A model generated the notes under the pieces. It saw only the letters and a program-made list of their open reading frames with translations. It made no database searches and was not told the origin of the DNA. A DNA stretch of 64,000 nt from [Phialemoniopsis] sp. UDSM-2020 (taxonomy: Eukaryota; Ascomycota; Sordariomycetes; Thyridiales; Thyridiaceae). Numbering within the stretch: position 1 is the first letter of the stretch; every line of letters begins with the position of its first letter. This document shows, piece after piece, positions 1-64,000 of this stretch. The position numbers and the translations under genes were made by a program. The stretch is from the NCBI GenBank assembly GCA_018873225.1, contig JAEILZ010000009.1:2409501-2473500 (forward strand), given 5' to 3'.

Positions 1-525
1 GGTTTGCAATAATGGACTTCTCTCAGCCCCGGTCTCTTTGTCAATACTTGGAGGATTCGGACCATAAAACGGCATTATTATCTTTCTTAGGTCAATCAAT
101 CAGTCTTGCAGCGGTCCCTGCGTTTCTGCAGTGACAGAGACGCCCTCTAACCGGCATCGATGCTCAACTCATTAAAAGTGGAGCACCTTTGGGGTGAATC
201 ACAAACTCATGATTTTCCCCCCAGCACTGAATGAATTGAGGTGACATTTTTTATCAGTGCTGTTTTTGCTTTTGCGGCATGCAGATGAAGACGCGTCTGC
301 AAAAGTGACCAGGTTTTTGTCCAGGCACAGCTGCAAGGATCCATCCATCTCCCTGCGCAGTCTGTAGCACCATCCTCCATCTGCATTCCCGCTCTTGTGT
401 TCAGCAAACTTTTGAAGAAGCCCATCACCACTCTCGATAAACAAAAAGAGTGCCAACTCCATTTCCGACATCTTCACACTTCCTCACGCCACGCCCACCA
501 CCGCTTACTCCAACTGGTCGCAACG
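1..525. other. Window start without a recognisable gene
   Basis: The two overlapping minus-strand frames here (about 199-477) show no domain or signal peptide and lie beside the 5' end of the plus-strand gene starting at 526. The last part is probably that gene's promoter and leader. Nothing else is recognised. Confidence 0.5.
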
Positions 526-1248
526 ATGTGTTGGTACTACAAGCACGTCAAGTACACCTGCGGCCACACCTACGACTACACATTCAGCGGTCTCCCAAAG
601 ATGCTCAGCAGATTGTGCTCGAGGAAGCTCGTGGGGAAGAAATGCGACAGAAGGTGGACCGGATACGATTACACTTGGATGGTCTACGAGCGCTGCAAGT
701 ACTGCAAGGTCAAGCGAATCAGGCTCGACTACTGGAGCCAGAACGACTACGTCTGCTCCGTCTTTGAACAGCTCGAGGAGGCCGTCCAGGAAGCGGTCTT
801 GGATGAGATTGAGGTGGTATTGGACGAAGCCAAAGCGACGCTGGACGGAAACGTGCTCAAGGAGAAGCTGAAGTCGATCACATACAAGCTGCGCGACCTC
901 GTCGGAAAGTCTGAGGTGCCTGAGGGCTACTTTTCTGAGGAGGAAGAGGCCGACACAGTGTGCGCTGCTACGGAGACCAGCGAAGAGGCCGTCAAGGGAG
1001 ATGTTGCAGAGAACAAGGAAGAGGCGCCCAAAGCACCTGACACGGAGTCCGGCGAAAAGACCGACAACGCATGCACGATGCAGAGCAGCAACGAGGCGGG
1101 CAAGGGATGTGTGAATGATGTCAAGGAAGAGACCCTACAGAAATGCGCCACAAAGACCATCGAGGAGAGCGACAAGGCAGCTACGATGAAGATTAGCGAG
1201 GAGGTCAGCAAGGAGTGTACTGCGGAAGCTACCGAGGGACACGGTTGA
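526..1248 (+). CDS. Hypothetical Cys-containing protein with acidic tail (240 aa)
   Basis: Function not recognised. I chose the ATG at 526 rather than the upstream in-frame ATG at 397. The protein then begins MCWYYKHVKYTCGH, a start seen in many uncharacterised fungal proteins, whereas the extra 43 residues look like leader sequence. Residues 1-75 hold several Cys and His (CWYY, TCGH, ERCKYC) that could bind a metal. Residues 80-130 are helical and amphipathic. From about residue 135 the chain is rich in Glu, Lys, Thr and Ser and looks disordered, with loose repeats of the type TxEESxKxA. There is no signal peptide, membrane segment or intron. That it is a real gene is an inference from the long frame, codon use and the conserved-looking N-terminus. 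Confidence 0.65.
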   Translation: MCWYYKHVKYTCGHTYDYTFSGLPKMLSRLCSRKLVGKKCDRRWTGYDYTWMVYERCKYCKVKRIRLDYWSQNDYVCSVFEQLEEAVQEAVLDEIEVVLDEAKATLDGNVLKEKLKSITYKLRDLVGKSEVPEGYFSEEEEADTVCAATETSEEAVKGDVAENKEEAPKAPDTESGEKTDNACTMQSSNEAGKGCVNDVKEETLQKCATKTIEESDKAATMKISEEVSKECTAEATEGHG

Positions 1249-1900
1249 ATCTGGGTACTATTACAGCCTTTCTTGTGGATGATGTACATGGTCAAAACAT
1301 GGGAGGTATCTGGGAGCTAGTTGGAGTTGGAGATGGATATTTGGATGTCTGGGCATGGAGTTCAGGGGGGCTTTTTGCTACAGCGCACTCTTGTCGATAG
1401 ATGACTTCAATGAAACGAAATGATATGACATGGTTCATCACCTAGCCTTGGACTTGACCATGCGGACTGGACAAAGTCAAAAGTTGATCCATGGATGTGT
1501 CAGAAGCTCGGACCACCACGCGTCCCTTGTCAAAGTGAAGCTTGGGTGGAGTGGAGTCTGATTCCTTGGCTGGAGCTCCCCGCTTTCGTCATAGTCTCCT
1601 GTAGCTCTTTTCTTCACTCAGGCCATGGCTGTGATCGTGATCGTGATCGTGCGACACCTGAATTACCTCATTTTCCCCTGTCCCAGAGCCTGCAAACCAG
1701 CCTTTTCGAGTTTCTGAGCTGTTTTCAATCTCGCTCTCTCCATACTGAAGCCTGTTACCACCAAGCAGCAATCGTCAAAAGCTCATTGCTGCAAACCTGC
1801 GCAGTTTGCCCCCCCACCAGAACCGGCGTGGGCCCAGCCTGATCTGAGCTTTTTTCGCTCTTCGCCAACTTCCACACATCTACACAAAGCAGTATCCTGC
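1249..1900. other. Intergenic region with a short hexamer repeat
   Basis: There is no supported gene. A 115-codon frame at 1495-1842 has no domain and a composition unlike the neighbouring proteins. A GTGATC hexamer repeats about three times at 1631-1650. The pyrimidine-rich stretch just before 1901 fits the promoter and leader of the macro-domain gene. Confidence 0.5.
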
Positions 1901-2835
1901 ATGTCCTTCCGACAAGCCGCCAGGATGACCGTCAAGACCGTTGCCGACCTCCCCACGCTCTCCCTCCTCTACAAGGCGAATCAGATCGACCTGACCCCTC
2001 CCTCGATCGCCCGCCCGCCCCCGACGACCGTCTCCTACCCCTCCATCCAGCCGATCACACCCTCCAAGGCCCTCAACGACAAGATCTCGCTCTACCGCGG
2101 CGACATCACGACCCTCGCCGTCGACGCCATCGTCAACGCGGCCAACACCTCCCTGCTCGGCGGCGGCGGCGTCGACGGCGCCATCCACCGCGCCGCGGGC
2201 CCCCAGCTGTACCAGGAGTGCAAGACGCTCGGCGGCTGCGCGACGGGCGGTGCCAAGATCACCGATGCCTACCGCCTGCCGTGCCGCAGGATCATCCACG
2301 CCGTCGGGCCGGTGTATAACGAGATCGACCCGGGCGTCAGCGAGGACGACCTGACGAGCTGCTATGCGACGGCGCTCGACCTCGCCGTTGAGAATGAGTG
2401 CCGTAGCATAGCCTTCAGCGCCATCAGCACGGGCGTCTATGGGTACCCGAGCCGCGAGGCCGCGCCCGTGGCCATCACGGCCGTCAAGCGCTTCCTTGAG
2501 AGCGATCAGGGCGTGAACTTGGATCTTGTGGTGTTTGTGGTCTTTGAGAAGAAGGATCTGGATGCGTATCACAAGTACCTCCCGTACGTAAACTCTCTTT
2601 ACTCTGCCCGTTGACAACAGCATACTAACAGGATTTTTCGGGCAGAGTCTACCTTCCTCCCGTCCCCGAAGGCGGCTCAAAATCCGGACCGATTCAGAAT
2701 CCCGATGGCGGCGATAGTGCGAAGGCCGCTGCTGAGGTAGCAGAGGCCAAGGCGGTAGCAAGCGAGCTTCCCGATGTGCCCAAGTCCGACCCGGATGCGG
2801 ATGGCCGATTGGAGAAGAAGCAGAGACAGGAATAG
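1901..2835 (+). CDS. Macro-domain protein, MacroD-type ADP-ribose hydrolase
   Basis: Two exons, 1901-2583 and 2646-2835. The 62-nt intron has donor GTACGT, a TACTAAC branch sequence and acceptor GCAG. The joined protein has about 290 residues. The macro domain spans roughly residues 60-228. It carries the ADP-ribose-binding signature NAANTSLLGGGGVDGAIH near residue 80 and the STGVYGYP loop near residue 180, the MacroD-class pattern. Such enzymes remove mono-ADP-ribose from acidic side chains or deacetylate O-acetyl-ADP-ribose. The 60-residue N-terminal extension (ADLPTLSLLYKANQIDL) is typical of fungal members. Exon 2 gives a low-complexity Ala/Lys/Glu tail ending in KKQRQE. Without splicing the frame stops at 2614 soon after the domain. 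Domain call secure; substrate inferred. Confidence 0.93.
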
Positions 2836-3074
2836 ATCTAAACAGCCTTGTCTTTCTGGATGACAGATGCATCGATCGGTTCTGATGAGCAGGCATGACG
2901 ACAAAAGTGAGCCACGGCGTTTAGGAGGATAACACATATTGGGCATGGAGGATCACGATGACGATACAAGAGTCGACCCGACGTCTTGATATCGACATCG
3001 CTTGTCATACTGATGAAATGAGATCCATTGATTTTTCTTGACTTCTTCGTCCGTGAACTAACAAACCCTTACTC

Positions 3075-3770
3075 TTAGTGATGCTTGACCAAAGCCAGGA
3101 CGAAGCCATTGAATACTGCAGTAGGTAGCATCGCGTGACTCGCAACCGTCGGCACAAGCGTCGCCGTGACCCTGTCATCTTTCCCAAAACGAGTGATGAT
3201 CGACTCGCTCCCCTCGCCCGTCTGCCCGTCCTTGATCATGGCCGCCACCACATCGTCGAGGAATACACACCCGCCGGGTCTCGTCAGCTTGACAGCCCAG
3301 TCAAACTGCTCCAGCTGGTCGTCAAAGTCGGCGTCGATGAAGACGAGATCGAACTGCCTACCCTCAGCGGCCAAGCGCGGCATCACGTCGAGCGCTGCTC
3401 CGAGCACGACCTCGACGTCCAGGCCCTGGACGTTTTCCAATGCCACGTCCCGGTGCGCAGCGCTGATCTCGATGCTAGTTACTTTGGCCCCAGCCTCGGC
3501 GAAGACGATGGACGAGTACCCGCCCAGCGTGCCTACTTCGAGGACGCTCTTGGCGCCGATGAGCTGCGTCAGGACGGAGAGGTGTTGTGCTGCTAGAGGC
3601 TGGACGCTGATGGGCGGGAGGCCCTTGGCGGCCGAGTTCGAGAGACAGCGGTCGAGGCGCGGATTGGGATGGAGGAGCGAAGCTTGGGCTTGGGCGTCGA
3701 TCGACTTGGCTAGGTTGAAGTTGTCGGGGTCGGCGAGCTTCATGAGGGTCTCGCGCATTCTGGTGTCCAT
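3075..3770 (-). CDS. SAM-dependent O-methyltransferase, family 3
   Basis: Single exon, 231 residues from the ATG at 3770 (MDTRMRETL). An in-frame ATG at 3884 would add 38 residues rich in Pro, Thr and Arg that look untranslated. The fold is a caffeoyl-CoA/catechol O-methyltransferase-like Rossmann methyltransferase. SAM motif I is VLEVGTLGGYSSIVFA, followed by VTSIEIS with the acidic ribose-binding residue. FDLVFIDADFDDQ gives the Asp metal-ligand region, and GGCVFLDDVV is the later metal-binding stretch. It most likely methylates a catechol or other small phenolic using a divalent cation. It is divergent from the Zn2Cys6 regulator at 4377 with a shared 606-bp promoter, so the regulator may control it. 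That link is inference; substrate unknown. Confidence 0.9.
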   Translation of the reverse strand: MDTRMRETLMKLADPDNFNLAKSIDAQAQASLLHPNPRLDRCLSNSAAKGLPPISVQPLAAQHLSVLTQLIGAKSVLEVGTLGGYSSIVFAEAGAKVTSIEISAAHRDVALENVQGLDVEVVLGAALDVMPRLAAEGRQFDLVFIDADFDDQLEQFDWAVKLTRPGGCVFLDDVVAAMIKDGQTGEGSESIITRFGKDDRVTATLVPTVASHAMLPTAVFNGFVLALVKHH

Positions 3771-4376
3771 GATTGTTGGTGGTGGTGTGTGTCTTGTGTA
3801 AGTGGTACGTGAGTATGTAGGAAGTGACGATGGGAAAAGCGATGGGAAAGCATTGGGACGATGGGGGAGATGGAAGCAGCGCATTTGTACTCTTGATCAG
3901 GACTATGATTTTCTACCAATATGAGAGAGCTTCAACATCGTCCCGGCCTGCTCCGCGACCCCGAACCCCTTTCGCATACTTGCGTATGCTCGTCGCCAGC
4001 ACACAGGGTGAATACGCTGTTTTGGGCTAGCGCTAAAAGGCATGTCCGCGCGGTGGTAGCAAAATTAGTTACGGAGTACCTCAATCCATAACTGGTCATC
4101 ATGGGCTATCCCACTAACCATGCGTAGATGGATCGTTCGGCTTGTTAGTACTTTGAGTATCAAAAGACCGCACTCGTCGGATCCGCGGATCCGCCGTGGA
4201 CCGGACCTCTCCCTTCACACATCACACACCCTTCCGGTCCTCGCCAACCCATCCCAACGCCCGGCCTGGAAGCTACCCTACAACGCCTGTTCCCTGAGCT
4301 CATATCCCGCCGGCTCCGTGGCTCCGTACCCACCAGTCCAGTTTCAACGTTGATACCAGCGCTGGGCCGGTCCGTC
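3771..4376. promoter_or_regulatory. Bidirectional promoter between O-methyltransferase and Zn2Cys6 regulator
   Basis: This 606-bp stretch separates two divergent start codons and has no supported gene. It contains a perfect 16-bp palindrome of CGG/CCG triplets at 4178-4193, listed separately. Confidence 0.6.
4178..4193. promoter_or_regulatory. Candidate Zn2Cys6 binding palindrome
   Basis: CGGATCCGCGGATCCG is its own reverse complement and holds two tandem CGG-N2-CCG units. Zn2Cys6 proteins often bind paired CGG triplets. The site lies 184 bp upstream of the regulator ATG and about 410 bp from the O-methyltransferase ATG, so it could serve either gene. Binding is inferred from sequence alone. 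Confidence 0.4.
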
Positions 4377-6479
4377 ATGGCGCCAGGCTTTCAACGCTAC
4401 GCCTGCCTCTCATGTCGCCAGCGCAAGCTGAAGTGCGACAGGCAGCAGCCATGCTCCAATTGCGTGGCCCGCGCGGTCGAGTGCCAGGAGCAGTCACTAA
4501 CGCCGGCCAATCGAGGACTTAAACGGCCTATGGACGTCTCGGACTCGGCTGAGAGCGCAGACCTCCTGTCCCGTTTGGAGAGGGTCGAAGCCCTTGTTGA
4601 GAGCGCGCAAACTGTGCCTTCCGCTGCAATTGGCAGCGAGCTTGACATGCCACGGAGGAGCATTCCAAGCCGGCCTGCCCAAGTGCAGAGACTACACATG
4701 AACAGAAGCACGCGACCTGCTCCTTCAGACGGTTCAGGGGTGCACTGGGTCAAGATTTCTGCCAACGACAGCTTTCTAGTGAGTAGAATTGCATGCTTGA
4801 TTTTCTTGAAGCACAAGCTGATGAAGGAATAGCGTCAAGCCCTTGCGCATGACCTCTCCATCTCCGTCTCCCCAACCAAGATAGCGCAACACCTGGACTC
4901 GCGAGAGATCCAATTACCTCCCAAGCAAGAGACTCTCCGTCTGTTCGGCATCTACTACGACTTCGTGGGCTCATTCCAGCACATAATTTACGAACCACAT
5001 GTTCACGCCCTCGTCGACGATGTCTATCGCCAGATTGAACAAGCACCAAATGGCACAGCCCCCAAAGGCCTGGCCTTGATATTGAGCGTTATTGCGGTTT
5101 CGGTCATACTTGACCCGCTCGATGGATCCTTGGACGCCGCCCTCACAGTTCTGAAAGAGCGACTCCAGCTATGCGGCGCCTACATACGGTGGTGCATGGA
5201 CTGTTTAGAGCAGCACCGTCGCAGGATGAGCCACTCGCTCGAGAGCGTGCAAGCTATGATCGTGCTGCAGTTTCTCATCAATCACATAGAGACTTTCTCC
5301 CTCAGATATCGCACGCTGCTGACCGAGGCCATCACAGTGTGTCACAGCCTCGGCTACCATCTCATTGACTCGGGTACAGCAAGAGGAAGCTCGTCACAGA
5401 GCAACACCGATCCCATAGTCCAGGAGATGAAGCGCAGGGCGTGGTGGTACCTCGCCGCCACAGACTGGACGGTCTGCATGGCAGAAGGCCCGTTCAACGC
5501 GGTCTACATCGTCCAGCCAAGCTCAACGAGCACCAGCATCCCACGCCACATCAATGACACCGATCTCGGCGACCCCAATATCACCGAGCGTCCACTGTCC
5601 GAACCAACGACCATGTCGTACAACCTGCACCGCCTCAAGGTCGCCGAGGTGGCGCGGATCATCTCGGACACCGCTCCCCACGACCCAGCCGACGCGACCT
5701 GCGAGACGATCCTAGCTCTCGACTCGCGCCTCGAGTCTCTCGTACAAAACCTACCGCCCTTCTTCCGCCTCGAAATCGCCTCGTCACCAGGGACAAAGCG
5801 CGTCGACGCCGAGCACCCGGAGATCCCGATGCAGCGCCTGCTCATCAACCTCATGGTAAGCCTCGTCCGCGGCAGACTGCACTTCCCCTACCTCTCCGGC
5901 TCCGGCAACTGCGCGGACCCAGCGCTGCACGCCTTCTCCCGCAGGGCGGGGGTCCGCGCAGCGAGGCAGGTCCTCTCTGCGCACGGCGACATGATCGGGT
6001 CCGGCGTGGCGCACTGCGCGGATTTCTTCAAGGTGCAGGGCACCGTGTCGCACATGTTCATGGGGGCGCTGGTCATGGCGACGGATCTGTGCTGCAACTA
6101 CGGCCGCGACGAGAATGGTATGGCGGATGAGGAGGAGCGCGAGCGCGAGCGCTGCTCGGCGGAGCTGGCTGCGGCGATGCGGCGCCTGGAGTTGGTCAAA
6201 AGGCACTCGCAGATCGCGGCCAAGTTCCTTGAGAATCTGACGCAGATACTGGTGCGGTATAGGGTGTGGGCACCAGGGACGGGGGTGGAGTTGGGCGGGG
6301 AGGCGCAAGAGGTGGTGGAGGAGCAAGTGCAGGTGATGGGTGTGCCTACGACTGATGAGTTTGAGAGTAGCGGAGGGGAGTTGATGGGCGGGCTGGATTC
6401 TGATGGTCCTTCTGTGTTTGATGAGCTGTGGGATATGTTTGTCGAGGGGCCTCCGGCTATGGACATGTTTGACTTATGA
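4377..6479 (+). CDS. Zn2Cys6 fungal-specific transcription factor
   Basis: Two exons, 4377-4778 and 4833-6479. The 54-nt intron starts GTGAGT and ends AATAG. The joined protein has 682 residues. The start at 4377 (MAPGFQRYACLSC) is preferred to 4350 because the zinc cluster then begins at residue 10. The cluster is CX2CX6CX5CX2CX6C (Cys 10, 13, 20, 26, 29, 36), the canonical binuclear zinc DNA-binding domain. The fungal-specific regulatory domain lies at about 190-480, with typical stretches such as LFGIYYDFVGSFQHIIYEPHV and MKRRAWWYLAATDW. The tail is acidic (VFDELWDMFVEGPP), like an activation region. It is divergent from an O-methyltransferase, and a CGG palindrome lies between them. Nuclear regulator; targets unknown. 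Confidence 0.93.
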
Positions 6480-6702
6480 CTTCATTCCCCCGTGTAGAGA
6501 TCCAGGGACGGACATAGATGTCTAAGCAAGTTATGGCTCGTGAGTGACTTTTGGTTTAGATGGAGTAAACGACGGCATTATATTGCAAATTATTGTATCA
6601 TTCTAATGTGAAAAGTTCGCTCACGATCCCGTCCCAGACCATTACATGTTTTACAATCTCGTTTGGCCTATCCTATTCGTGGCTCGTTCATGAATATTAT
6701 CT

Positions 6703-7097
6703 CTAACAGACAAGCTTGTACGCCACCCATGTCCCATCGTGACATGGCCCGACAGGAAGCTCGGTTTCGCCGACGAGGCAGTCTACGTCCTCGTAAACGT
6801 GCACTAAATCCTGTCTATTAGCTAGATGCGTGGTTACAATGCTTCTTTTTTATCTGTTAATCACTTACGCTTGCAGTTGTTGTCCGTGACGGACAGGCTG
6901 CCAATATCGGCAGTAAATGCCTTGCACTGGCCCTCGTCCGACAGCGTCAGGGTGTAGACACCCTGGTTGTCGGCGGAACAGCCAGCCTCGCCAAAAGTAC
7001 GGAAGTCGGCCTGATGCGGATCGTTGCGGCGCACGGCGGCCGCAAGGACTGATGAGGCCGAAAGGAGGAGGCCGAGAACGACGGTGGTGGTATGCAT
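6703..7097 (-). CDS. Small secreted six-cysteine protein (effector-like)
   Basis: Two exons on the minus strand, 7097-6869 and 6821-6703, with a 47-nt intron (GTAAGT to CTAG). The joined protein has 115 residues. A clear signal peptide (MHTTTVVLGLLLSASSVLAAA) is followed by a mature chain with exactly six cysteines, at 40, 58, 75, 91, 103 and 115, so three disulfides are likely. An alternative acceptor 11 bp further along (GACAG) was rejected because it shifts the second exon out of the frame that holds three of the cysteines. The unspliced frame stops two codons after the exon-1 boundary. Small secreted Cys-rich proteins of this size are typical fungal effector candidates, but no specific family is recognised. 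Confidence 0.82.
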
Positions 7098-10000
7098 TGT
7101 GGAAGGCGTTTGCTCGAGATTCGTCTGACGGTATCAAAGCTTTTCGTATGTTGTACGAGTAAAGTGCTGCTTTGATATGCAGTTGAATAAGAGTGCTTGG
7201 CTTGTTCTTTGGGTGTGATGTATCCCAAAGGATGGATTGATCCTACAAGGACTTGGACTCGTCTTATTATACTTGATGGTCCTTACTCCAGGCTCTTCCT
7301 CTTTCAGGTTGGTGATGCTCGAATGCTTCGGTTCGTATCGTCATGCGAAAACAAGCATTAGGAAAAGCTCGTGATCATGCTTTCGGGGAAACGGTAGTGC
7401 GACGGAAAACCTTGGGTATACGCGAGGTAAAGTAGTGTAATGTGGTGCACCTAGGCGCAGCTTGTCATCGGACGCCTGCATGCAGAGCACCACTCGCTTT
7501 TCGCCGATTGCACAGCGTGGTGAGAGGGAGTCTAGATCCTGCGAGACGCTCCCAAATTTGGATACGAAGTTTGATTCTTCCCAGCGAAAGAGACGTGAGC
7601 CGGTGGATAAACCGATATATCGGTTTCGCCAGACTGACGTAGTCTGCTCCCCGACCGGGTGTCGATCGGTGCCGGATCATCGGTGGGACGCGGGGAAGTC
7701 ACTCTCTCTTCCTTGCGAAGCTCAAAGCAATACCCGCACATTCTGTCCCGTGTGGAGAAGAAATATAGGCTCAAGAAGCGTCCCGTGTGCACATGAGGTC
7801 ATGCTAGCGTGGCAAGTAAGACCTCTGGACCCAGAACCGGATACGTAGCGAGGTCACAGCATATCGACGGGTTACCTGAAATGTTCAACCCGTATATGCT
7901 AGTCGCTGTAGACATTTACTCTCAGCAAAAATGAATTCACTGGCAGTGGCTAGCGAAAAGACCGTGCCGGTAGTCGGACAAAAGCTGTGACTTGTGCAAA
8001 TTTCGGACGGTCAGCGCCGAAGACGATCACGCCGACATCCTGGCTGCAGTGTTCGATGAGCTGAGCGAAAAATTGTTTGTACTGGCAGCGCCGGTTTCGG
8101 ACATTCGTCCTGCACGAGTCAAAGTTGACCAAAGACTTGAAAAAGATTGGCGAGAATGACTGACAGTCTACGTCGACTCTTTCGAACCCGTCTCGCGATG
8201 TCACGCGTACAAATCCTCATCCGACAGGTCGTTCGTTTTCGGGGTCAGCCGCCACCTGCATCGGGCACCCAACGGTTCATACGTCGAGGGTCTGGGATTA
8301 CACATATCTGTAAAGGGCAAACAGTACACGAAATGGGAGGGGAATGGAATGGTGTAAGCAGGGTTGTTCTCGGTCATACCGTTCGACCTTCGCTATCTTA
8401 GATCACTAGAGCAGCAACGCCATCACCGATGTCGCCGATTGGATGACTTCTTGGGGCTGGACGTCAGGTGTAAAGTATTGGGGGACAAGGCATGGCTGAA
8501 TTACTCTAATGGATTGATTTGATGTCTGATTTGGATGCTTACCTGACACCATTTGTCCCAGGAGGGCGCGAGCCGCATCAATGCTCCCGTCGAGTGACCT
8601 GGACTGTCTTGGTTGTTGCTGGTGTCAATGTCATGAACCGCACCACTACACGGGATAGCGCATCCTATGATTCTCTAGCTCACGTAGGAAGTACATTATT
8701 AGAGTGAATCTCTTTGCAGACGAACTCCAGACCTCGGAACAAAATACGCCAGCCAATTGAGGCCTAGGATGTGAGCGTCGATCGTGAGTGCGGAATCAAT
8801 GGGAGGATGTTCAGTTGCGGTAGTCATGGCCGCCCTGTGCTAGCGGAGAACGGCAGGCCTCGGCCCCTGGAACGCCACCCGCTAACTCGCCCGTTGGCTC
8901 CAGATCTCAGCACTAGCCAGGGCGGGAATGTCTCTCCAGGAGGCTCCACATGACTTAGCTTTATCTCAACAGCTGGTGCGCGTCTCCGCCAACTCGGCAT
9001 TTCAGATCCATGACCGTTGACCAGCTCCTAATGAACATCGGGCAGGTCGTATCTTTGTCCTGGCACCGTCTCGGCCTCCATCAGCGCCGTTGATGGTCAC
9101 TGCCGCCCACGGAAGCCAGCGGTGAGCGGCACGGCAGCCGGCAAGGAGACAGAGGCACGACCAGCACAGCTCTGCAGGAAGCCAGAGCACGCCTTTAGCA
9201 AAGCACAGAATCCTGCCCGCTGACGCCCGCGTTCGCCTGGCCCTCACGAGCCGTGAGGTTGCATTAACCACCAATATCGCGCTGACAACCAGGTTCCAGG
9301 AACCCCCAGCAATCTAAAGATGCTCACTGCCGTCGCTCCCATTGGCAAGGCGAGCTTGGCTTGCATTGCGGCACACGACCAGGGCTGCACGCCTCCCATC
9401 CATCGCGACATCCACTCACCTGCCGGTTTGAGAAGGTCGTCGAGGTGATCTAAATTACGCTTGGACGGCTGTTGGACAAGGCTATCCAACCACGACGATG
9501 CCCACATGGAAACATCCTTGCACGCCCATCACCACCGGGGCCTGGCATGACCGCCAACAGTCGCAATCCGGACCGCCGCGTTTTCGTCCTGCTGCACATG
9601 GAACTTTCGGATGCACCCAGATGCAGGCGAACAAGCCCGTCTGCGCGACACACAAGCCATGTTTGCCATCGGCGATATGCAGGGAGGACCGCTGCACGCC
9701 CGCCCCGTACGCGCTAGATATATGAAGCTACGCCTCAAATGGCAGCTCACCTCGTTCCTACAGATGGGTCCTGGCATGGATAGCGCCTACTGACCCGCGG
9801 CCTACACCGCAAAGCGTCACAACAGGTTTTGCCCAGGCGGCGAGGGATGCAACGCTCCTTGCCCGCTCTCGCTCAATCGAAGCAATGCGCCCCCTGGCCA
9901 CAGGGCCGAGAGATATGGAGTCAACAAGGAACGAGCACATGCGTATATATGCTTGGCCGATCCCCACGGGGATCACACAGAGCTCTCGCGATGCCTCCCA

Positions 10001-10137
10001 AGCCAGCCCAGCTCTACCGAGTCGTGCTTTGCTGTTGCCTGTCATTCGTTTCGCTGGCGGTACCTGCGTGAAGGACTTCAATTGACGCCCCTCGCCAAGA
10101 CGCCAAGGCGAAGATCCCAAAAAGAGACGAATAAAGC
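7098..10137. other. 3-kb stretch without a recognised gene
   Basis: All six frames carry only short open frames with no domain, signal peptide or plausible exon chain. The stretch is not strongly AT-rich, so it is not an obvious repeat-induced-mutation relic. An 18-bp perfect palindrome centred on GATATATC lies at 7609-7626. A minus-strand frame at 7950-8204 reads somewhat like protein but matches nothing I know. The last 200 bp, with a TATATA-like sequence near 9945, probably form the promoter of the S41 peptidase gene. Confidence 0.5.
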
Positions 10138-12608
10138 ATGAAGTCGCAGCTCATCGCTGTGCCGGCGCTGCTCGCCGCCTCGGCTTCTGCCGAGTGCGCG
10201 GCCGACAATTGCCTCCGCGCCTTGCGGGCGACGCAGACCCCCGGCCGCCTCGAGACCGCCCAGGCTTTCTGCGCTACCTTTACCGTGTCGTCCGTTGCAC
10301 AGACGGCTATCCCCACGTTCGCTCTCAACGGCTGCAAGGACAATCAGAATGCCCTGCTGTCGGCGCGCATCTCCAGCGCCTGCTCGTGCATTGCGACTAC
10401 CGCCTCGACCCCGGTCACACCGACGGACAAGCCCACGGGAGCTTGCGCCAGCGTCAGCAGCTCTTGGGCTGCTCAGGTGTCCGCCAGTCCGAGTGGTAAG
10501 AGGGAACACCCAAGTATTCACTGAAGCGCAAGACTGACAAATAATTCGCTCTAGCTACTCCGACTGTGGCCGCTGCCCTCGCCAACGACTGCCTCAAGTC
10601 GGTGCCCCTAGGTAAGGAGGCTGCCATTGAGCTGGTCGAAGCCATGGAGCCCTACCTCGAGTGGCAGAGCGACGCTGCCTACAAGGCCGCCCCTCCTCCA
10701 GACTACTTCTACCCAGCGTACGACATGTTCAAGGCCCTCGCCGACATCAAGAACAATCTCGAGGGCGACAAGTACGACAGCGAGTATGCCTTCCAGGCCG
10801 ACCTCTACGCCAGTGTCTTCGGCCCCGGTCACGATGGCCACTTCGTCTTCTACCCAGACCTGCTAACCAAGATCTTTGACTTCAACCGCCAGCGCTCGCT
10901 TGTCTCGGTCAGCGAGGACGGCACGTCCCTGCCGGTGATCAAGATCTACGAGGATGTCGTCTCGTCCCCGTCGACTGCCTCCGCCGTGGTCAAGATCAAC
11001 GGCATCGACGCTGCCAAGTATGTCGCGGACACCATTTTTACAGCTTCGTTCAACCAGGACGCCGACTCGGCCTACAATACCATGTTCTATGAGAAGGCCT
11101 TCCCGCCTGCTGGTGCAGGTAAGGGCTATTTTAGCGGTGGCGGTCGTATTCGGTACATTTATCAAGGTGCCAACACTACCTTCACCTTCGCCAACGGCAC
11201 CGAGGCTACTTTTGAGAATTTTGCCCGCATCAAGACCTCCCTCGCTGGCGTCACCGACGGCGCGTCCATGTACCAAAAGTTCTGCAGTCCTTCCAAGTCG
11301 GCCACCGTCATGGACAGGATCGGTGCCCCAGTCGCTGCTGCCGAGGGTGCGACCGTCGAGGGCTACCCGCCTGCTGTCATCAGCACAGAGGACGGCATCG
11401 TTTCAGGCTACTACCTTGAGGGCGAAGGGCTCGATGACGTCGCCGTCGTCGCCTTGCTAGCCTTTGAGAACGACTCGCCCAAGGAATTTCAGTCCGTGCT
11501 ACAGAACTTCTTCGCCCAGGCCGTCAAGGACGGCAAGACCAAGCTCGTTATCGACTTCCAGGCCAACGGCGGCGGCTACATCCTGCAAGGGTACGACTTC
11601 TTCCGGCAGCTGTTCCCCGACGTCGTGCAGGACGGCTACTCGCGCTGGAAGGAGAACGACGGCTTCATGGCCATCTCGCGCATCGTGTCCGACTCCGTTG
11701 CCACGCTCAACCCCAACACAAGCGCCGACTCGCAGCTTATCAACGACTACCTGTCGTGGTTCAACTGGCGCTACGACCTCGACATTGACAACCAGCCCTT
11801 TACGTCGTTCGAGGACAAGTTCGACCCGCACGTCTTCCAGAACACGCCCTACACCGACATCATGCGCTGGGACCTCAACGACCCACTCTCCACCGAGAAC
11901 TCGACGTTCGGCATGGGCATCGACATCACGGGCTACCGCTCCCTGGCAAACGCCACGGCCCCCTTCGCGCCCGAGAACATCGTGATGCTCCTCGACGGCA
12001 TGTGCGCCTCGACCTGCACCCTCGCCGCCGAAATGCTCCGCATCCAGGGCGGCGTCCCTTCCATTGCCATGGGCGGACGGCCCAAGGCCGGCCCCATCCA
12101 GGGCGTCGGCGGCATCAAGGGCGCGCAGGTCTTGCAGTGGGCCGACATCAAGTCGTACGCCGACGACGCGCTGAAGCGCGCCTCCACCGACGCCCAGCGC
12201 GCCGCGCTGTCGCGCTACTCGGACCTGCCCGTCAACCGCTCCACGGCGGCGGCCGCCAACGTGCGCGACCAGATCCTGCGCGAGAATGTGGAGGACGGCC
12301 TGCCGGCGCAGTTCGTTGCCGAGGAGGCGGACTGCCGCCTGTACTGGACCGAGGCTATGGTCGGCGACGTGCGCGAGGTGTGGAAGGCGGCGGCCACGGC
12401 GGCGTTCAAGGGCGGCAAGTGTGCGCACGGCGAGATCAAGCGCAGTGCCAAGAGGGCTGAGGAGAGGGCTGCTGAGGTGGCGAGGCGGTTTGTGCCCGCC
12501 GGGCGGGAGATTGTCAAGGGGGATAAGAGGTTGCGGAGGAGGCTTGAGGTGCCGGTCGAGGAGGTGCAGAGCTTCTTGGCTAAGCATGAGCTTATGGCTA
12601 TTCCTTGA
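10138..12608 (+). CDS. Secreted S41-family (tail-specific/CPAF-like) serine peptidase
   Basis: Two exons, 10138-10495 and 10555-12608, with a 59-nt intron (GTAAGA to CTCTAG). The joined protein has 803 residues. A signal peptide (MKSQLIAVPALLAASASAE) is followed by a Cys-rich N-terminal module of about 100 residues (CAADNCLRAL, then FC, GC, CSC), then a Ser/Thr-rich linker. The S41 region includes LVIDFQANGGGYILQGYDFFRQLF and, near residue 603, LLDGMCASTCTLAAEM, which should carry the nucleophilic Ser. This is the layout of the fungal S41 family to which UstP of the ustiloxin cluster belongs. The tail is basic and helical (KRSAKRAEERAAEVARR). Family call is firm; the precise substrate is unknown. 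The GC-rich coding strand creates long antisense frames that are not genes. Confidence 0.88.
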
Positions 12609-13673
12609 GCGGACCGCGGCTCTGGGTAGGGGTGGGGACGAGGGAATGGTTGAGATTAATGGATATGGTTTCTGGTATATAGTTTCAAAAGGAGACATTT
12701 ACGATCACTGCTCTTTTTAACGTTTCTAAGGATTGCATCTATGTATCTTCCCACTGTTGCACGTAATGCAAGAAGAAACGGCGACGCGGGAGCGGCGGGC
12801 TAATGTGGGAGGGAAACCATTTTCAGCATTCAGAGCCTTGCGGTTGGTCAGAATTAACCGCAAATGTAGCTAAAGTATCACCGCAGAAGGCATGCCGACA
12901 GAAGAAAAGTGTTGCAGGCCAATTTTGACAGTGGCTAGAGTTAAATCTTCGAGAGTGCATGACATTGGATTTGCGTTGCTAAGCCGCAGTCTCATCTCGT
13001 AATTCGAGACCACTTGGCCCATCCTCATGTGTTGGCAATAACAGGCCGCTTGGAGCCTACATTATTCAAATGTCAATTTCGGGATTCTAAAGCACCTAAA
13101 CAGTCCAGATACTGTTGCTGATTAGGATGTGCGAGATTGACTTGATCAGAGGTACTATGTATACTGAAGGATTTATGCTTTTTGACACAAACACGGTTGG
13201 GCTGGAGTGAGACCAAACTGTATTCTGCATTTCTCTTTTCCTTTTTCAGGTTCCTCACTTCCATTTGCCTCAATGAGCCAAAAGTCGTTCAGTGGTAAAA
13301 AGAAATTTAGACCTCAGTCCCTTATTCATCGTTTCTGCTTGCAGGCCATTAACGTTTCCCCATCGTCTTCAGTCATCCTGTTGCTTTTGCCTCAGCTGTC
13401 AATAAATAAGTGGGCCCAATCAGGCTCCTCAAGCAGGAAAGAAACCTATCTGCTGCTTCCTGACGCCCCCTGGCCAAGAAATTGATCTCCTAGAAATCCT
13501 CAACTACATTTCAGCTCTGCCAGAAAACTTTCATCATCTCTGACATCAATCTGAGGAAGTTCTCAAGTTCAGGACGCCTTGAGCGCCCTTGTACCAATAC
13601 TGTTGCTACACACTTATCCCCTGCCCATCTCATCACACTACGACTACATCGAAGAGAGACACCTGCCGCCACC
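12609..13673. other. Intergenic region
   Basis: The 3' flank of the S41 gene and the upstream region of the giant gene. No frame here has a domain or convincing start. The 150 bp before 13674 are C/T-rich with a CACC ATG G start context, which fits a core promoter and leader. Confidence 0.5.
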
Positions 13674-16600
13674 ATGGATCGCTCTTTGGAGCAGGTCGTC
13701 TCTTTGAATGAAGCCGCCTACCTTCTTCATCACGTTTTCCTTCCCCCAAAAGTACCTCAGCACGACGATTTTAGCCCAGATATGAACAAAACTCTTCTCA
13801 GAGCTACCATCCAGTGCCTCGCACATTTCAAATCTTGCCTTTCAGATGAGCAAGCCCAGCAGCAAATCGATCTTGCCATTGTTGCTATCTCGAACCTTGA
13901 GTATGTGCAGCAGAATTTGAAGAATTCAACGCAGCTCAGCGTCGAGAAACTTGATCAAGCCTTGCAGGATCTTCCTTCAAAGGGTGAGCCACTCATTAGA
14001 TCTCTTAGACAAGCACATAAACTGACTTATTAACTAGGTGGGTGCATTCCACTCCATATACAGGCGCAAAACGCCGGGGTTCTCGTCAGCAAAATCGACG
14101 AAAATGTCCACTTTGAGATGTTCGAGCTCTCCCCGAGCAACCAGGCCGTCTATGAAGTCAAAGGCCGTATTCGTCGCTCATTCCCCGCATGTGCCGTCTC
14201 CTTGAAGATCCAGGACTTCGGCAAATCCGATCTACGAACCGTTCTAGTGTCGACACTCGCGACAATGAGCAATCAGTCCGCCAATGGTACTTTATCCCAG
14301 GCCAAGAAAAAAGGCAAGATGCACGATGAGGACCGAGACACTGTGCACCCCAAGATGGTCACTGAGCTCTTCCAGTCCTTTCTCCTCGCCATTGGAGAGC
14401 CGGTGCAGACTTCCATCATCAACAAGAATACTCGTGAGGAGGTCTTTTGGAATGCCTCGAGATCTCCTTGGCACAGGTCCCCACTGTGGCTTCTCATTCG
14501 CGTCACCTTGCAATTGACGCTCTCCAGGGCGGCGAGTGCTCAAGGCTCTGAGTCAATGTGTCTTTACAAGCCTTTCATGGTCCACTTCATGGCAAGCATC
14601 CTTCTGGCATGCCAGAATCGCGGACTCGAGAATGACTTCTTGCACGCGATGAACTGCAAAGTGGCACGGCGATTGCGGAAATTGGCCTCAGACACTGAAG
14701 CTCGATCTCTCTGCTTCATACACACGGTTATGCGCAAAACTAACGCATTGTTACTCGACCGACGGGAGACCATTCAGAAGACACTCGACGGTGATTCGAA
14801 GAACATGTCGCCACTAAAGAACATACGTGCCAAGTCGCATTGTCTAATGAAGCTTTCTGCCATGGACGCCTTCATCGCCTCGATCTCGAAACGGTCAAAA
14901 CTGGTCAACGCAAACAGATTCTCTCCGACGTCAACTCTATCGTTGGGAGAATCGGCCGACTTTCCAGCTTCACTTCCTGACATTGGAGATAACACGGTGC
15001 TTGACCTGGCTATTCTCGAGGATTGGGTCGCCAACCATCTTCAATCTTGGCTCGCCTCCCATGACTCTGATATCCACACTACCGGGGCAATTCGGGCCTT
15101 TGTTGAAGGTTACCACCGTATTGCTAAAAGGCTATACACTGGCAACCCCGAGGCAATGTCAATCATGGCCCTCACGATCGTCGAATTGTGGGTAGCTGCC
15201 GACATATCTGCTGTTAAGGTCTGTGCTCTATTGAAGCAGTACAGCCCTCTGATTCCTCATGAGCTGCTACAGAACTTGCTGTTGCCCAAGAAGTCCCAGA
15301 TACGTCGACTCCTTCGTGCTGAGTCCTACATCGCATCCCGCAGTGCAGCGTACTCGTCGATATTCACGTCCTTCGGCAAATATGACTCCTTCTCAGTTCG
15401 CTATTTTGCTCAATCGTCTCCTCACCAAGAGTTGAAGGCCAAAATTGAAGCCAAGGCGGAAATAGAGAAGCAGGAGAAGATCGCTGAGCTGGCACGACAG
15501 AAGCAAGAGTATGAGCGTCTGATGGGCTTGTACTATGAGGCCAACTGCGAGTATCAGCGGACGTACAATTACCGAGATGGGAGTTACTCGTCGGAGCACT
15601 CAGGATCATGCCACAAATGCGCTTACCAGAAACGGGCAAACTCTCTCGCGATTGACATTCATGAGTGGCCGCTGCCGTCCAATCCACATGAAGCGGCTGC
15701 CACTGTCTTTGAGCTACTGGTTCCTGCTTCCTTTGGTCATTGGCGAGACTTGACCATGTATGTACGGCATGATGTGCTGTCGATGAGGTATACAGTCAGA
15801 TCGTCTCCGCGAGCTTCGTTCCGTTTGCCGACATACCCAGCTTTGCAGTCCTACTTTACTTCCTTCGTCTCACAACAGGATGGAAAGGTCACCTCCCTGC
15901 CTCCACGTAGTCAGCGCATCTTGCCGCTGTCTGAGGACAAACCGCACACGGCCACACACCGCAAGTCCCTGAAAGTTATCACTGCAACGAAGTCCAATGT
16001 GTGTCTTCAGAATGGGCTTCACTACCATTATCTAGACGATGGACTGGGTATCTTTGTGAGCGATCTGGAGAAGTCGGAGACGTTCTACGCGGAGTACACC
16101 TACGAGCTTCCGGCGCGATCGTCTACACTCCAAGATTTTCTCCTCCGCCCGGCAGAGCAGCCAAGCGGGCCTTCGCCAAACACAGTCATTGCCACACAGT
16201 CACAGTGCCCGGAGCACATGACGCTGGAGCAGTACAAGGCTCTGTGCTCGCTACCACTCGGATTCCGTATTCAGTGGCAGAACATCCTGGTGCAGCTCAA
16301 GGCGCCCTCAGTGGACTTTGCGGAGGAAGAGACTATCCTTATCGTGCTTCAGTGCATCCACCAAACAGGACCTGCTTCCAGCGAGGACGTACTGAGGGAT
16401 GGACACGCGATTGTTGATGACCCGAGGTTCGCTGGAAAGCTTCTAGACGGTCTACACGAGTCGCTGCAGAGGCTGAAGGAGAATTGGCAATCCGCACGAG
16501 CCGTGAGCATCTTCATAGCGCTTGCAGCCAGGGTGCTCTCGCTGTCGTCATCTGCTACAGTGCAAGAACGCTGCTTGGCCTTTCTGGAGGAGGCACGTGC

Positions 16601-19600
16601 CATTGCATTTGGATGGGTATGCTTGCTCAAGGAGAAAGCATCCCTCGCAGCTGAGGACAGCGCGAGGAAAGACTTTCGGGCTAAGGCCACTGAGATTGCA
16701 CTCATCAGCGTCGGAACCTTTGACATTGATGAGTCCCATCTTTTGACTGTCCTCGAAGCCGAGCCCGCAGCATCTATTTTGCTGCAGTGTTCGATCGCGA
16801 TACAGGAGAATACACATGTCTCTGCCAAGTCTTCGAATCTGTTGGAGTCGCTTCTTCGTTGGCGCTGGAAGCGCGCGATGTTTCGATCCTATCCGATGTT
16901 CATATACAATATCGTGGGCCAGAAGAGCCGAGCACTTGACGACGCAATCGCAAAGTGCTGGGCAGCATACAAGGTCTGTCCTTCCTGGAGTACCGTCTCT
17001 GAAAAACACGACTATTGGCTGGCTGGTCAGACCTCATGCGGGCAAGATGGCGCAATCCCGGTGCACTACAACCTTCTCACTGGAGAGTTACTTGTCAACG
17101 GTTTACCCCTGGCTCGTCTCCCTGCTGAGTATGAGCGTGACCCCATGTATCGCCATCTGTTTGGTACCTCGACGATTGAGGTCATGCCCACTACCGTTCC
17201 CGGGATGTCATTCTCGGGTAGGAAGGCGTTCTTCGGCTACACACTGCAATTCGGTAGGCAGTCGGATAATTCTTCGCAAGAGGACTTCCTTATTCAAGGC
17301 CAGAAAGATGGGCACGTTTACGACCTTGTCCCACGCCGGCTTCTGAAAGGCCTCTTCCCGACACGTTTTGTTGAAGAATACATACATTGGTACCACCATG
17401 AGAGGCAATGCATCCGGTTCCGCCCCTTGTGTGACCCTTGGGGTCGACGATGCCATTCCACTGGAACCGATTCTATCGAAGGTGGCTCTGCAGGCATCTG
17501 GACAATGTTGAAGTCGTCGGACACACAAGATCAATGGCAACTTTCGAAGGGCGATCTGTACCTCGTAAATGTCAAAAGCTCCACTGCGAACACGATCGCG
17601 AGTATCCTGTCTCCAATCGAGGATCCCTTGTCTCTACACACGATTTACCATGCGTCCACACGATGTGTGGAGGTGTTAGTTCCGAGGCTGGAGATGGGTT
17701 TCTTCCTCATCGCTGGGACAGCACTGCTCAGGTCTTGCCAGTTCCGGGGCATGGTCATTGATGAGAGTCAATCCATCGGAACGCTTGTCGGTCTCAAGAG
17801 TCGCCTGATCCTGCGGCCTCTCAAAGGCACCGGTCGTCGTATGCTGCTTGTGCCTGGAGATAACATCTCATACGCAAAACAGGACGACCACATTGCTGTC
17901 AAGTTGAACAAGAGAGACCCTGCGAGAGCTTACACTTACCAGATCGATGACCAATTGGGTCGACTGGTTGATGACGGCAGCATCTACAGCAAGCTGGTTC
18001 TGTGCTACCTCCATGCTCTCACATCGTTCTGTCTCCCCGACAAGCTCACCGACAACACTGGAACTGAGCAGGCACTGACGATTCTTCGCTCCGCTGGCTT
18101 GCGTTCCTTCCACAGACTGGCTGCGACAGAAATAGCCATGCTAGCTCACATATCTAGTCTTTCGCCGTCTAGAGACTTTTACCCACAGCACGAGCGCGTC
18201 ATGCAGCAAGTTAACTGGTCATCGAGGCTCGGGTTTTTGGCTCAGCATGGCGACTTTCACGAGCTCGTGAAGGACATCTTCAATCAGGCGAGCCAGTCAG
18301 ACTTCTTTTACGACAAGCCCGTGGCTCTCCCTCAGCTCGCCTACGTACAGCCAACTCTTGCGGCCAGGGACAAGATCCGAGCCTCGACATTCCGTGTCGC
18401 GGGCTTTGGCGCTGAAGCTCATACGCATGCCTACGACATGTCCCCACGCCCAAGAGATCGGGACTTGATGTCCTCAGCGGGCTTGCGAGCACATGCAATT
18501 GCTCACACAGTGTTCCGAGACCGCCCCTTACTTCACAAGAAAGCCCCAGACAACCTCAAATCGCATTTGTGGAGCTATGTCAGGGGCGCTTCCGAGGTTT
18601 CCGGCAGCAGAAAGCTGCCACACAAGATACAGTATGACGCTGTGCTGCTCGACGACTCACGCGACATAATCCCGGCCTGCTGGATTGCCATCCAGCAGGC
18701 GCTCTCTCGAGATCAACCTATGATCAGCAAGTACCACGTGATGATGTGGCTTGCGACTATCGCTTTCTCGGGCGATGTAGACATGACTGTGCTCCAGGTG
18801 CTAGCCATGTTGTTCATCGCGAGGCATTCAAGCCAGATAGTCGCGCCAATTGGTGATGCCTTCCAGCTACAAGAGGGAACCACACCGCATCTCCCGCTCT
18901 TCTCATCAAGGCTCGGGGGAGCCCTCAAAGAGCTGGCACAGTCTCCTGAAGCGCACCTATCTGGATATCACAACGAGAGCTACAGGTCGCTGCAATCTCG
19001 GAAGCAGAGCCTGTACAAACAGAACCAGAATCTCGCGGTCAAAGCTTACTTTGAGCTATTACAGCCACAGTGGCCTTGCCAAACACCCAATGCGCCGGAA
19101 CAACAGACAGGGAATTGGCCTTCCTACCTTATCGCTAAGACCGTATTGAAGCAGGCCAGAGCCAACTTTGCCTCATGGTTCCGCAACCGTGCATTCGACG
19201 AGTATCTATCTCAGATCACCCAGATTATCCCCAGAGAGGTCGAGCATGTTCAGATCTCATCAGGGGTACTCAGCCGCGGCGATTGGGTCGACGAGAGTAT
19301 TAGCGGGTTCATCAGCAATGACGCTGTATTTGACAGTCCGACTAAAACAATCCCCAATTCGTGCTACTGGGACAGAAAGAGCCTGAAGTCGTTTCTCCGC
19401 CCAGGCCTCGAAGTTGAGGCTCCAAAGACCAACGTCGCGCCTTTGATCACGAGACTTGCGACCAAAGCCGAGTCTCCTTTTGAGAAGGAGTATGTTAAGG
19501 ATCTTGAGAACAGTGCACTCACGTTGAAAGACCGCACGGGCACTCTGAGATTGGCAGTGCCGAATGGGACCAGCCTCAGATTCAATATCGAAGAGCATCT

Positions 19601-22600
19601 CAGCGACTGCAAGGAGCGTGTTGAGACTTTGTATGCATTGATGGTCACGAGTATCACCAGAGCTACGGATGTCGACAAACGGCAGATCACTGTCCCAGAT
19701 ATCTACCAGCTACCCAGACTTTCACCAGTGTTCTTCCTGGAACGCTTAAATCGCAAACTATGGGAGAGGACTCCCGAGGGCTGGAAAGACTGCATCTTGG
19801 AGTACGCCAAGGCCTTGGCTGACCTGCAGAGGGCAGAGAGGTTGCTAGCCTTGGTCAACGATGAGGCCGCTCTTGTCAAGGAGCTAGCAAATCCAGGGCA
19901 TGAGAACTGGGATCCTCGCGATCACCCGGAAACTCTCCTCTTGGAGGTCGAGAGTGGTATCCTGATCCGCAAGGTTCAAGAGGAGATCTCTGCGCAGATG
20001 AGAGCCCCTCCTGACGGAAAAAATGCGGTGATGCAGCTCAACATGGGCGAGGGAAAGTCTTCTGTTATCGTGCCGATGGTGGCCACGGCACTGGCAGACG
20101 GCACCCGGATCGTCCGAGTCATCGTCGCCAAGGCTCAAGCCAAGCAGATGTTCCAGATGCTGACCTCGAAGCTTGGCGGCCTCTTGAACAGGAGGATCTA
20201 CCACATGCCCTTCTCTCGTGCTGTCAGGGTCGATGCATACGAGGCGAATGAGATTCTCAGTATTCACCAGGAATGCATGGCCAACGGTGGAGTACTGCTC
20301 GTACAACCGGAGCATATCCTCTCGTTCAAACTGATGGGCATTGAGAAGACCCTCGCGGGCAACACGTCCTCGGCAGAGGGAATCCTTCGAACTCAGAGAC
20401 TACTCGAAAATAATGCCAGAGACATTGTAGATGAGAGCGACGAAAACTTCAGCGTCAAGTTCGAGCTTGTCTACACCATGGGAACGCAGCAACCGACTGA
20501 CCATAGCCCTGAGCGGTGGGTGGTCATTCACGAGGTGTTGAGCATCCTTCAGTCACTGGTACCAACCACCAAGGCATCGTTTCCACTTCAAGTAGAGGTA
20601 TCAGAATGTTGTCCTGGAAGCTTTCCTCGCACCAGGGTCCTCAGACCGGATGTGATGGATTCCCTGCTTTCTCTGGTGGCTGATCGGGTTTGCGTCGGCG
20701 GACTCATGGGCCTTACAATCCCTTCCGAGTCTGAAGAGTACCGGTCGGCAGTCCTGAGGTACATCAGCAAACAGGAGCTCGAGCAGAGTGACATCGATGC
20801 AGTGGAGAAAGGCGGACCAGCAGGTTTCTGGGCCGATAAATACAACAATATCCTGCTGCTTCGAGGCCTCATTGCGGGTGGAGTATTGCAGTTTGTGTTC
20901 TGCAACAAGCGCTGGCGAGTCGACTACGGTCTTGATGCTTTGCGGCAGCCCCAGACAAGGCTCGCTGTTCCTTACCGAGCCAAGGACAACCCATCCGCTC
21001 GGTCCGAATTCAGTCATCCTGACGTAGTCATACTTCTGACATCGCTGAGTTACTACTACGGCGGGCTGGACGACCATTGCATGTTCCTTGCTTTCCATCA
21101 CCTGATGGAGTCCGATCAGGCACCCCTCGAATACCAGATGTGGGTGAAGGACTCGAACGAACTTCCACTCGCATTCACGCAACTTAGTGGGATCAACCTT
21201 GAGGACCGTCATCAATGCGTCGACCAGGTGTTCCCCTGTTTACGAAACGGCACGAGCGTGGTTGATTACTTCTTGTCTCACATCGTCTTCCCGAAGGAGA
21301 TGAAAGAGTTCCCTCATAAACTCTCTACTTCTGGCTGGGACATTGCAGAGACAAAGACCCACCCGACCACAGGCTTCAGTGGCACGAAAGATTCGCGCAA
21401 TGTGCTTCCGCTTTCAATAGATCACCTCGATCTTCCAGAACAGCGACATACCAACGCACTGGTGCTGGAGTATCTCCTCCAGCCGGAGAACTCGATCACT
21501 CTCATGAAGCCTCGCGGCGAAGGGTCTGGCACCGATGCAGAGAGGCTTCTGACAATGATCACTGAAATGAATCCGCCGGTGCGGGTCGTGCTCGACGTCG
21601 GAGCTCAAATCCTGGAACTGAACAACTTGGAGGTCGCCCGTGCGTGGCTGAGGATGCTTCCAGACGACGAGAAAACACAGGCCGTTGTTTTTTTCGACGA
21701 CCATGACAACATCTGTGTTGTGGATCGCAAGGGAGGTATTCAGACATTGCAGACCTCCCCTTTTGCTTCCCACCTAGACGTCTGCCTCGTTTTCTTGGAC
21801 GAGGCCCACACTCGCGGAACCGACTTGAAGCTACCGCGGGACTACCGTGCGGCAGTGACTCTGGGAGCAAACCTCACGAAGGATAGGCTCGTGCAGGGTA
21901 AGTCATCAACGATCTTTATTCACTAGGTACTCAATTGCTAACACATCAGCAGCGTGCATGAGAATGAGACAGCTCGGTCACGGCCAGTCTGTTGTATTTT
22001 GCATACCCGAAGAGATCAAGACCAAGATCCAGATGCGGACATCTTCGACAGCCATTAGCGTCCTCGATATCTTGGAATGGGCTATTTTCGAGACCTGGAT
22101 CGATGCGCGTCGAAGCATGCCACTCTGGGCGGTGCAGGGAAGACGCCACAAGTATCACGCAGCATTGTGGGCTGGTGCTCGAGCGGAGAGCAAGTTCGAG
22201 ATGACGCAAGACCTTGCCAAGGATTTCCTCGATGACGAGGCGCTTTCCATTGAGGACCGGTATACGCCGGTCCTAGCAGATGACGACTCAAAAGATAAGG
22301 ATGACTCGGGCGACGGAGACGAAGACGACTCTGAAGCTGGCTTGAAGGACGTCTCGAATGACGCCTCGGATGACGGCTCGCAAGATGTTTCAGACGACGA
22401 AGACGAGGAAGATCTTATCGCAGAGCGATGCCGCGAGTTCAATGCACTTGATCACAGGTCGGCCACAATGCAGGAGGAACAGGAGCGCGAGCTTGCTCCC
22501 GAGATCGAACAAGAGCGACACGTCCAGAGACCACCGCCTGCAACGCCAGAGCCGCACTCCATCCATCCCGATGTCCGCAGTTTCGTGACAAAGGGAACGC

Positions 22601-23249
22601 TCGTCGCCAAGTCCAATGCGTACATGCCAGCATTCGGAGCGCTACGTGACACCACCGCCGCAAAACACTTCAACCCAAGCAGATTCCCCGGAGGCGTACT
22701 CGTCACCCGCGACTTCTCGCGCACTGTGCAACCCGAAGGCACCTCGTTCAAGATGGACTCGTACCAACGCTCCGTGCAATGGATTCTGACGACCCAACTT
22801 GATGATCCTCAGACGAGTGGCCCTCGCCAGGAGGTGCTTATGGTCATCAGTCCCTTCGAAGCGAATGAACTTCTGCCCATCATCAAGAAGAGCACGGTCG
22901 TGTCGCTGGATCTGTACGCACCGCGCCCGAACCTCGGGTACTCTCCCCTGGATGGCTTGACTCTCTACACTGTTCCCGTCGTTCGGCAACAGCCGATCCA
23001 CTGTCCTTTCATCATCGGTTGAACCTGTTCTCTGGCCAACTGTACGCCAACTCCTTTCAAGAGTACCAAGAGATCTGCGCATTCGTCAAGGACTTATCGC
23101 GACAGCATGGAGATGCGGAGAAGATCAGCAGTGCGACCTTCCTCAAGGTCCTGATGACCAAGATCCGCCGGAACTGTGACAGCATCGACAAGACGCACAT
23201 GGGGTGCATCTTGAATGGTCGATTGCTTCGTGAGTCGGACTTTGAGTAG
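13674..23249 (+). CDS. Giant DUF6606/DUF3638/DUF3645 protein (ubiquitin thioesterase-like), with an internal frame break
   Basis: Exons 13674-13983, 14038-21897 and 21953 onward. The introns (13984-14037 and 21898-21952) are clear and in phase. The product would be about 3155 residues. The N-terminus (EAAYLLHHVFLPPKVPQ) is the DUF6606 start. Near residue 2105, QLNMGEGKSSVIVPM is the DUF3638 P-loop-like motif. Near 2690, VFLDEAHTRGTDLKLPRDYRAAVT resembles the DUF3645 helicase-like motif. Fungal members are often annotated as ubiquitinyl hydrolases, but the chemistry is not well established. An acidic Asp/Ser-rich linker lies at 22281-22430. After LYTVP at about 22975, the frame runs to a stop at 23022. 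The conserved-looking end (LNLFSGQLYANSFQEY to LLRESDFE) continues one base out of phase to 23249. No in-phase intron explains this, so the locus is frameshifted or contains a sequencing error. Confidence 0.88.
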
Positions 23250-23548
23250 GAGAAGAGCTTCTTGATGTCAGAAAATAGCTGCAACACATTGCTGAGTCTT
23301 TGATACTTTGTAAAAACATGTTACACGCAAATTTGTGTCTAGTAATCATTTACGCCACGCTGTTCGATGCAGGCTATGATGAGTCGTGAAGTTGATGCTG
23401 ATATCGATATTATCGAGGATAGAGTACATGTTGAAGTCTCGTTGCGCCGCGCCATGCCATCCCAGTGACCCTGTTAGGGCGATGATGTGTACCACTTCAA
23501 GGCTATAAAATGCAGTAATTATTCATACTTTAGTCGCAGCGATCCTTC
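23250..23548. other. Convergent 3' intergenic region
   Basis: Lies between the 3' end of the giant gene and the 3' end of a minus-strand secreted-protein remnant. No gene or repeat is recognised. Confidence 0.5.
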
Positions 23549-23924
23549 CTAACAGCGATCCTCTCTAACAATGACATTCCAGCCAGTGGAGTGGAAGACC
23601 TGGCCACCAACAGCCCAGTAGGTTCCGATGCAACTATCCATGATCTTCTGAGCGCCGTCGGCGATCGAGTCCCAGCTTTCCAATGTCTTGTCCTTGGAGG
23701 TCTGTAAACCGGAATATCGTGGTCAGTATGGGGGATCCTGAAAAGGAGGAGATTATGTGGATTAAGAACGGAGCCGGAACACTCACGTCGTTGCACCAAT
23801 AAATCGCGCCATCGCCCTTACAGCTTACTTGCTGACATGAGCCGGGACCCGGACCCCAGTTTGGCTGGCCGGGCTTATGACGGAGCTCTTCGATGCCCTT
23901 TGTGATGTTGTCGGGGTCAGTGGG
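23549..23924 (-). pseudogene. 5'-truncated remnant of a small secreted Cys-containing protein
   Basis: Two minus-strand exon-like blocks, 23924-23787 and 23701-23549, joined in phase 0 by an intron with GTGAGT donor and TTTACAG acceptor. Together they give 96 residues: first LPTD-like PDNITKGIEELRHKPG, then SCQQVSCKGDGAIYWCND, then MDSCIGTYWAVGGQVFHSTG and a final REDRC. The five cysteines, WNVIVRED-type end and small size fit a secreted protein of the effector or cell-surface type. A splice acceptor (CTCCAG) precedes the first block, but no start codon with a signal peptide was found in the next 500 bp. That flank holds a dispersed repeat and an unrelated fragment. Loss of the first exon is therefore inferred. 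A more distant first exon would make it a complete gene. Confidence 0.55.
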
Positions 23925-24515
23925 CTGGAGAGCTCATAGCATAAATGCCAGGATGCCGGCGGTGCTGAACCCTCAACCACACACCCGACACAGCCGGCTC
24001 CTCGCGTCGGCCATCCAGACAGAGGCTCGCTCTCGTAATTGACCGACCCTAGATCAGCGACCCGGATTCCAAGCCAGATGTCTATTTGAGGACCAGAGCT
24101 ATCAAACTGTTTGATAGATCACCTTATCTTCTCCAATGATCGCCCAGTGTCCAAGAGTCTCATCGAGCTCGGCAGTCGTCACGCGGCTGGGTTTCTGTAG
24201 CGCGTAGTCGCCGAGACGCCGTGCCAAGAGTAATGACGTACCTTTCGCGGAACTCGTGCAAAAACTTAGCCTTCTCCATGTTACTGGCACGCGGGCTACG
24301 AAGGTTGCAGGCTGGAATTTCGAGCATCCTGTCAGGTATCGACTGCTAGGTGGAGGGTCATCCCACTACCCAGAACCATAGGTCAATACCTCGTAGAGAT
24401 GTCTTGTTTACCCTTACCAACTCTGTACATGTATGTAGGGCCCAATGGAATGTGCAGGTCGTAGGATGTGACAACTCTGCCAATGCCGAGTACCAGTGTA
24501 AACTTTGCATTCAGG
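23925..24515. other. Disturbed intergenic stretch
   Basis: Holds the 24303-24418 dispersed repeat and a minus-strand fragment at about 24102-24290. The fragment ends LGHWAIIGEDKVIYQTV and is preceded by a possible exon (MEKAKFLHEFRE) with a GTACGT donor. I do not recognise the fragment and cannot support a full gene. Confidence 0.4.
24303..24418 (+). repeat. Dispersed repeat, copy A (inverted relative to 29590-29708)
   Basis: About 116 bp beginning GGTTGCAGGCTG and ending near TTTACCCTTACC. It aligns with the reverse complement of 29590-29708. The middle (GTCAGGTATCGACTGCTAGG) is identical in both copies. Most differences are transitions plus a 2-bp indel. Similarity stops abruptly at both ends, as expected for a small transposon fragment or SINE. 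The family is unknown. Confidence 0.7.
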
Positions 24516-25289
24516 CTACAAACGCTCAGGTCTCTTAGATACAAACAAATGTGCAATACCGCCGAAAATGGTAACAACCTGGGGTCCAGTTAGCATATCG
24601 TCAAGCCATACTTCCGGGTCGAGGTACCAACCACTTCATCAACGAGCTTCAATCCAAAGGGCAGCGCATGATATGCATCGCCATCGTAGTATACCCTCAG
24701 TGTATACCACAATCCTCCCCACCCTTCTCCGGCAAACAGATCGTTGAAGAACCTGGCAGAATGATCAGACACCCGAAAGAAACGAAGCTGGCTCGAGCAC
24801 ACTTACATGGCCTTGTACATGCCCGCAGGGTCTGGCTTCTCCCGCAGAATCAGTTTCTCGCCCTCGAAACCTAGGATGCTGTGCACAGTACGGCGGGGGA
24901 CGAGCACGACTGGATCGCCGGCCTTGACAACTGTCGTCTTTCCGTGGACTGTGATCATCGCTCTGCCTTCGATCACACTTAAGTGCTCTGCGTGATGCTG
25001 TAGCGTTGATGTATGACATTAGCACCAATCAGCGGGCCGTGTGGACCGCGACTCCGACCTTCTGCTTACTTTGTGCCAGTGCGGGGGGACAACGAGAGCC
25101 TCTTCGCCGGTGCAGATAGTATCCATGACGTATCGATCCACCGAGCCTTCTGGCTCGGCCTCGTCGATGGTGATTTGCATGGTTTTGCCCTGTGAAGTAT
25201 TGGTTATGTGTGTCAGCAGAAACGGACGACTAGTGTCTGTGATGTACCTTCCCTATAATCAGGGTCTTCAAGACTTTGACGGACCCCAT
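24516..25289 (-). CDS. Cupin-domain protein (178 aa)
   Basis: Five minus-strand exons: 25289-25248, 25189-25070, 24997-24807, 24752-24632 and 24578-24516. The first three introns have good GTACAT or GTAAGC/GTAAGT donors. The last donor (GTTGGT) is weak, so the C-terminal 20 residues (VVTIFGGIAHLFVSKRPERL) are less certain. The core is a single cupin fold: motif 1 is VPPHWHKHHAEHLSVIEG with the HxH metal ligands (the usual Glu ligand position reads His), and motif 2 is AGDPVVLVPRRTVHSI with its His. Cupins of this size may be metal-dependent isomerases, oxygenases or binding proteins; no substrate can be assigned. No signal peptide. It sits in a zone with repeats and a truncated gene, but its own exons appear intact. 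Confidence 0.75.
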
Positions 25290-26409
25290 ATTGCTGTCTA
25301 TCTATTTGTTAGGGGTGATAGAAGATGAAGAGTGGAAGAGAAAGCGAGGCTCTTCTCAGGCAGGCCGAAGCTCAATTAGCGACAAAACCAATGCATGTGT
25401 GCGAGAGAAGGCGGAAAACATGAGAAAGTTAAATCACCGTAGAACAGATGAGGCACGGAGTTAGCATCGTCAATTAGGGCGAGCTTAGTTTGGTGAAAGG
25501 AAGGCTCGGACCGAGTGCAAGCTGAAGCATTTTCCTGTTCGGGCTAGTGGCCGATCTCGTGAAGGATTTGGGCGTTGACATAAAGAGTGGGTAGTGGCAT
25601 GCGTGCGGGCGGCTGACTGGTCCATCCAACGGGTGTGACAGGATGACTTGACGCTTGTACCGAGACAGCTGGCCTTTGTCGATGCTCCCACTACCTAATT
25701 AAGCCTAGACCGACCCCATGTGTAAGCATAGCCATCCCCAGACGATGGTGTTCACCCCATATGATATTGAGCAATCTCGACAATGTTCATATGTAAATGA
25801 ACTGTTCGGGATAACTGAAAGAGCATCATCATGCAGATTGTCAGGTCCGAGTATCTGCATGAAAACAAGCTCTGAAGGGATGTGCATGTTTACATGCTCC
25901 GCTCTGTATTTCTAAATTATCCTATCTAGTCTGAGCGCGCGTGGGCTTCAGTCATACGGCAAGCAATGTCATCTGCTTGAAGACTTGGGATTGATGACCC
26001 GAAGGTCCAGAAGCTTAGAGGCCTTATAAAGGAGAATTGCAGCGAAGTCTAGCAGAGCAGATGGCCTTGTGCCGTAGTGGTATGGACGAATGTGATAGTA
26101 ACTCCTGTATCTAAGCAAACCAACGCTAGGTGCTTGAGGCCTGCGATTCGATTCCAAACCATGCCTGCTCGCTTTTCTTTTTCCTTTTTATCCTTTTTGG
26201 TTAATGACCTAGTGTTTCTGAATCTGAGGTGAGAGTCAAGTGAGTGGGTGGTTCACTGGGAGATGTAACAGTGTGGGGAGAAGTTCAGTCTATTTCTATC
26301 CAACGCATACAATCTATCAGTTTTTTTGTGACTGTTATCCCCCTTGTGTCTCGATCTCTGTTAAGAGAAGATACCCAACAGATTCTGAGGCTTCATTGTT
26401 CTGACATCT
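25290..26409. other. Intergenic region upstream of the cupin gene
   Basis: No supported protein gene. It contains a possible tRNA-like or SINE-like Pol III unit at about 26061-26185 (separate entry). The remainder shows only short frames. Confidence 0.5.
26061..26185 (+). other. tRNA-like / SINE-like Pol III unit (degenerate)
   Basis: A candidate A box (TAGTGGTATGG, 26075-26085) is followed about 60 bp later by a strong B box (GATTCGATTCC, 26145-26155). T-runs of 4 and 5 follow at 26173-26182 and would end Pol III transcription. The ends GGCCTTG and CCATGCC pair at five of seven positions, but the T-arm stem does not pair, so this is not a functional tRNA. It could be a tRNA-derived SINE or a decayed tRNA gene. 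Confidence 0.3.
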
Positions 26410-28662
26410 TTACTCTGCTTTCCAGCCGTTTCTCGGCTCCGATCCATGCTCGGATCCACCCTGGGGCTCTGTGCCATACACATTGGTACCCAAGGAATAG
26501 TTCTGCAAGCCCAGTCCCTGGTTGTAAGCAGTCTGAGGTGCCTGGCTGTAGGCAGGCGTCTGCACGGGGCCCTGGCTGAAGACTGAATCGGGTCCATGCT
26601 GGCTGACGGGGCCAGCGTTCTGAAATCCTGACCAGTTGGTGGCTTGGAAGGATGATGGCTGAGAAGTCGATTGACCATTGAAGGTCTGCATTAAATGCTG
26701 ACCCTGGGAAGGCGGTGGAGTGCCGAAGTTCTGCAGGGCGTTTTGGTAAGAGGTGTCACTACCGAAGCCTTGAGGAGCATTCAGACCCTGGGAGGATGGT
26801 GGAGTACTCATTTGCATCGCGTTCGAACCCTGGGACAAAGGTCGACCGTCGTAGCTGAGCTGGCCACTACCACCTTGAGGACCACCTTGGGCCCACCACG
26901 GGTTCGATGTCGGCGCTGGATAGACAGGCTGAGGCTGCTGAATGGTCAGTTGAGGATCAATGGGAATATCGGCAGGCGAACCGGCCGAGAACAGCGGCTG
27001 TTGATCCAGAGTGGAATTCTGTGGGAATTGTCCCATGTACTGGGCAGGTGACTGCATCTGCCAGTTGCCCTGCTGAACAGGGCTCGGGGCTGTGAAGTCA
27101 AGGTTCTGCTGGCTTGGCACGGGGAACTGTGCAATGTTCTGCGGGAGTTGGGTAGGGAGGAGCTGTGCAGGTGCAAAGCCCTGCTGCGCATAGTGAGGCG
27201 ATGGCTGAACCACTTGGCCCATGTGCGAACCAGGATTATTCAGCGGTGCAACGGGGTAGGATGGAGCGTCGCCATCAGTCTTCACATGCTCGGGCGAAGG
27301 AGCAGAACTAACCGGAGAAAAGGCAGATCCAACCTCTTGAGGCGAGTCGATTGCTTGACCGACGGGGCTCGGGGTATTAGGAGCGTTCCGGCGAGCGACG
27401 TCGATCCTAGTGAGGACACGGAAAATCTTCGGTTTGTTAGCCAGATCAACCCTGGCGCGTTTATACACCGGCTGGTCGTCATCAGCGTCGTTATCGTTCA
27501 ACCTCTTCGCGATTCGATCAGCAACGTGAGGGTGATGAGCCTTGAGCTTGTCAAAGTTCAAGGCGGCATCGTTGTTGTTCTTCATGGCGGCATTGGCCAG
27601 CTTCACCTGCAGGTCGCGCTCCTCGTTTTGGCACCTGTTGCTCGCCTTGCGGAATGCCTCCTTGTCCGGTGCTGCGGCAAGTCGACGGTCCCAATGCGAG
27701 TTGGTGAGATTCTTGACCAGAGTCTTGTGGGTCCTCAGCACATCGAGCACGGCGAGGAAGCGGTCGCGGAAGGTTGGGTACTCGTCGTATGCCCAATCGT
27801 TGGTCCAGCTCTCCAAAGACGAATGGCCGTCTTGGGCATCCCTGATAGCATAGAGCAAGTTCCAGCAGATCATCTCGATCTCGATCGGGGAGAGCCTCTC
27901 GCTGGATGCGACAGCAAGCGTCTTCTTGGGTGGTTGCGGCTCCTTGTCATCCTCTTTGGGCTTAGGCCTGGGAGCATCCTTGGCCCTCGACCTTCGAGGC
28001 CTGGCCTTTCCCTTCCCATAGCCAGTATCTTTCTCCGGAGTCGGGATGAGGCCCTTGTTCTTGCTAACCCGATAGGCCTCCCAGCGGCGCCTATCCTCTG
28101 TCTGCTGAGCGGTCTCGTGCAAGTCGCTGTAGTCGATGATAGCGTTGTACAAGGCCTCAACCAGTCGCTGCTGACCTTCATTCGACTTGGGAAAGTGCTC
28201 GTTGTTCATGGACCGCTGGGCGTCGTTCATTGTCTGGTAGATGTTCAAGACATCCGTGGCTTCGTCGTGAGTGCGAAGCATTCCCTGGTAGGGCTCGTTG
28301 CCGCGGCTCAACTGCTTCACCCACCAGTCGAGGTTGTTGACGTCCATCTCCGGCAGTGGAGGAGGTGTAGACATCGCGATGGTCTCGGGTACTGATAAGT
28401 GACGTGTGTAGTCACCAAACGCTTTCTCAAAGTCCGGCGTGAATGCGTCGCGGCAAACCTCTTGCGGGTTACCGAGAGGGAGAAGATCGAAGACTTGGCG
28501 AATGACTTCTTCCTTCAGACCAGAACCACGAAAGTCTATAGCAGCTGGCATAGCATTCTGCCTCTTTGCAGCATCGTGAACCGTTGCGATGACTAGCCAG
28601 AAAGTCTTCCTCTCCTCGTCATCGGCGAGGAGGTGGTAGTATGCTGTCAGGGAGAGCCGCAT
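26410..28662 (-). CDS. Hypothetical protein with Gln/Pro-rich C-terminus (750 aa)
   Basis: Single exon, 750 residues, not recognised. Residues 1-190 are mostly helical and begin MRLSLTAYYHLLADDEERKTFW. A basic patch at about 215-245 (KGKARPRRSRAKDAPRPKPKEDDKEPQ) could be a nuclear localisation signal. A second helical block runs from about 255 to 400 (SPIEIEMICWNLLYAIRDAQDG) and includes YKRARVDLANKPK, also basic. From about 430 to the end the chain is low-complexity, rich in Gln, Pro, Ser and Asn, with repeats of SQG and PxQ types, like a disordered transcriptional or RNA-binding protein. No membrane segment or signal peptide. A nuclear role is inference. A 415-codon antisense frame covers the same region and is a composition shadow. 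Confidence 0.72.
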   Translation of the reverse strand: MRLSLTAYYHLLADDEERKTFWLVIATVHDAAKRQNAMPAAIDFRGSGLKEEVIRQVFDLLPLGNPQEVCRDAFTPDFEKAFGDYTRHLSVPETIAMSTPPPLPEMDVNNLDWWVKQLSRGNEPYQGMLRTHDEATDVLNIYQTMNDAQRSMNNEHFPKSNEGQQRLVEALYNAIIDYSDLHETAQQTEDRRRWEAYRVSKNKGLIPTPEKDTGYGKGKARPRRSRAKDAPRPKPKEDDKEPQPPKKTLAVASSERLSPIEIEMICWNLLYAIRDAQDGHSSLESWTNDWAYDEYPTFRDRFLAVLDVLRTHKTLVKNLTNSHWDRRLAAAPDKEAFRKASNRCQNEERDLQVKLANAAMKNNNDAALNFDKLKAHHPHVADRIAKRLNDNDADDDQPVYKRARVDLANKPKIFRVLTRIDVARRNAPNTPSPVGQAIDSPQEVGSAFSPVSSAPSPEHVKTDGDAPSYPVAPLNNPGSHMGQVVQPSPHYAQQGFAPAQLLPTQLPQNIAQFPVPSQQNLDFTAPSPVQQGNWQMQSPAQYMGQFPQNSTLDQQPLFSAGSPADIPIDPQLTIQQPQPVYPAPTSNPWWAQGGPQGGSGQLSYDGRPLSQGSNAMQMSTPPSSQGLNAPQGFGSDTSYQNALQNFGTPPPSQGQHLMQTFNGQSTSQPSSFQATNWSGFQNAGPVSQHGPDSVFSQGPVQTPAYSQAPQTAYNQGLGLQNYSLGTNVYGTEPQGGSEHGSEPRNGWKAE

Positions 28663-29589
28663 GATGGCGACTTGTCCGGGAGCTTCCGTAAGAATGTTTC
28701 GGAGAGCTTAGGTTTGTAGAGTCGGAAGTGTGTTCAGCTGTGTCGAGTGTCTAGAAGCTGTGTTTGAATGAGTGGGAAGATTGCTGGCAGTTGTGATGAG
28801 GTTGTAGTTTAGGATGGGTGGGAAGAGCGACTTGGTCAAGGAGGAGTTGGAGTTCAAGAGGAGTAAGAGTTGAAGAAAAGTGAAGAACATTATGCAGAGG
28901 CGACAACTTGAATATATACGAAATGGAAACGAGGGCTCGACACGAGTTGAAACAATCTAGGACAGGAACAACATCACTTCATGTCAAACGACAGGCAGTG
29001 AATCTCTGTCTTGCGAAGCAAGAATGTCAAGGATTCTGCTTCTATAACAGCTGCAAACAAAGAAATGGTATCATAATTGAATGATCAGATATGATATTGA
29101 ATTTTGCCGGGGTATCGAAGGACAAAGCCATCGCCAAGGCTACCACAGAGACAAAGAAATCATGCTCATAGTAACAAGACTTTTGGTTCGAGAAGGTGAA
29201 TAGGGAATACCATTCAATAATATCATGTTCCTCGCATCGAAGAAGTTTGATGTCTCAGAAGATCGAGTCCTCGAGAGTTTCAAAGTGGTTTTGTAGTTTC
29301 CGAAGGAGATTGATTGCAACCATCGTTCACACTATATCACTTTATATCACTCTTTCAAGTCGATGCCATACATTTTGCTTGTGTTCTCACTTCACTCCAG
29401 ACTCTGGGTTTGACCTATCGAGTTGTGTTCTTGGCCCGATCAATTGGCTTTAAACTTGTGATTTACTTGTTGACGATTGCTACATTACAGGTTTGGTCGT
29501 CCACAATCACTGCGTGCCAGAACAATCAGAGTGTTTGGACTCAGAGATTTGCACATCTTGTTTAGAAAGTCACTCCAGGAGATATAGCC

Positions 29590-29708
29590 GGCAAGGGTAA
29601 ATAAGACGTCTCTGTGAAGTATTGAACTATATGGTTTTGGGTAGTGGGATAATCCTCCACCTAGCAGTCGATACCTGACAAGGGGGTCGAAATTTCAGCC
29701 TGCAACCC
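29590..29708 (-). repeat. Dispersed repeat, copy B (inverted relative to 24303-24418)
   Basis: The reverse complement aligns end to end with 24303-24418 and shares an identical central block of 20 or more bases. This copy carries more A/T at several differing sites, consistent with but not proof of repeat-induced point mutation. It lies about 5.2 kb from copy A in opposite orientation, with the 750-residue gene between. Confidence 0.7.
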
Positions 29709-29832
29709 CAACAGCAAAGAGCGTTTTAACTACGTGGTTAGGAGGTTTCTCCTTACTTCTTCAAGGTGTACGTCATATCCAGCCAATACAACTTGAATCA
29801 ACACAACATTCATTCAAGACCTGAGGAAATTC

Positions 29833-29939
29833 AAAAAAAAAAAAAAAAAAAAAAAAAAAGGAAAAAAAAGAAAAAAAAAAAAAGAGAGGGAAATTCAAAA
29901 AAAAAAGAAAGAAAAAGAGAGGAAAAAAAAAGAAAAAAG
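29833..29939 (+). repeat. A-rich polypurine tract
   Basis: About 107 nt of almost pure A with scattered G. Its start sequence (GAAATTCAAAAA) recurs about 62 nt later, suggesting a local duplication. It could be an old retroposon tail or simply slippage. Confidence 0.8.
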
Positions 29940-30017
29940 ACAAATCCCATAAGAAAGATAGGTATTATTCACCTATTTGTGATGATGATTTCTCTTGTTT
30001 TACTGAGGGATTAGTCA

Positions 30018-30730
30018 ATGCTATCAGCCAAAGGTAAGAGTTGTCCCATACTATGTTATACATTTTACTAACAACCCTGGCAATTTCATCTATACTAGGA
30101 ATGCCAACCATAGTCATTGATTATCGAAAGCAATGCCGCCGGACTGTATCAGATAAGCATTGTATACATTGCAATGCATCTGAGGCCTATATATATAGGT
30201 TTGCTACATCGGCCGAGCTTGCTGCTGTGAACATTTATGACCTCAAGATTCACCATGTCATAGGCTTTGCTGCAGATATAGCTCGGGAGACAGGTCCACG
30301 AAACTATCTCAATATCTTACGACAAACGCTTGGCCGAGTTATCATCAAGTCTATAGGGGCCATCCCCTTCCATCCTTCATTCCTATGGAACAACTCTCGC
30401 GCTGACTTGTCGAAGTCAATTTTGAAAGGCTCAGTCATTCCAGTGCTGACTAATATCCCTAGCAATGTTGAGTCTGAAGACACCTGGAATACCATGATAC
30501 TCGGGACCCTATGCAGCCAGCGCGTCACTCAAAACACCTTTCGCAATGTTATTGCGGTCGAGAAGGATCTGGGTAAGTTTCACCGGTTGGCCTTGATGCT
30601 CAGAGACTAAATTTCCCTAAGGCCTGATGCAGATCCTCAGTGGTGGCACCTTCGGAGCGTCACGCTCACCTCGCTTGCTAACAAAATGAATGATCCATAT
30701 GCGCTTAGGTGGTGGGATAATCCTGGGTGA
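30018..30730 (+). CDS. Unrecognised 195-aa protein, three exons
   Basis: Proposed exons are 30018-30033, 30099-30572 and 30633-30730. Both introns have GTAAGA/GTAAGT donors and CTAG/GCAG acceptors, and the phases close. The protein starts MLSAKGMPTIVIDYRKQCRR, has a CIHC pair near residue 33, and ends ANKMNDPYALRWWDNPG. The third exon makes the model convincing because it adds a Trp-rich end in frame. Without the second splice the frame stops at 30610. No domain, signal peptide or membrane segment is recognised. Base composition is more AT-rich than the neighbours. It lies between an A-rich repeat and the AflR-like regulator, so it may be a lineage-specific or mobile-element gene. The 16-nt first exon is the weakest part. 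Translation could instead begin at the ATG at 30101. Confidence 0.5.
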
Positions 30731-31053
30731 TCAGTTTAGAATTGAGGTACATCGAGAAGGCAAACCGTCAACTAATCTGTCACCCACTTGCGGGCTCAGC
30801 TTACCAACGACGTTGTGGAGACCGCCGAATGCTCCGAATGTGGGCCTAAGAAAACAGTGGCCACAAAAAAAGTCTCCGATCGCCCACCATGTCGACCCAA
30901 CCCCAGCACACTTCGTACCTCTGGATCGAGGGATCTCCAATGTGGGTCCAAAAGGCCTCCGAATGCCAGAGAAAACTGGGTCAGACACATCCCAGCTCAG
31001 TCAGTGGTTTACCGAATTCATCCTCTGCAACCTCATCAGAGCGCTTGACGAAT
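30731..31053. other. Upstream region of the AflR-like regulator
   Basis: The regulator's reading frame extends upstream to an ATG at 30889, but those 55 codons look like leader sequence. No other feature is seen. Confidence 0.45.
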
Positions 31054-32421
31054 ATGAACGCGCATGTGTCCAACAAGCGCTCGGCCTGCGACAGGTGTCG
31101 CGAACAGAAATTGCGCTGTCCGCGGGCCGACAAGGGTGCCGGCGCCTGCACACGGTGCGTCCGCGCCGGGGCGGTATGTACTACCAGCAGCTCCAGGCCT
31201 CTCGGACGGCCCCGCGTGAAGAACGTCGCGGTGGGGGCCGGGGCCAGTCCTCCGGGGCGGGAAGCGCAGACCGGGCCATTGGAAGCAGAGCCGATGGCAT
31301 TGTCAAATGACGCTTTTGCTGCGAGCGGCACGCCTTTCTGGCAAGGGATGGACCTGACAACTCCCGGCGATGGCATGGCGAGCCGCAACGGCGATCCATG
31401 GGCACAATTCGACACCACGAGCTTATTCGGCCTACCTCTCGGAGACCAATACTTTATGGATTCCTTGGATGAACTCATGGATAGTGGCTCTCGTCGCAGC
31501 TCCCTGCGAGTCGCGAACGCGGAGCCTATGACCATTGATGCGACGAACGGGCCCAAGACTAGTCCTGAAAGCAACGATCGGACAGAGGACAGCGCTGCAG
31601 ACACAGCCGACACCCAAACTGCTTCCTTCCTGTCGCCAGCTATAATTGTATCAGAGCTATCTCGTGTGAACGAGGATCTTGCACAACAGCTGGCCTTGCT
31701 CCACACCTATCCGTGGCAAGGTCCCGAGGTCACCAACTACTGCGTCGAAAAGTCCCAGCATACAGAGAACAACCCCATGGCGCAGGCTCTGCAAAGCACG
31801 GCCAAGTTTACAACCCTTCTACGAAAGATATCTGCAGCATCAACTCCGTCTGAGTCGCCCGACAATTCCACCGACAAGTCAACGGCATCCGATTCAGGTA
31901 TCTCCGTTGCTTCAGCCACACCCAGGACGCCTACCTCGGTCGCGACATGGAACCTACATCCAAACGTACCCCAGCCGGGCATACTGAGTACTACGAACTC
32001 CCTACTCATTCTAGCCACCTACATTCAGCTTCTGCAGCTCTGGGCTGGGCTGCTTGGCCAAGCGTGCGAGACCCTCAAAGAGCTACCCCGCGACTTGATA
32101 GACTCCTTCAGCGCCCCGCCAGACTTTCACGTCGCTGGCCTCCCTGGGATGAAAGGGCGGTTGTACGCCAAGCTGATCATTCACATTGTGCGAGATCAAC
32201 TTGCAAGTGTGGAACGGCCCTTGGGGCTGCCAGCCGAGTATCGCATCTGTGAGGATGTGACCCTTGACAAGGACCAGGGCATCTTCAACACCGCGAACTT
32301 ATCCGGCCTTCTCAAGACGACAATGAGTCAGGCGGATGCCGACACGAACAGCTCTGGAGAGAAACTTGTGGAGTTCTTGCGAGACACTTTCAAAAAGATG
32401 GCCGCTGTACTTGATAGCTGA
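31054..32421 (+). CDS. AflR-like Zn2Cys6 regulator
   Basis: Single exon. I chose the ATG at 31054 (MNAHVSNKRSACDRC) over 30889 because regulators of this group begin a few residues before the zinc cluster. This gives 455 residues. The cluster is CX2CX6CX9CX2CX6C (Cys 12, 15, 22, 32, 35, 42), with the longer central loop found in AflR-type proteins. It is followed by a basic SRPLGRPR stretch. A Ser/Thr/Asp-rich middle leads to a helical region at about 330-440 (LLILATYIQLLQLWAGLLGQACETL) like the AflR-family C-terminal domain. These proteins usually control secondary-metabolite clusters. Its convergent neighbour is a 14-TM exporter, but no PKS, NRPS or terpene synthase is present here. Pathway membership is inferred. 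Confidence 0.88.
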   Translation: MNAHVSNKRSACDRCREQKLRCPRADKGAGACTRCVRAGAVCTTSSSRPLGRPRVKNVAVGAGASPPGREAQTGPLEAEPMALSNDAFAASGTPFWQGMDLTTPGDGMASRNGDPWAQFDTTSLFGLPLGDQYFMDSLDELMDSGSRRSSLRVANAEPMTIDATNGPKTSPESNDRTEDSAADTADTQTASFLSPAIIVSELSRVNEDLAQQLALLHTYPWQGPEVTNYCVEKSQHTENNPMAQALQSTAKFTTLLRKISAASTPSESPDNSTDKSTASDSGISVASATPRTPTSVATWNLHPNVPQPGILSTTNSLLILATYIQLLQLWAGLLGQACETLKELPRDLIDSFSAPPDFHVAGLPGMKGRLYAKLIIHIVRDQLASVERPLGLPAEYRICEDVTLDKDQGIFNTANLSGLLKTTMSQADADTNSSGEKLVEFLRDTFKKMAAVLDS

Positions 32422-32724
32422 TAGGTGTTTGCTTTAATTTAAGCGATAAAATTGTAATGAGACATATTTCACACAAGAGTTGTAGAGCAAGTAAATAGAA
32501 AGAGCCTCTTGAGGGCTGTTCGACGTATATGGTCAGATACAAAGCAAGTCTAGACTTATTATTCGTAAAGATGTGGCTCAGTAAGTCAATATCAAGTCAA
32601 TATCAAGTCTATTAGGTACATTCTATATTTACTAGTACATTGGAGGAAATGTGTTTGTTGTGAACTGTTCAACAAATGCAGTCCGTGTGTTGGTACAGGA
32701 GATACGGTCGAGTAACAAAGGAGA
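32422..32724. other. Convergent 3' region with a short tandem repeat
   Basis: AT-rich gap between the regulator and the exporter, which are transcribed toward each other. An 11-bp unit (AAGTCAATATC) repeats about 2.4 times at 32583-32609. No gene is supported. Confidence 0.6.
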
Positions 32725-34474
32725 TCACACCGGTGGTTTAACACTCGCTGCCTTGGACTCCTCAATCATACCATACTCATTCGTCTCAAGCTCCTTCCGA
32801 AGCTTCACATCCTTGGCAATGAAGACAGCCAGGAAGCCCGCGCCGGCAAAGGCAATCGCAATAAACCATGACCTCTTCAAGCTCTCCGTAATGACGGAGA
32901 TGAACTCGCCTCGCGCCTGGGCTGGTAGTGCGTCAAGAAAGTCCTTGGTAGCGAACTGGTAGGCATTTCCACCCACGACCTGCGCTGCGATGGCTGGGTC
33001 CGTGATGCGAGATGGCGCCAATTGACCGACGCGGTTGTTGAAGACGGCGGCGCCGATGGCCGTGCCCCACGTCAGACCGAAGCTCCTGCAGAACGCCCAC
33101 AGCGCCGTGGCTAAGGCCGTATCCTTGTCGCTCAGCGGAGCGAGAACGGCAGGCAGCAAGGCCGGGATGGTGAGACCCGCGCCTGCCGACTCGATGATCT
33201 GGAAGCCAACCCAGGCGCCGGTACTCGAGTTCTCGTCGAGCAGGCTGAACAGGCCGAAGCCGACGATCATGAGGGCGAACCCGGCGATGAACAGGAAGAG
33301 GTACTTGCCCGTCTTGGACAGCAAGATACCACCCCCGGCAGCGAAGGGGATGAGAATGAGGATGGTGGGCAGCAGGTCAATGCCCGACGTCTTCGGGTCG
33401 ACGCCTAGGACGCCCTGGAAGTAGACTGGCAGGAAGTAGAGCGCCCACATCGTGATGACACTGTGGAGGAAGGTGAGCACGTATGCCGTCGCGGAGGTCC
33501 GGTTGGACATGAGGTGGATCGGCATCATGGGCTGCAGGGCGAAGCGGGAACCCTCGAAGAAGAGGAAGCCGACGAGTCCGGCAAGACCGATGATCAGGGG
33601 TACCAGGACGTTGTATGATGACCAGGGGTACTTGGCGCCTGCCCAGGACAACGCGAGCAGTATGGCTGATATGGCGCCGATGAAGATGACATTGCCTGTC
33701 CAGTCAATCTTACCGAGGCTGACGGCCATGGTATCCTCCTTCTTGTACCGCACCTGTAGGAACAGGACCAGCAATACCAGCGCCACGCCACCGATAGGAA
33801 GGCAGATCCAAAATACCCATCTCCAGCCAATGTTCTGGACGATAAGCCCTCCGAACAGTGGGCCGAGCGCCGTGCCCAGGGACACGAAGCCAAAGATCAT
33901 GGCAAGGAAGTTGCCTCTCTCGCGCATGGGCACCAGATCGCAGACGACGATCTCGATGAGCACGTTGATGCCTCCAGCGCCTATACCTTGTATGACCCGC
34001 CCCGCGACAAGCATGCCGATGTTGTTGGCGCCGGCGCATATACCGCTTCCGAGGGTAAACGTCGCCGTCGAGAAGATCATGGGCCATCGGCGGCCCCAGA
34101 TATTTGCGATTTGACCGTACAGTGGCTGAAGAGCCGTCCTAGGTGGAAGCAAGGTCAGTAACACTAGTTGAAGAAGCCATAGCTAAGTCCACTTACATGG
34201 CCAAGAAGTAGCCATCCACGGCCCAGATGAACAGGTCGCCGCCGCCCAGGTCGGCGATGATGGACGGGAGAGCAGTAGATGTGATCGTTGCCTCGAGTGC
34301 TGTTAGGATGCCGGCGAAAGACACAGCCACCATGATAGCCCAGAAACGAAGGCCTCTTTGCGGCGTCGACACCGGCCCGTTGGCATCAGACTCCTTGGTC
34401 GCCTCCTTGTTGGTCGATTCCGCGGAGGACACTTCCCGTTCCGAGCCGGGTGTCCCGTTCGTAGGGTCCGCCAT
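32725..34474 (-). CDS. MFS drug:H+ antiporter, 14-TM DHA2 type
   Basis: Two minus-strand exons, 34474-34197 and 34138-32725, with a 58-nt intron (GTAAGT to CCTAG). The joined protein has 563 residues. The N-terminus is hydrophilic, and TM1 starts near residue 43 (FWAIMVAVSFAGILTALEATITSTALPSI, split in the full text). MFS motif A is GQIANIWGRRWPMI, and the motif C region runs through LGPLFGGLIVQNIGWRWVFW. The hydrophobic pattern fits 14 segments, as in DHA2 exporters of toxins, antifungals or secondary metabolites. It lies next to an AflR-like regulator, an arrangement typical of cluster self-resistance or export. The 5' flank carries a small inverted-repeat transposon (34728-35050) about 250 bp upstream of the ATG. 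Substrate unknown. Confidence 0.93.
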
Positions 34475-36728
34475 GTTATTTTCTCGGCGTGAAATCCGGG
34501 TCGTATGACAAAGGAGCAGTTGGTGTTGCAGTGTGTCTGGCTTGCAGGTAAGTCTGGTTTCCCGGGCTGTCGGATTTGCCTAATGAACAACAAATACGGA
34601 CAAGAGCATTCTTTTAAAGAACTAGAATCCTCGAAACATTTTGGAGTATCGACTTTTGTCATCTTAATTACCGAACATGCCCCAGTGTGATCCGACGCGG
34701 TCGCGAGTTACCTTCGGAGGCTTGTTCTGGTATTCGGACAGTAGAAAATTGGTATACGAACAGTAGTCCCGCTCAATCAACCAATCATTAGTCTTTCTTT
34801 TTATGCAAAAGGTCACTAACAGATCTTAACACTTTCGCATCATCACTCAAGGCCTGTAACAAAGCCAGACCTCTATAGTTTATTGACCACTCGAAAAGAC
34901 TCAGATTACAGGAGAGTGTTAGGGGTTCGGGTTAGCCCCCGGGGTTTTGAGATAGGACTATTTTGTTCGAAGATGTTGGTGATTTTGGTGGTGTTTCTTG
35001 CTTTTGTGGGGCTACTGTTCGTATACCAATTTTCTACTGTCCGAATACCATGGCTCTTTCTGGCCCGCATCGCGGGGCGCCACTTTTATTCGGAGGCTAC
35101 ACACTTCTCACGGTCCATTGACCCCCGGCGATCGGCCGATGACACGGAGCTCACCATGACGGGATCTAAATCGGCTTACGGACCTGTTATATCGTATTCT
35201 CTGGACCGCGTGTAGTCTCTTTCAGGCCTTTTCTCTCTCAACAACACTCAACCTGGCCTGCACGGACTGAAGGCAGGCTGTACAATGCTTTGCAATATTT
35301 GGTGTGCGGAAAGAGACGAGAAAGAGGACGTCAAGACATGTTTGCGATCATGATATCGATCGACTGATCAAGTAGAGCCGATGGTTCTTCTGGGGGAACA
35401 AAGTGAAGTTGGGCGGTCATAATACTCTACTGCCGGCCCACGATCAGCTTAGTATCTCACTGAACAAGGACCTCGACTTGAACGTTTGGGGGTGATACTT
35501 TGAGCAATGCAGGCTATACTAGCTCTGTATTTGAATCTAAGTAGTAGTTGATACGAAACCGCTTTGTTCATGCCGAATGGGAAGTGAAATCCTAGTGGCT
35601 TTACGTTTGGGGCGCTACCAGTGACAAGTCCTCCAAAGCAGGACGAGTCTTTGGAAGTCAGGATCCTAGACCATAACAGTCCTTGAAGCTAGTTTACACA
35701 TCAATCTAGAGATGCAAGGAAGAGTTCAACGTATCAGGGCCGGAGAGGCGAACGGAGATATTCTCGCTGATGGAATATGTCCGTCTGGGACTACATGCGT
35801 GCCGAGTCAACCGAACGGCAATTCATTTTCGAGCAGCTCCGGACGGACCCGGGGCAGTCAGTCAAGACGCCTAATAAGTATTTGTCTACAGAACTCTACA
35901 TGCCCCAGGCGGCTACAGCGGCGCGGCACCGAATGTATGTATCCCACGTACCCCATTTGTATATGCAAGCGTACCCGGATTCGTGTAAGAGAATCGAGGT
36001 GTCGACCCCACCGCCCAGCCAATCAGGGTGGGGGTGCCGATGCACGTTGCCCACTTGCGTGGTTTGAAAAGGGTGCTCGGCAAACACCAACAACGCTTGC
36101 CTGTTAGCCAAACACCACGCCGCGTTCCACCCACATTCGCTTCCCCCCAAAGACTCGATGGCAGAGAGAGAGAGTTTCTGGCGGACCGACCTAGACTCCT
36201 GAGATCCTCGGGAGTCTCACGGCGAGAAGAGCCAGGCAGCGAATGGCATCGCCCACACGTGGACCGCTCCCACACACTCCGAGTCGCGCACCCGCCGCTG
36301 CTGATTCACGGCCCGTGGCAGGTGGTCCTTGACTGGCCCGAAATTGGCTCGTTGAATGCGTATCAGATCAAGAACTTGATCTGGGGGACTCCGACTCCCA
36401 GCCAATGGCCCAGTCTGCAACGGTCAGGCACTCGGAAGAGTGGGATCTAGCTCTCTCTCTCAGCCCCGCAGGTCCCATAGCCGGCAGATCGCGTAGCGGA
36501 ACAATGCAATGTTTGACGGCGCCAGAGGCGGCGACACGCTTGCTCGGGAGGCCGCGATAGCTAAAACAATACAAAAGACGTTGGCGCTCCTCCGCACCAT
36601 GGACCTTCGTAATGACCCCTTGCTTTGGGTTTTGTCCCCCAAAGACATCAAAGATTTCGCGATTCGGCGCCTCTTGTTGGGGTAAAACACCAAGGGCCAA
36701 GCCGATTTACTAGAAGATTCGCTTCGCC
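34475..36728. other. Intergenic region containing a MITE-like element
   Basis: Upstream of the exporter and of the small membrane-protein gene. Apart from the 34728-35050 element, only short frames without domains are seen, for example at 35712-36107. Confidence 0.55.
34728..35050. mobile_element. MITE-like element with 39-bp perfect terminal inverted repeats
   Basis: The 39 bases at 34728-34766 (starting TGGTATTCGGACAG) are the exact reverse complement of 35012-35050. The total length of 323 bp and the lack of a coding frame fit a miniature inverted-repeat element. TA dinucleotides just inside the outermost three bases of each end allow a TA target duplication (TGG-TA-TTCGG), as in Tc1/mariner/pogo elements such as Fot1-type families. 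The perfect match of both ends suggests recent activity. Its relation to a named family is not established. It lies about 250 bp upstream of the MFS exporter start. Confidence 0.85.
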
Positions 36729-37181
36729 ATGGATGTCTTTTCGGGCTCCACCGTCGAGCGAAGCATGGCTCCACAGCACCATGCACCCCTCTATATTGCC
36801 CTCCCCTCCCGCTCCTTTTCCAGGTTCGATCTGAAGAAGCAGTTGGGCAACGACGATCTCCTGATCGCAGACTTCGCGCGCTCTCTCGCCTCTGCCACGC
36901 TCCAAACATACCTCTACCTCTCCCCGATATGCGCCGTCCTCGCCATCCAGAGCGCCTGGATCCTTAGACTGTGCACCATGGCCACGCTCAGCTTGATCTC
37001 CCAGTCCGCCAATGCGTTGTGGAACAGCCATGCCGTCAAGCACCTCCGGAAGAAGGTCGTCTTCGAATTCATCGCTACCATCTTGGGTCCCGGCGGCAAC
37101 ATGTTAATACTGTTGCTCTTCTGGCCTGGCTGGATACTTCTGGGACTCTCTGTCCTAGTCGCAAGAACGTTGTTTGGATGA
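36729..37181 (+). CDS. Small predicted membrane protein (150 aa)
   Basis: Single exon, 150 residues, not recognised. Two or three hydrophobic stretches are visible: around residues 60-80 (SATLQTYLYLSPICAVLAIQ), 80-97 (weaker) and 120-147 (ILGPGGNMLILLLFWPGWILL). The ending VLVARTLFG is also hydrophobic. The N-terminus is polar, with DLKKQLGNDDLLIADFAR. There is no signal peptide at the very start, so the protein may be inserted through an internal segment. Codon use resembles neighbouring genes and the frame is intact, but no family motif supports it. It is a plausible organelle or endomembrane protein, with moderate confidence that it is a gene. Confidence 0.5.
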   Translation: MDVFSGSTVERSMAPQHHAPLYIALPSRSFSRFDLKKQLGNDDLLIADFARSLASATLQTYLYLSPICAVLAIQSAWILRLCTMATLSLISQSANALWNSHAVKHLRKKVVFEFIATILGPGGNMLILLLFWPGWILLGLSVLVARTLFG

Positions 37182-37330
37182 AAGGACAGGGCAGTCTATG
37201 TGAGAGAGTGTTCTTCACCGGAGGACGAAAGCCTCAACAACATATGGCTTGTTCGGAACGACAAACACCCCCACAACGGAGCGAGCAGTGCGTGACGATC
37301 TGATATATCGACAAAAACTCGAAATGCGAA

Positions 37331-38527
37331 TCACTTCGAAAAGAAAAAGGCGTTGCCTCCCTGGTCGCGCCGGATCTGGTTCTCATAATTCTTCTCCGGG
37401 TCGAACTCCTGCCATACGCTGGCCGGGTAGATGTGCTTGTTGTGTTCGTACCAGCGGCGGTCGACCACCTTGGTCACCGTCGGGTCGTCGGACGCTCCCT
37501 CGAGGGTTCTGATGTCGGTCAGGGACGCTTTAGATGACAAGGGAACTGAAGTCGCTTCGGTGTTGTCGGCCTCCGCGGTGGCTGTCGTCGGTGGCGCTTC
37601 GGCGCTGTAATCAAACAATCGGTGGTTGCCGGGGCCCATCGCTTTGTTCATTATGAAGAAATAAAAGTCGTAATGCTGCAATAACAAACACTCAATCAGT
37701 ATCCTTCTGTGCGCTGTCAAGGTAATAGTAGTGTAGAGTCTGTAGTAGAAACTCACATGCGGGATGATCATGGTGCCGCGGACCAGCATCAAGTCGTCGA
37801 CGCCGACGCGGGCCCAGTCGCGCCTAGCGTTTGCGCTCTTCTCGCTGCCGACACCTAGATCGGCGCCCACCTTGCGGCTCTTGTCCAGAAAGACCCAGAT
37901 GAAGTCGCCTTTCTTAACGCGCACCATGCCACCTGGGATGTTCGTGCCGTCGTAGAAGACGAAGGGGATGGCGATCTCCGTGGCCTTGACTGCAGCCTGT
38001 AGGACCAAGAATTCCTTCCGCAGGGCCTCCCGCTCCGCCGCCTCTTTCCGCAGCGCAGCTTTCGTCAGGGCTCGGGGCACGACGCCTACAGCACTGTTGG
38101 CAGCCAGTTTCCCGGGTGTCTTCTTGCCTGCATCGTCTGTTTTATCTTCATCTTTGCCGCCTTTGAGCTTCTTCGTGGTGACCGCCGGTCCGAGATCTTG
38201 GCCATCCTCTTCGTCTCCCGCGAACGAAAGCTTGTTCCCTACGCCCTTGGCCTTCTTTTGCTTCTTCTTCTTCACTTGTCGCTCGGCATCGCTCGTATCA
38301 CTCGCAACGGCAGGTGTGCCCGTGCGTGATCGTTCCTGCGTCGGTGTGTTTGTCGCAGAGGAGGGGAGTTGGCCGTTTCGCGCTTCGCGTTCTTGCTGTT
38401 CGAGGACCTCTGCTCTCCGTTTCCGGAAGTCAGAGAGAGCGACAAGGCCGACCGTATTCGTTGAGAGGCGCTGGTGCGTGGTCTGGTTCTGGGGCGCGAA
38501 ACGTGAGGGGGGTTGCTGGTCGGACAT
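37331..38527 (-). CDS. XAP5/FAM50-family nuclear protein
   Basis: Two minus-strand exons, 38527-37757 and 37675-37331. The 81-nt intron (GTGAGT to TTGCAG) is a multiple of three and has no stop, so the unspliced frame looks like one 398-residue protein. The spliced product has 371 residues. Splicing is chosen because it restores the family sequence GTMIIPHHYDFYFFIMNKA. Other XAP5 hallmarks are IPFVFYDGTNIPGG, VKKGDFIWVFLDKSRK, VVDRRWYEHNKHIYPASVW and a final GGNAFFFSK. The N-terminal half is Lys-rich and disordered (VKKKKQKKAKG). The family is nuclear and linked to chromatin and spliceosome function. The gene is divergent from the METTL16-type gene. Family identity is certain. Confidence 0.95.
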   Translation of the reverse strand: MSDQQPPSRFAPQNQTTHQRLSTNTVGLVALSDFRKRRAEVLEQQEREARNGQLPSSATNTPTQERSRTGTPAVASDTSDAERQVKKKKQKKAKGVGNKLSFAGDEEDGQDLGPAVTTKKLKGGKDEDKTDDAGKKTPGKLAANSAVGVVPRALTKAALRKEAAEREALRKEFLVLQAAVKATEIAIPFVFYDGTNIPGGMVRVKKGDFIWVFLDKSRKVGADLGVGSEKSANARRDWARVGVDDLMLVRGTMIIPHVSFYYRLYTTITLTAHRRILIECLLLQHYDFYFFIMNKAMGPGNHRLFDYSAEAPPTTATAEADNTEATSVPLSSKASLTDIRTLEGASDDPTVTKVVDRRWYEHNKHIYPASVWQEFDPEKNYENQIRRDQGGNAFFFSK

Positions 38528-38998
38528 GACAGGTGGGCGGTGGGAGGATTTGCGCCGGCTGGCCGGGTAAGGATGTTGATTGGTTCAGCTAAACTGTGAT
38601 TGTCGTAGCAAGACAAGATTTTGAACGGGACCCGATCACAAGGTAGCCGAAGACCCGATACTGGCGGCAGGTAGATGCTGATGTGATGGGAAGTAGATAG
38701 AAGTGGTTGGGAAAAGTGTGATTCTCGGCCTACGAAGTTCAGATGTTTGGGGTTCGGACGACCAAATTTTAGTGGGACACGATGGTTGGCCCAGCGCGGT
38801 CCCACCAATGAAAAGGATATCGCGACCCTCACGATCTAGCAAGACAGATTGATTCATCAACATTGATCACTTTACTTTACGCCGCTCTGCAAGAGCAATT
38901 GTTCATTCAGTCTCCGAGGCCATCAAATGAACGAATGATCTCCGAGTCCTGAGTGTCGAGGGCGATGGTCGTCTCAGTGGATCCTCACAATTGCAACC
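38528..38998. promoter_or_regulatory. Bidirectional promoter between XAP5 and METTL16-type genes
   Basis: A 471-bp spacer between divergent start codons with no supported gene. No specific motif is claimed. Confidence 0.5.
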
Positions 38999-40474
38999 AT
39001 GACGGGGAGCAAGCGCAAGGCGCCAGGTGAGGAGCCGGTGGGAGCGGCGGGCGTCGATGCCTCCAGGTCGAAAGCTCCTGCCAACGGAGGGAGACAGAGC
39101 TATCGCCAAAGAGATGATGCATACTACCGTGACCTGTTCAAGACCGAACCGGACTTCCGAGAGTTGGCTCGGCTGAGGCCGGATTTCGCTGCTTTGTGAG
39201 TGGGTGATGCTACTCTTTCCCCGAAACAGGACATCCTGCTGACCATGTTACTCCACACTAGCATCAAGTCAAAGGGCCAACTTGACTTTACAGACCCAGC
39301 GGCAGTGATGCAGCTGACCAAAACGCTGCTCGACGTCAACTTCGGCCTGCGCGTCGAGCTCCCCGGCGACAGGCTGTGTCCGCCGGTACCCAACCGTCAC
39401 AACTACATCCTGTGGCTCAAGGATCTCGTGGACACGACGTCGTACGGTCAACCCGGCTGGGAAGTATGCGGCATCGACATCGGGACCGGTGCGAGCTGCA
39501 TCTATCCCCTGCTCGGCTGCGCTCAGAGACCATGGTCCTTCATCGGCACCGACATCGACGAGAAGAGCCTGGCGTATGCTGCCAAGAATGTCAAGCTGAA
39601 CAACCTCGAGTCTCGCATCTCTGTCGTTGCTCGGAAGCAGTCTGATCCTCTCGTTGCCGTAGACGCTGCACCGGCCACGTCGATCACCTTTATCATGACC
39701 AACCCGCCCTTTTATGAGTCCGAAGAAGAGCTGTGGGCACTGGCAAAGAAGAAGTCGAGACCGCCATTCTCGGCCTGCACCGGCGCGCCGGTAGAGATGG
39801 TGTGTGAAGGAGGAGAAGTCGCCTTTGTGGGACGGATACTGACCGAGTCGCTTCAACTGCGGGATAAGGTCCAGTGGTATACCTCCATGCTCGGCAAAGT
39901 CTCCAGTCTCGAGATCCTGGTTGAGAGGCTCAAGAAGGAGGGCATCGACAACTATGCCGTAACAGAATTCATTCAGGGAAACAAAACGCGGCGGTGGGCC
40001 ATTGCATGGAGCTTTGCGCCCATGCGGCCGGCTCAGCACGTCGCCAGGGGCATGAAGGCGGTCCCCTGGAGGAAGACCCTCCCGCAGAACGTCGAGATGG
40101 ATATACTCACCGCCAGACCCGACGAAGCAGGTACCCTTGCAACCAACATTGATACCCTCATGCAGTCGCTCGACCTGATCTCATGGACCTGGGACAAATC
40201 ATCACTGCAGGGCATTGGAAGATCTGCGGACAAAGTATGGAGCAGAGCTTGGAGGAGGAAAAAGCAGCGCGGCGAAACAACTATGCAGAATGTCGATTGT
40301 CCTTCAGAGATATGCACATTCGGCTTCTCGATAACACTGCGAGTAGGGCTCGAGCAGACTGAGGTAGTGTGCCGATGGCTAGAAGGTCACGACCATCTCA
40401 GCTTCGAAAGCTTCTACGGATTTATGAGAGGCCGGCTTGCCCCTCCTCTTGCAAAGGGAACGGCAAAATCATGA
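38999..40474 (+). CDS. METTL16/RlmF-type RNA N6-adenine methyltransferase
   Basis: Two exons, 38999-39195 and 39262-40474, with a 66-nt intron (GTGAGT to ACTAG). The joined protein has 469 residues. Splicing links PDFAA to FIKSKGQLDFTDPAAVMQLTKTLL, the conserved N-terminal pattern of the family. The SAM-binding site is VCGIDIGTGASCIYPLLG, followed by FIGTDIDEKSL. The catalytic motif is NPPF in TFIMTNPPFYESEEEL, the NPPF typical of METTL16 and bacterial RlmF. In other organisms the family methylates U6 snRNA, structured mRNA or 23S rRNA. The N-terminal 35 residues are basic and disordered. The C-terminal part (from about 300) is divergent. Enzyme class is firm; the RNA substrate, probably U6 snRNA, is inferred. 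Confidence 0.94.
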
Positions 40475-40544
40475 TCGAGTATCTTCATATCGGTTTGCTC
40501 GCCATCATTCTATAATATAGATAGATAGTATCCCACCAGCACCC

Positions 40545-41800
40545 TCACGAAAACTTGCTGGGAATGATCTTAGCCCTCCTCATCCGATCCCACACCCCGC
40601 CCCACGCCTCGAGCGGTCCCCTCTCCTCCTTGAACCCGGCCCGGTCGTACATCTTGCTCATGTCGTACTGCCTGTCAAAGTCAAACTGCGTGAGCAAAAA
40701 GTACTCGAAGCCTGGGAAGATGCGCGGGTTGTCGGCGTGGCCCTGCTGCAGGCCGTACTTCTTCTCCATAGCCTCCCACTCGCCCAAGTGCTCCTTGATG
40801 TACTTGCGAACCTCGACGGGGTCGTCCTGCGGCAGCTTCACGCCCTTGAGCCCGAAATACGAACACAGAACGGGCCACTTCTCCCGCCAGCACAGCGGCG
40901 TGCGCATGTCGGCCACGTTGAACGCCTCGCCCTGCTTCTCGCTCCACGGCTTCGTGAGGCTGACGTGCAGCGTCTGCCGCGCGATCATGTCGGCGCTCGA
41001 GTCGTTGGACAGGGCCTCCCAGCTCCTCTGCGTTCCCGGGAAAGGGCACTCTGCGCCTTCGCCGTCGATCTCCCTTCGCAGGGACAGGTAAATACCCAAC
41101 GCGGAGCCGAGCGAGTAAAAGTTCTGGTTCGGCACGAAGCCGACGATGATGTCCGGGCGAGGGTCCGCCCAACCCCACTTCTTGCCGCGCGAGTACTCGG
41201 TCAGCCAGCGCAGCTGGGGCAGGTAGAAGAGCTTCTCGCCGTAAGGGGAAGGCAGGGGCGGGTCCGTCTCCTTCAGGGGCGGCTTGATGCTCGCGGGCTT
41301 GGCGGTCAGGAGGTGGCAGCCGTAGTGCTTGGCTCCCGTCTGCAGGACGACGAACTCGAGGGCAGAGGAGAGCTTGTCGACGGCCGTCACGGCGCGCTTA
41401 AACATGTCGACGTTTTCGTCTTGTTCCTTGTCGACATCTGTGCCGGCCTTGTATGCTACCCCAATCAGTCAGCTATATGTACACTCTATTCAAACGTAGG
41501 AGGGAGGATCTGCTTACCGACGTAAAACACGTGCGTGACCTTGCTGATGTCCGGCATGCCCTCCTTGAGCGCCTTCTCGAGGTCCTCCTGGCTGCCTTTA
41601 AGCAAATCGATGCCCGAGACGATGGACAGCCGGTCGTCTTTCGGCCAGTACGACTGCTCGAGGCTCAGCGGCCGGTTCGTGTGGGCGTAGACGCCGGACC
41701 AGACGCCCTTGCTCGGGTAGTCGTTGAGGATCTCGTTGACGTAGGCCCAGCCGCTCACGCCCGAGGCGCCCAAGACGAGGGCGTACTTTTGGCCTGCCAT
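40545..41800 (-). CDS. SirQ-like/PRISE short-chain NAD(P)H reductase
   Basis: Two minus-strand exons, 41800-41518 and 41455-40545, with a 62-nt intron (GTAAGC to GGTAG). The joined protein has 397 residues. The N-terminal nucleotide-binding motif is ALVLGASGVSGWAYVNEIL, followed by the family pattern HTNRPLSLEQ and IVSGIDLLKGS. The region VVLQTGAKHYGCHL holds the modified active site. GFVPNQNFYSLGSALGIYLSL and VPFPGT-like ECPFPGTQRSWEALSNDSS match the fungal SirQ group and the plant progesterone 5-beta-reductase/iridoid synthase (PRISE) family. Such enzymes reduce enones or act in secondary metabolism. No cluster partners are evident next to it. It is cytosolic, with no signal peptide. Family call is confident; substrate unknown. 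Confidence 0.9.
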
Positions 41801-42685
41801 TGCTGAAGGAGGGAGTATAATCTGGATGCTGTCAGGGAAAGGATATACGGAGCTAGCTGTGCTGAGTGATTGTGTCTAGGTTTGGAATCGAGGTGCACAA
41901 AGACAGATAGTTTCCCCTCCTTGTCACAAGCTTGAAAAATGCAAGTCCGGTCTGACGTACAATTTCGGGCAGGGTAATAAGCTCTCGAGCTCCCTCCCGC
42001 CGGATAGCTATCACCGACACGCGCCACCTCCGTCCTAGACCCACTATTGCGGAGGCGGGTTTCCCGCATTGGACAACAGGGAGATTGTTTTCCGGCAGCT
42101 AAACGGCTTGCCCTAGCGCCCACTCCAACATGACCTAGCAGGTCGTTACACCCGATGGAGATCGTTCCCCGATGAAGATCTTCTTCCTTTGATGCTGCGG
42201 CCTCTCGCTTATGTGCTCCGGCTTGCTGAGAACTCAGCTACAATGGGGGATGGTATACGGCACTTGATCACTTCACTTGACAGGGTACTGTAGCAATCGT
42301 TTTCATTATCGTAAAGTCCTAATTCAATTAAAATCAAACGCCTACACGCTGCCAAAAATAGCCACTTGATGCTAATCTGTTGCCGAACCTATCCCTCCAT
42401 GCCCGAGGAGTATCTTCCTAGCACGCTGACATTTCCGATGTCTGGTCCTCAGCCATCGCTATCCTAGATACCGAAGAGTATCTCGAAGAAAAGAAATGAA
42501 GCACAAGGAAAAGAAAACGTGAACAGGTCCAGAACATTCTAACGTGGAAGCCCCGAGATCATTCAATCCACAACGTATAAGCTATTTCCCCTTTCCGCCG
42601 ACGCACACGACGACCCGGATTCGGACACGGGGCCACAAGGAGCGAGAGCCGCTCCATCATCATCCTCTGCGATGACTTTCCGAGT
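41801..42685. other. Intergenic region
   Basis: Upstream of the SirQ-like gene and 3' of the AAA ATPase gene. No gene or repeat is recognised. Confidence 0.5.
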
Positions 42686-45600
42686 CTAAAAGTAAGCCCG
42701 CATCGCGTCCTGGAACCCCGGCCCGCCCTTGAGGTCGCGGTCAAACGACATCTGCACCTCGAGCACCTGGCGGATGTGCGTCATCGACAGCGGCTCGCCC
42801 TTGTTGACGGCGAGGGCCTGCGCCGTGCGCACCGTGTTCTTGATCTGCCGGCCGTTGAGGTCGTGCCGCGACAGCGCGTCGTAGTCGTCCTCGGTGAACG
42901 GCATGAGCGCGATCTTCTCGAGCACGCGCACGCGCTCGATGAAGATCTTGAAGATGGCCTTCTTGGCGTGGTTGTCGAGAGACTCGTAGCGCAGGGCGAT
43001 GTGAATTCGGGACTGGAAGGCGTCGTCGAACGTCTGTGTCGAGCTAGTTGTCAGTATAATGTTCGTCATTAGGTATAGACAGGGGAGACACACCTCGACG
43101 CGGTTTGTAGTAAGGAACAAGATGCCCTGGAAATACTCGAGTTGGCGCAAAAAGATGCTCACCAGCGCATTGCGGTGAATGTCGTGCATGTTGCGCTTCT
43201 CCAAAAACACATCGGCCTCGTCGAGCAGCAAGATGGCGCCCCATGCGTGGCAGATGTCGAGGATCTTCTGCAACTCGGTCTCGAGGTAGCGCGAGTCGGT
43301 ACCAAGCTCTCCTGCAGACACCATATACAGCGGGCACTTGAGCAGCTCACTAATGCCCTCGGCCGTCAGCGTCTTGCCCGTGCCCGGAGGGCCGTGGAGC
43401 ACAGCCACAAGGCCCTTGCCCTTGCCCTGGATCACGTCGTCGATGCTCTCCGCCGCATGATACTTGTGCGACTCGACCAGAGCCTTGACTATGTCCTTGG
43501 TCTTGGTCTCAAGCACGAGCGAGTCGTACGCGTGTTCGTTCCACTGGATCTCCTGGATGCCCGAGACAGTGAATTCGAGCCAGAGCTTCTCAGCAAAGGC
43601 AAAGCCGAGGACGACAGGTGAGGCGATCAGGTACTCCTCGTCCGTGAACTCGGGGACCGACTTCTTAGCCTCGTCTCCCTCGTCAGCCTTGGTCTTGTTG
43701 CCCGCCTTGCGAGACGGGCTGGCCTCGGTCTTGTCGTCCTTCTCATCCTTGACAGGGACCTCGTCCAGTTTCTCGCCCTTTTCGGTGTCGCTATCAAATT
43801 TGGGCATGCTAATCATCTGGACCCGGCCCTTGCGGTCCTTGACGACTTTTGTGACAAACTTGACGCCCTTGGCACCGCAGCCGCTGGAACCATCACTCAG
43901 GTCGCCACCGCCGCCGCCTCCTCCATCGTCTGAGCTGCCGCCACCGCCACAGCAACAGCCGTCCTCGCCGCCTGAGTCCTCGTCCTCGGACAGAATGTCG
44001 TGATCCTTGGGCCGGACATGCGAGATCATGTAGTTGGGGTTGATGCGGCGGTGAATGCTGGGATCGACCATGACGCGGCCATTGATGTTCACCTTGACGA
44101 CCGCCTTCTTCTTCTTGAAAAACGCCATGCCTTGGTGGGACTTGTAGTGAACGCCGCTCAGAGTGGCAAACTTCTTGCCGCGTTCGATCAGCTTGACGCG
44201 CAGCTGCTGTTCTTGCTTGTGGTACTTGAGCGGGTAACAGTTGAGGCTCGTGATCTTTCTGGCGCCGCGGAAGTCGGCAATCTCCTCGCAGATGCCACCA
44301 TAGCCAAACTGTTTACCATCGTACTCGAAATACTAATGCGAACGAAATCAGTGAGCGAGCTGGCATGTTGAGGAACTGGAGATGTATTGACGAATACTAA
44401 CCTTGCCCTCGATGTAGTAAAACTCGCCCTTCATGATGCTGTAATGCTTCTCCGCGACTTCGGCTTTGAACACTCGAGGCTGGTCTTGGCAACCATACGT
44501 GGTGGTGTACACCAGAGTGTTGGGCTTCCACAAGGCCCAAAGCAGATCGAACGTGATTAGGCCGTTCTCCAGCATGGGGTAGAGACTAAGAAGATTGGTC
44601 AGGCATGACTACAGATAAGCACGTGGAGGACAGCAAGTTCTCACCTATTCTTGATGGTTTCATAGTCTTTGTCAATGTATTTGACAAGAACCTTGAGATG
44701 TTGACGCTTGTTCTCGATGCGCTTCTGCTCCTTCTTGCGGCTGTGCTTATCACCCCCAGAGACCTTGGTCTTCTTGAGCTCCTTCAAATGCTTGCGGAGA
44801 TCCTCGAGGTACCTGAAATTTGAATTCACTGTCAGTATTGATATGTTGATTCACTAAAAGCAGCAGTTCGGCTTACAAAAAGAGCATGTTCGGATCGAGC
44901 TTCGGGGTGTCCTCGACCAAGCTGACACCTTTGATATTACCCATGACGTCCTGCAGGCATTCACGAAGCAGTTTGCTCTTGATATCGATCAAGGTCTGCT
45001 TGAACTTGCCTTCCCAGTCAAAAGTCCTGCGAACGTGAAAGACGTACTCGTCGTATTGCGCGTCATTGGCACCCTCAGCCGTGTCTTGCAGCTTGTAGTT
45101 GTGGATCGTGTTGTCCCAGACCTGGTCCACGCGCTTGAACTCCAGGCGAGCCACCTTGGCAACCTTGACGTTCTTGTGTTTCTGAGCCTGGACTTGGCGA
45201 CCGTTACCAGCTAGGATGAGGCGGTTCAGAGCGGCGTTCCCCTGGAGCCCTCCGGCCGTCATCCCCTGAGGATATCTGTGTCCGTTGGCGCCGGGGCCCG
45301 ACTGGTACCGCAATGGGTCGAGCAGGATGTTGTTGGGGTCAGAACCAATACCCATGCTGTTTGATCCGAGCTGGTGCATCTGGCTGTCCTGATATTGTTG
45401 CTTGCTGAGGCGCAGCTCTTCTATGAGGGTGCTCATCAGTTCCTTTGAGCTCTTCGGCTTGGCAGAAGTCGAGTCACTAATGTCATCCGAGTCTGAAGAG
45501 CTAGAGTCGCTGTCGGAGGAGGAGGAGGCTTTGTTCTGGATCTTGATCTGCTTGCTAGCCTTCTTGATCTTGGACTTCTTCTTGGCCTTTTGCTGGCGCA

Positions 45601-45955
45601 GGGTCTGCTTCTTGCTGGCCTGTTTCTTGGGGACAACCTCATCTTCGACCTCAGAGTCACTAACATCCGAGTCGGAAGAGGAATTGCCAGCAGATTCTTG
45701 AGCGGACGATTCATCCGCCTGGATTTCAGCGGTGGTAGATTTGGACTTTTTGCTCTTCTTGGACCGGCTCTTGTTGGAGCATTTTCTCGATGTGGCGTGT
45801 GTTGTGGCCTGTTCAGGAGTGGGTGACTCCTGATTTGAGTGGCTCGCAGAGGATCCAGGGTCAGGAGTAATCTGCACCTGCTCGCTCATGGAGCTGTCTG
45901 GTGCTTTGCTCTCGCGCACATTGACACCGTGGATGGACGTGTCCTGGGATTCCAT
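42686..45955 (-). CDS. AAA-family ATPase, fungal DUF7025 type
   Basis: Five minus-strand exons: 45955-44877, 44812-44645, 44585-44402, 44332-43094 and 43033-42686, giving 1005 residues with all phases closed. The last intron (60 nt) is a multiple of three without a stop. Residues 1-170 are disordered and rich in Ser, Asp and Lys. The middle holds the DUF7025 region (LENGLITFDLLWALWKPN, then GKYFEYDGKQFGYGG across a splice). Near residue 600 is a run of Cys and Gly (DGCCCGGGGSSDDGG). The AAA module has Walker A HGPPGTGKT near 791, Walker B AILLLDEADVFLEKR, sensor FLTTNRVE and arginine-finger region SRIHIALRY. Fungal members are largely uncharacterised. The domain implies ATP-driven remodelling; the target is unknown. 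Confidence 0.92.
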
Positions 45956-48654
45956 GATAGAAGTGTCTGGTGGGTGCTCGGTATGCTGAAGGCAAGGTAG
46001 AAATATTGCAATATTTCTCAGAGAATGCTCTGAGACTTCGGCGGATTAAAAGTTGGGTATTGTTGAAGTGTGATTCCTTGCCAGGTTGTCAGGAATAATG
46101 AATCAGGACAGGAAAATGACAAAGTTGATCGAGAAAAGAGATTCCGAAAAGTGTGCAGTGGTGAAGAATCGGAGAGACAATGCCCAGGTCACAGAGGCGG
46201 GGAATTATGTTTTGTTACACTGTAACTTCGGCAGTCAGAAATGATGCTCTGATGCACAAAGTGCGAGGGAGGTGAGGTGGTGATGGTGATAGTTTTGGCG
46301 ACAATGAGCAACGGTGATGACGGGAGAGTCGGATGTGGCTCCAAATGTTTGGTTTGGCACAATGCGAGACACACGCACGCACTCGGACGCAGACGAACAA
46401 AGAAGCAGAGCGGAACCAGTGTAGAATATGCAAGGCGGTTGTGCCAAAGGGAAGGACAAAAAAGATCCAATCGTTGGAAATAAGGGCGGATGCAGTGTAG
46501 ATGATGCGCAATGTTACGCGAGGTCGAGGAGCACAACCGGCTACAGGCAAGCTGGACAGACACGATGTGTGAATTTTGCCGCGATTTGTTGTGGGTGTTG
46601 TTGCATGCAAGATGCAAGATGATGTGTTCTGCAAGACCGCACACACACACACTGCACGCACGCAGCCAGCCAGCCAAGTCGGTGAGGATAAAGAAGTGCA
46701 GATGTTGAAGAATTACAGTCAAGACGAAGACGATATTTGAAGGGTGCGGGGGCGATCAATGGAGAGGTTCGAATGGAAGAGATTCAAGGTCAACGATTGA
46801 CGTTGCGATTAATGTGAAGCCGGTGGGGGAGAAAGAAAAGAGAATACCAATATGATGGGATTAAGATGCACTTATTGCATTCGAGTGAGGGTCGAGGAAG
46901 CAGAACCAAATTTGGAGGGTGCCAATGAGCAAGTATTTCTCGAAGACTTTTTGCGGCTCTTGTAGTCATGAGGCAATCTTTGGTACAGGCAGCAGCAAGC
47001 TCGGGCAGGCAGACAACACGGCCCTGGGATTCGGCCAACAGGATTCGGAAACATTTAATCAAGACGAGGCCGATATTGGAGACCTTGGAGAGCTTTCGCG
47101 CGCGCCACGCCAGGCAGGATGCGCATCTCCACAAAGGCACAAAGGTCGGTTGCCTTCAGAGGCGGCCGACTGAGGCTTGGAAGAATGGCCAGCTATAAGA
47201 CCACCGATCCATCCCTCCTGGAAAGTAAAGGGGTAGAACCAAATCTGTAAGTTCCCATCTCGGTTGTACTCCGTAACTTGTGTTCCATTCCACACATCGT
47301 CATCTTTCCGTGTTTGTGCATCTCGAGCAGTGACCAGTTTGCTCTGTACTTGTGCTGTGTGTTGTCGCTGAAGGGCACCTGTGGACTACCTGCTCAGGCG
47401 CATTGTGAGGCGCACTAGTGGGGTCATGGCACCGTCCAGGCCGCCAAACTATTGGTTACTGGGGACGCTACAGTGGACTGTAACCGCCTAGATAGATGCT
47501 CCATCTGGAGGCCATGTAAGATTGAGGCCTTCCAGTTTCCTTCAAGCACGAAACGACGGACTCAACCGCTGCTTGAGGCAGCAATCTACAAATATTATCC
47601 ACTTCAGCAAGTCCCTCAATCTCTCGAACAAATATCTCGATTTGTATTCTAGTTTTGGAATGAAGAGTTTTGGCGAGCTTTGACGGCGGCAAGAACAACT
47701 ACTGGGCCCAGCACGTTGCGTCAGAGCTAGGAGCGACCAGAGTCGATATCTGGAAAGAGAATGTTAATAGCAAGGACAAATATCTAGAACCAGTCCGTGT
47801 ATCAGCTCCAAAGATAAGAAATAGGGTGATTTCCCATAATCTCATCAAAGGTCAATCGAATTTGAGAGAGACCGAGTCCACGGGTCGGACTACCGGGATT
47901 CCCCCCCACAGGACTTCTCTGCTACGGTCCCCTCATGGGCTTCGTCTGGCATGCATATGCCAAGGCGCGCCGCCAGGCTGATGGCTGACCACTCTTTCCA
48001 ATGGTTCGCCCTGCAAGTATGCAGAATCTCCCAATCGTGGCGCGAGTGTCATAACACATAAGGTCCTAGCACCTGTGCATGCAGGTTTGCGGGGTCTATG
48101 TCCGCCTCGTCCTGTCGACTCGCGTCGAACACGCAGTGATCATCTTTACCGCTAGATCAAGCCCCACTCCTATGTGTGACGCTCTGTCGAGGCACACTCG
48201 CGGCTCTGCTGCTGACTTTCGACGTACCGGGGTCCCCGGGATTTCTGCACTGAATACTGATGAGATATACTGTTCCATGAAATGGTAGGTAGATATGACA
48301 CTATCAATCAACTTGAAAGTCCACCCAGTGAAAACTTCGAGGGCAGAGGAAACTCTTTTGTAGCCACTGCAGTAGTCTTTCCACTGTAAATGGTAAAAGG
48401 GCTCGCACACAAAGGTCACTTTTTCTCCGTATGCTTGCCGCCCGTTGCAGACATGGATGCTATTCGTCGCGCTGGGTGCAAGGCTGACACTTAGGCAGAC
48501 AAGCAGTGTTCCAAGACATACACGCTTGATATGCTAAAGCAAGGGCCTTTTTCTTTTTGAAATTTAAGCACCTTCTCGGTTTATCAGTCCTAGTCCAAAG
48601 TAAAGAATCACGACATCTGTTGAGAAGTGAGGGAGTACCTCACGAGTCTCGACA
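45956..48654. other. 2.7-kb intergenic region
   Basis: Upstream of both the AAA ATPase and the NACHT gene, which diverge. A short CA run lies at about 46639-46652. Frames at 46189-46722 and 47670-47981 have no domain or signal and are not accepted as genes. Nothing else is recognised. Confidence 0.5.
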
Positions 48655-51600
48655 ATGGCAAGTTCCCCTACCGACTCAGGTGCCACCAAGCCGCTGTAAG
48701 TATATTCGACGCTCATATTGAAACCCACATAATAACAAGAAGCAGGTATGGTGAATCACTTCAATCCTTTGCTTCTGCTCTTGAGCAGTTCGAGCAGTCA
48801 ATGCCGGAAGATGCTCGTCGTTCCTTCCAACCCTGCACCAATGCCTCTGCAATGATTGATAGTATCAGAAAGCACGTTGGTGACATGCCGGATCGCTCTA
48901 AACTCCTACGATGTTGCAAGACCATCCAGATCTTTGCGAAGAGCTTGGAACCGTTCTTCGGCGTGATCGACATTTTCGTCAATACGCATCCAGAATGGGC
49001 TGGGTTCGCTTGGGGCGCCATCAGGCTGGTGTTCAAGGTAGTCATCCCCAGCCAATATTGACCCTTGATTCGTTCCGTTGTAACTTGTCATAGCTGAGCA
49101 GCCACTACACTGCACACTTCGAAAAACTCGCAGAAATGTGCCAGCAGCTCGGCTCGAAACTTCCCCAATATGCTCGACACTTCAAACTTCACAAGCAGCG
49201 AGCTTCTTTACCAGATTTCCAACTTCGCACCGATAAACTTCTCCAAAGTCTTGCTTTAGTATATGAAGACATCTTGTTATTCTGCCAGGAGGCTTGCAAG
49301 ATGTTCAGTGCGAAATGGAGCGGAACCCAGCACAGACTCGGTGTTATCTGCAATTTGTTTTGGAAACCCTTCGATCTTCGGTTCAGTGAAATAATTGAAC
49401 GACTACAAAAGCATGAAGAGCTATACAAGTTGGAACTCAGCATCTCTGAGAAGGAAGAGATGTTACAGCATTACTCGGCGTTTCAAGATGAACTGGCCGA
49501 AGCCCGCCAGTTCCGCTCGACCCATGCTACACAGGCTGCAAAGGAAGAAAGCATGGTACTTAGGAGCCGCGTTAGGGAAATTAAAGCCTGGATCCAGGCA
49601 CCTGACTATGCGAAGACCATAGAGAGAGAAAGATCCCGTATTGACAGCAACTCAGGGACATGGCTTTTCGGTGAGCCGGACTTTCGGGCTTGGGAGCAAG
49701 GTCTGATGGACAACGAGGCTTCGGCACCTTGTCCCTTGGCCTCCAGAACTTTGCTTATTCAAGGCCCGCCAGGATATGGGAAGACTGCACTCTCTGCTAT
49801 TGTCATCGATCACCTCCATGATAGAGACCCGTGGTCTCCTACGTACACCACTGCATACTTCAACTTCGTTAAGCTGAATTCCAGTCTTCAACAATCAAGC
49901 CACGCATTCCGGGCTCTTCTGAACCAGCTTCTTCACCAGAACCAAAAGGACAAGGATTGTGTGGATGCCGCCTCTATTCTTATGGATGTACAAGGGACAG
50001 GTCAACTCACAGGCTCTGAGAACGAAATTGAATCCGTGCTGGGTGTACTTATCAGACGCACCTTCACGGTCCTCATCATCGACGGTGTAGACGAGTGCTC
50101 GGATTACAAGGAGTTTCTCCGTAAGCTTTCCAGCATCTGTTTCAGGGCAAACTGTTGGGTTATCATGTTCAGCCGCCCGGACATCACATTTCCCTCCACA
50201 TTGCAGTTCAACGGATACCAGATACGCCTGCGAAGGGGGGTGAATCAGAAAGACATCAAATCATATATTTCTCGGAGGCTGAAGGAACTGATGTCGAACC
50301 AGCTCGTGCCTTGTGACTTTGACTTGGATGGATTCTTGAGTCAGATAACGAGACGCTCGGAGTCGCTATTTCTTTGGGTAAGGTTACTCATGGACTATCT
50401 GTCTTCACCTGCCCTGACTCCACGCGAAAGAATGGACTCGATGTTGCATCTGAGTCTTTTAGAAGGTCTAGACGCACTCTACGTTCGGATTTTACAAAAC
50501 ATAGAGCGGAGATACTCAAAAGAGAGGAGTCTGGCCTGTCAAACATTCAAATGGCTAATCTGCTCCTGCCGACCTTTACAAGATAGCGAGTTACAAGCTG
50601 CTCTGGCCATACAACCTTCAAGTCCAAGTTACGCCGAGCTGGATTATCTGGTCGACTTCATCCCATCCCTATCTTGGATCTGCGGAGCTCTAGTCGAAAG
50701 AGAAGATGACGGAACATTTCAATTCATTCACTTATCTGTCAAAGAATTCCTGACGGGCAATCCTAGGACCTTGGAAAACACGGGGCCGGGAACCTTCTAT
50801 GTGCATGTTCCCACTACCCATATGGAGCTCGCGGCATCGTGTCTATCGTACTTTTTCTACGACCTGTCAGTCACGACTCTTAGCGGTGGTAGAAATACCA
50901 AACCTGACAATGATTATCTTCGACGACAATATCCCTTTTTACAGTACTCTCTATACTTCTGGGACCATGCCACTGAAGGACTCTCATCCAGAGACAGCGA
51001 CGCTTCCGCCGAATACAGTGCGGCATGCTCCTCTTTCACTAGACAGATGGTCAATTTTCTTGCTACGGCCGAAAGAGTCATGCTTTGGATTGAAACCATT
51101 TGGACTTTCCAGGTCGAACCACGCGCAAACAAATTACTACGATGCCTCGATCAATGGCGTTTTAGTACGAAACTAAATCAGCCACACATGCTAGGAGTCA
51201 ACGAAATGCTTGAACTACGATCGGATCTTACCATTCTAGTTGGTGATCTCGAGTATCTAAAGACGGAATGGAGTCATGTGTTGAAGGATGAGCCCTATCA
51301 GATTTGGGAGCCAAGTATCACGGCCTTTCGAAACTCGTCGTTCATTACTACGGGTGAAGACACTGAAGCTCGTTGGGCGCATTCCCATAGCGATCACGAG
51401 ACTTTTCCAACCAGTATCACCGACGATACGATCACCCTCCTATCTCAAGTCTCTGAAGATGGAGCTTCGCTGGGAATTATATCACTGGTTGCCCCAAGGT
51501 TAGATTCATACCAGCCCCCTTCAAGATGACAGCTGACATTCCTAGCATATACAAACATCTTCAACGCGAAACGTTCTATGGAGAAGTACGTAATGGACAG

Positions 51601-53082
51601 TACCGGCGTCCGAAGATGGACGATGTTTTGAACTACGTCAAAGTGATGAGTAGAGGTTGGAAACTGAAATACCAACTTAGGCCAACGCAGCTATCTTCTC
51701 TGCGGGGATGCACGGGTAAAATGGACCTCGCAATTGACTTGCCAGCCGATGACATCTTCCAAATGATGATGATGTCCTTTGTTTTCATGGAACCAGGACA
51801 TTTCAGAGTTGCTGCCTCTATCAGTCCGGATCTCAAAACAGTCACGGTGTTGCACTCGATTATTCGGCTCAGGCACACTACTTATTATTCGCAACAACTA
51901 GACGCAATATTGATGGAGGCCTCAATCAAATTGATGTTCGAGCATCCTCAGTTGATACTGGACGATATACTCGACTTTTCAGAGACGTTCTGGCATTATG
52001 CAACTTTCTCATCTGACGGCACTTTGCTAGCTGTGGTACGATCTGGAGTAACGCCAAAGGAGGGGAACAGGAAAGACAAGTCGTACAACTGCTGCTATCT
52101 TGCGGTTTATCGGGATCTCGACTCTTCAAATCAACAACCTCACTTCAAACTAGTATCGAGGATTGGGCCTATCTATATAGTGGGCGGTGTTGAAGACAAC
52201 GTGATCTGCTTTCATCCGTCTGTTTCAGCATTGGCGGTTGTCGCAAATGACGGTGTCTACCTTTGGAAATTCGACGAGCATCCCGATCACAATGAAATTG
52301 AGCTTGACAGCACAGATGCCTTGATCAAGTTGTATCACGGAACACTTAGGAACATGGGCATCTGCGACTCTGGTCAAGCTCTACTTGGCTATCCGGTAAT
52401 GAACCTGTGGAAAGAGGCCGATTTCACAGCCAGAATGATTCAGAACGGGATTGTCCCACACCAGAAGCACGAAAGTTTGGACTTTGAGACTCTCGAGGGC
52501 GGTATCATCAGAGTCAACCTAGAACGTCATCTTGCATCCCAAAACGCGCACCAAGAATCGAGCGAATCCCTTTTGAAACCCACGAGCTACGAGCAAGAGA
52601 TTTGCACAGTGATAGATGGAACGGCAAGCCTCGTACTTCGTCAAAACGCTACAACAAAAGCATGTGTGAGTACGCTTAAGACCTCTATGTTTGGAGCGCA
52701 AATCTCCTCGATGAAACAGCACGATAGTCATGGCGCAATCACATTTGAGGTATTCGATCAGAACGGGTTCACCAAGACGGCTGATCTTCTGCGCATTCCT
52801 CGTTCCGTCATCGCAGAGAGATCAAACCCAGTGCTAGTCCAGAGCAGCAACTCGTCGCCTATCATTACAATTATTCTCAATAAGCCCGCACAGCAAGCCT
52901 ATGACTTTACTCTGCCATCGACAAACGATAGGACCACCCTTCCAATGATGATAGAAAGACGAAGGGATGGCATATCTACATACACCATGCAGCTGGGCAT
53001 TGAGAACGATAAGCAAGACCCTCAGTCTGAGGATTGCTTCAACAGCGACACGATTGAACATTCACTGCGACTTGAAAGATAG
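48655..53082 (+). CDS. NACHT/STAND NTPase, fungal NLR-like protein
   Basis: Four exons, 48655-48695, 48746-49037, 49094-51498 and 51546-53082, giving 1424 residues with all phases closed. The start MASSPTDSGATKP is on a small first exon. Residues 15-230 form an N-terminal helical domain (GESLQSFASALEQFEQ, HPEWAGFAWGAIRLVFK) like those of fungal NACHT proteins (DUF7708 type). A coiled region precedes the NACHT module. The P-loop is IQGPPGYGKTAL near residue 334 and Walker B is VLIIDGVDEC near 436. FIHLSVKEFLTG is a typical end-of-NACHT motif. The last 500 residues are not clear WD40 or ankyrin repeats but contain FSSDGTLLAVV-like pieces suggesting a divergent beta-propeller. Such proteins act in heterokaryon incompatibility or immune-like sensing. 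Confidence 0.9.
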
Positions 53083-53282
53083 CTATGCTCTCAAGCAGTT
53101 GCGTAGATCACAGGATTGGATTTGCCCAATGATCACGTTTGAAGATATGAGTGTAACCATTTACCTTACCAAATATCAGTTCGTTCACGGCTCAATTACG
53201 TCCAAAGTGGTAGTATAGAAACGATGTAGTATTCATGAATGCTTGAAGTCCACGCCTTCGTTCGTCCCAACTTGGCTTATCA

Positions 53283-55310
53283 TCATCTTAGTTTGTCTAG
53301 CCGATTCCGCAAGGCCGCATTCTCTACACTTGTCACGTTGCCCGCCGCATCCATATCAAAGATGAAGAGATCGAGCGGCTTGGACCCGTACATGACGCCT
53401 CCCACGTACACCCACGTAGAACAGTCCGTGCTGAACGGCATGTTCGTCGCGTTGGGCAGGCTGAGATCCTCAAACACGGCCTTGAAAGCTACCCGCTTCC
53501 CACCCTCTGGAGTCGCATCCCAGAGCCCCGTCGGGTACAGGCGCACGCTGGGCTCCATGTGCTCAAAGAAGTCTTTTGAGACATTGCCCCCGATCGCTAC
53601 GGACAGGCTGAGCATGTCTGTCCCGTTGCTGTACCAGTGATCGAGGCCCAGCCCGGGTTTGAGGCGATCGACTGTTACGCTGAGGGACGAGTTGAGCGAC
53701 TTGTCAGAGCTCGTGTAGTTGCCGACATATGTCGCGTTGGCTTCCTCGCGCGCGGTGTACATCATCGTCGGCAGGTAAGTGCTCGCCAACGTGTCGGCTA
53801 GGCCCATCGTGAGGCCGCTCGGCATGTCCCCAGATGCAATGATCGAGAAGCCGATGCCGAGATCGGGTATGATGGCGAAGACTGTGCTGTATCTACCTAG
53901 ACTGCCGGCCTTGTTGAATGTCGTGGCAAACTGGTAGGTTACATCTATGAGTGTCGTTAGTCAGTAAAGTTTTTCCAGATTACGGCAATATAACACCATA
54001 CTCGACGGCAACGCAAGTTGCCTGACTCCCCAAGGCATGCCGACTGCCGATTTGGGATCAGAGCTGAATGTGACCGGCTTGAGCCAACGTCTAGTGAGCG
54101 ACTCAGGAAGTAGTGTAGAGCGCAAGATCGCTCTTCCTAGCTTGCTGAGATCTGATGCTGAGGCGTACATGTTTCCCGTTCTGTACAGCACTGTCAGCCG
54201 ACGGACAGACCAGTAGCTATACTGACTTTGAGAACTCACGGTGACTCGTTGCCCATGTCAAACGCCCAGCCAGTCTTGTACCGATCCCCAGGAATGATGC
54301 CCATGGAGTCATTAGGGGTCTTGTAGAATGTGTGCGTCAAGTTCAGGGGCTTGATGATCCTGTCCTCGAGGATCGACTGGAACTTTTTGCCCGTCATCTC
54401 CTCGAGGGCATAAGCCAAGATTGCATAACCCACATCAGAGTAGGTCGGAGTGACGAAGGGCGAAAAAGAGGGCGGAGTCCGCTTGAGACCTTCAAAGAAC
54501 TCTATTCAACGAGCAGGTCTCTATAAGCGAAGAACCCACATGAGTGAGGAGGGGTGACAATACTCACGAGAGCGGTTACAGATTGGATAGTCACCACATG
54601 GTGGCACCTCGGTCTGTGGAATCGGAGGGAACCCGATATACGTAAGGTTGGTCACATCCGCCTGCTGCGTGAGCTCTCCCAACAATGAGTCTGGGACACC
54701 GTTAGTTAAGAGTGCAGCCCACGGGATTATCGATCAAAGCCTCACAGTCTCTCGTCAACCCAGACATCTGGCTCGCCAGCGCCCCAATCGTAATAGCATC
54801 CCAGTCCGCATTAAAGATCGAATGCGCCGTCGCCCCTCCGGCCTTGGCCTCGGCCTGCATAGCCGCCAGCTCTGGCACGTACTTGCTCACGGGCTCGTTC
54901 CAGCTGCCGTCGCCGACCTCAGCCAGGTACGTGAGGATCGTGTACACTTTCGTCACGCTGCCAAGGCGGTACACCGTGTCGCCCGTCACCTTGGTCGTGC
55001 CGGTCGAGTTGAACGATGCCAGGTTCGGCGCCGTCCAGTGGTGCGACCATAATGGCTCATCTTCGGACGCGGCGAAGACCTCGACCGAGTAGGAGAAGTG
55101 GTCGGCGCCGACGGAGGCGTTGCCCGTCGCCTCGTCGATGTACTGCGGGAAAACGGTGTCGAGCGCCGCGGCGGCGGCCTGGATGCCCGGGGCCGAGAGG
55201 AGGGACGTCGGTGTCGGGTAGCCTAGGCCGTAGAGTGGGCAGTTGAGCTTTGCCTGGGCCGGGAGGGCCCTGGCCAGGAGGAGAAGGACAGCTCCTGCAC
55301 GGTACATCAT
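53283..55310 (-). CDS. Secreted serine beta-lactamase-like hydrolase
   Basis: Five minus-strand exons: 55310-54746, 54690-54568, 54501-54240, 54180-54002 and 53944-53283, giving 596 residues with every phase closed. The start is MMYRAGAVLLLLARALPAQA, a signal peptide; the upstream in-frame ATG at 55412 would destroy it. The serine beta-lactamase/penicillin-binding fold is marked by the SxxK motif SVTK at about residue 118 (RLGSVTKVYTIL). YSDVGY follows the second splice and takes the place of the YxN motif, with Asp instead of Asn. Many N-glycosylation sequons occur in the C-terminal part, fitting an extracellular enzyme. Fungal homologues hydrolyse esters, amides or peptides; true lactamase activity is not implied. 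A secreted amidase lies 660 bp upstream on the same strand. Confidence 0.92.
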
Positions 55311-55973
55311 GGCAACACTGTGTCTTCGAGCGCCACCAAGAATGAGACAAGCTCGTAGAAGTATGGTGTGCTCACGGGTGCCAAGACGGCGACAGAGAAC
55401 GACCCCATTCACCTTATATGTCCTATGTTAGAACCATAGCCGTCATGATAAACGCGGTGCAACCTGGGATGCAGGGGAAATTCCTCGTCTAGCCGGGTCA
55501 TTGGAGATCGCGCATCCCGTAACCGAGCTTCGCCTGCTAAAGGAGCATCATTAAGGAGATTAATATGTATGTACCGGCGCCGCGAAGCCGGACCCAATGC
55601 GGAGTGGCCATAATCAGCAACCGGAGATTTGGGTCCACGAGGATCGCCCGCTGTCACATCCATCGGATCTGGGGTTCGTTATTAGCCGACATGACACGCG
55701 GCAGTTGAACGTGCCTCACAGAACACTGTTCTCAAAATAGCACATCTGCATTACCTATAAGCCTGCTACTACTATATCACGTTTGTTGAGACGGCTCATG
55801 CCGATGCTTACATTTTCCTTCAAGGCTGGTGGCAAATAGTCCTTGATGAGTCGGAGGAGTCAATTTATCAGACGGACAACTCTCGATCAGATAGTTTGGC
55901 AACTTTGCATTTACCGGACCTCAAAAACTATTTGGAATTTCTCCAGAAATCCTAAGCTTGCAAGTATACTTGA
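55311..55973. other. Upstream region of the beta-lactamase-like gene
   Basis: Lies between the 3' end of the amidase gene and the start of the hydrolase gene, both on the minus strand. No gene or repeat is recognised. Confidence 0.5.
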
Positions 55974-57907
55974 TCAATAGGTATAGTCTACAGGCACATT
56001 TCTAGCCCAGTACTGGTAGAACTGAGGCTTCTTCCGCCCCTTGACCAGATCCTCAATCGCACTGCCGTACTTGACAAGTGTCGCCTCACTCCACGCCGTC
56101 CCGATCAGCGAGATGCCCACAGGAATGCTGTAAGCATTCACACCGATAGGCATCGTTACCATCGGGTATCCCGCCGTAGCCGGCAGGTTCGTCGCCCCGC
56201 TGCCAGACGGCACGAGCAGAGCGTCGAGCTGCACGCTCGTGCCATTAGGGTACGTATACGCCAGCGCGGCATCGATACCCTCCGTCCGCGATACTTTGTT
56301 CAAATACTCAATGCACTCGTAGTACGACGCGTTCATGGCGCCCTTGGTGGCCGCGCTATCTAGAAATGCGTCCTGCCCGGACTTAAACCCCGCCACCGTG
56401 CCCGGCACACCGCCCTCGACGCCCGTGTACTTCTCGTTGAAGGCGATAATGTCCTCGATAGACCTTACGTTGGTGTTGTTTAGCTCAGAAAGGTAGTCTC
56501 GGATGTTGTTGTAAAAGTCGACGTTGACCCTGTAAATCGGCGTCTCGAGCGGGCTAGGCCCCGTGGCCCAAGTCCATCCGCTCGGCGAGAGCACCTCCTT
56601 GTAGTGCGGGAACTCGGTGCCGTTGATGATCTCAGCTCCGGCCTCGCGCAGGCGCTCTACCACGGCAAGCAGCTGCGGCAGGTCGGCCTTGTTGCCCGTC
56701 TGGTTCCACAGCGAGGACCAAGGGATGCCGAACCTCGCGCCGCGCAGGGCATCCTTATCAGCCAGGAACTGCGTGTACTTGCCGTCCGTCGGCACACCCT
56801 TTTGCGCGAGAGTATAGTTGTCGCGCGCATCGACACCGACAATAGCTTCGAGCGCATGAACTGCGTCCCGGAAGGTACGCCCGAAGGTGCCGACCGTGTC
56901 CTGGTGGATCGACTCGGGCACCACGCCGGCGCGCGAGGTTAGCCCGACCGTCGGCTTAAACCCGACGACCGAGGCTCTGCGCGCGGGCCCGATGACGCTG
57001 CCATCCGTCTCGGTGCCGAGCGCGAAGGGGATCATGTTGGCGGCGACAGCCTGCGCTGAGCCCGAGGACGAGCCGCCGGGGGCGGAAGACAGGTTGTAGG
57101 CGTTGCGAGCCTGGCCGCCGCGCGCCGAGTACCCTGACGACTTGGAGTTGGAGCGCATCGAGGCCCACTCGTCGAGGGTGGATTTGCCGAGCAGCACGGC
57201 GCCGCTTTTGCGGAGGAGCTTGACGACGTGGGCGTCGCGAGGCACGATGGAGCCCAGGAGGGCGTAGGAGCCGGCTGTCGTTTCCATCTTGTCTTTGGTG
57301 GCGATGTTATCCTTCAAATCAGTAGGTCAGCTTGAATGGTAATCCTTTGCAAATTTGCAGGTGAATGGGGCAAGACGTACCTTGACAACGAAAGGGATAC
57401 CGTGCAGAGGTCCGCGGACAGTCCCGGTGGCGCGCTCATTATCAAGTTGGTCGGCGATGAGGAGGGCATCTGGGTTGATCTCGAGCATGGCACTAAGACA
57501 CACAAGAAAATGTCAGCATCTTCCCGAGAAAACAGAATTACATAGCAACCGTACTTGACGTATTCATTCAACTGCAAAATGCGACCCAGGTAACATTTTG
57601 TCAGCTGGCGCGACGTCAACTGGCCACTGGTCATCCACCGCTGTATGTCGTCTATGGTCGCCTCTTCCAGGGCCAACCCATGGCAGTCGATCATAGGAAA
57701 GGGGTTCTTCCAGCATGACTTGGGAACCTGGGTGCCGTTGGGGTTACTCCAAAAGGTAGCTCCTGGCGCAGGGAAGTATGTTCCATCCGCTGCAGGATAG
57801 GGAGCGTCAAGATCCAGTGCCGTGGCGAGGCCCCGGGCCACGGCAACACCTTCCGTCACCTGGCTATAGGCCAGGAGGCTGAGACCAGATGCTGCGAGTT
57901 TCCACAT
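55974..57907 (-). CDS. Secreted amidase-signature enzyme
   Basis: Three minus-strand exons, 57907-57555, 57492-57381 and 57311-55974, giving 600 residues with all phases closed. The start MWKLAASGLSLLAYSQ gives a signal peptide; the upstream ATG at 57973 adds 22 polar residues. The amidase-signature triad is visible: Lys in IPFVVKDNIATKDK (across the second splice), the cis-Ser in APGGSSSGSAQAV and the nucleophile Ser in GTETDGSVIGPAR. The order and spacing match the family (Lys-cis-Ser-Ser). The N-terminal 70 residues, with CWKNPFPMIDCHGL, are an extension typical of fungal secreted members. It hydrolyses an amide bond in an unknown substrate. The neighbouring serine hydrolase, also secreted, lies downstream on the same strand, so joint use on external substrates is possible but inferred. 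Confidence 0.94.
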
Positions 57908-59183
57908 GGCTGGAATAAGGTTGGCATGTGGGTGTGTACGTTCCAGTCGCTCGGGACGCTTGCCATGTGGCAACCCCAGTATACTTGTATCCTTGCATCA
58001 TTACACATCGAGACTCTTGCCAGCCGGTACCGGTGGACGATCGAGCTTAGCGGGTGCGAAAGACAAAAAAACAGGGCTAGAAATTAGGTATCCTGCGTTT
58101 CTTCGCGCAACCTCTCCGAAGAGACCGAGTCGATAACAAAGTTGGCATTGGCGCTGAGCGCTAACAACGAGAGACAGCACGCTTGGCTACAAATGGCCCT
58201 AGAAGCTCTCAATTGCGGGCAACACGATCCACATCTAAGGTCGTCGTGAGAGATAAGGAAGATAGCAAGATAACGGGCGAAGCAGAAAGCTGCACTATGT
58301 GGAGATATCATGGCTTGGCAAGCGACGCCGGAGGTTTGGCGACGAAGCGAAAAGATACGGAACTTATTCGACATTCAGATCTAGGTGAATATCATATCTC
58401 GAAGGCTGTCAGAGTCCGCCCTCAAAAGGCCCGGCCGTTCTTTAGCGGGGACGGGCTCCGGCCGGTACGGGGCTCGGCGGCAGGACGGCACTCCAGCAGT
58501 GGGGCTTGGTTCCGGACATGGTCAAATTGACGTGATGCGCGACTTGACACGCAACGCAGACAACAAACAAAGATACTAGCCATGAAACGCTTGGGTCCAA
58601 TCGGTCATTCGGGAACATCTCCTCACTTTTGTGTGTGTCCAGCTGGCTGTTGGGTTCTACGTGCATTTTTCATGTCGGGACCGAAGGCCCAATGGAACAG
58701 GGCGGTGCTGCTTGCAAATGGGGCGCCTGCAACTGATCCCGGTCAAGTGGCAGATGCGCATTAGAAGCCCCTCCCAGCGATTCCATGGGTGTAGAACACA
58801 AGACCTGAGACCATACTTCACAAGAAAAGCAAGAGAAAGAGAAATCAACAAGATTTAGAGAGTCCGGCGGCTCCAAGTATGTTTTGACTTGATCAATTGC
58901 CTCACGAGAGGCTGTTGGTCCTCTCGATTGTTGAGCTGTCGCCGAGGTGCACGTCCGCACTCTTGGCAACTCTGACAAGCGCTGGGGAAATTCTAGCGTC
59001 GACTGACTTGCACAGCCGCCATCTGCCTTGCCATCGGCCCCTGCATGCGGAGGGGTCCCAAGATGGTAGGGCTCCTCCGACAGTATCCATCTCAAAAGCA
59101 CTGGTTGCCCGCTACATTCAGAAAGCAATCATAATGTTTTGTAGACACCTTCAAGTGAGGTCATCGCATCGCAGCCAAGCATC
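57908..59183. other. Intergenic region
   Basis: Divergent upstream region of the amidase and of the Cys/His-rich gene at 59184. Short frames only; nothing recognised. Confidence 0.5.
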
Positions 59184-60142
59184 ATGAGTGGCATGGAAAT
59201 TGCCCTCGTGGCCCTCGTCCCAGCCATCATCTCCGCCTGCGCCGACATCGCCAGCGAATACAGAGTCTGGCGCAAGCGGAAGCGTGAGCGATCGGAGCAG
59301 AAGCAGAACTTGTCGCTGCAAAAATCTCTGCGCGGGAATGGACAGGCGATACAAAGCGAGTACGACGAGGATGTCCGGCGGCTCGGGAGTGCGTTTCAGC
59401 GAGGAGATGGTGAGCACTACCCATGCATCGCCGCAATGATTCGAGATCTCATGTACTCACACATATCGCAGCCATCGCTCGTGAAGCACTAAAGGACCAT
59501 CTCATAGTCCTCCAGACAACAGTGATTTCGCTCCTCCGAGGACAGCAAGACAACCCGCTCAACCTGATCCATCCCAACCACGTCTCCCTCTCGCAGCAAT
59601 CCACAGCAACGCGCAAGAGTGTCGTCAATTCACTCGCGCAGCAGTACCAGCGCCTCGCCCAAGCCGCTCCCATCGAGCGGCCCGTCCCCGCGAGCAACGC
59701 CGTGGTCAGGCAGACTAGCAGTAATAACAACTGCCGCGGCCAGGTCGACCGCATCAACTGGGTGCTCATCGGGTGCCGCGAATGCGAGTGGCGGTGCAAC
59801 TTCAACGAGGACAACTGGGTGACCAAGGACGGCGTGCTGCTCGACCGGCAGGCCGCCTGGGACCAATTTCACTTCCAAAAGGCGCGCCCGTACTGCAGCG
59901 GGTGGAGGTGTTTTCTCTGCAGCGACGTCGAGTTCTACTCCTCAGGCGGCTTCTCGTGGTTTGAGAAGGATTATGGGCACGCAGAGAAGAGTACGAAGGA
60001 TATGCTCAAGCATCTGAAGCGGGAGCATTACTATGACGAGGTCCGAGGCGTCATACCGAAGAGCGGGACGCCGGCGAAGGATGCGTTTGATAAGGCCGAG
60101 GACTTTGTCAAGGAGATGGGGTCGGCTTTTGGACTACGATGA
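59184..60142 (+). CDS. Hypothetical Cys/His-rich protein (298 aa)
   Basis: Two exons, 59184-59409 and 59472-60142, with a 62-nt intron (GTGAGC to TCGCAG). The joined protein has 298 residues. The N-terminus MSGMEIALVALVPAIISACADIASEY is hydrophobic and may be a membrane anchor or amphipathic helix. It is followed by a basic helix (RVWRKRKRERSEQKQ). The C-terminal half contains GCRECEWRC, YCSGWRCFLCSD and HLKREHYYDEV, which resemble zinc ligands of a C2H2-like or novel zinc-binding fold, but no named domain fits. Similar anchor-plus-zinc-like proteins are common and uncharacterised in filamentous ascomycetes. It lies 730 bp upstream of the repeat-peptide gene on the same strand. No functional link can be shown. 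Confidence 0.7.
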
Positions 60143-60871
60143 AGGAGCCTAATGGATTTGATGAATTGTGTAGGCGCGAAGGCCTAGGTTCTTTGAGCCG
60201 GGTGACGAGGACGACACGAAAGCCCTGTCATCACGGACATCTTCGACAGGTAGATAGCGATGAGATAATCAACATACCCTTCGACGCAATCAACGTGAAC
60301 GATGCCCCTTGTTTCGTATGACGCAAAAACTAGCCGGACTGCATCAAAGCCACCGTACCGAATCAAAGGGGCAACAAGGTTGGGCGGTTTAGGATATGCA
60401 GTTTTGGTGTAGGCTATTCACGAGCGCGCTTCCTAGTTCAGAACCCGGTGTGATACACACTGTGACCCTCATCGTGAATAGTGTGCTCAGAGTTGCATCC
60501 CATAGTCCAATCGCGAAGTGCGTGGGCTTTCTGCAGCCTCGTCTTTGGAAAGAGATCTGCAGCATCGGGGCTACCGTGTTTCGCATAGGCTACACCATGG
60601 CCGCCACTCCCTTTGATATCGCACCCACTGGGTGGGCCTCCTATGAGACCAAGTAGCCTAACGAGATATCAATTTGGACACTTGAGCAAGTAGAGATTGC
60701 AAAGTATTGCCTACTTACGCTTGCAATAACGCATAGCAGTAAGACTACTATAAAACAAGACTCTGCTTTCCCATCTCATGACCAAGAAGCGAAGTTGTCT
60801 TCTTCTCAACAAGCAACTCTATCTATCAACCTTAAGTGAGCTACACTCATTCATCTTCAGGATACTTCAAC
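60143..60871. promoter_or_regulatory. Upstream region of the repeat-peptide gene
   Basis: No protein gene is supported. A good TATA box lies at 60749-60755, and a C/T/A-rich leader precedes the ATG at 60872. Confidence 0.5.
60749..60755 (+). promoter_or_regulatory. TATA box of the repeat-peptide gene
   Basis: TATAAAA, 117 bp upstream of the chosen ATG. This fits a strongly or conditionally expressed gene with a leader of roughly 80-90 nt. Confidence 0.5.
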
Positions 60872-61354
60872 ATGCGCTTCGGTAGACTGTCTATCAGATC
60901 CCTAGCCATGCCCCTTGTCTCAGTTCTGGCTGCTCCCGTGGCATCCGATGAGATTCAGGCTAGGGACGACGCAGGTACGTCTTCTTTCTTACTACAGATC
61001 CCTACGAGCGACAACATTAAGACGTCCAGGCTAACTGATGGTTCCTCTATAGTCAAGAGCGGCATCCACATCCTACCCTCTTGGAAAGCCCACACGAGAG
61101 AGTCGGCCGATGAGGAGAAGGGTATCAAGGTCCTCCCTTCATGGAACAGAAACACTGCCGAGGAAGAACACCACTTCAAGGTTCTTCCGTCGTGGAAGCG
61201 AGGGACTACGGAAGCAGAACACGGCATCAAGGTCCTTCCATCATGGAGGCGCGAGGAAGCTGGGGAAGAGCATCACGTCAAGGTCTTACCTTCCTGGAAG
61301 AGGGATGAGGCTGACGAGACGCCTGATGTGCACATACTGCCCTCGTGGAAGTAA
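60872..61354 (+). CDS. Secreted repeat-peptide precursor with Kex2-type sites (134 aa)
   Basis: Two exons, 60872-60974 and 61053-61354. The 78-nt intron (GTACGT, GCTAAC branch, TATAG) is a multiple of three and stop-free, so the unspliced frame is also open. The start MRFGRLSIRSLAMPLVSVLA gives a signal peptide ending near APVAS (residue 25). Six octapeptides follow at residues 39-46, 59-66, 76-83, 93-100, 110-117 and 127-134: IHILPSWK, IKVLPSWN, FKVLPSWK, IKVLPSWR, VKVLPSWK, VHILPSWK. Periods are 20, 17, 17, 17 and 17 residues. KR, RR and KR follow copies 3, 4 and 5. Spacers are acidic with X-Ala pairs (EEAGEE, DEADE) like Ste13-trimmed pheromone spacers. This is the layout of an alpha-pheromone or kexin-processed peptide precursor, with expected peptides ending LPSW. 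The core matches no pheromone known to me. Confidence 0.85.
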   Translation: MRFGRLSIRSLAMPLVSVLAAPVASDEIQARDDAGTSSFLLQIPTSDNIKTSRLTDGSSIVKSGIHILPSWKAHTRESADEEKGIKVLPSWNRNTAEEEHHFKVLPSWKRGTTEAEHGIKVLPSWRREEAGEEHHVKVLPSWKRDEADETPDVHILPSWK

Positions 61355-62507
61355 AGGATAACCTTGATCTGCGATGTCAATTTCGAGGTCCAGATGTCTT
61401 TTTCTGAGCCAGATGGGCTTTCGAGGCACGAAAATAGAGGGGATTGCTTTGGTGACGTAGTCTAGGCGAGGGATTCACGTGCGGTCATACGATTATATAT
61501 CTTATTCGTTTTCAGTGATTATTGGAATTATATTCCTACTTGCCGAATGGCTGGTCCCGAGGACAGATCAACCGTACAGCCAAACTTGGTGGCGATTTCA
61601 AGGTCCGAGCTCAACTCACGAACGACTATACGCAAAGAACATCGACGGAAATGGCAGCATTCTTATCCTAAGGCCAATAAGTGTACTTTTCAACATGGAG
61701 TTGTGTTTCTCGTGATTTTGGGTGTCTGCTAATGTAATAATGCAAAATGCTGCAGCCTCATCTTGCTGTCCAGAGGCAAAGTGCAGGCAGTAGTCATCCC
61801 TAGCAGTATGATGCCAGCCAGTCACAGCGTAGCAAGGCGCCCGGTGCCTAGGTGGTTGGCCGGTCCGGCCTGATTGAGACGGCGTGTCTCATGCATAGCG
61901 ACTAGGGTAGATGTACGAAAGTAGCTCACTCAGCTTCACATGGCAAAAAGCAGGCGGACTGGTGTCGACAGGCAGGTCACGGGACGAGAGTGAGGGGTAA
62001 AGAGCAGGGTGGCGTGGTGCTGGTGTGCGAGGCTCGCCCCAGCCGCTGTCTCGAGGGATGTGTGTGTGGGAGACTGCAGGACGTGGTTGGGTGGCAAGGA
62101 GCAGGAATGAAGAGGGGAAGCGAGTCGCGGGTGCGGAGACGGGGTGGTGGCCTGGTGTGTGTCAGGGCGGCAGATCTCCATGGGATCAATCGAGCAGGGG
62201 GACAAGAGCACAGTGATGGCACGAAGCAGTCAATGGAAAGGATAGTTGCATCATAAATGGATTTCATTTGAATATCATCGCTGCGTGTGAACACAAGCGA
62301 CAGCAACTAGATAACATTCCGCAGTCCTCGACAGCGAGGTACTTGTGCGTAAGTGCGATAACGAGCAGGTCTTAATCTGCCGTCATTTGATGAGAGCTTA
62401 CAGGTCCCCTGTGACACCATCGTCGACAGGGAGTGAGGTAAATGCGCATGAAAAATGCAAATCAAAATCAATCAGAACAACAGCACAGAACTCCGAATCC
62501 ATCAGTC
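61355..62507. other. Intergenic region
   Basis: Contains the 3' flanks of the repeat-peptide gene and of the small minus-strand protein. Short frames only, including one at 61479-61715 with a hydrophobic start that has no further support. Confidence 0.5.
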
Positions 62508-62825
62508 TCATGATGGAGTGATGCGGTCGATGCTCTTCTTGATGTTGGTGTCGACCCTCTTGGCGACCTTCTCGAGGGGCAGGCGCTCGTCGACCCGCTG
62601 GACGGTGCGCTCGACGCGGGGCGCGACCCTCTGGATGCCGCGCTCGGCGGCCGGGCTGAAGTAGTTGATGTTGCGCTCCCACCGGGGCGCCCATTTCGCC
62701 GTCTGCTTGGCGAGGCGCTGGTCGGCGCCCGGGAAGATCATGTAGAAGGGGGCAAAGGCGCCGACGCCGGCGATGCTGAAGGACAGCAGCTCGGTGCGGC
62801 CTGGGCGGGGGATGCGAACGGGCAT
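62508..62825 (-). CDS. Small single-TM protein (105 aa), possibly mitochondrial
   Basis: Single minus-strand exon. I chose the ATG at 62825 (MPVRIPRPGRTELL); the upstream in-frame ATG at 62897 adds 24 residues of His and Thr from a CA-rich leader. The protein has a basic N-terminus, one membrane segment at about residues 12-32 (ELLSFSIAGVGAFAPFYMIF), and then an amphipathic, Arg-rich helical tail (AAERGIQRVAPRVERTVQRV). The basic N-terminus before a single hydrophobic segment suits an inner-membrane or other organelle protein. No family is recognised and the localisation is inference. The intact frame, good start context and clean domain layout support it as a gene. Confidence 0.65.
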   Translation of the reverse strand: MPVRIPRPGRTELLSFSIAGVGAFAPFYMIFPGADQRLAKQTAKWAPRWERNINYFSPAAERGIQRVAPRVERTVQRVDERLPLEKVAKRVDTNIKKSIDRITPS

Positions 62826-64000
62826 TTTTGGTGTGTGGTGGGTGGTATTTGTGTGGGTGTGTGAGTGAGATAAAGGGGGAATATGTCGTTTGGACACGAA
62901 GAGCTATTAATGTGTCTGTTTTTGAAAGTTGTCAGAAGTCCGTTTAACGATGGATGTCTATTGTGTGGTTGCGATGGTGATGGGATTGAAAGAGCACAAG
63001 AGGACCACAAGCAGGGAAATTGGGCCAGCTTGGGAAGCTGCGGTGAGGGGGCATTTGAAAAGGAGCAGGTGGCGATGACTCGTATCGCTGGTGTGTCCAA
63101 TTGGCAGCTACGTACCTGTGACAGTGTGTCCTTGTTGTTGTGACGATATGAGAGTATGCTGGTCCCTGATATCCTTTTGATGTTGCCGTCTATCAAATGC
63201 GAGACTGGATAGGAAAATAGTATAGACAGAGAGCTCTTTTCTCAATGTGTAATAATTCAAAAGAAGATGCGACAGGATCAATCCTGATGGAGGGAGCGGG
63301 AGAGCAGCTGCCTTTTAAATGACAAGGCCCTGAACCAGGAATCTGGGGCAGTCAACGCAAGAGATGGTGCGGGCAAGACATTGATTGGATTGAGCGAGTT
63401 GCTTGCCCAGCTCCAAGGAGGGTTGGGATCGCAGGCGACTCGCTGGCAGAGGCACGCAATGATCGTCCCGTCTCACTTTGAATCTCCTGGCGCTCATCCG
63501 CCCTCTTTCTCTGTGACGCTACCTAACGCCGTAAGGATGTCTCTCTCCCATTTCTGGTGGCGTATGCGTCGGTCTCTGCCACATGCTTGGCTGGCAAAGA
63601 CGGCAGCAGCCCAAAACCCTGCCTTGGGAGCCCACACGCACACAACCACGTACGGCGAATACGTCTGGCTCGCTGGACAATTGAACAGTCGGGGCCCCTT
63701 GCTGGCGTATGTGTGCTGCGCGCGCCCCTTGTCCCCCAAAAACAATCCCCGGAAAGCGGGGTTACCAGGTTACATCGCTGCCACGACGCCCAATCACAGG
63801 CACACCACTCGACGTCACAAACAGTCCAGATCATCCGTTGGCATTGGGATTATTGTCTCATTTAGCAGCGAGCGAATCCCAAAACGTGCAGGGCCCTTGC
63901 AAGGAGGGGTAGGGGAAGGAGGGAGAGGCTGTGCGCGAAATAACCACAGACAGATGTCTGGTCGCATCGAGGACCATCGATAGTCGGCCGTCGCTGTGGT
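62826..64000. other. Upstream region to window end
   Basis: Promoter side of the small TM protein gene. A 200-codon plus frame at 63381-63983 has no domain and a composition typical of non-coding GC-rich sequence. No gene is accepted here, though one may start beyond the window. Confidence 0.45.

Follow-up and report, generated by a model that had tools for sequence, protein, structure and literature searches.

Fungi make many short secreted peptides by cutting repeat-bearing precursors. Kex2-processed repeat proteins (KEPs) are an established class of such precursors (PMC6339444, PMC7329392), and peptides derived from them are common in fungi, few having known products or roles (PMC9769878); what is taken here from these papers and from PMC2515848 refers to the parts of each that were available. 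The KEP types G-5, G-7 and G-8 of PMC7329392 include Phialemoniopsis, the former genus name of Thyridium curvatum. Some products have been seen directly by mass spectrometry in the mushroom Coprinopsis cinerea. KEP 490115, expressed heterologously in Pichia, yields QMRPPSW and QYKAPSW, and native culture fluid contains GPPAPSW and DDDPEGPPAPSW from KEP 447393 (PMC9769878). Because knockout of six Coprinopsis KEP genes, including 490115, gave no detectable axenic phenotype, membership of the class does not imply a signalling role, and the authors favour a role of KEPs in biotic interactions (PMC9769878). Ustilago Rep1 and Candida Ece1 are Kex2-cut repeat precursors that release linear peptides (PMC2515848, PMC9769878), as the precursor described here is predicted to do. 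Two further kinds of precursor resemble it: Sordariomycete alpha-pheromone precursors, which carry Trp-ended repeats followed by a basic residue and freely varying spacers, and dikaritin/UstYa-type RiPP precursors, which are secreted and carry Kex2-delimited repeats.

We compare with these systems a gene of Phialemoniopsis sp. UDSM-2020 (genome 44.18 Mb, 11 contigs). It lies in a stretch of 64,000 nucleotides that was analysed as a whole (the window, C11:2409501-2473500). A reading of the letters by themselves (the sequence-only reading) had proposed an undescribed peptide precursor here, either pheromone-like or processed by a kexin. The kexin-type repeat precursor holds up under the comparison; the mating pheromone and the Ste13-trimmed peptide do not.

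Gene structure

The sequence and its spliced translation give a two-exon gene at 60872-60974 plus 61053-61354 (+ strand), with its ATG at 60872 and a product of 134 residues. Its features, in window positions, are as follows.

60749..60754, + strand: TATAAA, presumably a TATA-box-like element, about 120 bases 5' of the ATG (read directly)
60872..60974, + strand: exon 1, putative signal-peptide region MRFGRLSIRSLAMPLVSVLAAPVAS and start of the pro-region
60975..61052, + strand: predicted intron, 78 nt, phase 1, with GTACGT donor, GCTAAC branch-like site and TAG acceptor
61053..61354, + strand: exon 2, six LPSW units, stop TAA at 61352-61354
61064..61087, + strand: copy 1, IHILPSWK, no dibasic site (WKA)
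61124..61147, + strand: copy 2, IKVLPSWN, then a single R (WNR), no dibasic site
61175..61198, + strand: copy 3, FKVLPSWK, KR site
61226..61249, + strand: copy 4, IKVLPSWR, RR site
61277..61300, + strand: copy 5, VKVLPSWK, KR site
61328..61351, + strand: copy 6, VHILPSWK, stop codon right after W-K

Splicing of the 78-nt intron is predicted from GTACGT, GCTAAC and TAG, which we take to be good intron signals. No stop codon forces it: the length of the intron is divisible by three and its reading frame is free of stops, so a retained intron would insert 26 residues between pro-region and repeats. Residues 11-24 are hydrophobic (mean hydropathy 2.08). Hydropathy is the one line of support for the signal peptide, and the precursor, previously called secreted, is here regarded as putatively secreted. 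The protein contains neither Tyr nor Cys. A genome-wide search finds the gene in a single copy, with no paralogues in its own genome.

An old repeat array with a conserved peptide

LPSW occurs six times, beginning at residues 42, 62, 79, 96, 113 and 130 and so at spacings of 20, 17, 17, 17 and 17 residues, in agreement with the periods of 17-20 first described. The repeats of Rep1 and Ece1 are longer. When the residues following the assumed signal peptide were shuffled 20000 times, no shuffle contained LPSW more than once (0/20000). Across 114 kb in six frames, every other open stretch of at least 60 aa repeats any 4-mer at most three times, against six for LPSW, where the 4-mers counted have at least three different residues and copies lie at least eight residues apart. 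These results confirm the six-copy LPSW repeat precursor gene as an observation.

The codons of the core vary between copies while its amino acids do not, as had been noted for Leu (CTA, CTC, CTT, CTT, TTA, CTG), Pro (CCC, CCT, CCG, CCA, CCT, CCC) and Ser (TCT, TCA, TCG, TCA, TCC, TCG). Comparison of the copies gives 41.0 synonymous differences at 45.8 sites in the LPSW codons (pS 0.89), against a pN of 0.022. The wider IKVLPSW core has a pN of 0.167. In the spacer at -13 to -4, pN reaches 0.38 among copies 2-6, or 0.47 with all six, a figure that includes copy 1, which is out of register from its 20-residue spacing. Over the whole unit, with chosen bounds, mean amino-acid identity between copies is 0.50 and pS is 0.76. 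Saturated synonymous change around a fixed core means that the array is old and that the peptide, not the DNA, has been kept. The contrast between core and spacer bears out the earlier claim of selection on the peptide, and the pattern points to long selection. That the ORF is a non-functional repeat, arisen by chance or in decay, is accordingly hard to credit and, in our judgement, extremely improbable: this would suit a gene for which no homologue at E<=1 was found among 592 candidates, and it is opposed by the saturated synonymous change with a fixed core, which indicates long peptide selection.

The dibasic sites are also placed non-randomly. Behind the assumed signal peptide there are three, KR, RR and KR, and all three (3/3) directly follow LPSW, at copies 3, 4 and 5 (permutation P 0.00025), exactly as the sequence-only reading had it. 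A basic residue follows five of the six copies (P 0.001). This placement bears on the possibility that the product stays uncut, as an effector, a cell-wall or adhesion protein or a surface material, with LPSW as a binding or aggregation motif and the basic residues not serving as cleavage sites. The fixed 17-residue period of copies 2-6 and the non-dibasic ends of copies 1 and 2 (WKA and WNR) would fit an uncut protein, and [IFV]K[VI]L, with its alternating hydrophobic residues, might form paired beta strands. A single-sequence structure model of the intron-retained reading, made with no alignment, places short strands at copies 3 to 6 at very low confidence. The same model contains no confident fold (mean pLDDT 36.2) and is weak evidence in agreement with an unfolded propeptide. 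Against an uncut protein stand this lack of a confident predicted fold, the position of every dibasic site at a repeat end, the stop codon right after W-K of the last copy, and the lack of a Pfam match above cut-off or a PDB sequence match. An uncut secreted repeat protein is therefore considered unlikely, with some real weight left to it.

Predicted processing and products

The genome contains a Kex2-type gene, seen as one P-domain match on C10 with an S8 domain in adjoining frames. In silico Kex2/Kex1 digestion of the precursor gives three peptides of exactly 15 residues, GTTEAEHGIKVLPSW, EEAGEEHHVKVLPSW and DEADETPDVHILPSW, all ending in LPSW, and leaves a 57-residue N-terminal piece with three LPSW copies. 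The last of the predicted 15-mers, at the stop codon, has one Lys to remove. Trp-ended products after removal of basic residues, as anticipated, are thus predicted by the digestion.

With the P4-P1 matrix of PMC2515848, the score is high for W at P3 (0.88) and low for S at P4 (0.17), and each of the three sites comes out at 0.075. Six of the seven KR/RR sites in the organism's alpha-pheromone precursor score higher than this, and the seventh (0.022) lower. Kex2 also recognises negative residues at P1', P2' and P4' (PMC2515848). The residues that follow the three sites are GTTE, EEAG and DEAD, with acid at P1' and P2' in two of the three and at P4' in the third. The spacers had been likened to acidic X-Ala targets of Ste13, a likeness that fails on inspection: the fragments start with GT, EE and DE, and because XA or XP follows 0/3 of the Kex2 sites, the Ste13 signature as used in the available part of PMC6339444 is absent.

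The precursor resembles KEPs in being short, in its tandem near-identical peptides ending at KR/RR sites and in having no Pfam domain above cut-off; it differs in giving four Kex2 fragments only from six repeats. One published definition asks for at least four fragments from KR/RR cutting, of which at least three are similar (PMC6339444). Cutting here gives four fragments, and 4/4 end in LPSW after trimming, as judged by reading and without that paper's FIMO step; when the C-terminal fragment is set aside as in PMC6339444, 3/3 do. A second definition asks for at least three tandem repeats, each of at least 8 aa and each between Kex2 sites (PMC7329392). Two fragments have dibasic sites on both sides and two more on one side, which makes the precursor borderline for that pipeline. 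Against a KEP speak also the low site scores and the presence of a dibasic site behind only three of the six copies, with one more copy ending at the stop. The LPSW core is not among the conserved motifs named in the available part of PMC6339444. Most likely, then, the architecture is that of an already described class and the sequence is a new member of it. The earlier label "undescribed" is apt for the LPSW sequence, to judge from the searches below, and not for the architecture, since KEPs have been described (PMC6339444, PMC7329392).

We consider it probable that the gene encodes a KEP from which linear, unmodified, Trp-ended peptides are released to act outside the cell. The precursor would enter the secretory pathway through its N-terminal signal, Golgi Kex2 would cut after KR, RR and KR, and Kex1 would trim the basic residues to leave the linear 15-residue peptides. 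Single arginines may allow further cutting of the 57-residue N-terminal piece. The active part would be the conserved C-terminal half, [IFV][KH][VI]LPSW, with the acidic half as spacer. The unmodified peptides would then be secreted, as a self-signal or for action on neighbouring organisms.

The closest measured parallels to these predicted products are the Coprinopsis KEP 490115 and 447393 peptides, which likewise end in PSW. DDDPEGPPAPSW of KEP 447393 also has an acidic N-terminal half similar to that of the LPSW 15-mers. The two 447393 peptides come from a non-repetitive C-terminus, whereas LPSW comes from repeats; KEP 490115 has Ste13 motifs, whereas the LPSW precursor has none; and Coprinopsis is a basidiomycete (PMC9769878, as far as available). 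Because only the last three residues are common, the resemblance appears to be one of product type and not a shown homology. A role in biotic interactions seems as likely for the LPSW peptides as self-signalling. It is a bold and improbable extension that LPSW is a non-mating ascomycete peptide hormone and that the xPSW end marks a Dikarya-wide signal class with a related receptor, instead of a chance agreement at three positions.

Relation to mating pheromones

The true alpha-pheromone gene, whose search elsewhere in the genome had been suggested, lies at C1:7422262-7422768 (minus strand) and carries four copies of GWCPIRGQPCW. STE2 is also present on C1. Some 10 kb away from the pheromone gene, at C1:7410950-7412071, is a DPPIV_N (Ste13-type) gene; enzymes of this type trim the alpha-pheromone product. 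The text search of the literature returned no match for WCPIRGQPCW.

An alternative is that the LPSW precursor supplies a further mating pheromone, sensed by STE2 or by some other receptor. Its peptides end in Trp, and its spacers are free (pN 0.38-0.47), as they are in the true pheromone precursor (spacer pN 0.66). Existence of the canonical gene and STE2 elsewhere in the genome speaks against such a role, as do the lack of Cys (hence of a Cys pair), of GQ and of XA/XP behind any of the three Kex2 sites; the earlier remark that the core lacks the WC..GQ.CW pattern is correct. A second pheromone is therefore highly unlikely, and the precursor is not supported as the organism's own mating pheromone. 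Pheromone ancestry of the core was considered separately and rejected: the W-anchored likeness to WCPIRGQPCW, the remaining point in favour of a pheromone, is weak, with a shuffle P of 0.02-0.12 over 18 uncorrected tests.

UstYa-linked precursors in the same genome

UstYa genes lie within 15 genes of 22% of KEPs and are 3.09 genes away on average (PMC7329392). The genome studied here has 34 UstYa matches (exon pieces), 31 of them over cut-off. The one nearest to the LPSW gene, at C11:2569939, is 99 kb downstream, an estimated 27 or so genes away if one gene is taken to occupy 3.7 kb, and the only other matches on C11 are about 1.9 Mb upstream. By this estimate no UstYa match lies within the 15-gene distance of PMC7329392, and the lack of a UstYa gene near the precursor, first seen within the window, extends to 99 kb.

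Thirty UstYa loci with flanks of about 1.5 kb contain a repeat ORF at seven loci, which represent five genomic places. The repeats are ERQILPYKITTF, ALPQVYGAHQLK, SPDILYNNAAGWG, RPFYDGHQLAF and TDADNIWLWK; several are partial at locus ends, and the RPFYDGHQLAF ORF has no dibasic site in the part seen. Five SPDILYNNAAGWG copies stand next to several UstYa matches at C1 ~0.512-0.516 Mb (L005/L006/L028), which is likely a cyclic RiPP cluster. The other UstYa-adjacent repeat ORFs are at L002 (C9), L003 (C4), L011 (C5) and L008 (C6); L011 carries TDADNIWLWK, which is rich in Trp, and no Tyr occurs in the part seen. Four UstYa matches share about 5 kb at C8:1881109-1886362, where the flanks examined yielded no repeat precursor.

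These precursors serve as controls. With chosen unit bounds, copy identity is 0.92, 0.84, 0.98, 0.95 and 0.69 in the five UstYa-adjacent repeats, against 0.50 for LPSW, and pS is 0.48-0.78, against 0.76 in the LPSW unit. In the two of the five where spacer pN was measured it is 0.14 and 0.13, against 0.38-0.47 for LPSW. Because of this divergence of spacers and copies relative to controls from the same genome, the LPSW gene looks more as if it encoded a source of free linear peptides, with constraint mainly at the peptide end.

The same data bear on whether LPSW could instead give rise to a modified, cyclic RiPP of the UstYa type, made by enzymes whose genes lie elsewhere in the genome. The genome is rich in UstYa matches, a Trp-rich repeat ORF (TDADNIWLWK) adjoins one of them, and W occurs in 20.5% of UstYa-accompanied KEP repeats (PMC7329392), for which reason the absence of Tyr alone does not exclude this type. 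In contrast to dikaritin/UstYa-type precursors, LPSW has no near UstYa gene, no Tyr (usual there, not universal) and no conserved spacers; the 99 kb to the nearest match, the lack of Cys as well as Tyr, and the kept spacers of the two measured UstYa-linked precursors weigh against it. A UstYa-type cyclic RiPP is unlikely for this gene, and its production by enzymes encoded elsewhere very much so.

Similarity searches and genomic surroundings

As had been suggested, the spliced protein was compared with known proteomes: no homologue was found at E<=1 among 592 candidates (annotated proteins of about 74-235 aa in a collection of 5.8 billion), in a library that includes Thyridium curvatum proteins and at a size where short repeat proteins need high scores. 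Pfam and NCBIfam give no match above cut-off and PDB sequences none at E<=10. Among the papers listed, the literature search returned no LPSW peptide. IKVLPS matched only flaviviruses or virus-like particles, LPSWK matched a claudin paper, and LPSW with pheromone matched only a pig olfactory paper; KAPSW/RPPSW led to PMC9769878.

In the window, there is no Rfam match at gathering thresholds and no tRNA by tRNA scan. In the 62508 area, the product of a minus-strand neighbour gene shares 93% identity over 105 aa with a protein of Thyridium curvatum; on this one protein, the fungus is probably a Thyridium-like Sordariomycete. Pfam matched nine of 18 regional ORFs. Pfam identified an amidase, a NACHT gene and a beta-lactamase-type hydrolase upstream of the LPSW gene. 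The immediate neighbours of the LPSW gene, two ORFs on the upstream side (59145-60139) and one on the downstream side, have no Pfam match. Beyond the window end, three of five ORFs matched: a sugar/MFS transporter, a TRPY1/YVC1-type channel and an ankyrin protein. The 18 ORFs given to Pfam, a partial annotation, show no sign of a biosynthetic cluster.

Significance

The LPSW gene offers a clean case in single copy: its predicted products, the three 15-mers, are precisely defined, and its repeat array is old, with strong selection on a short Trp-ended core. Its own genome supplies internal controls in the form of the true pheromone and the UstYa-linked precursors. The PSW end that it has in common with mushroom peptides seen by mass spectrometry (PMC9769878, as far as available) is a lead, not a result. 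The gene makes the role of non-mating, unmodified KEP peptides testable.
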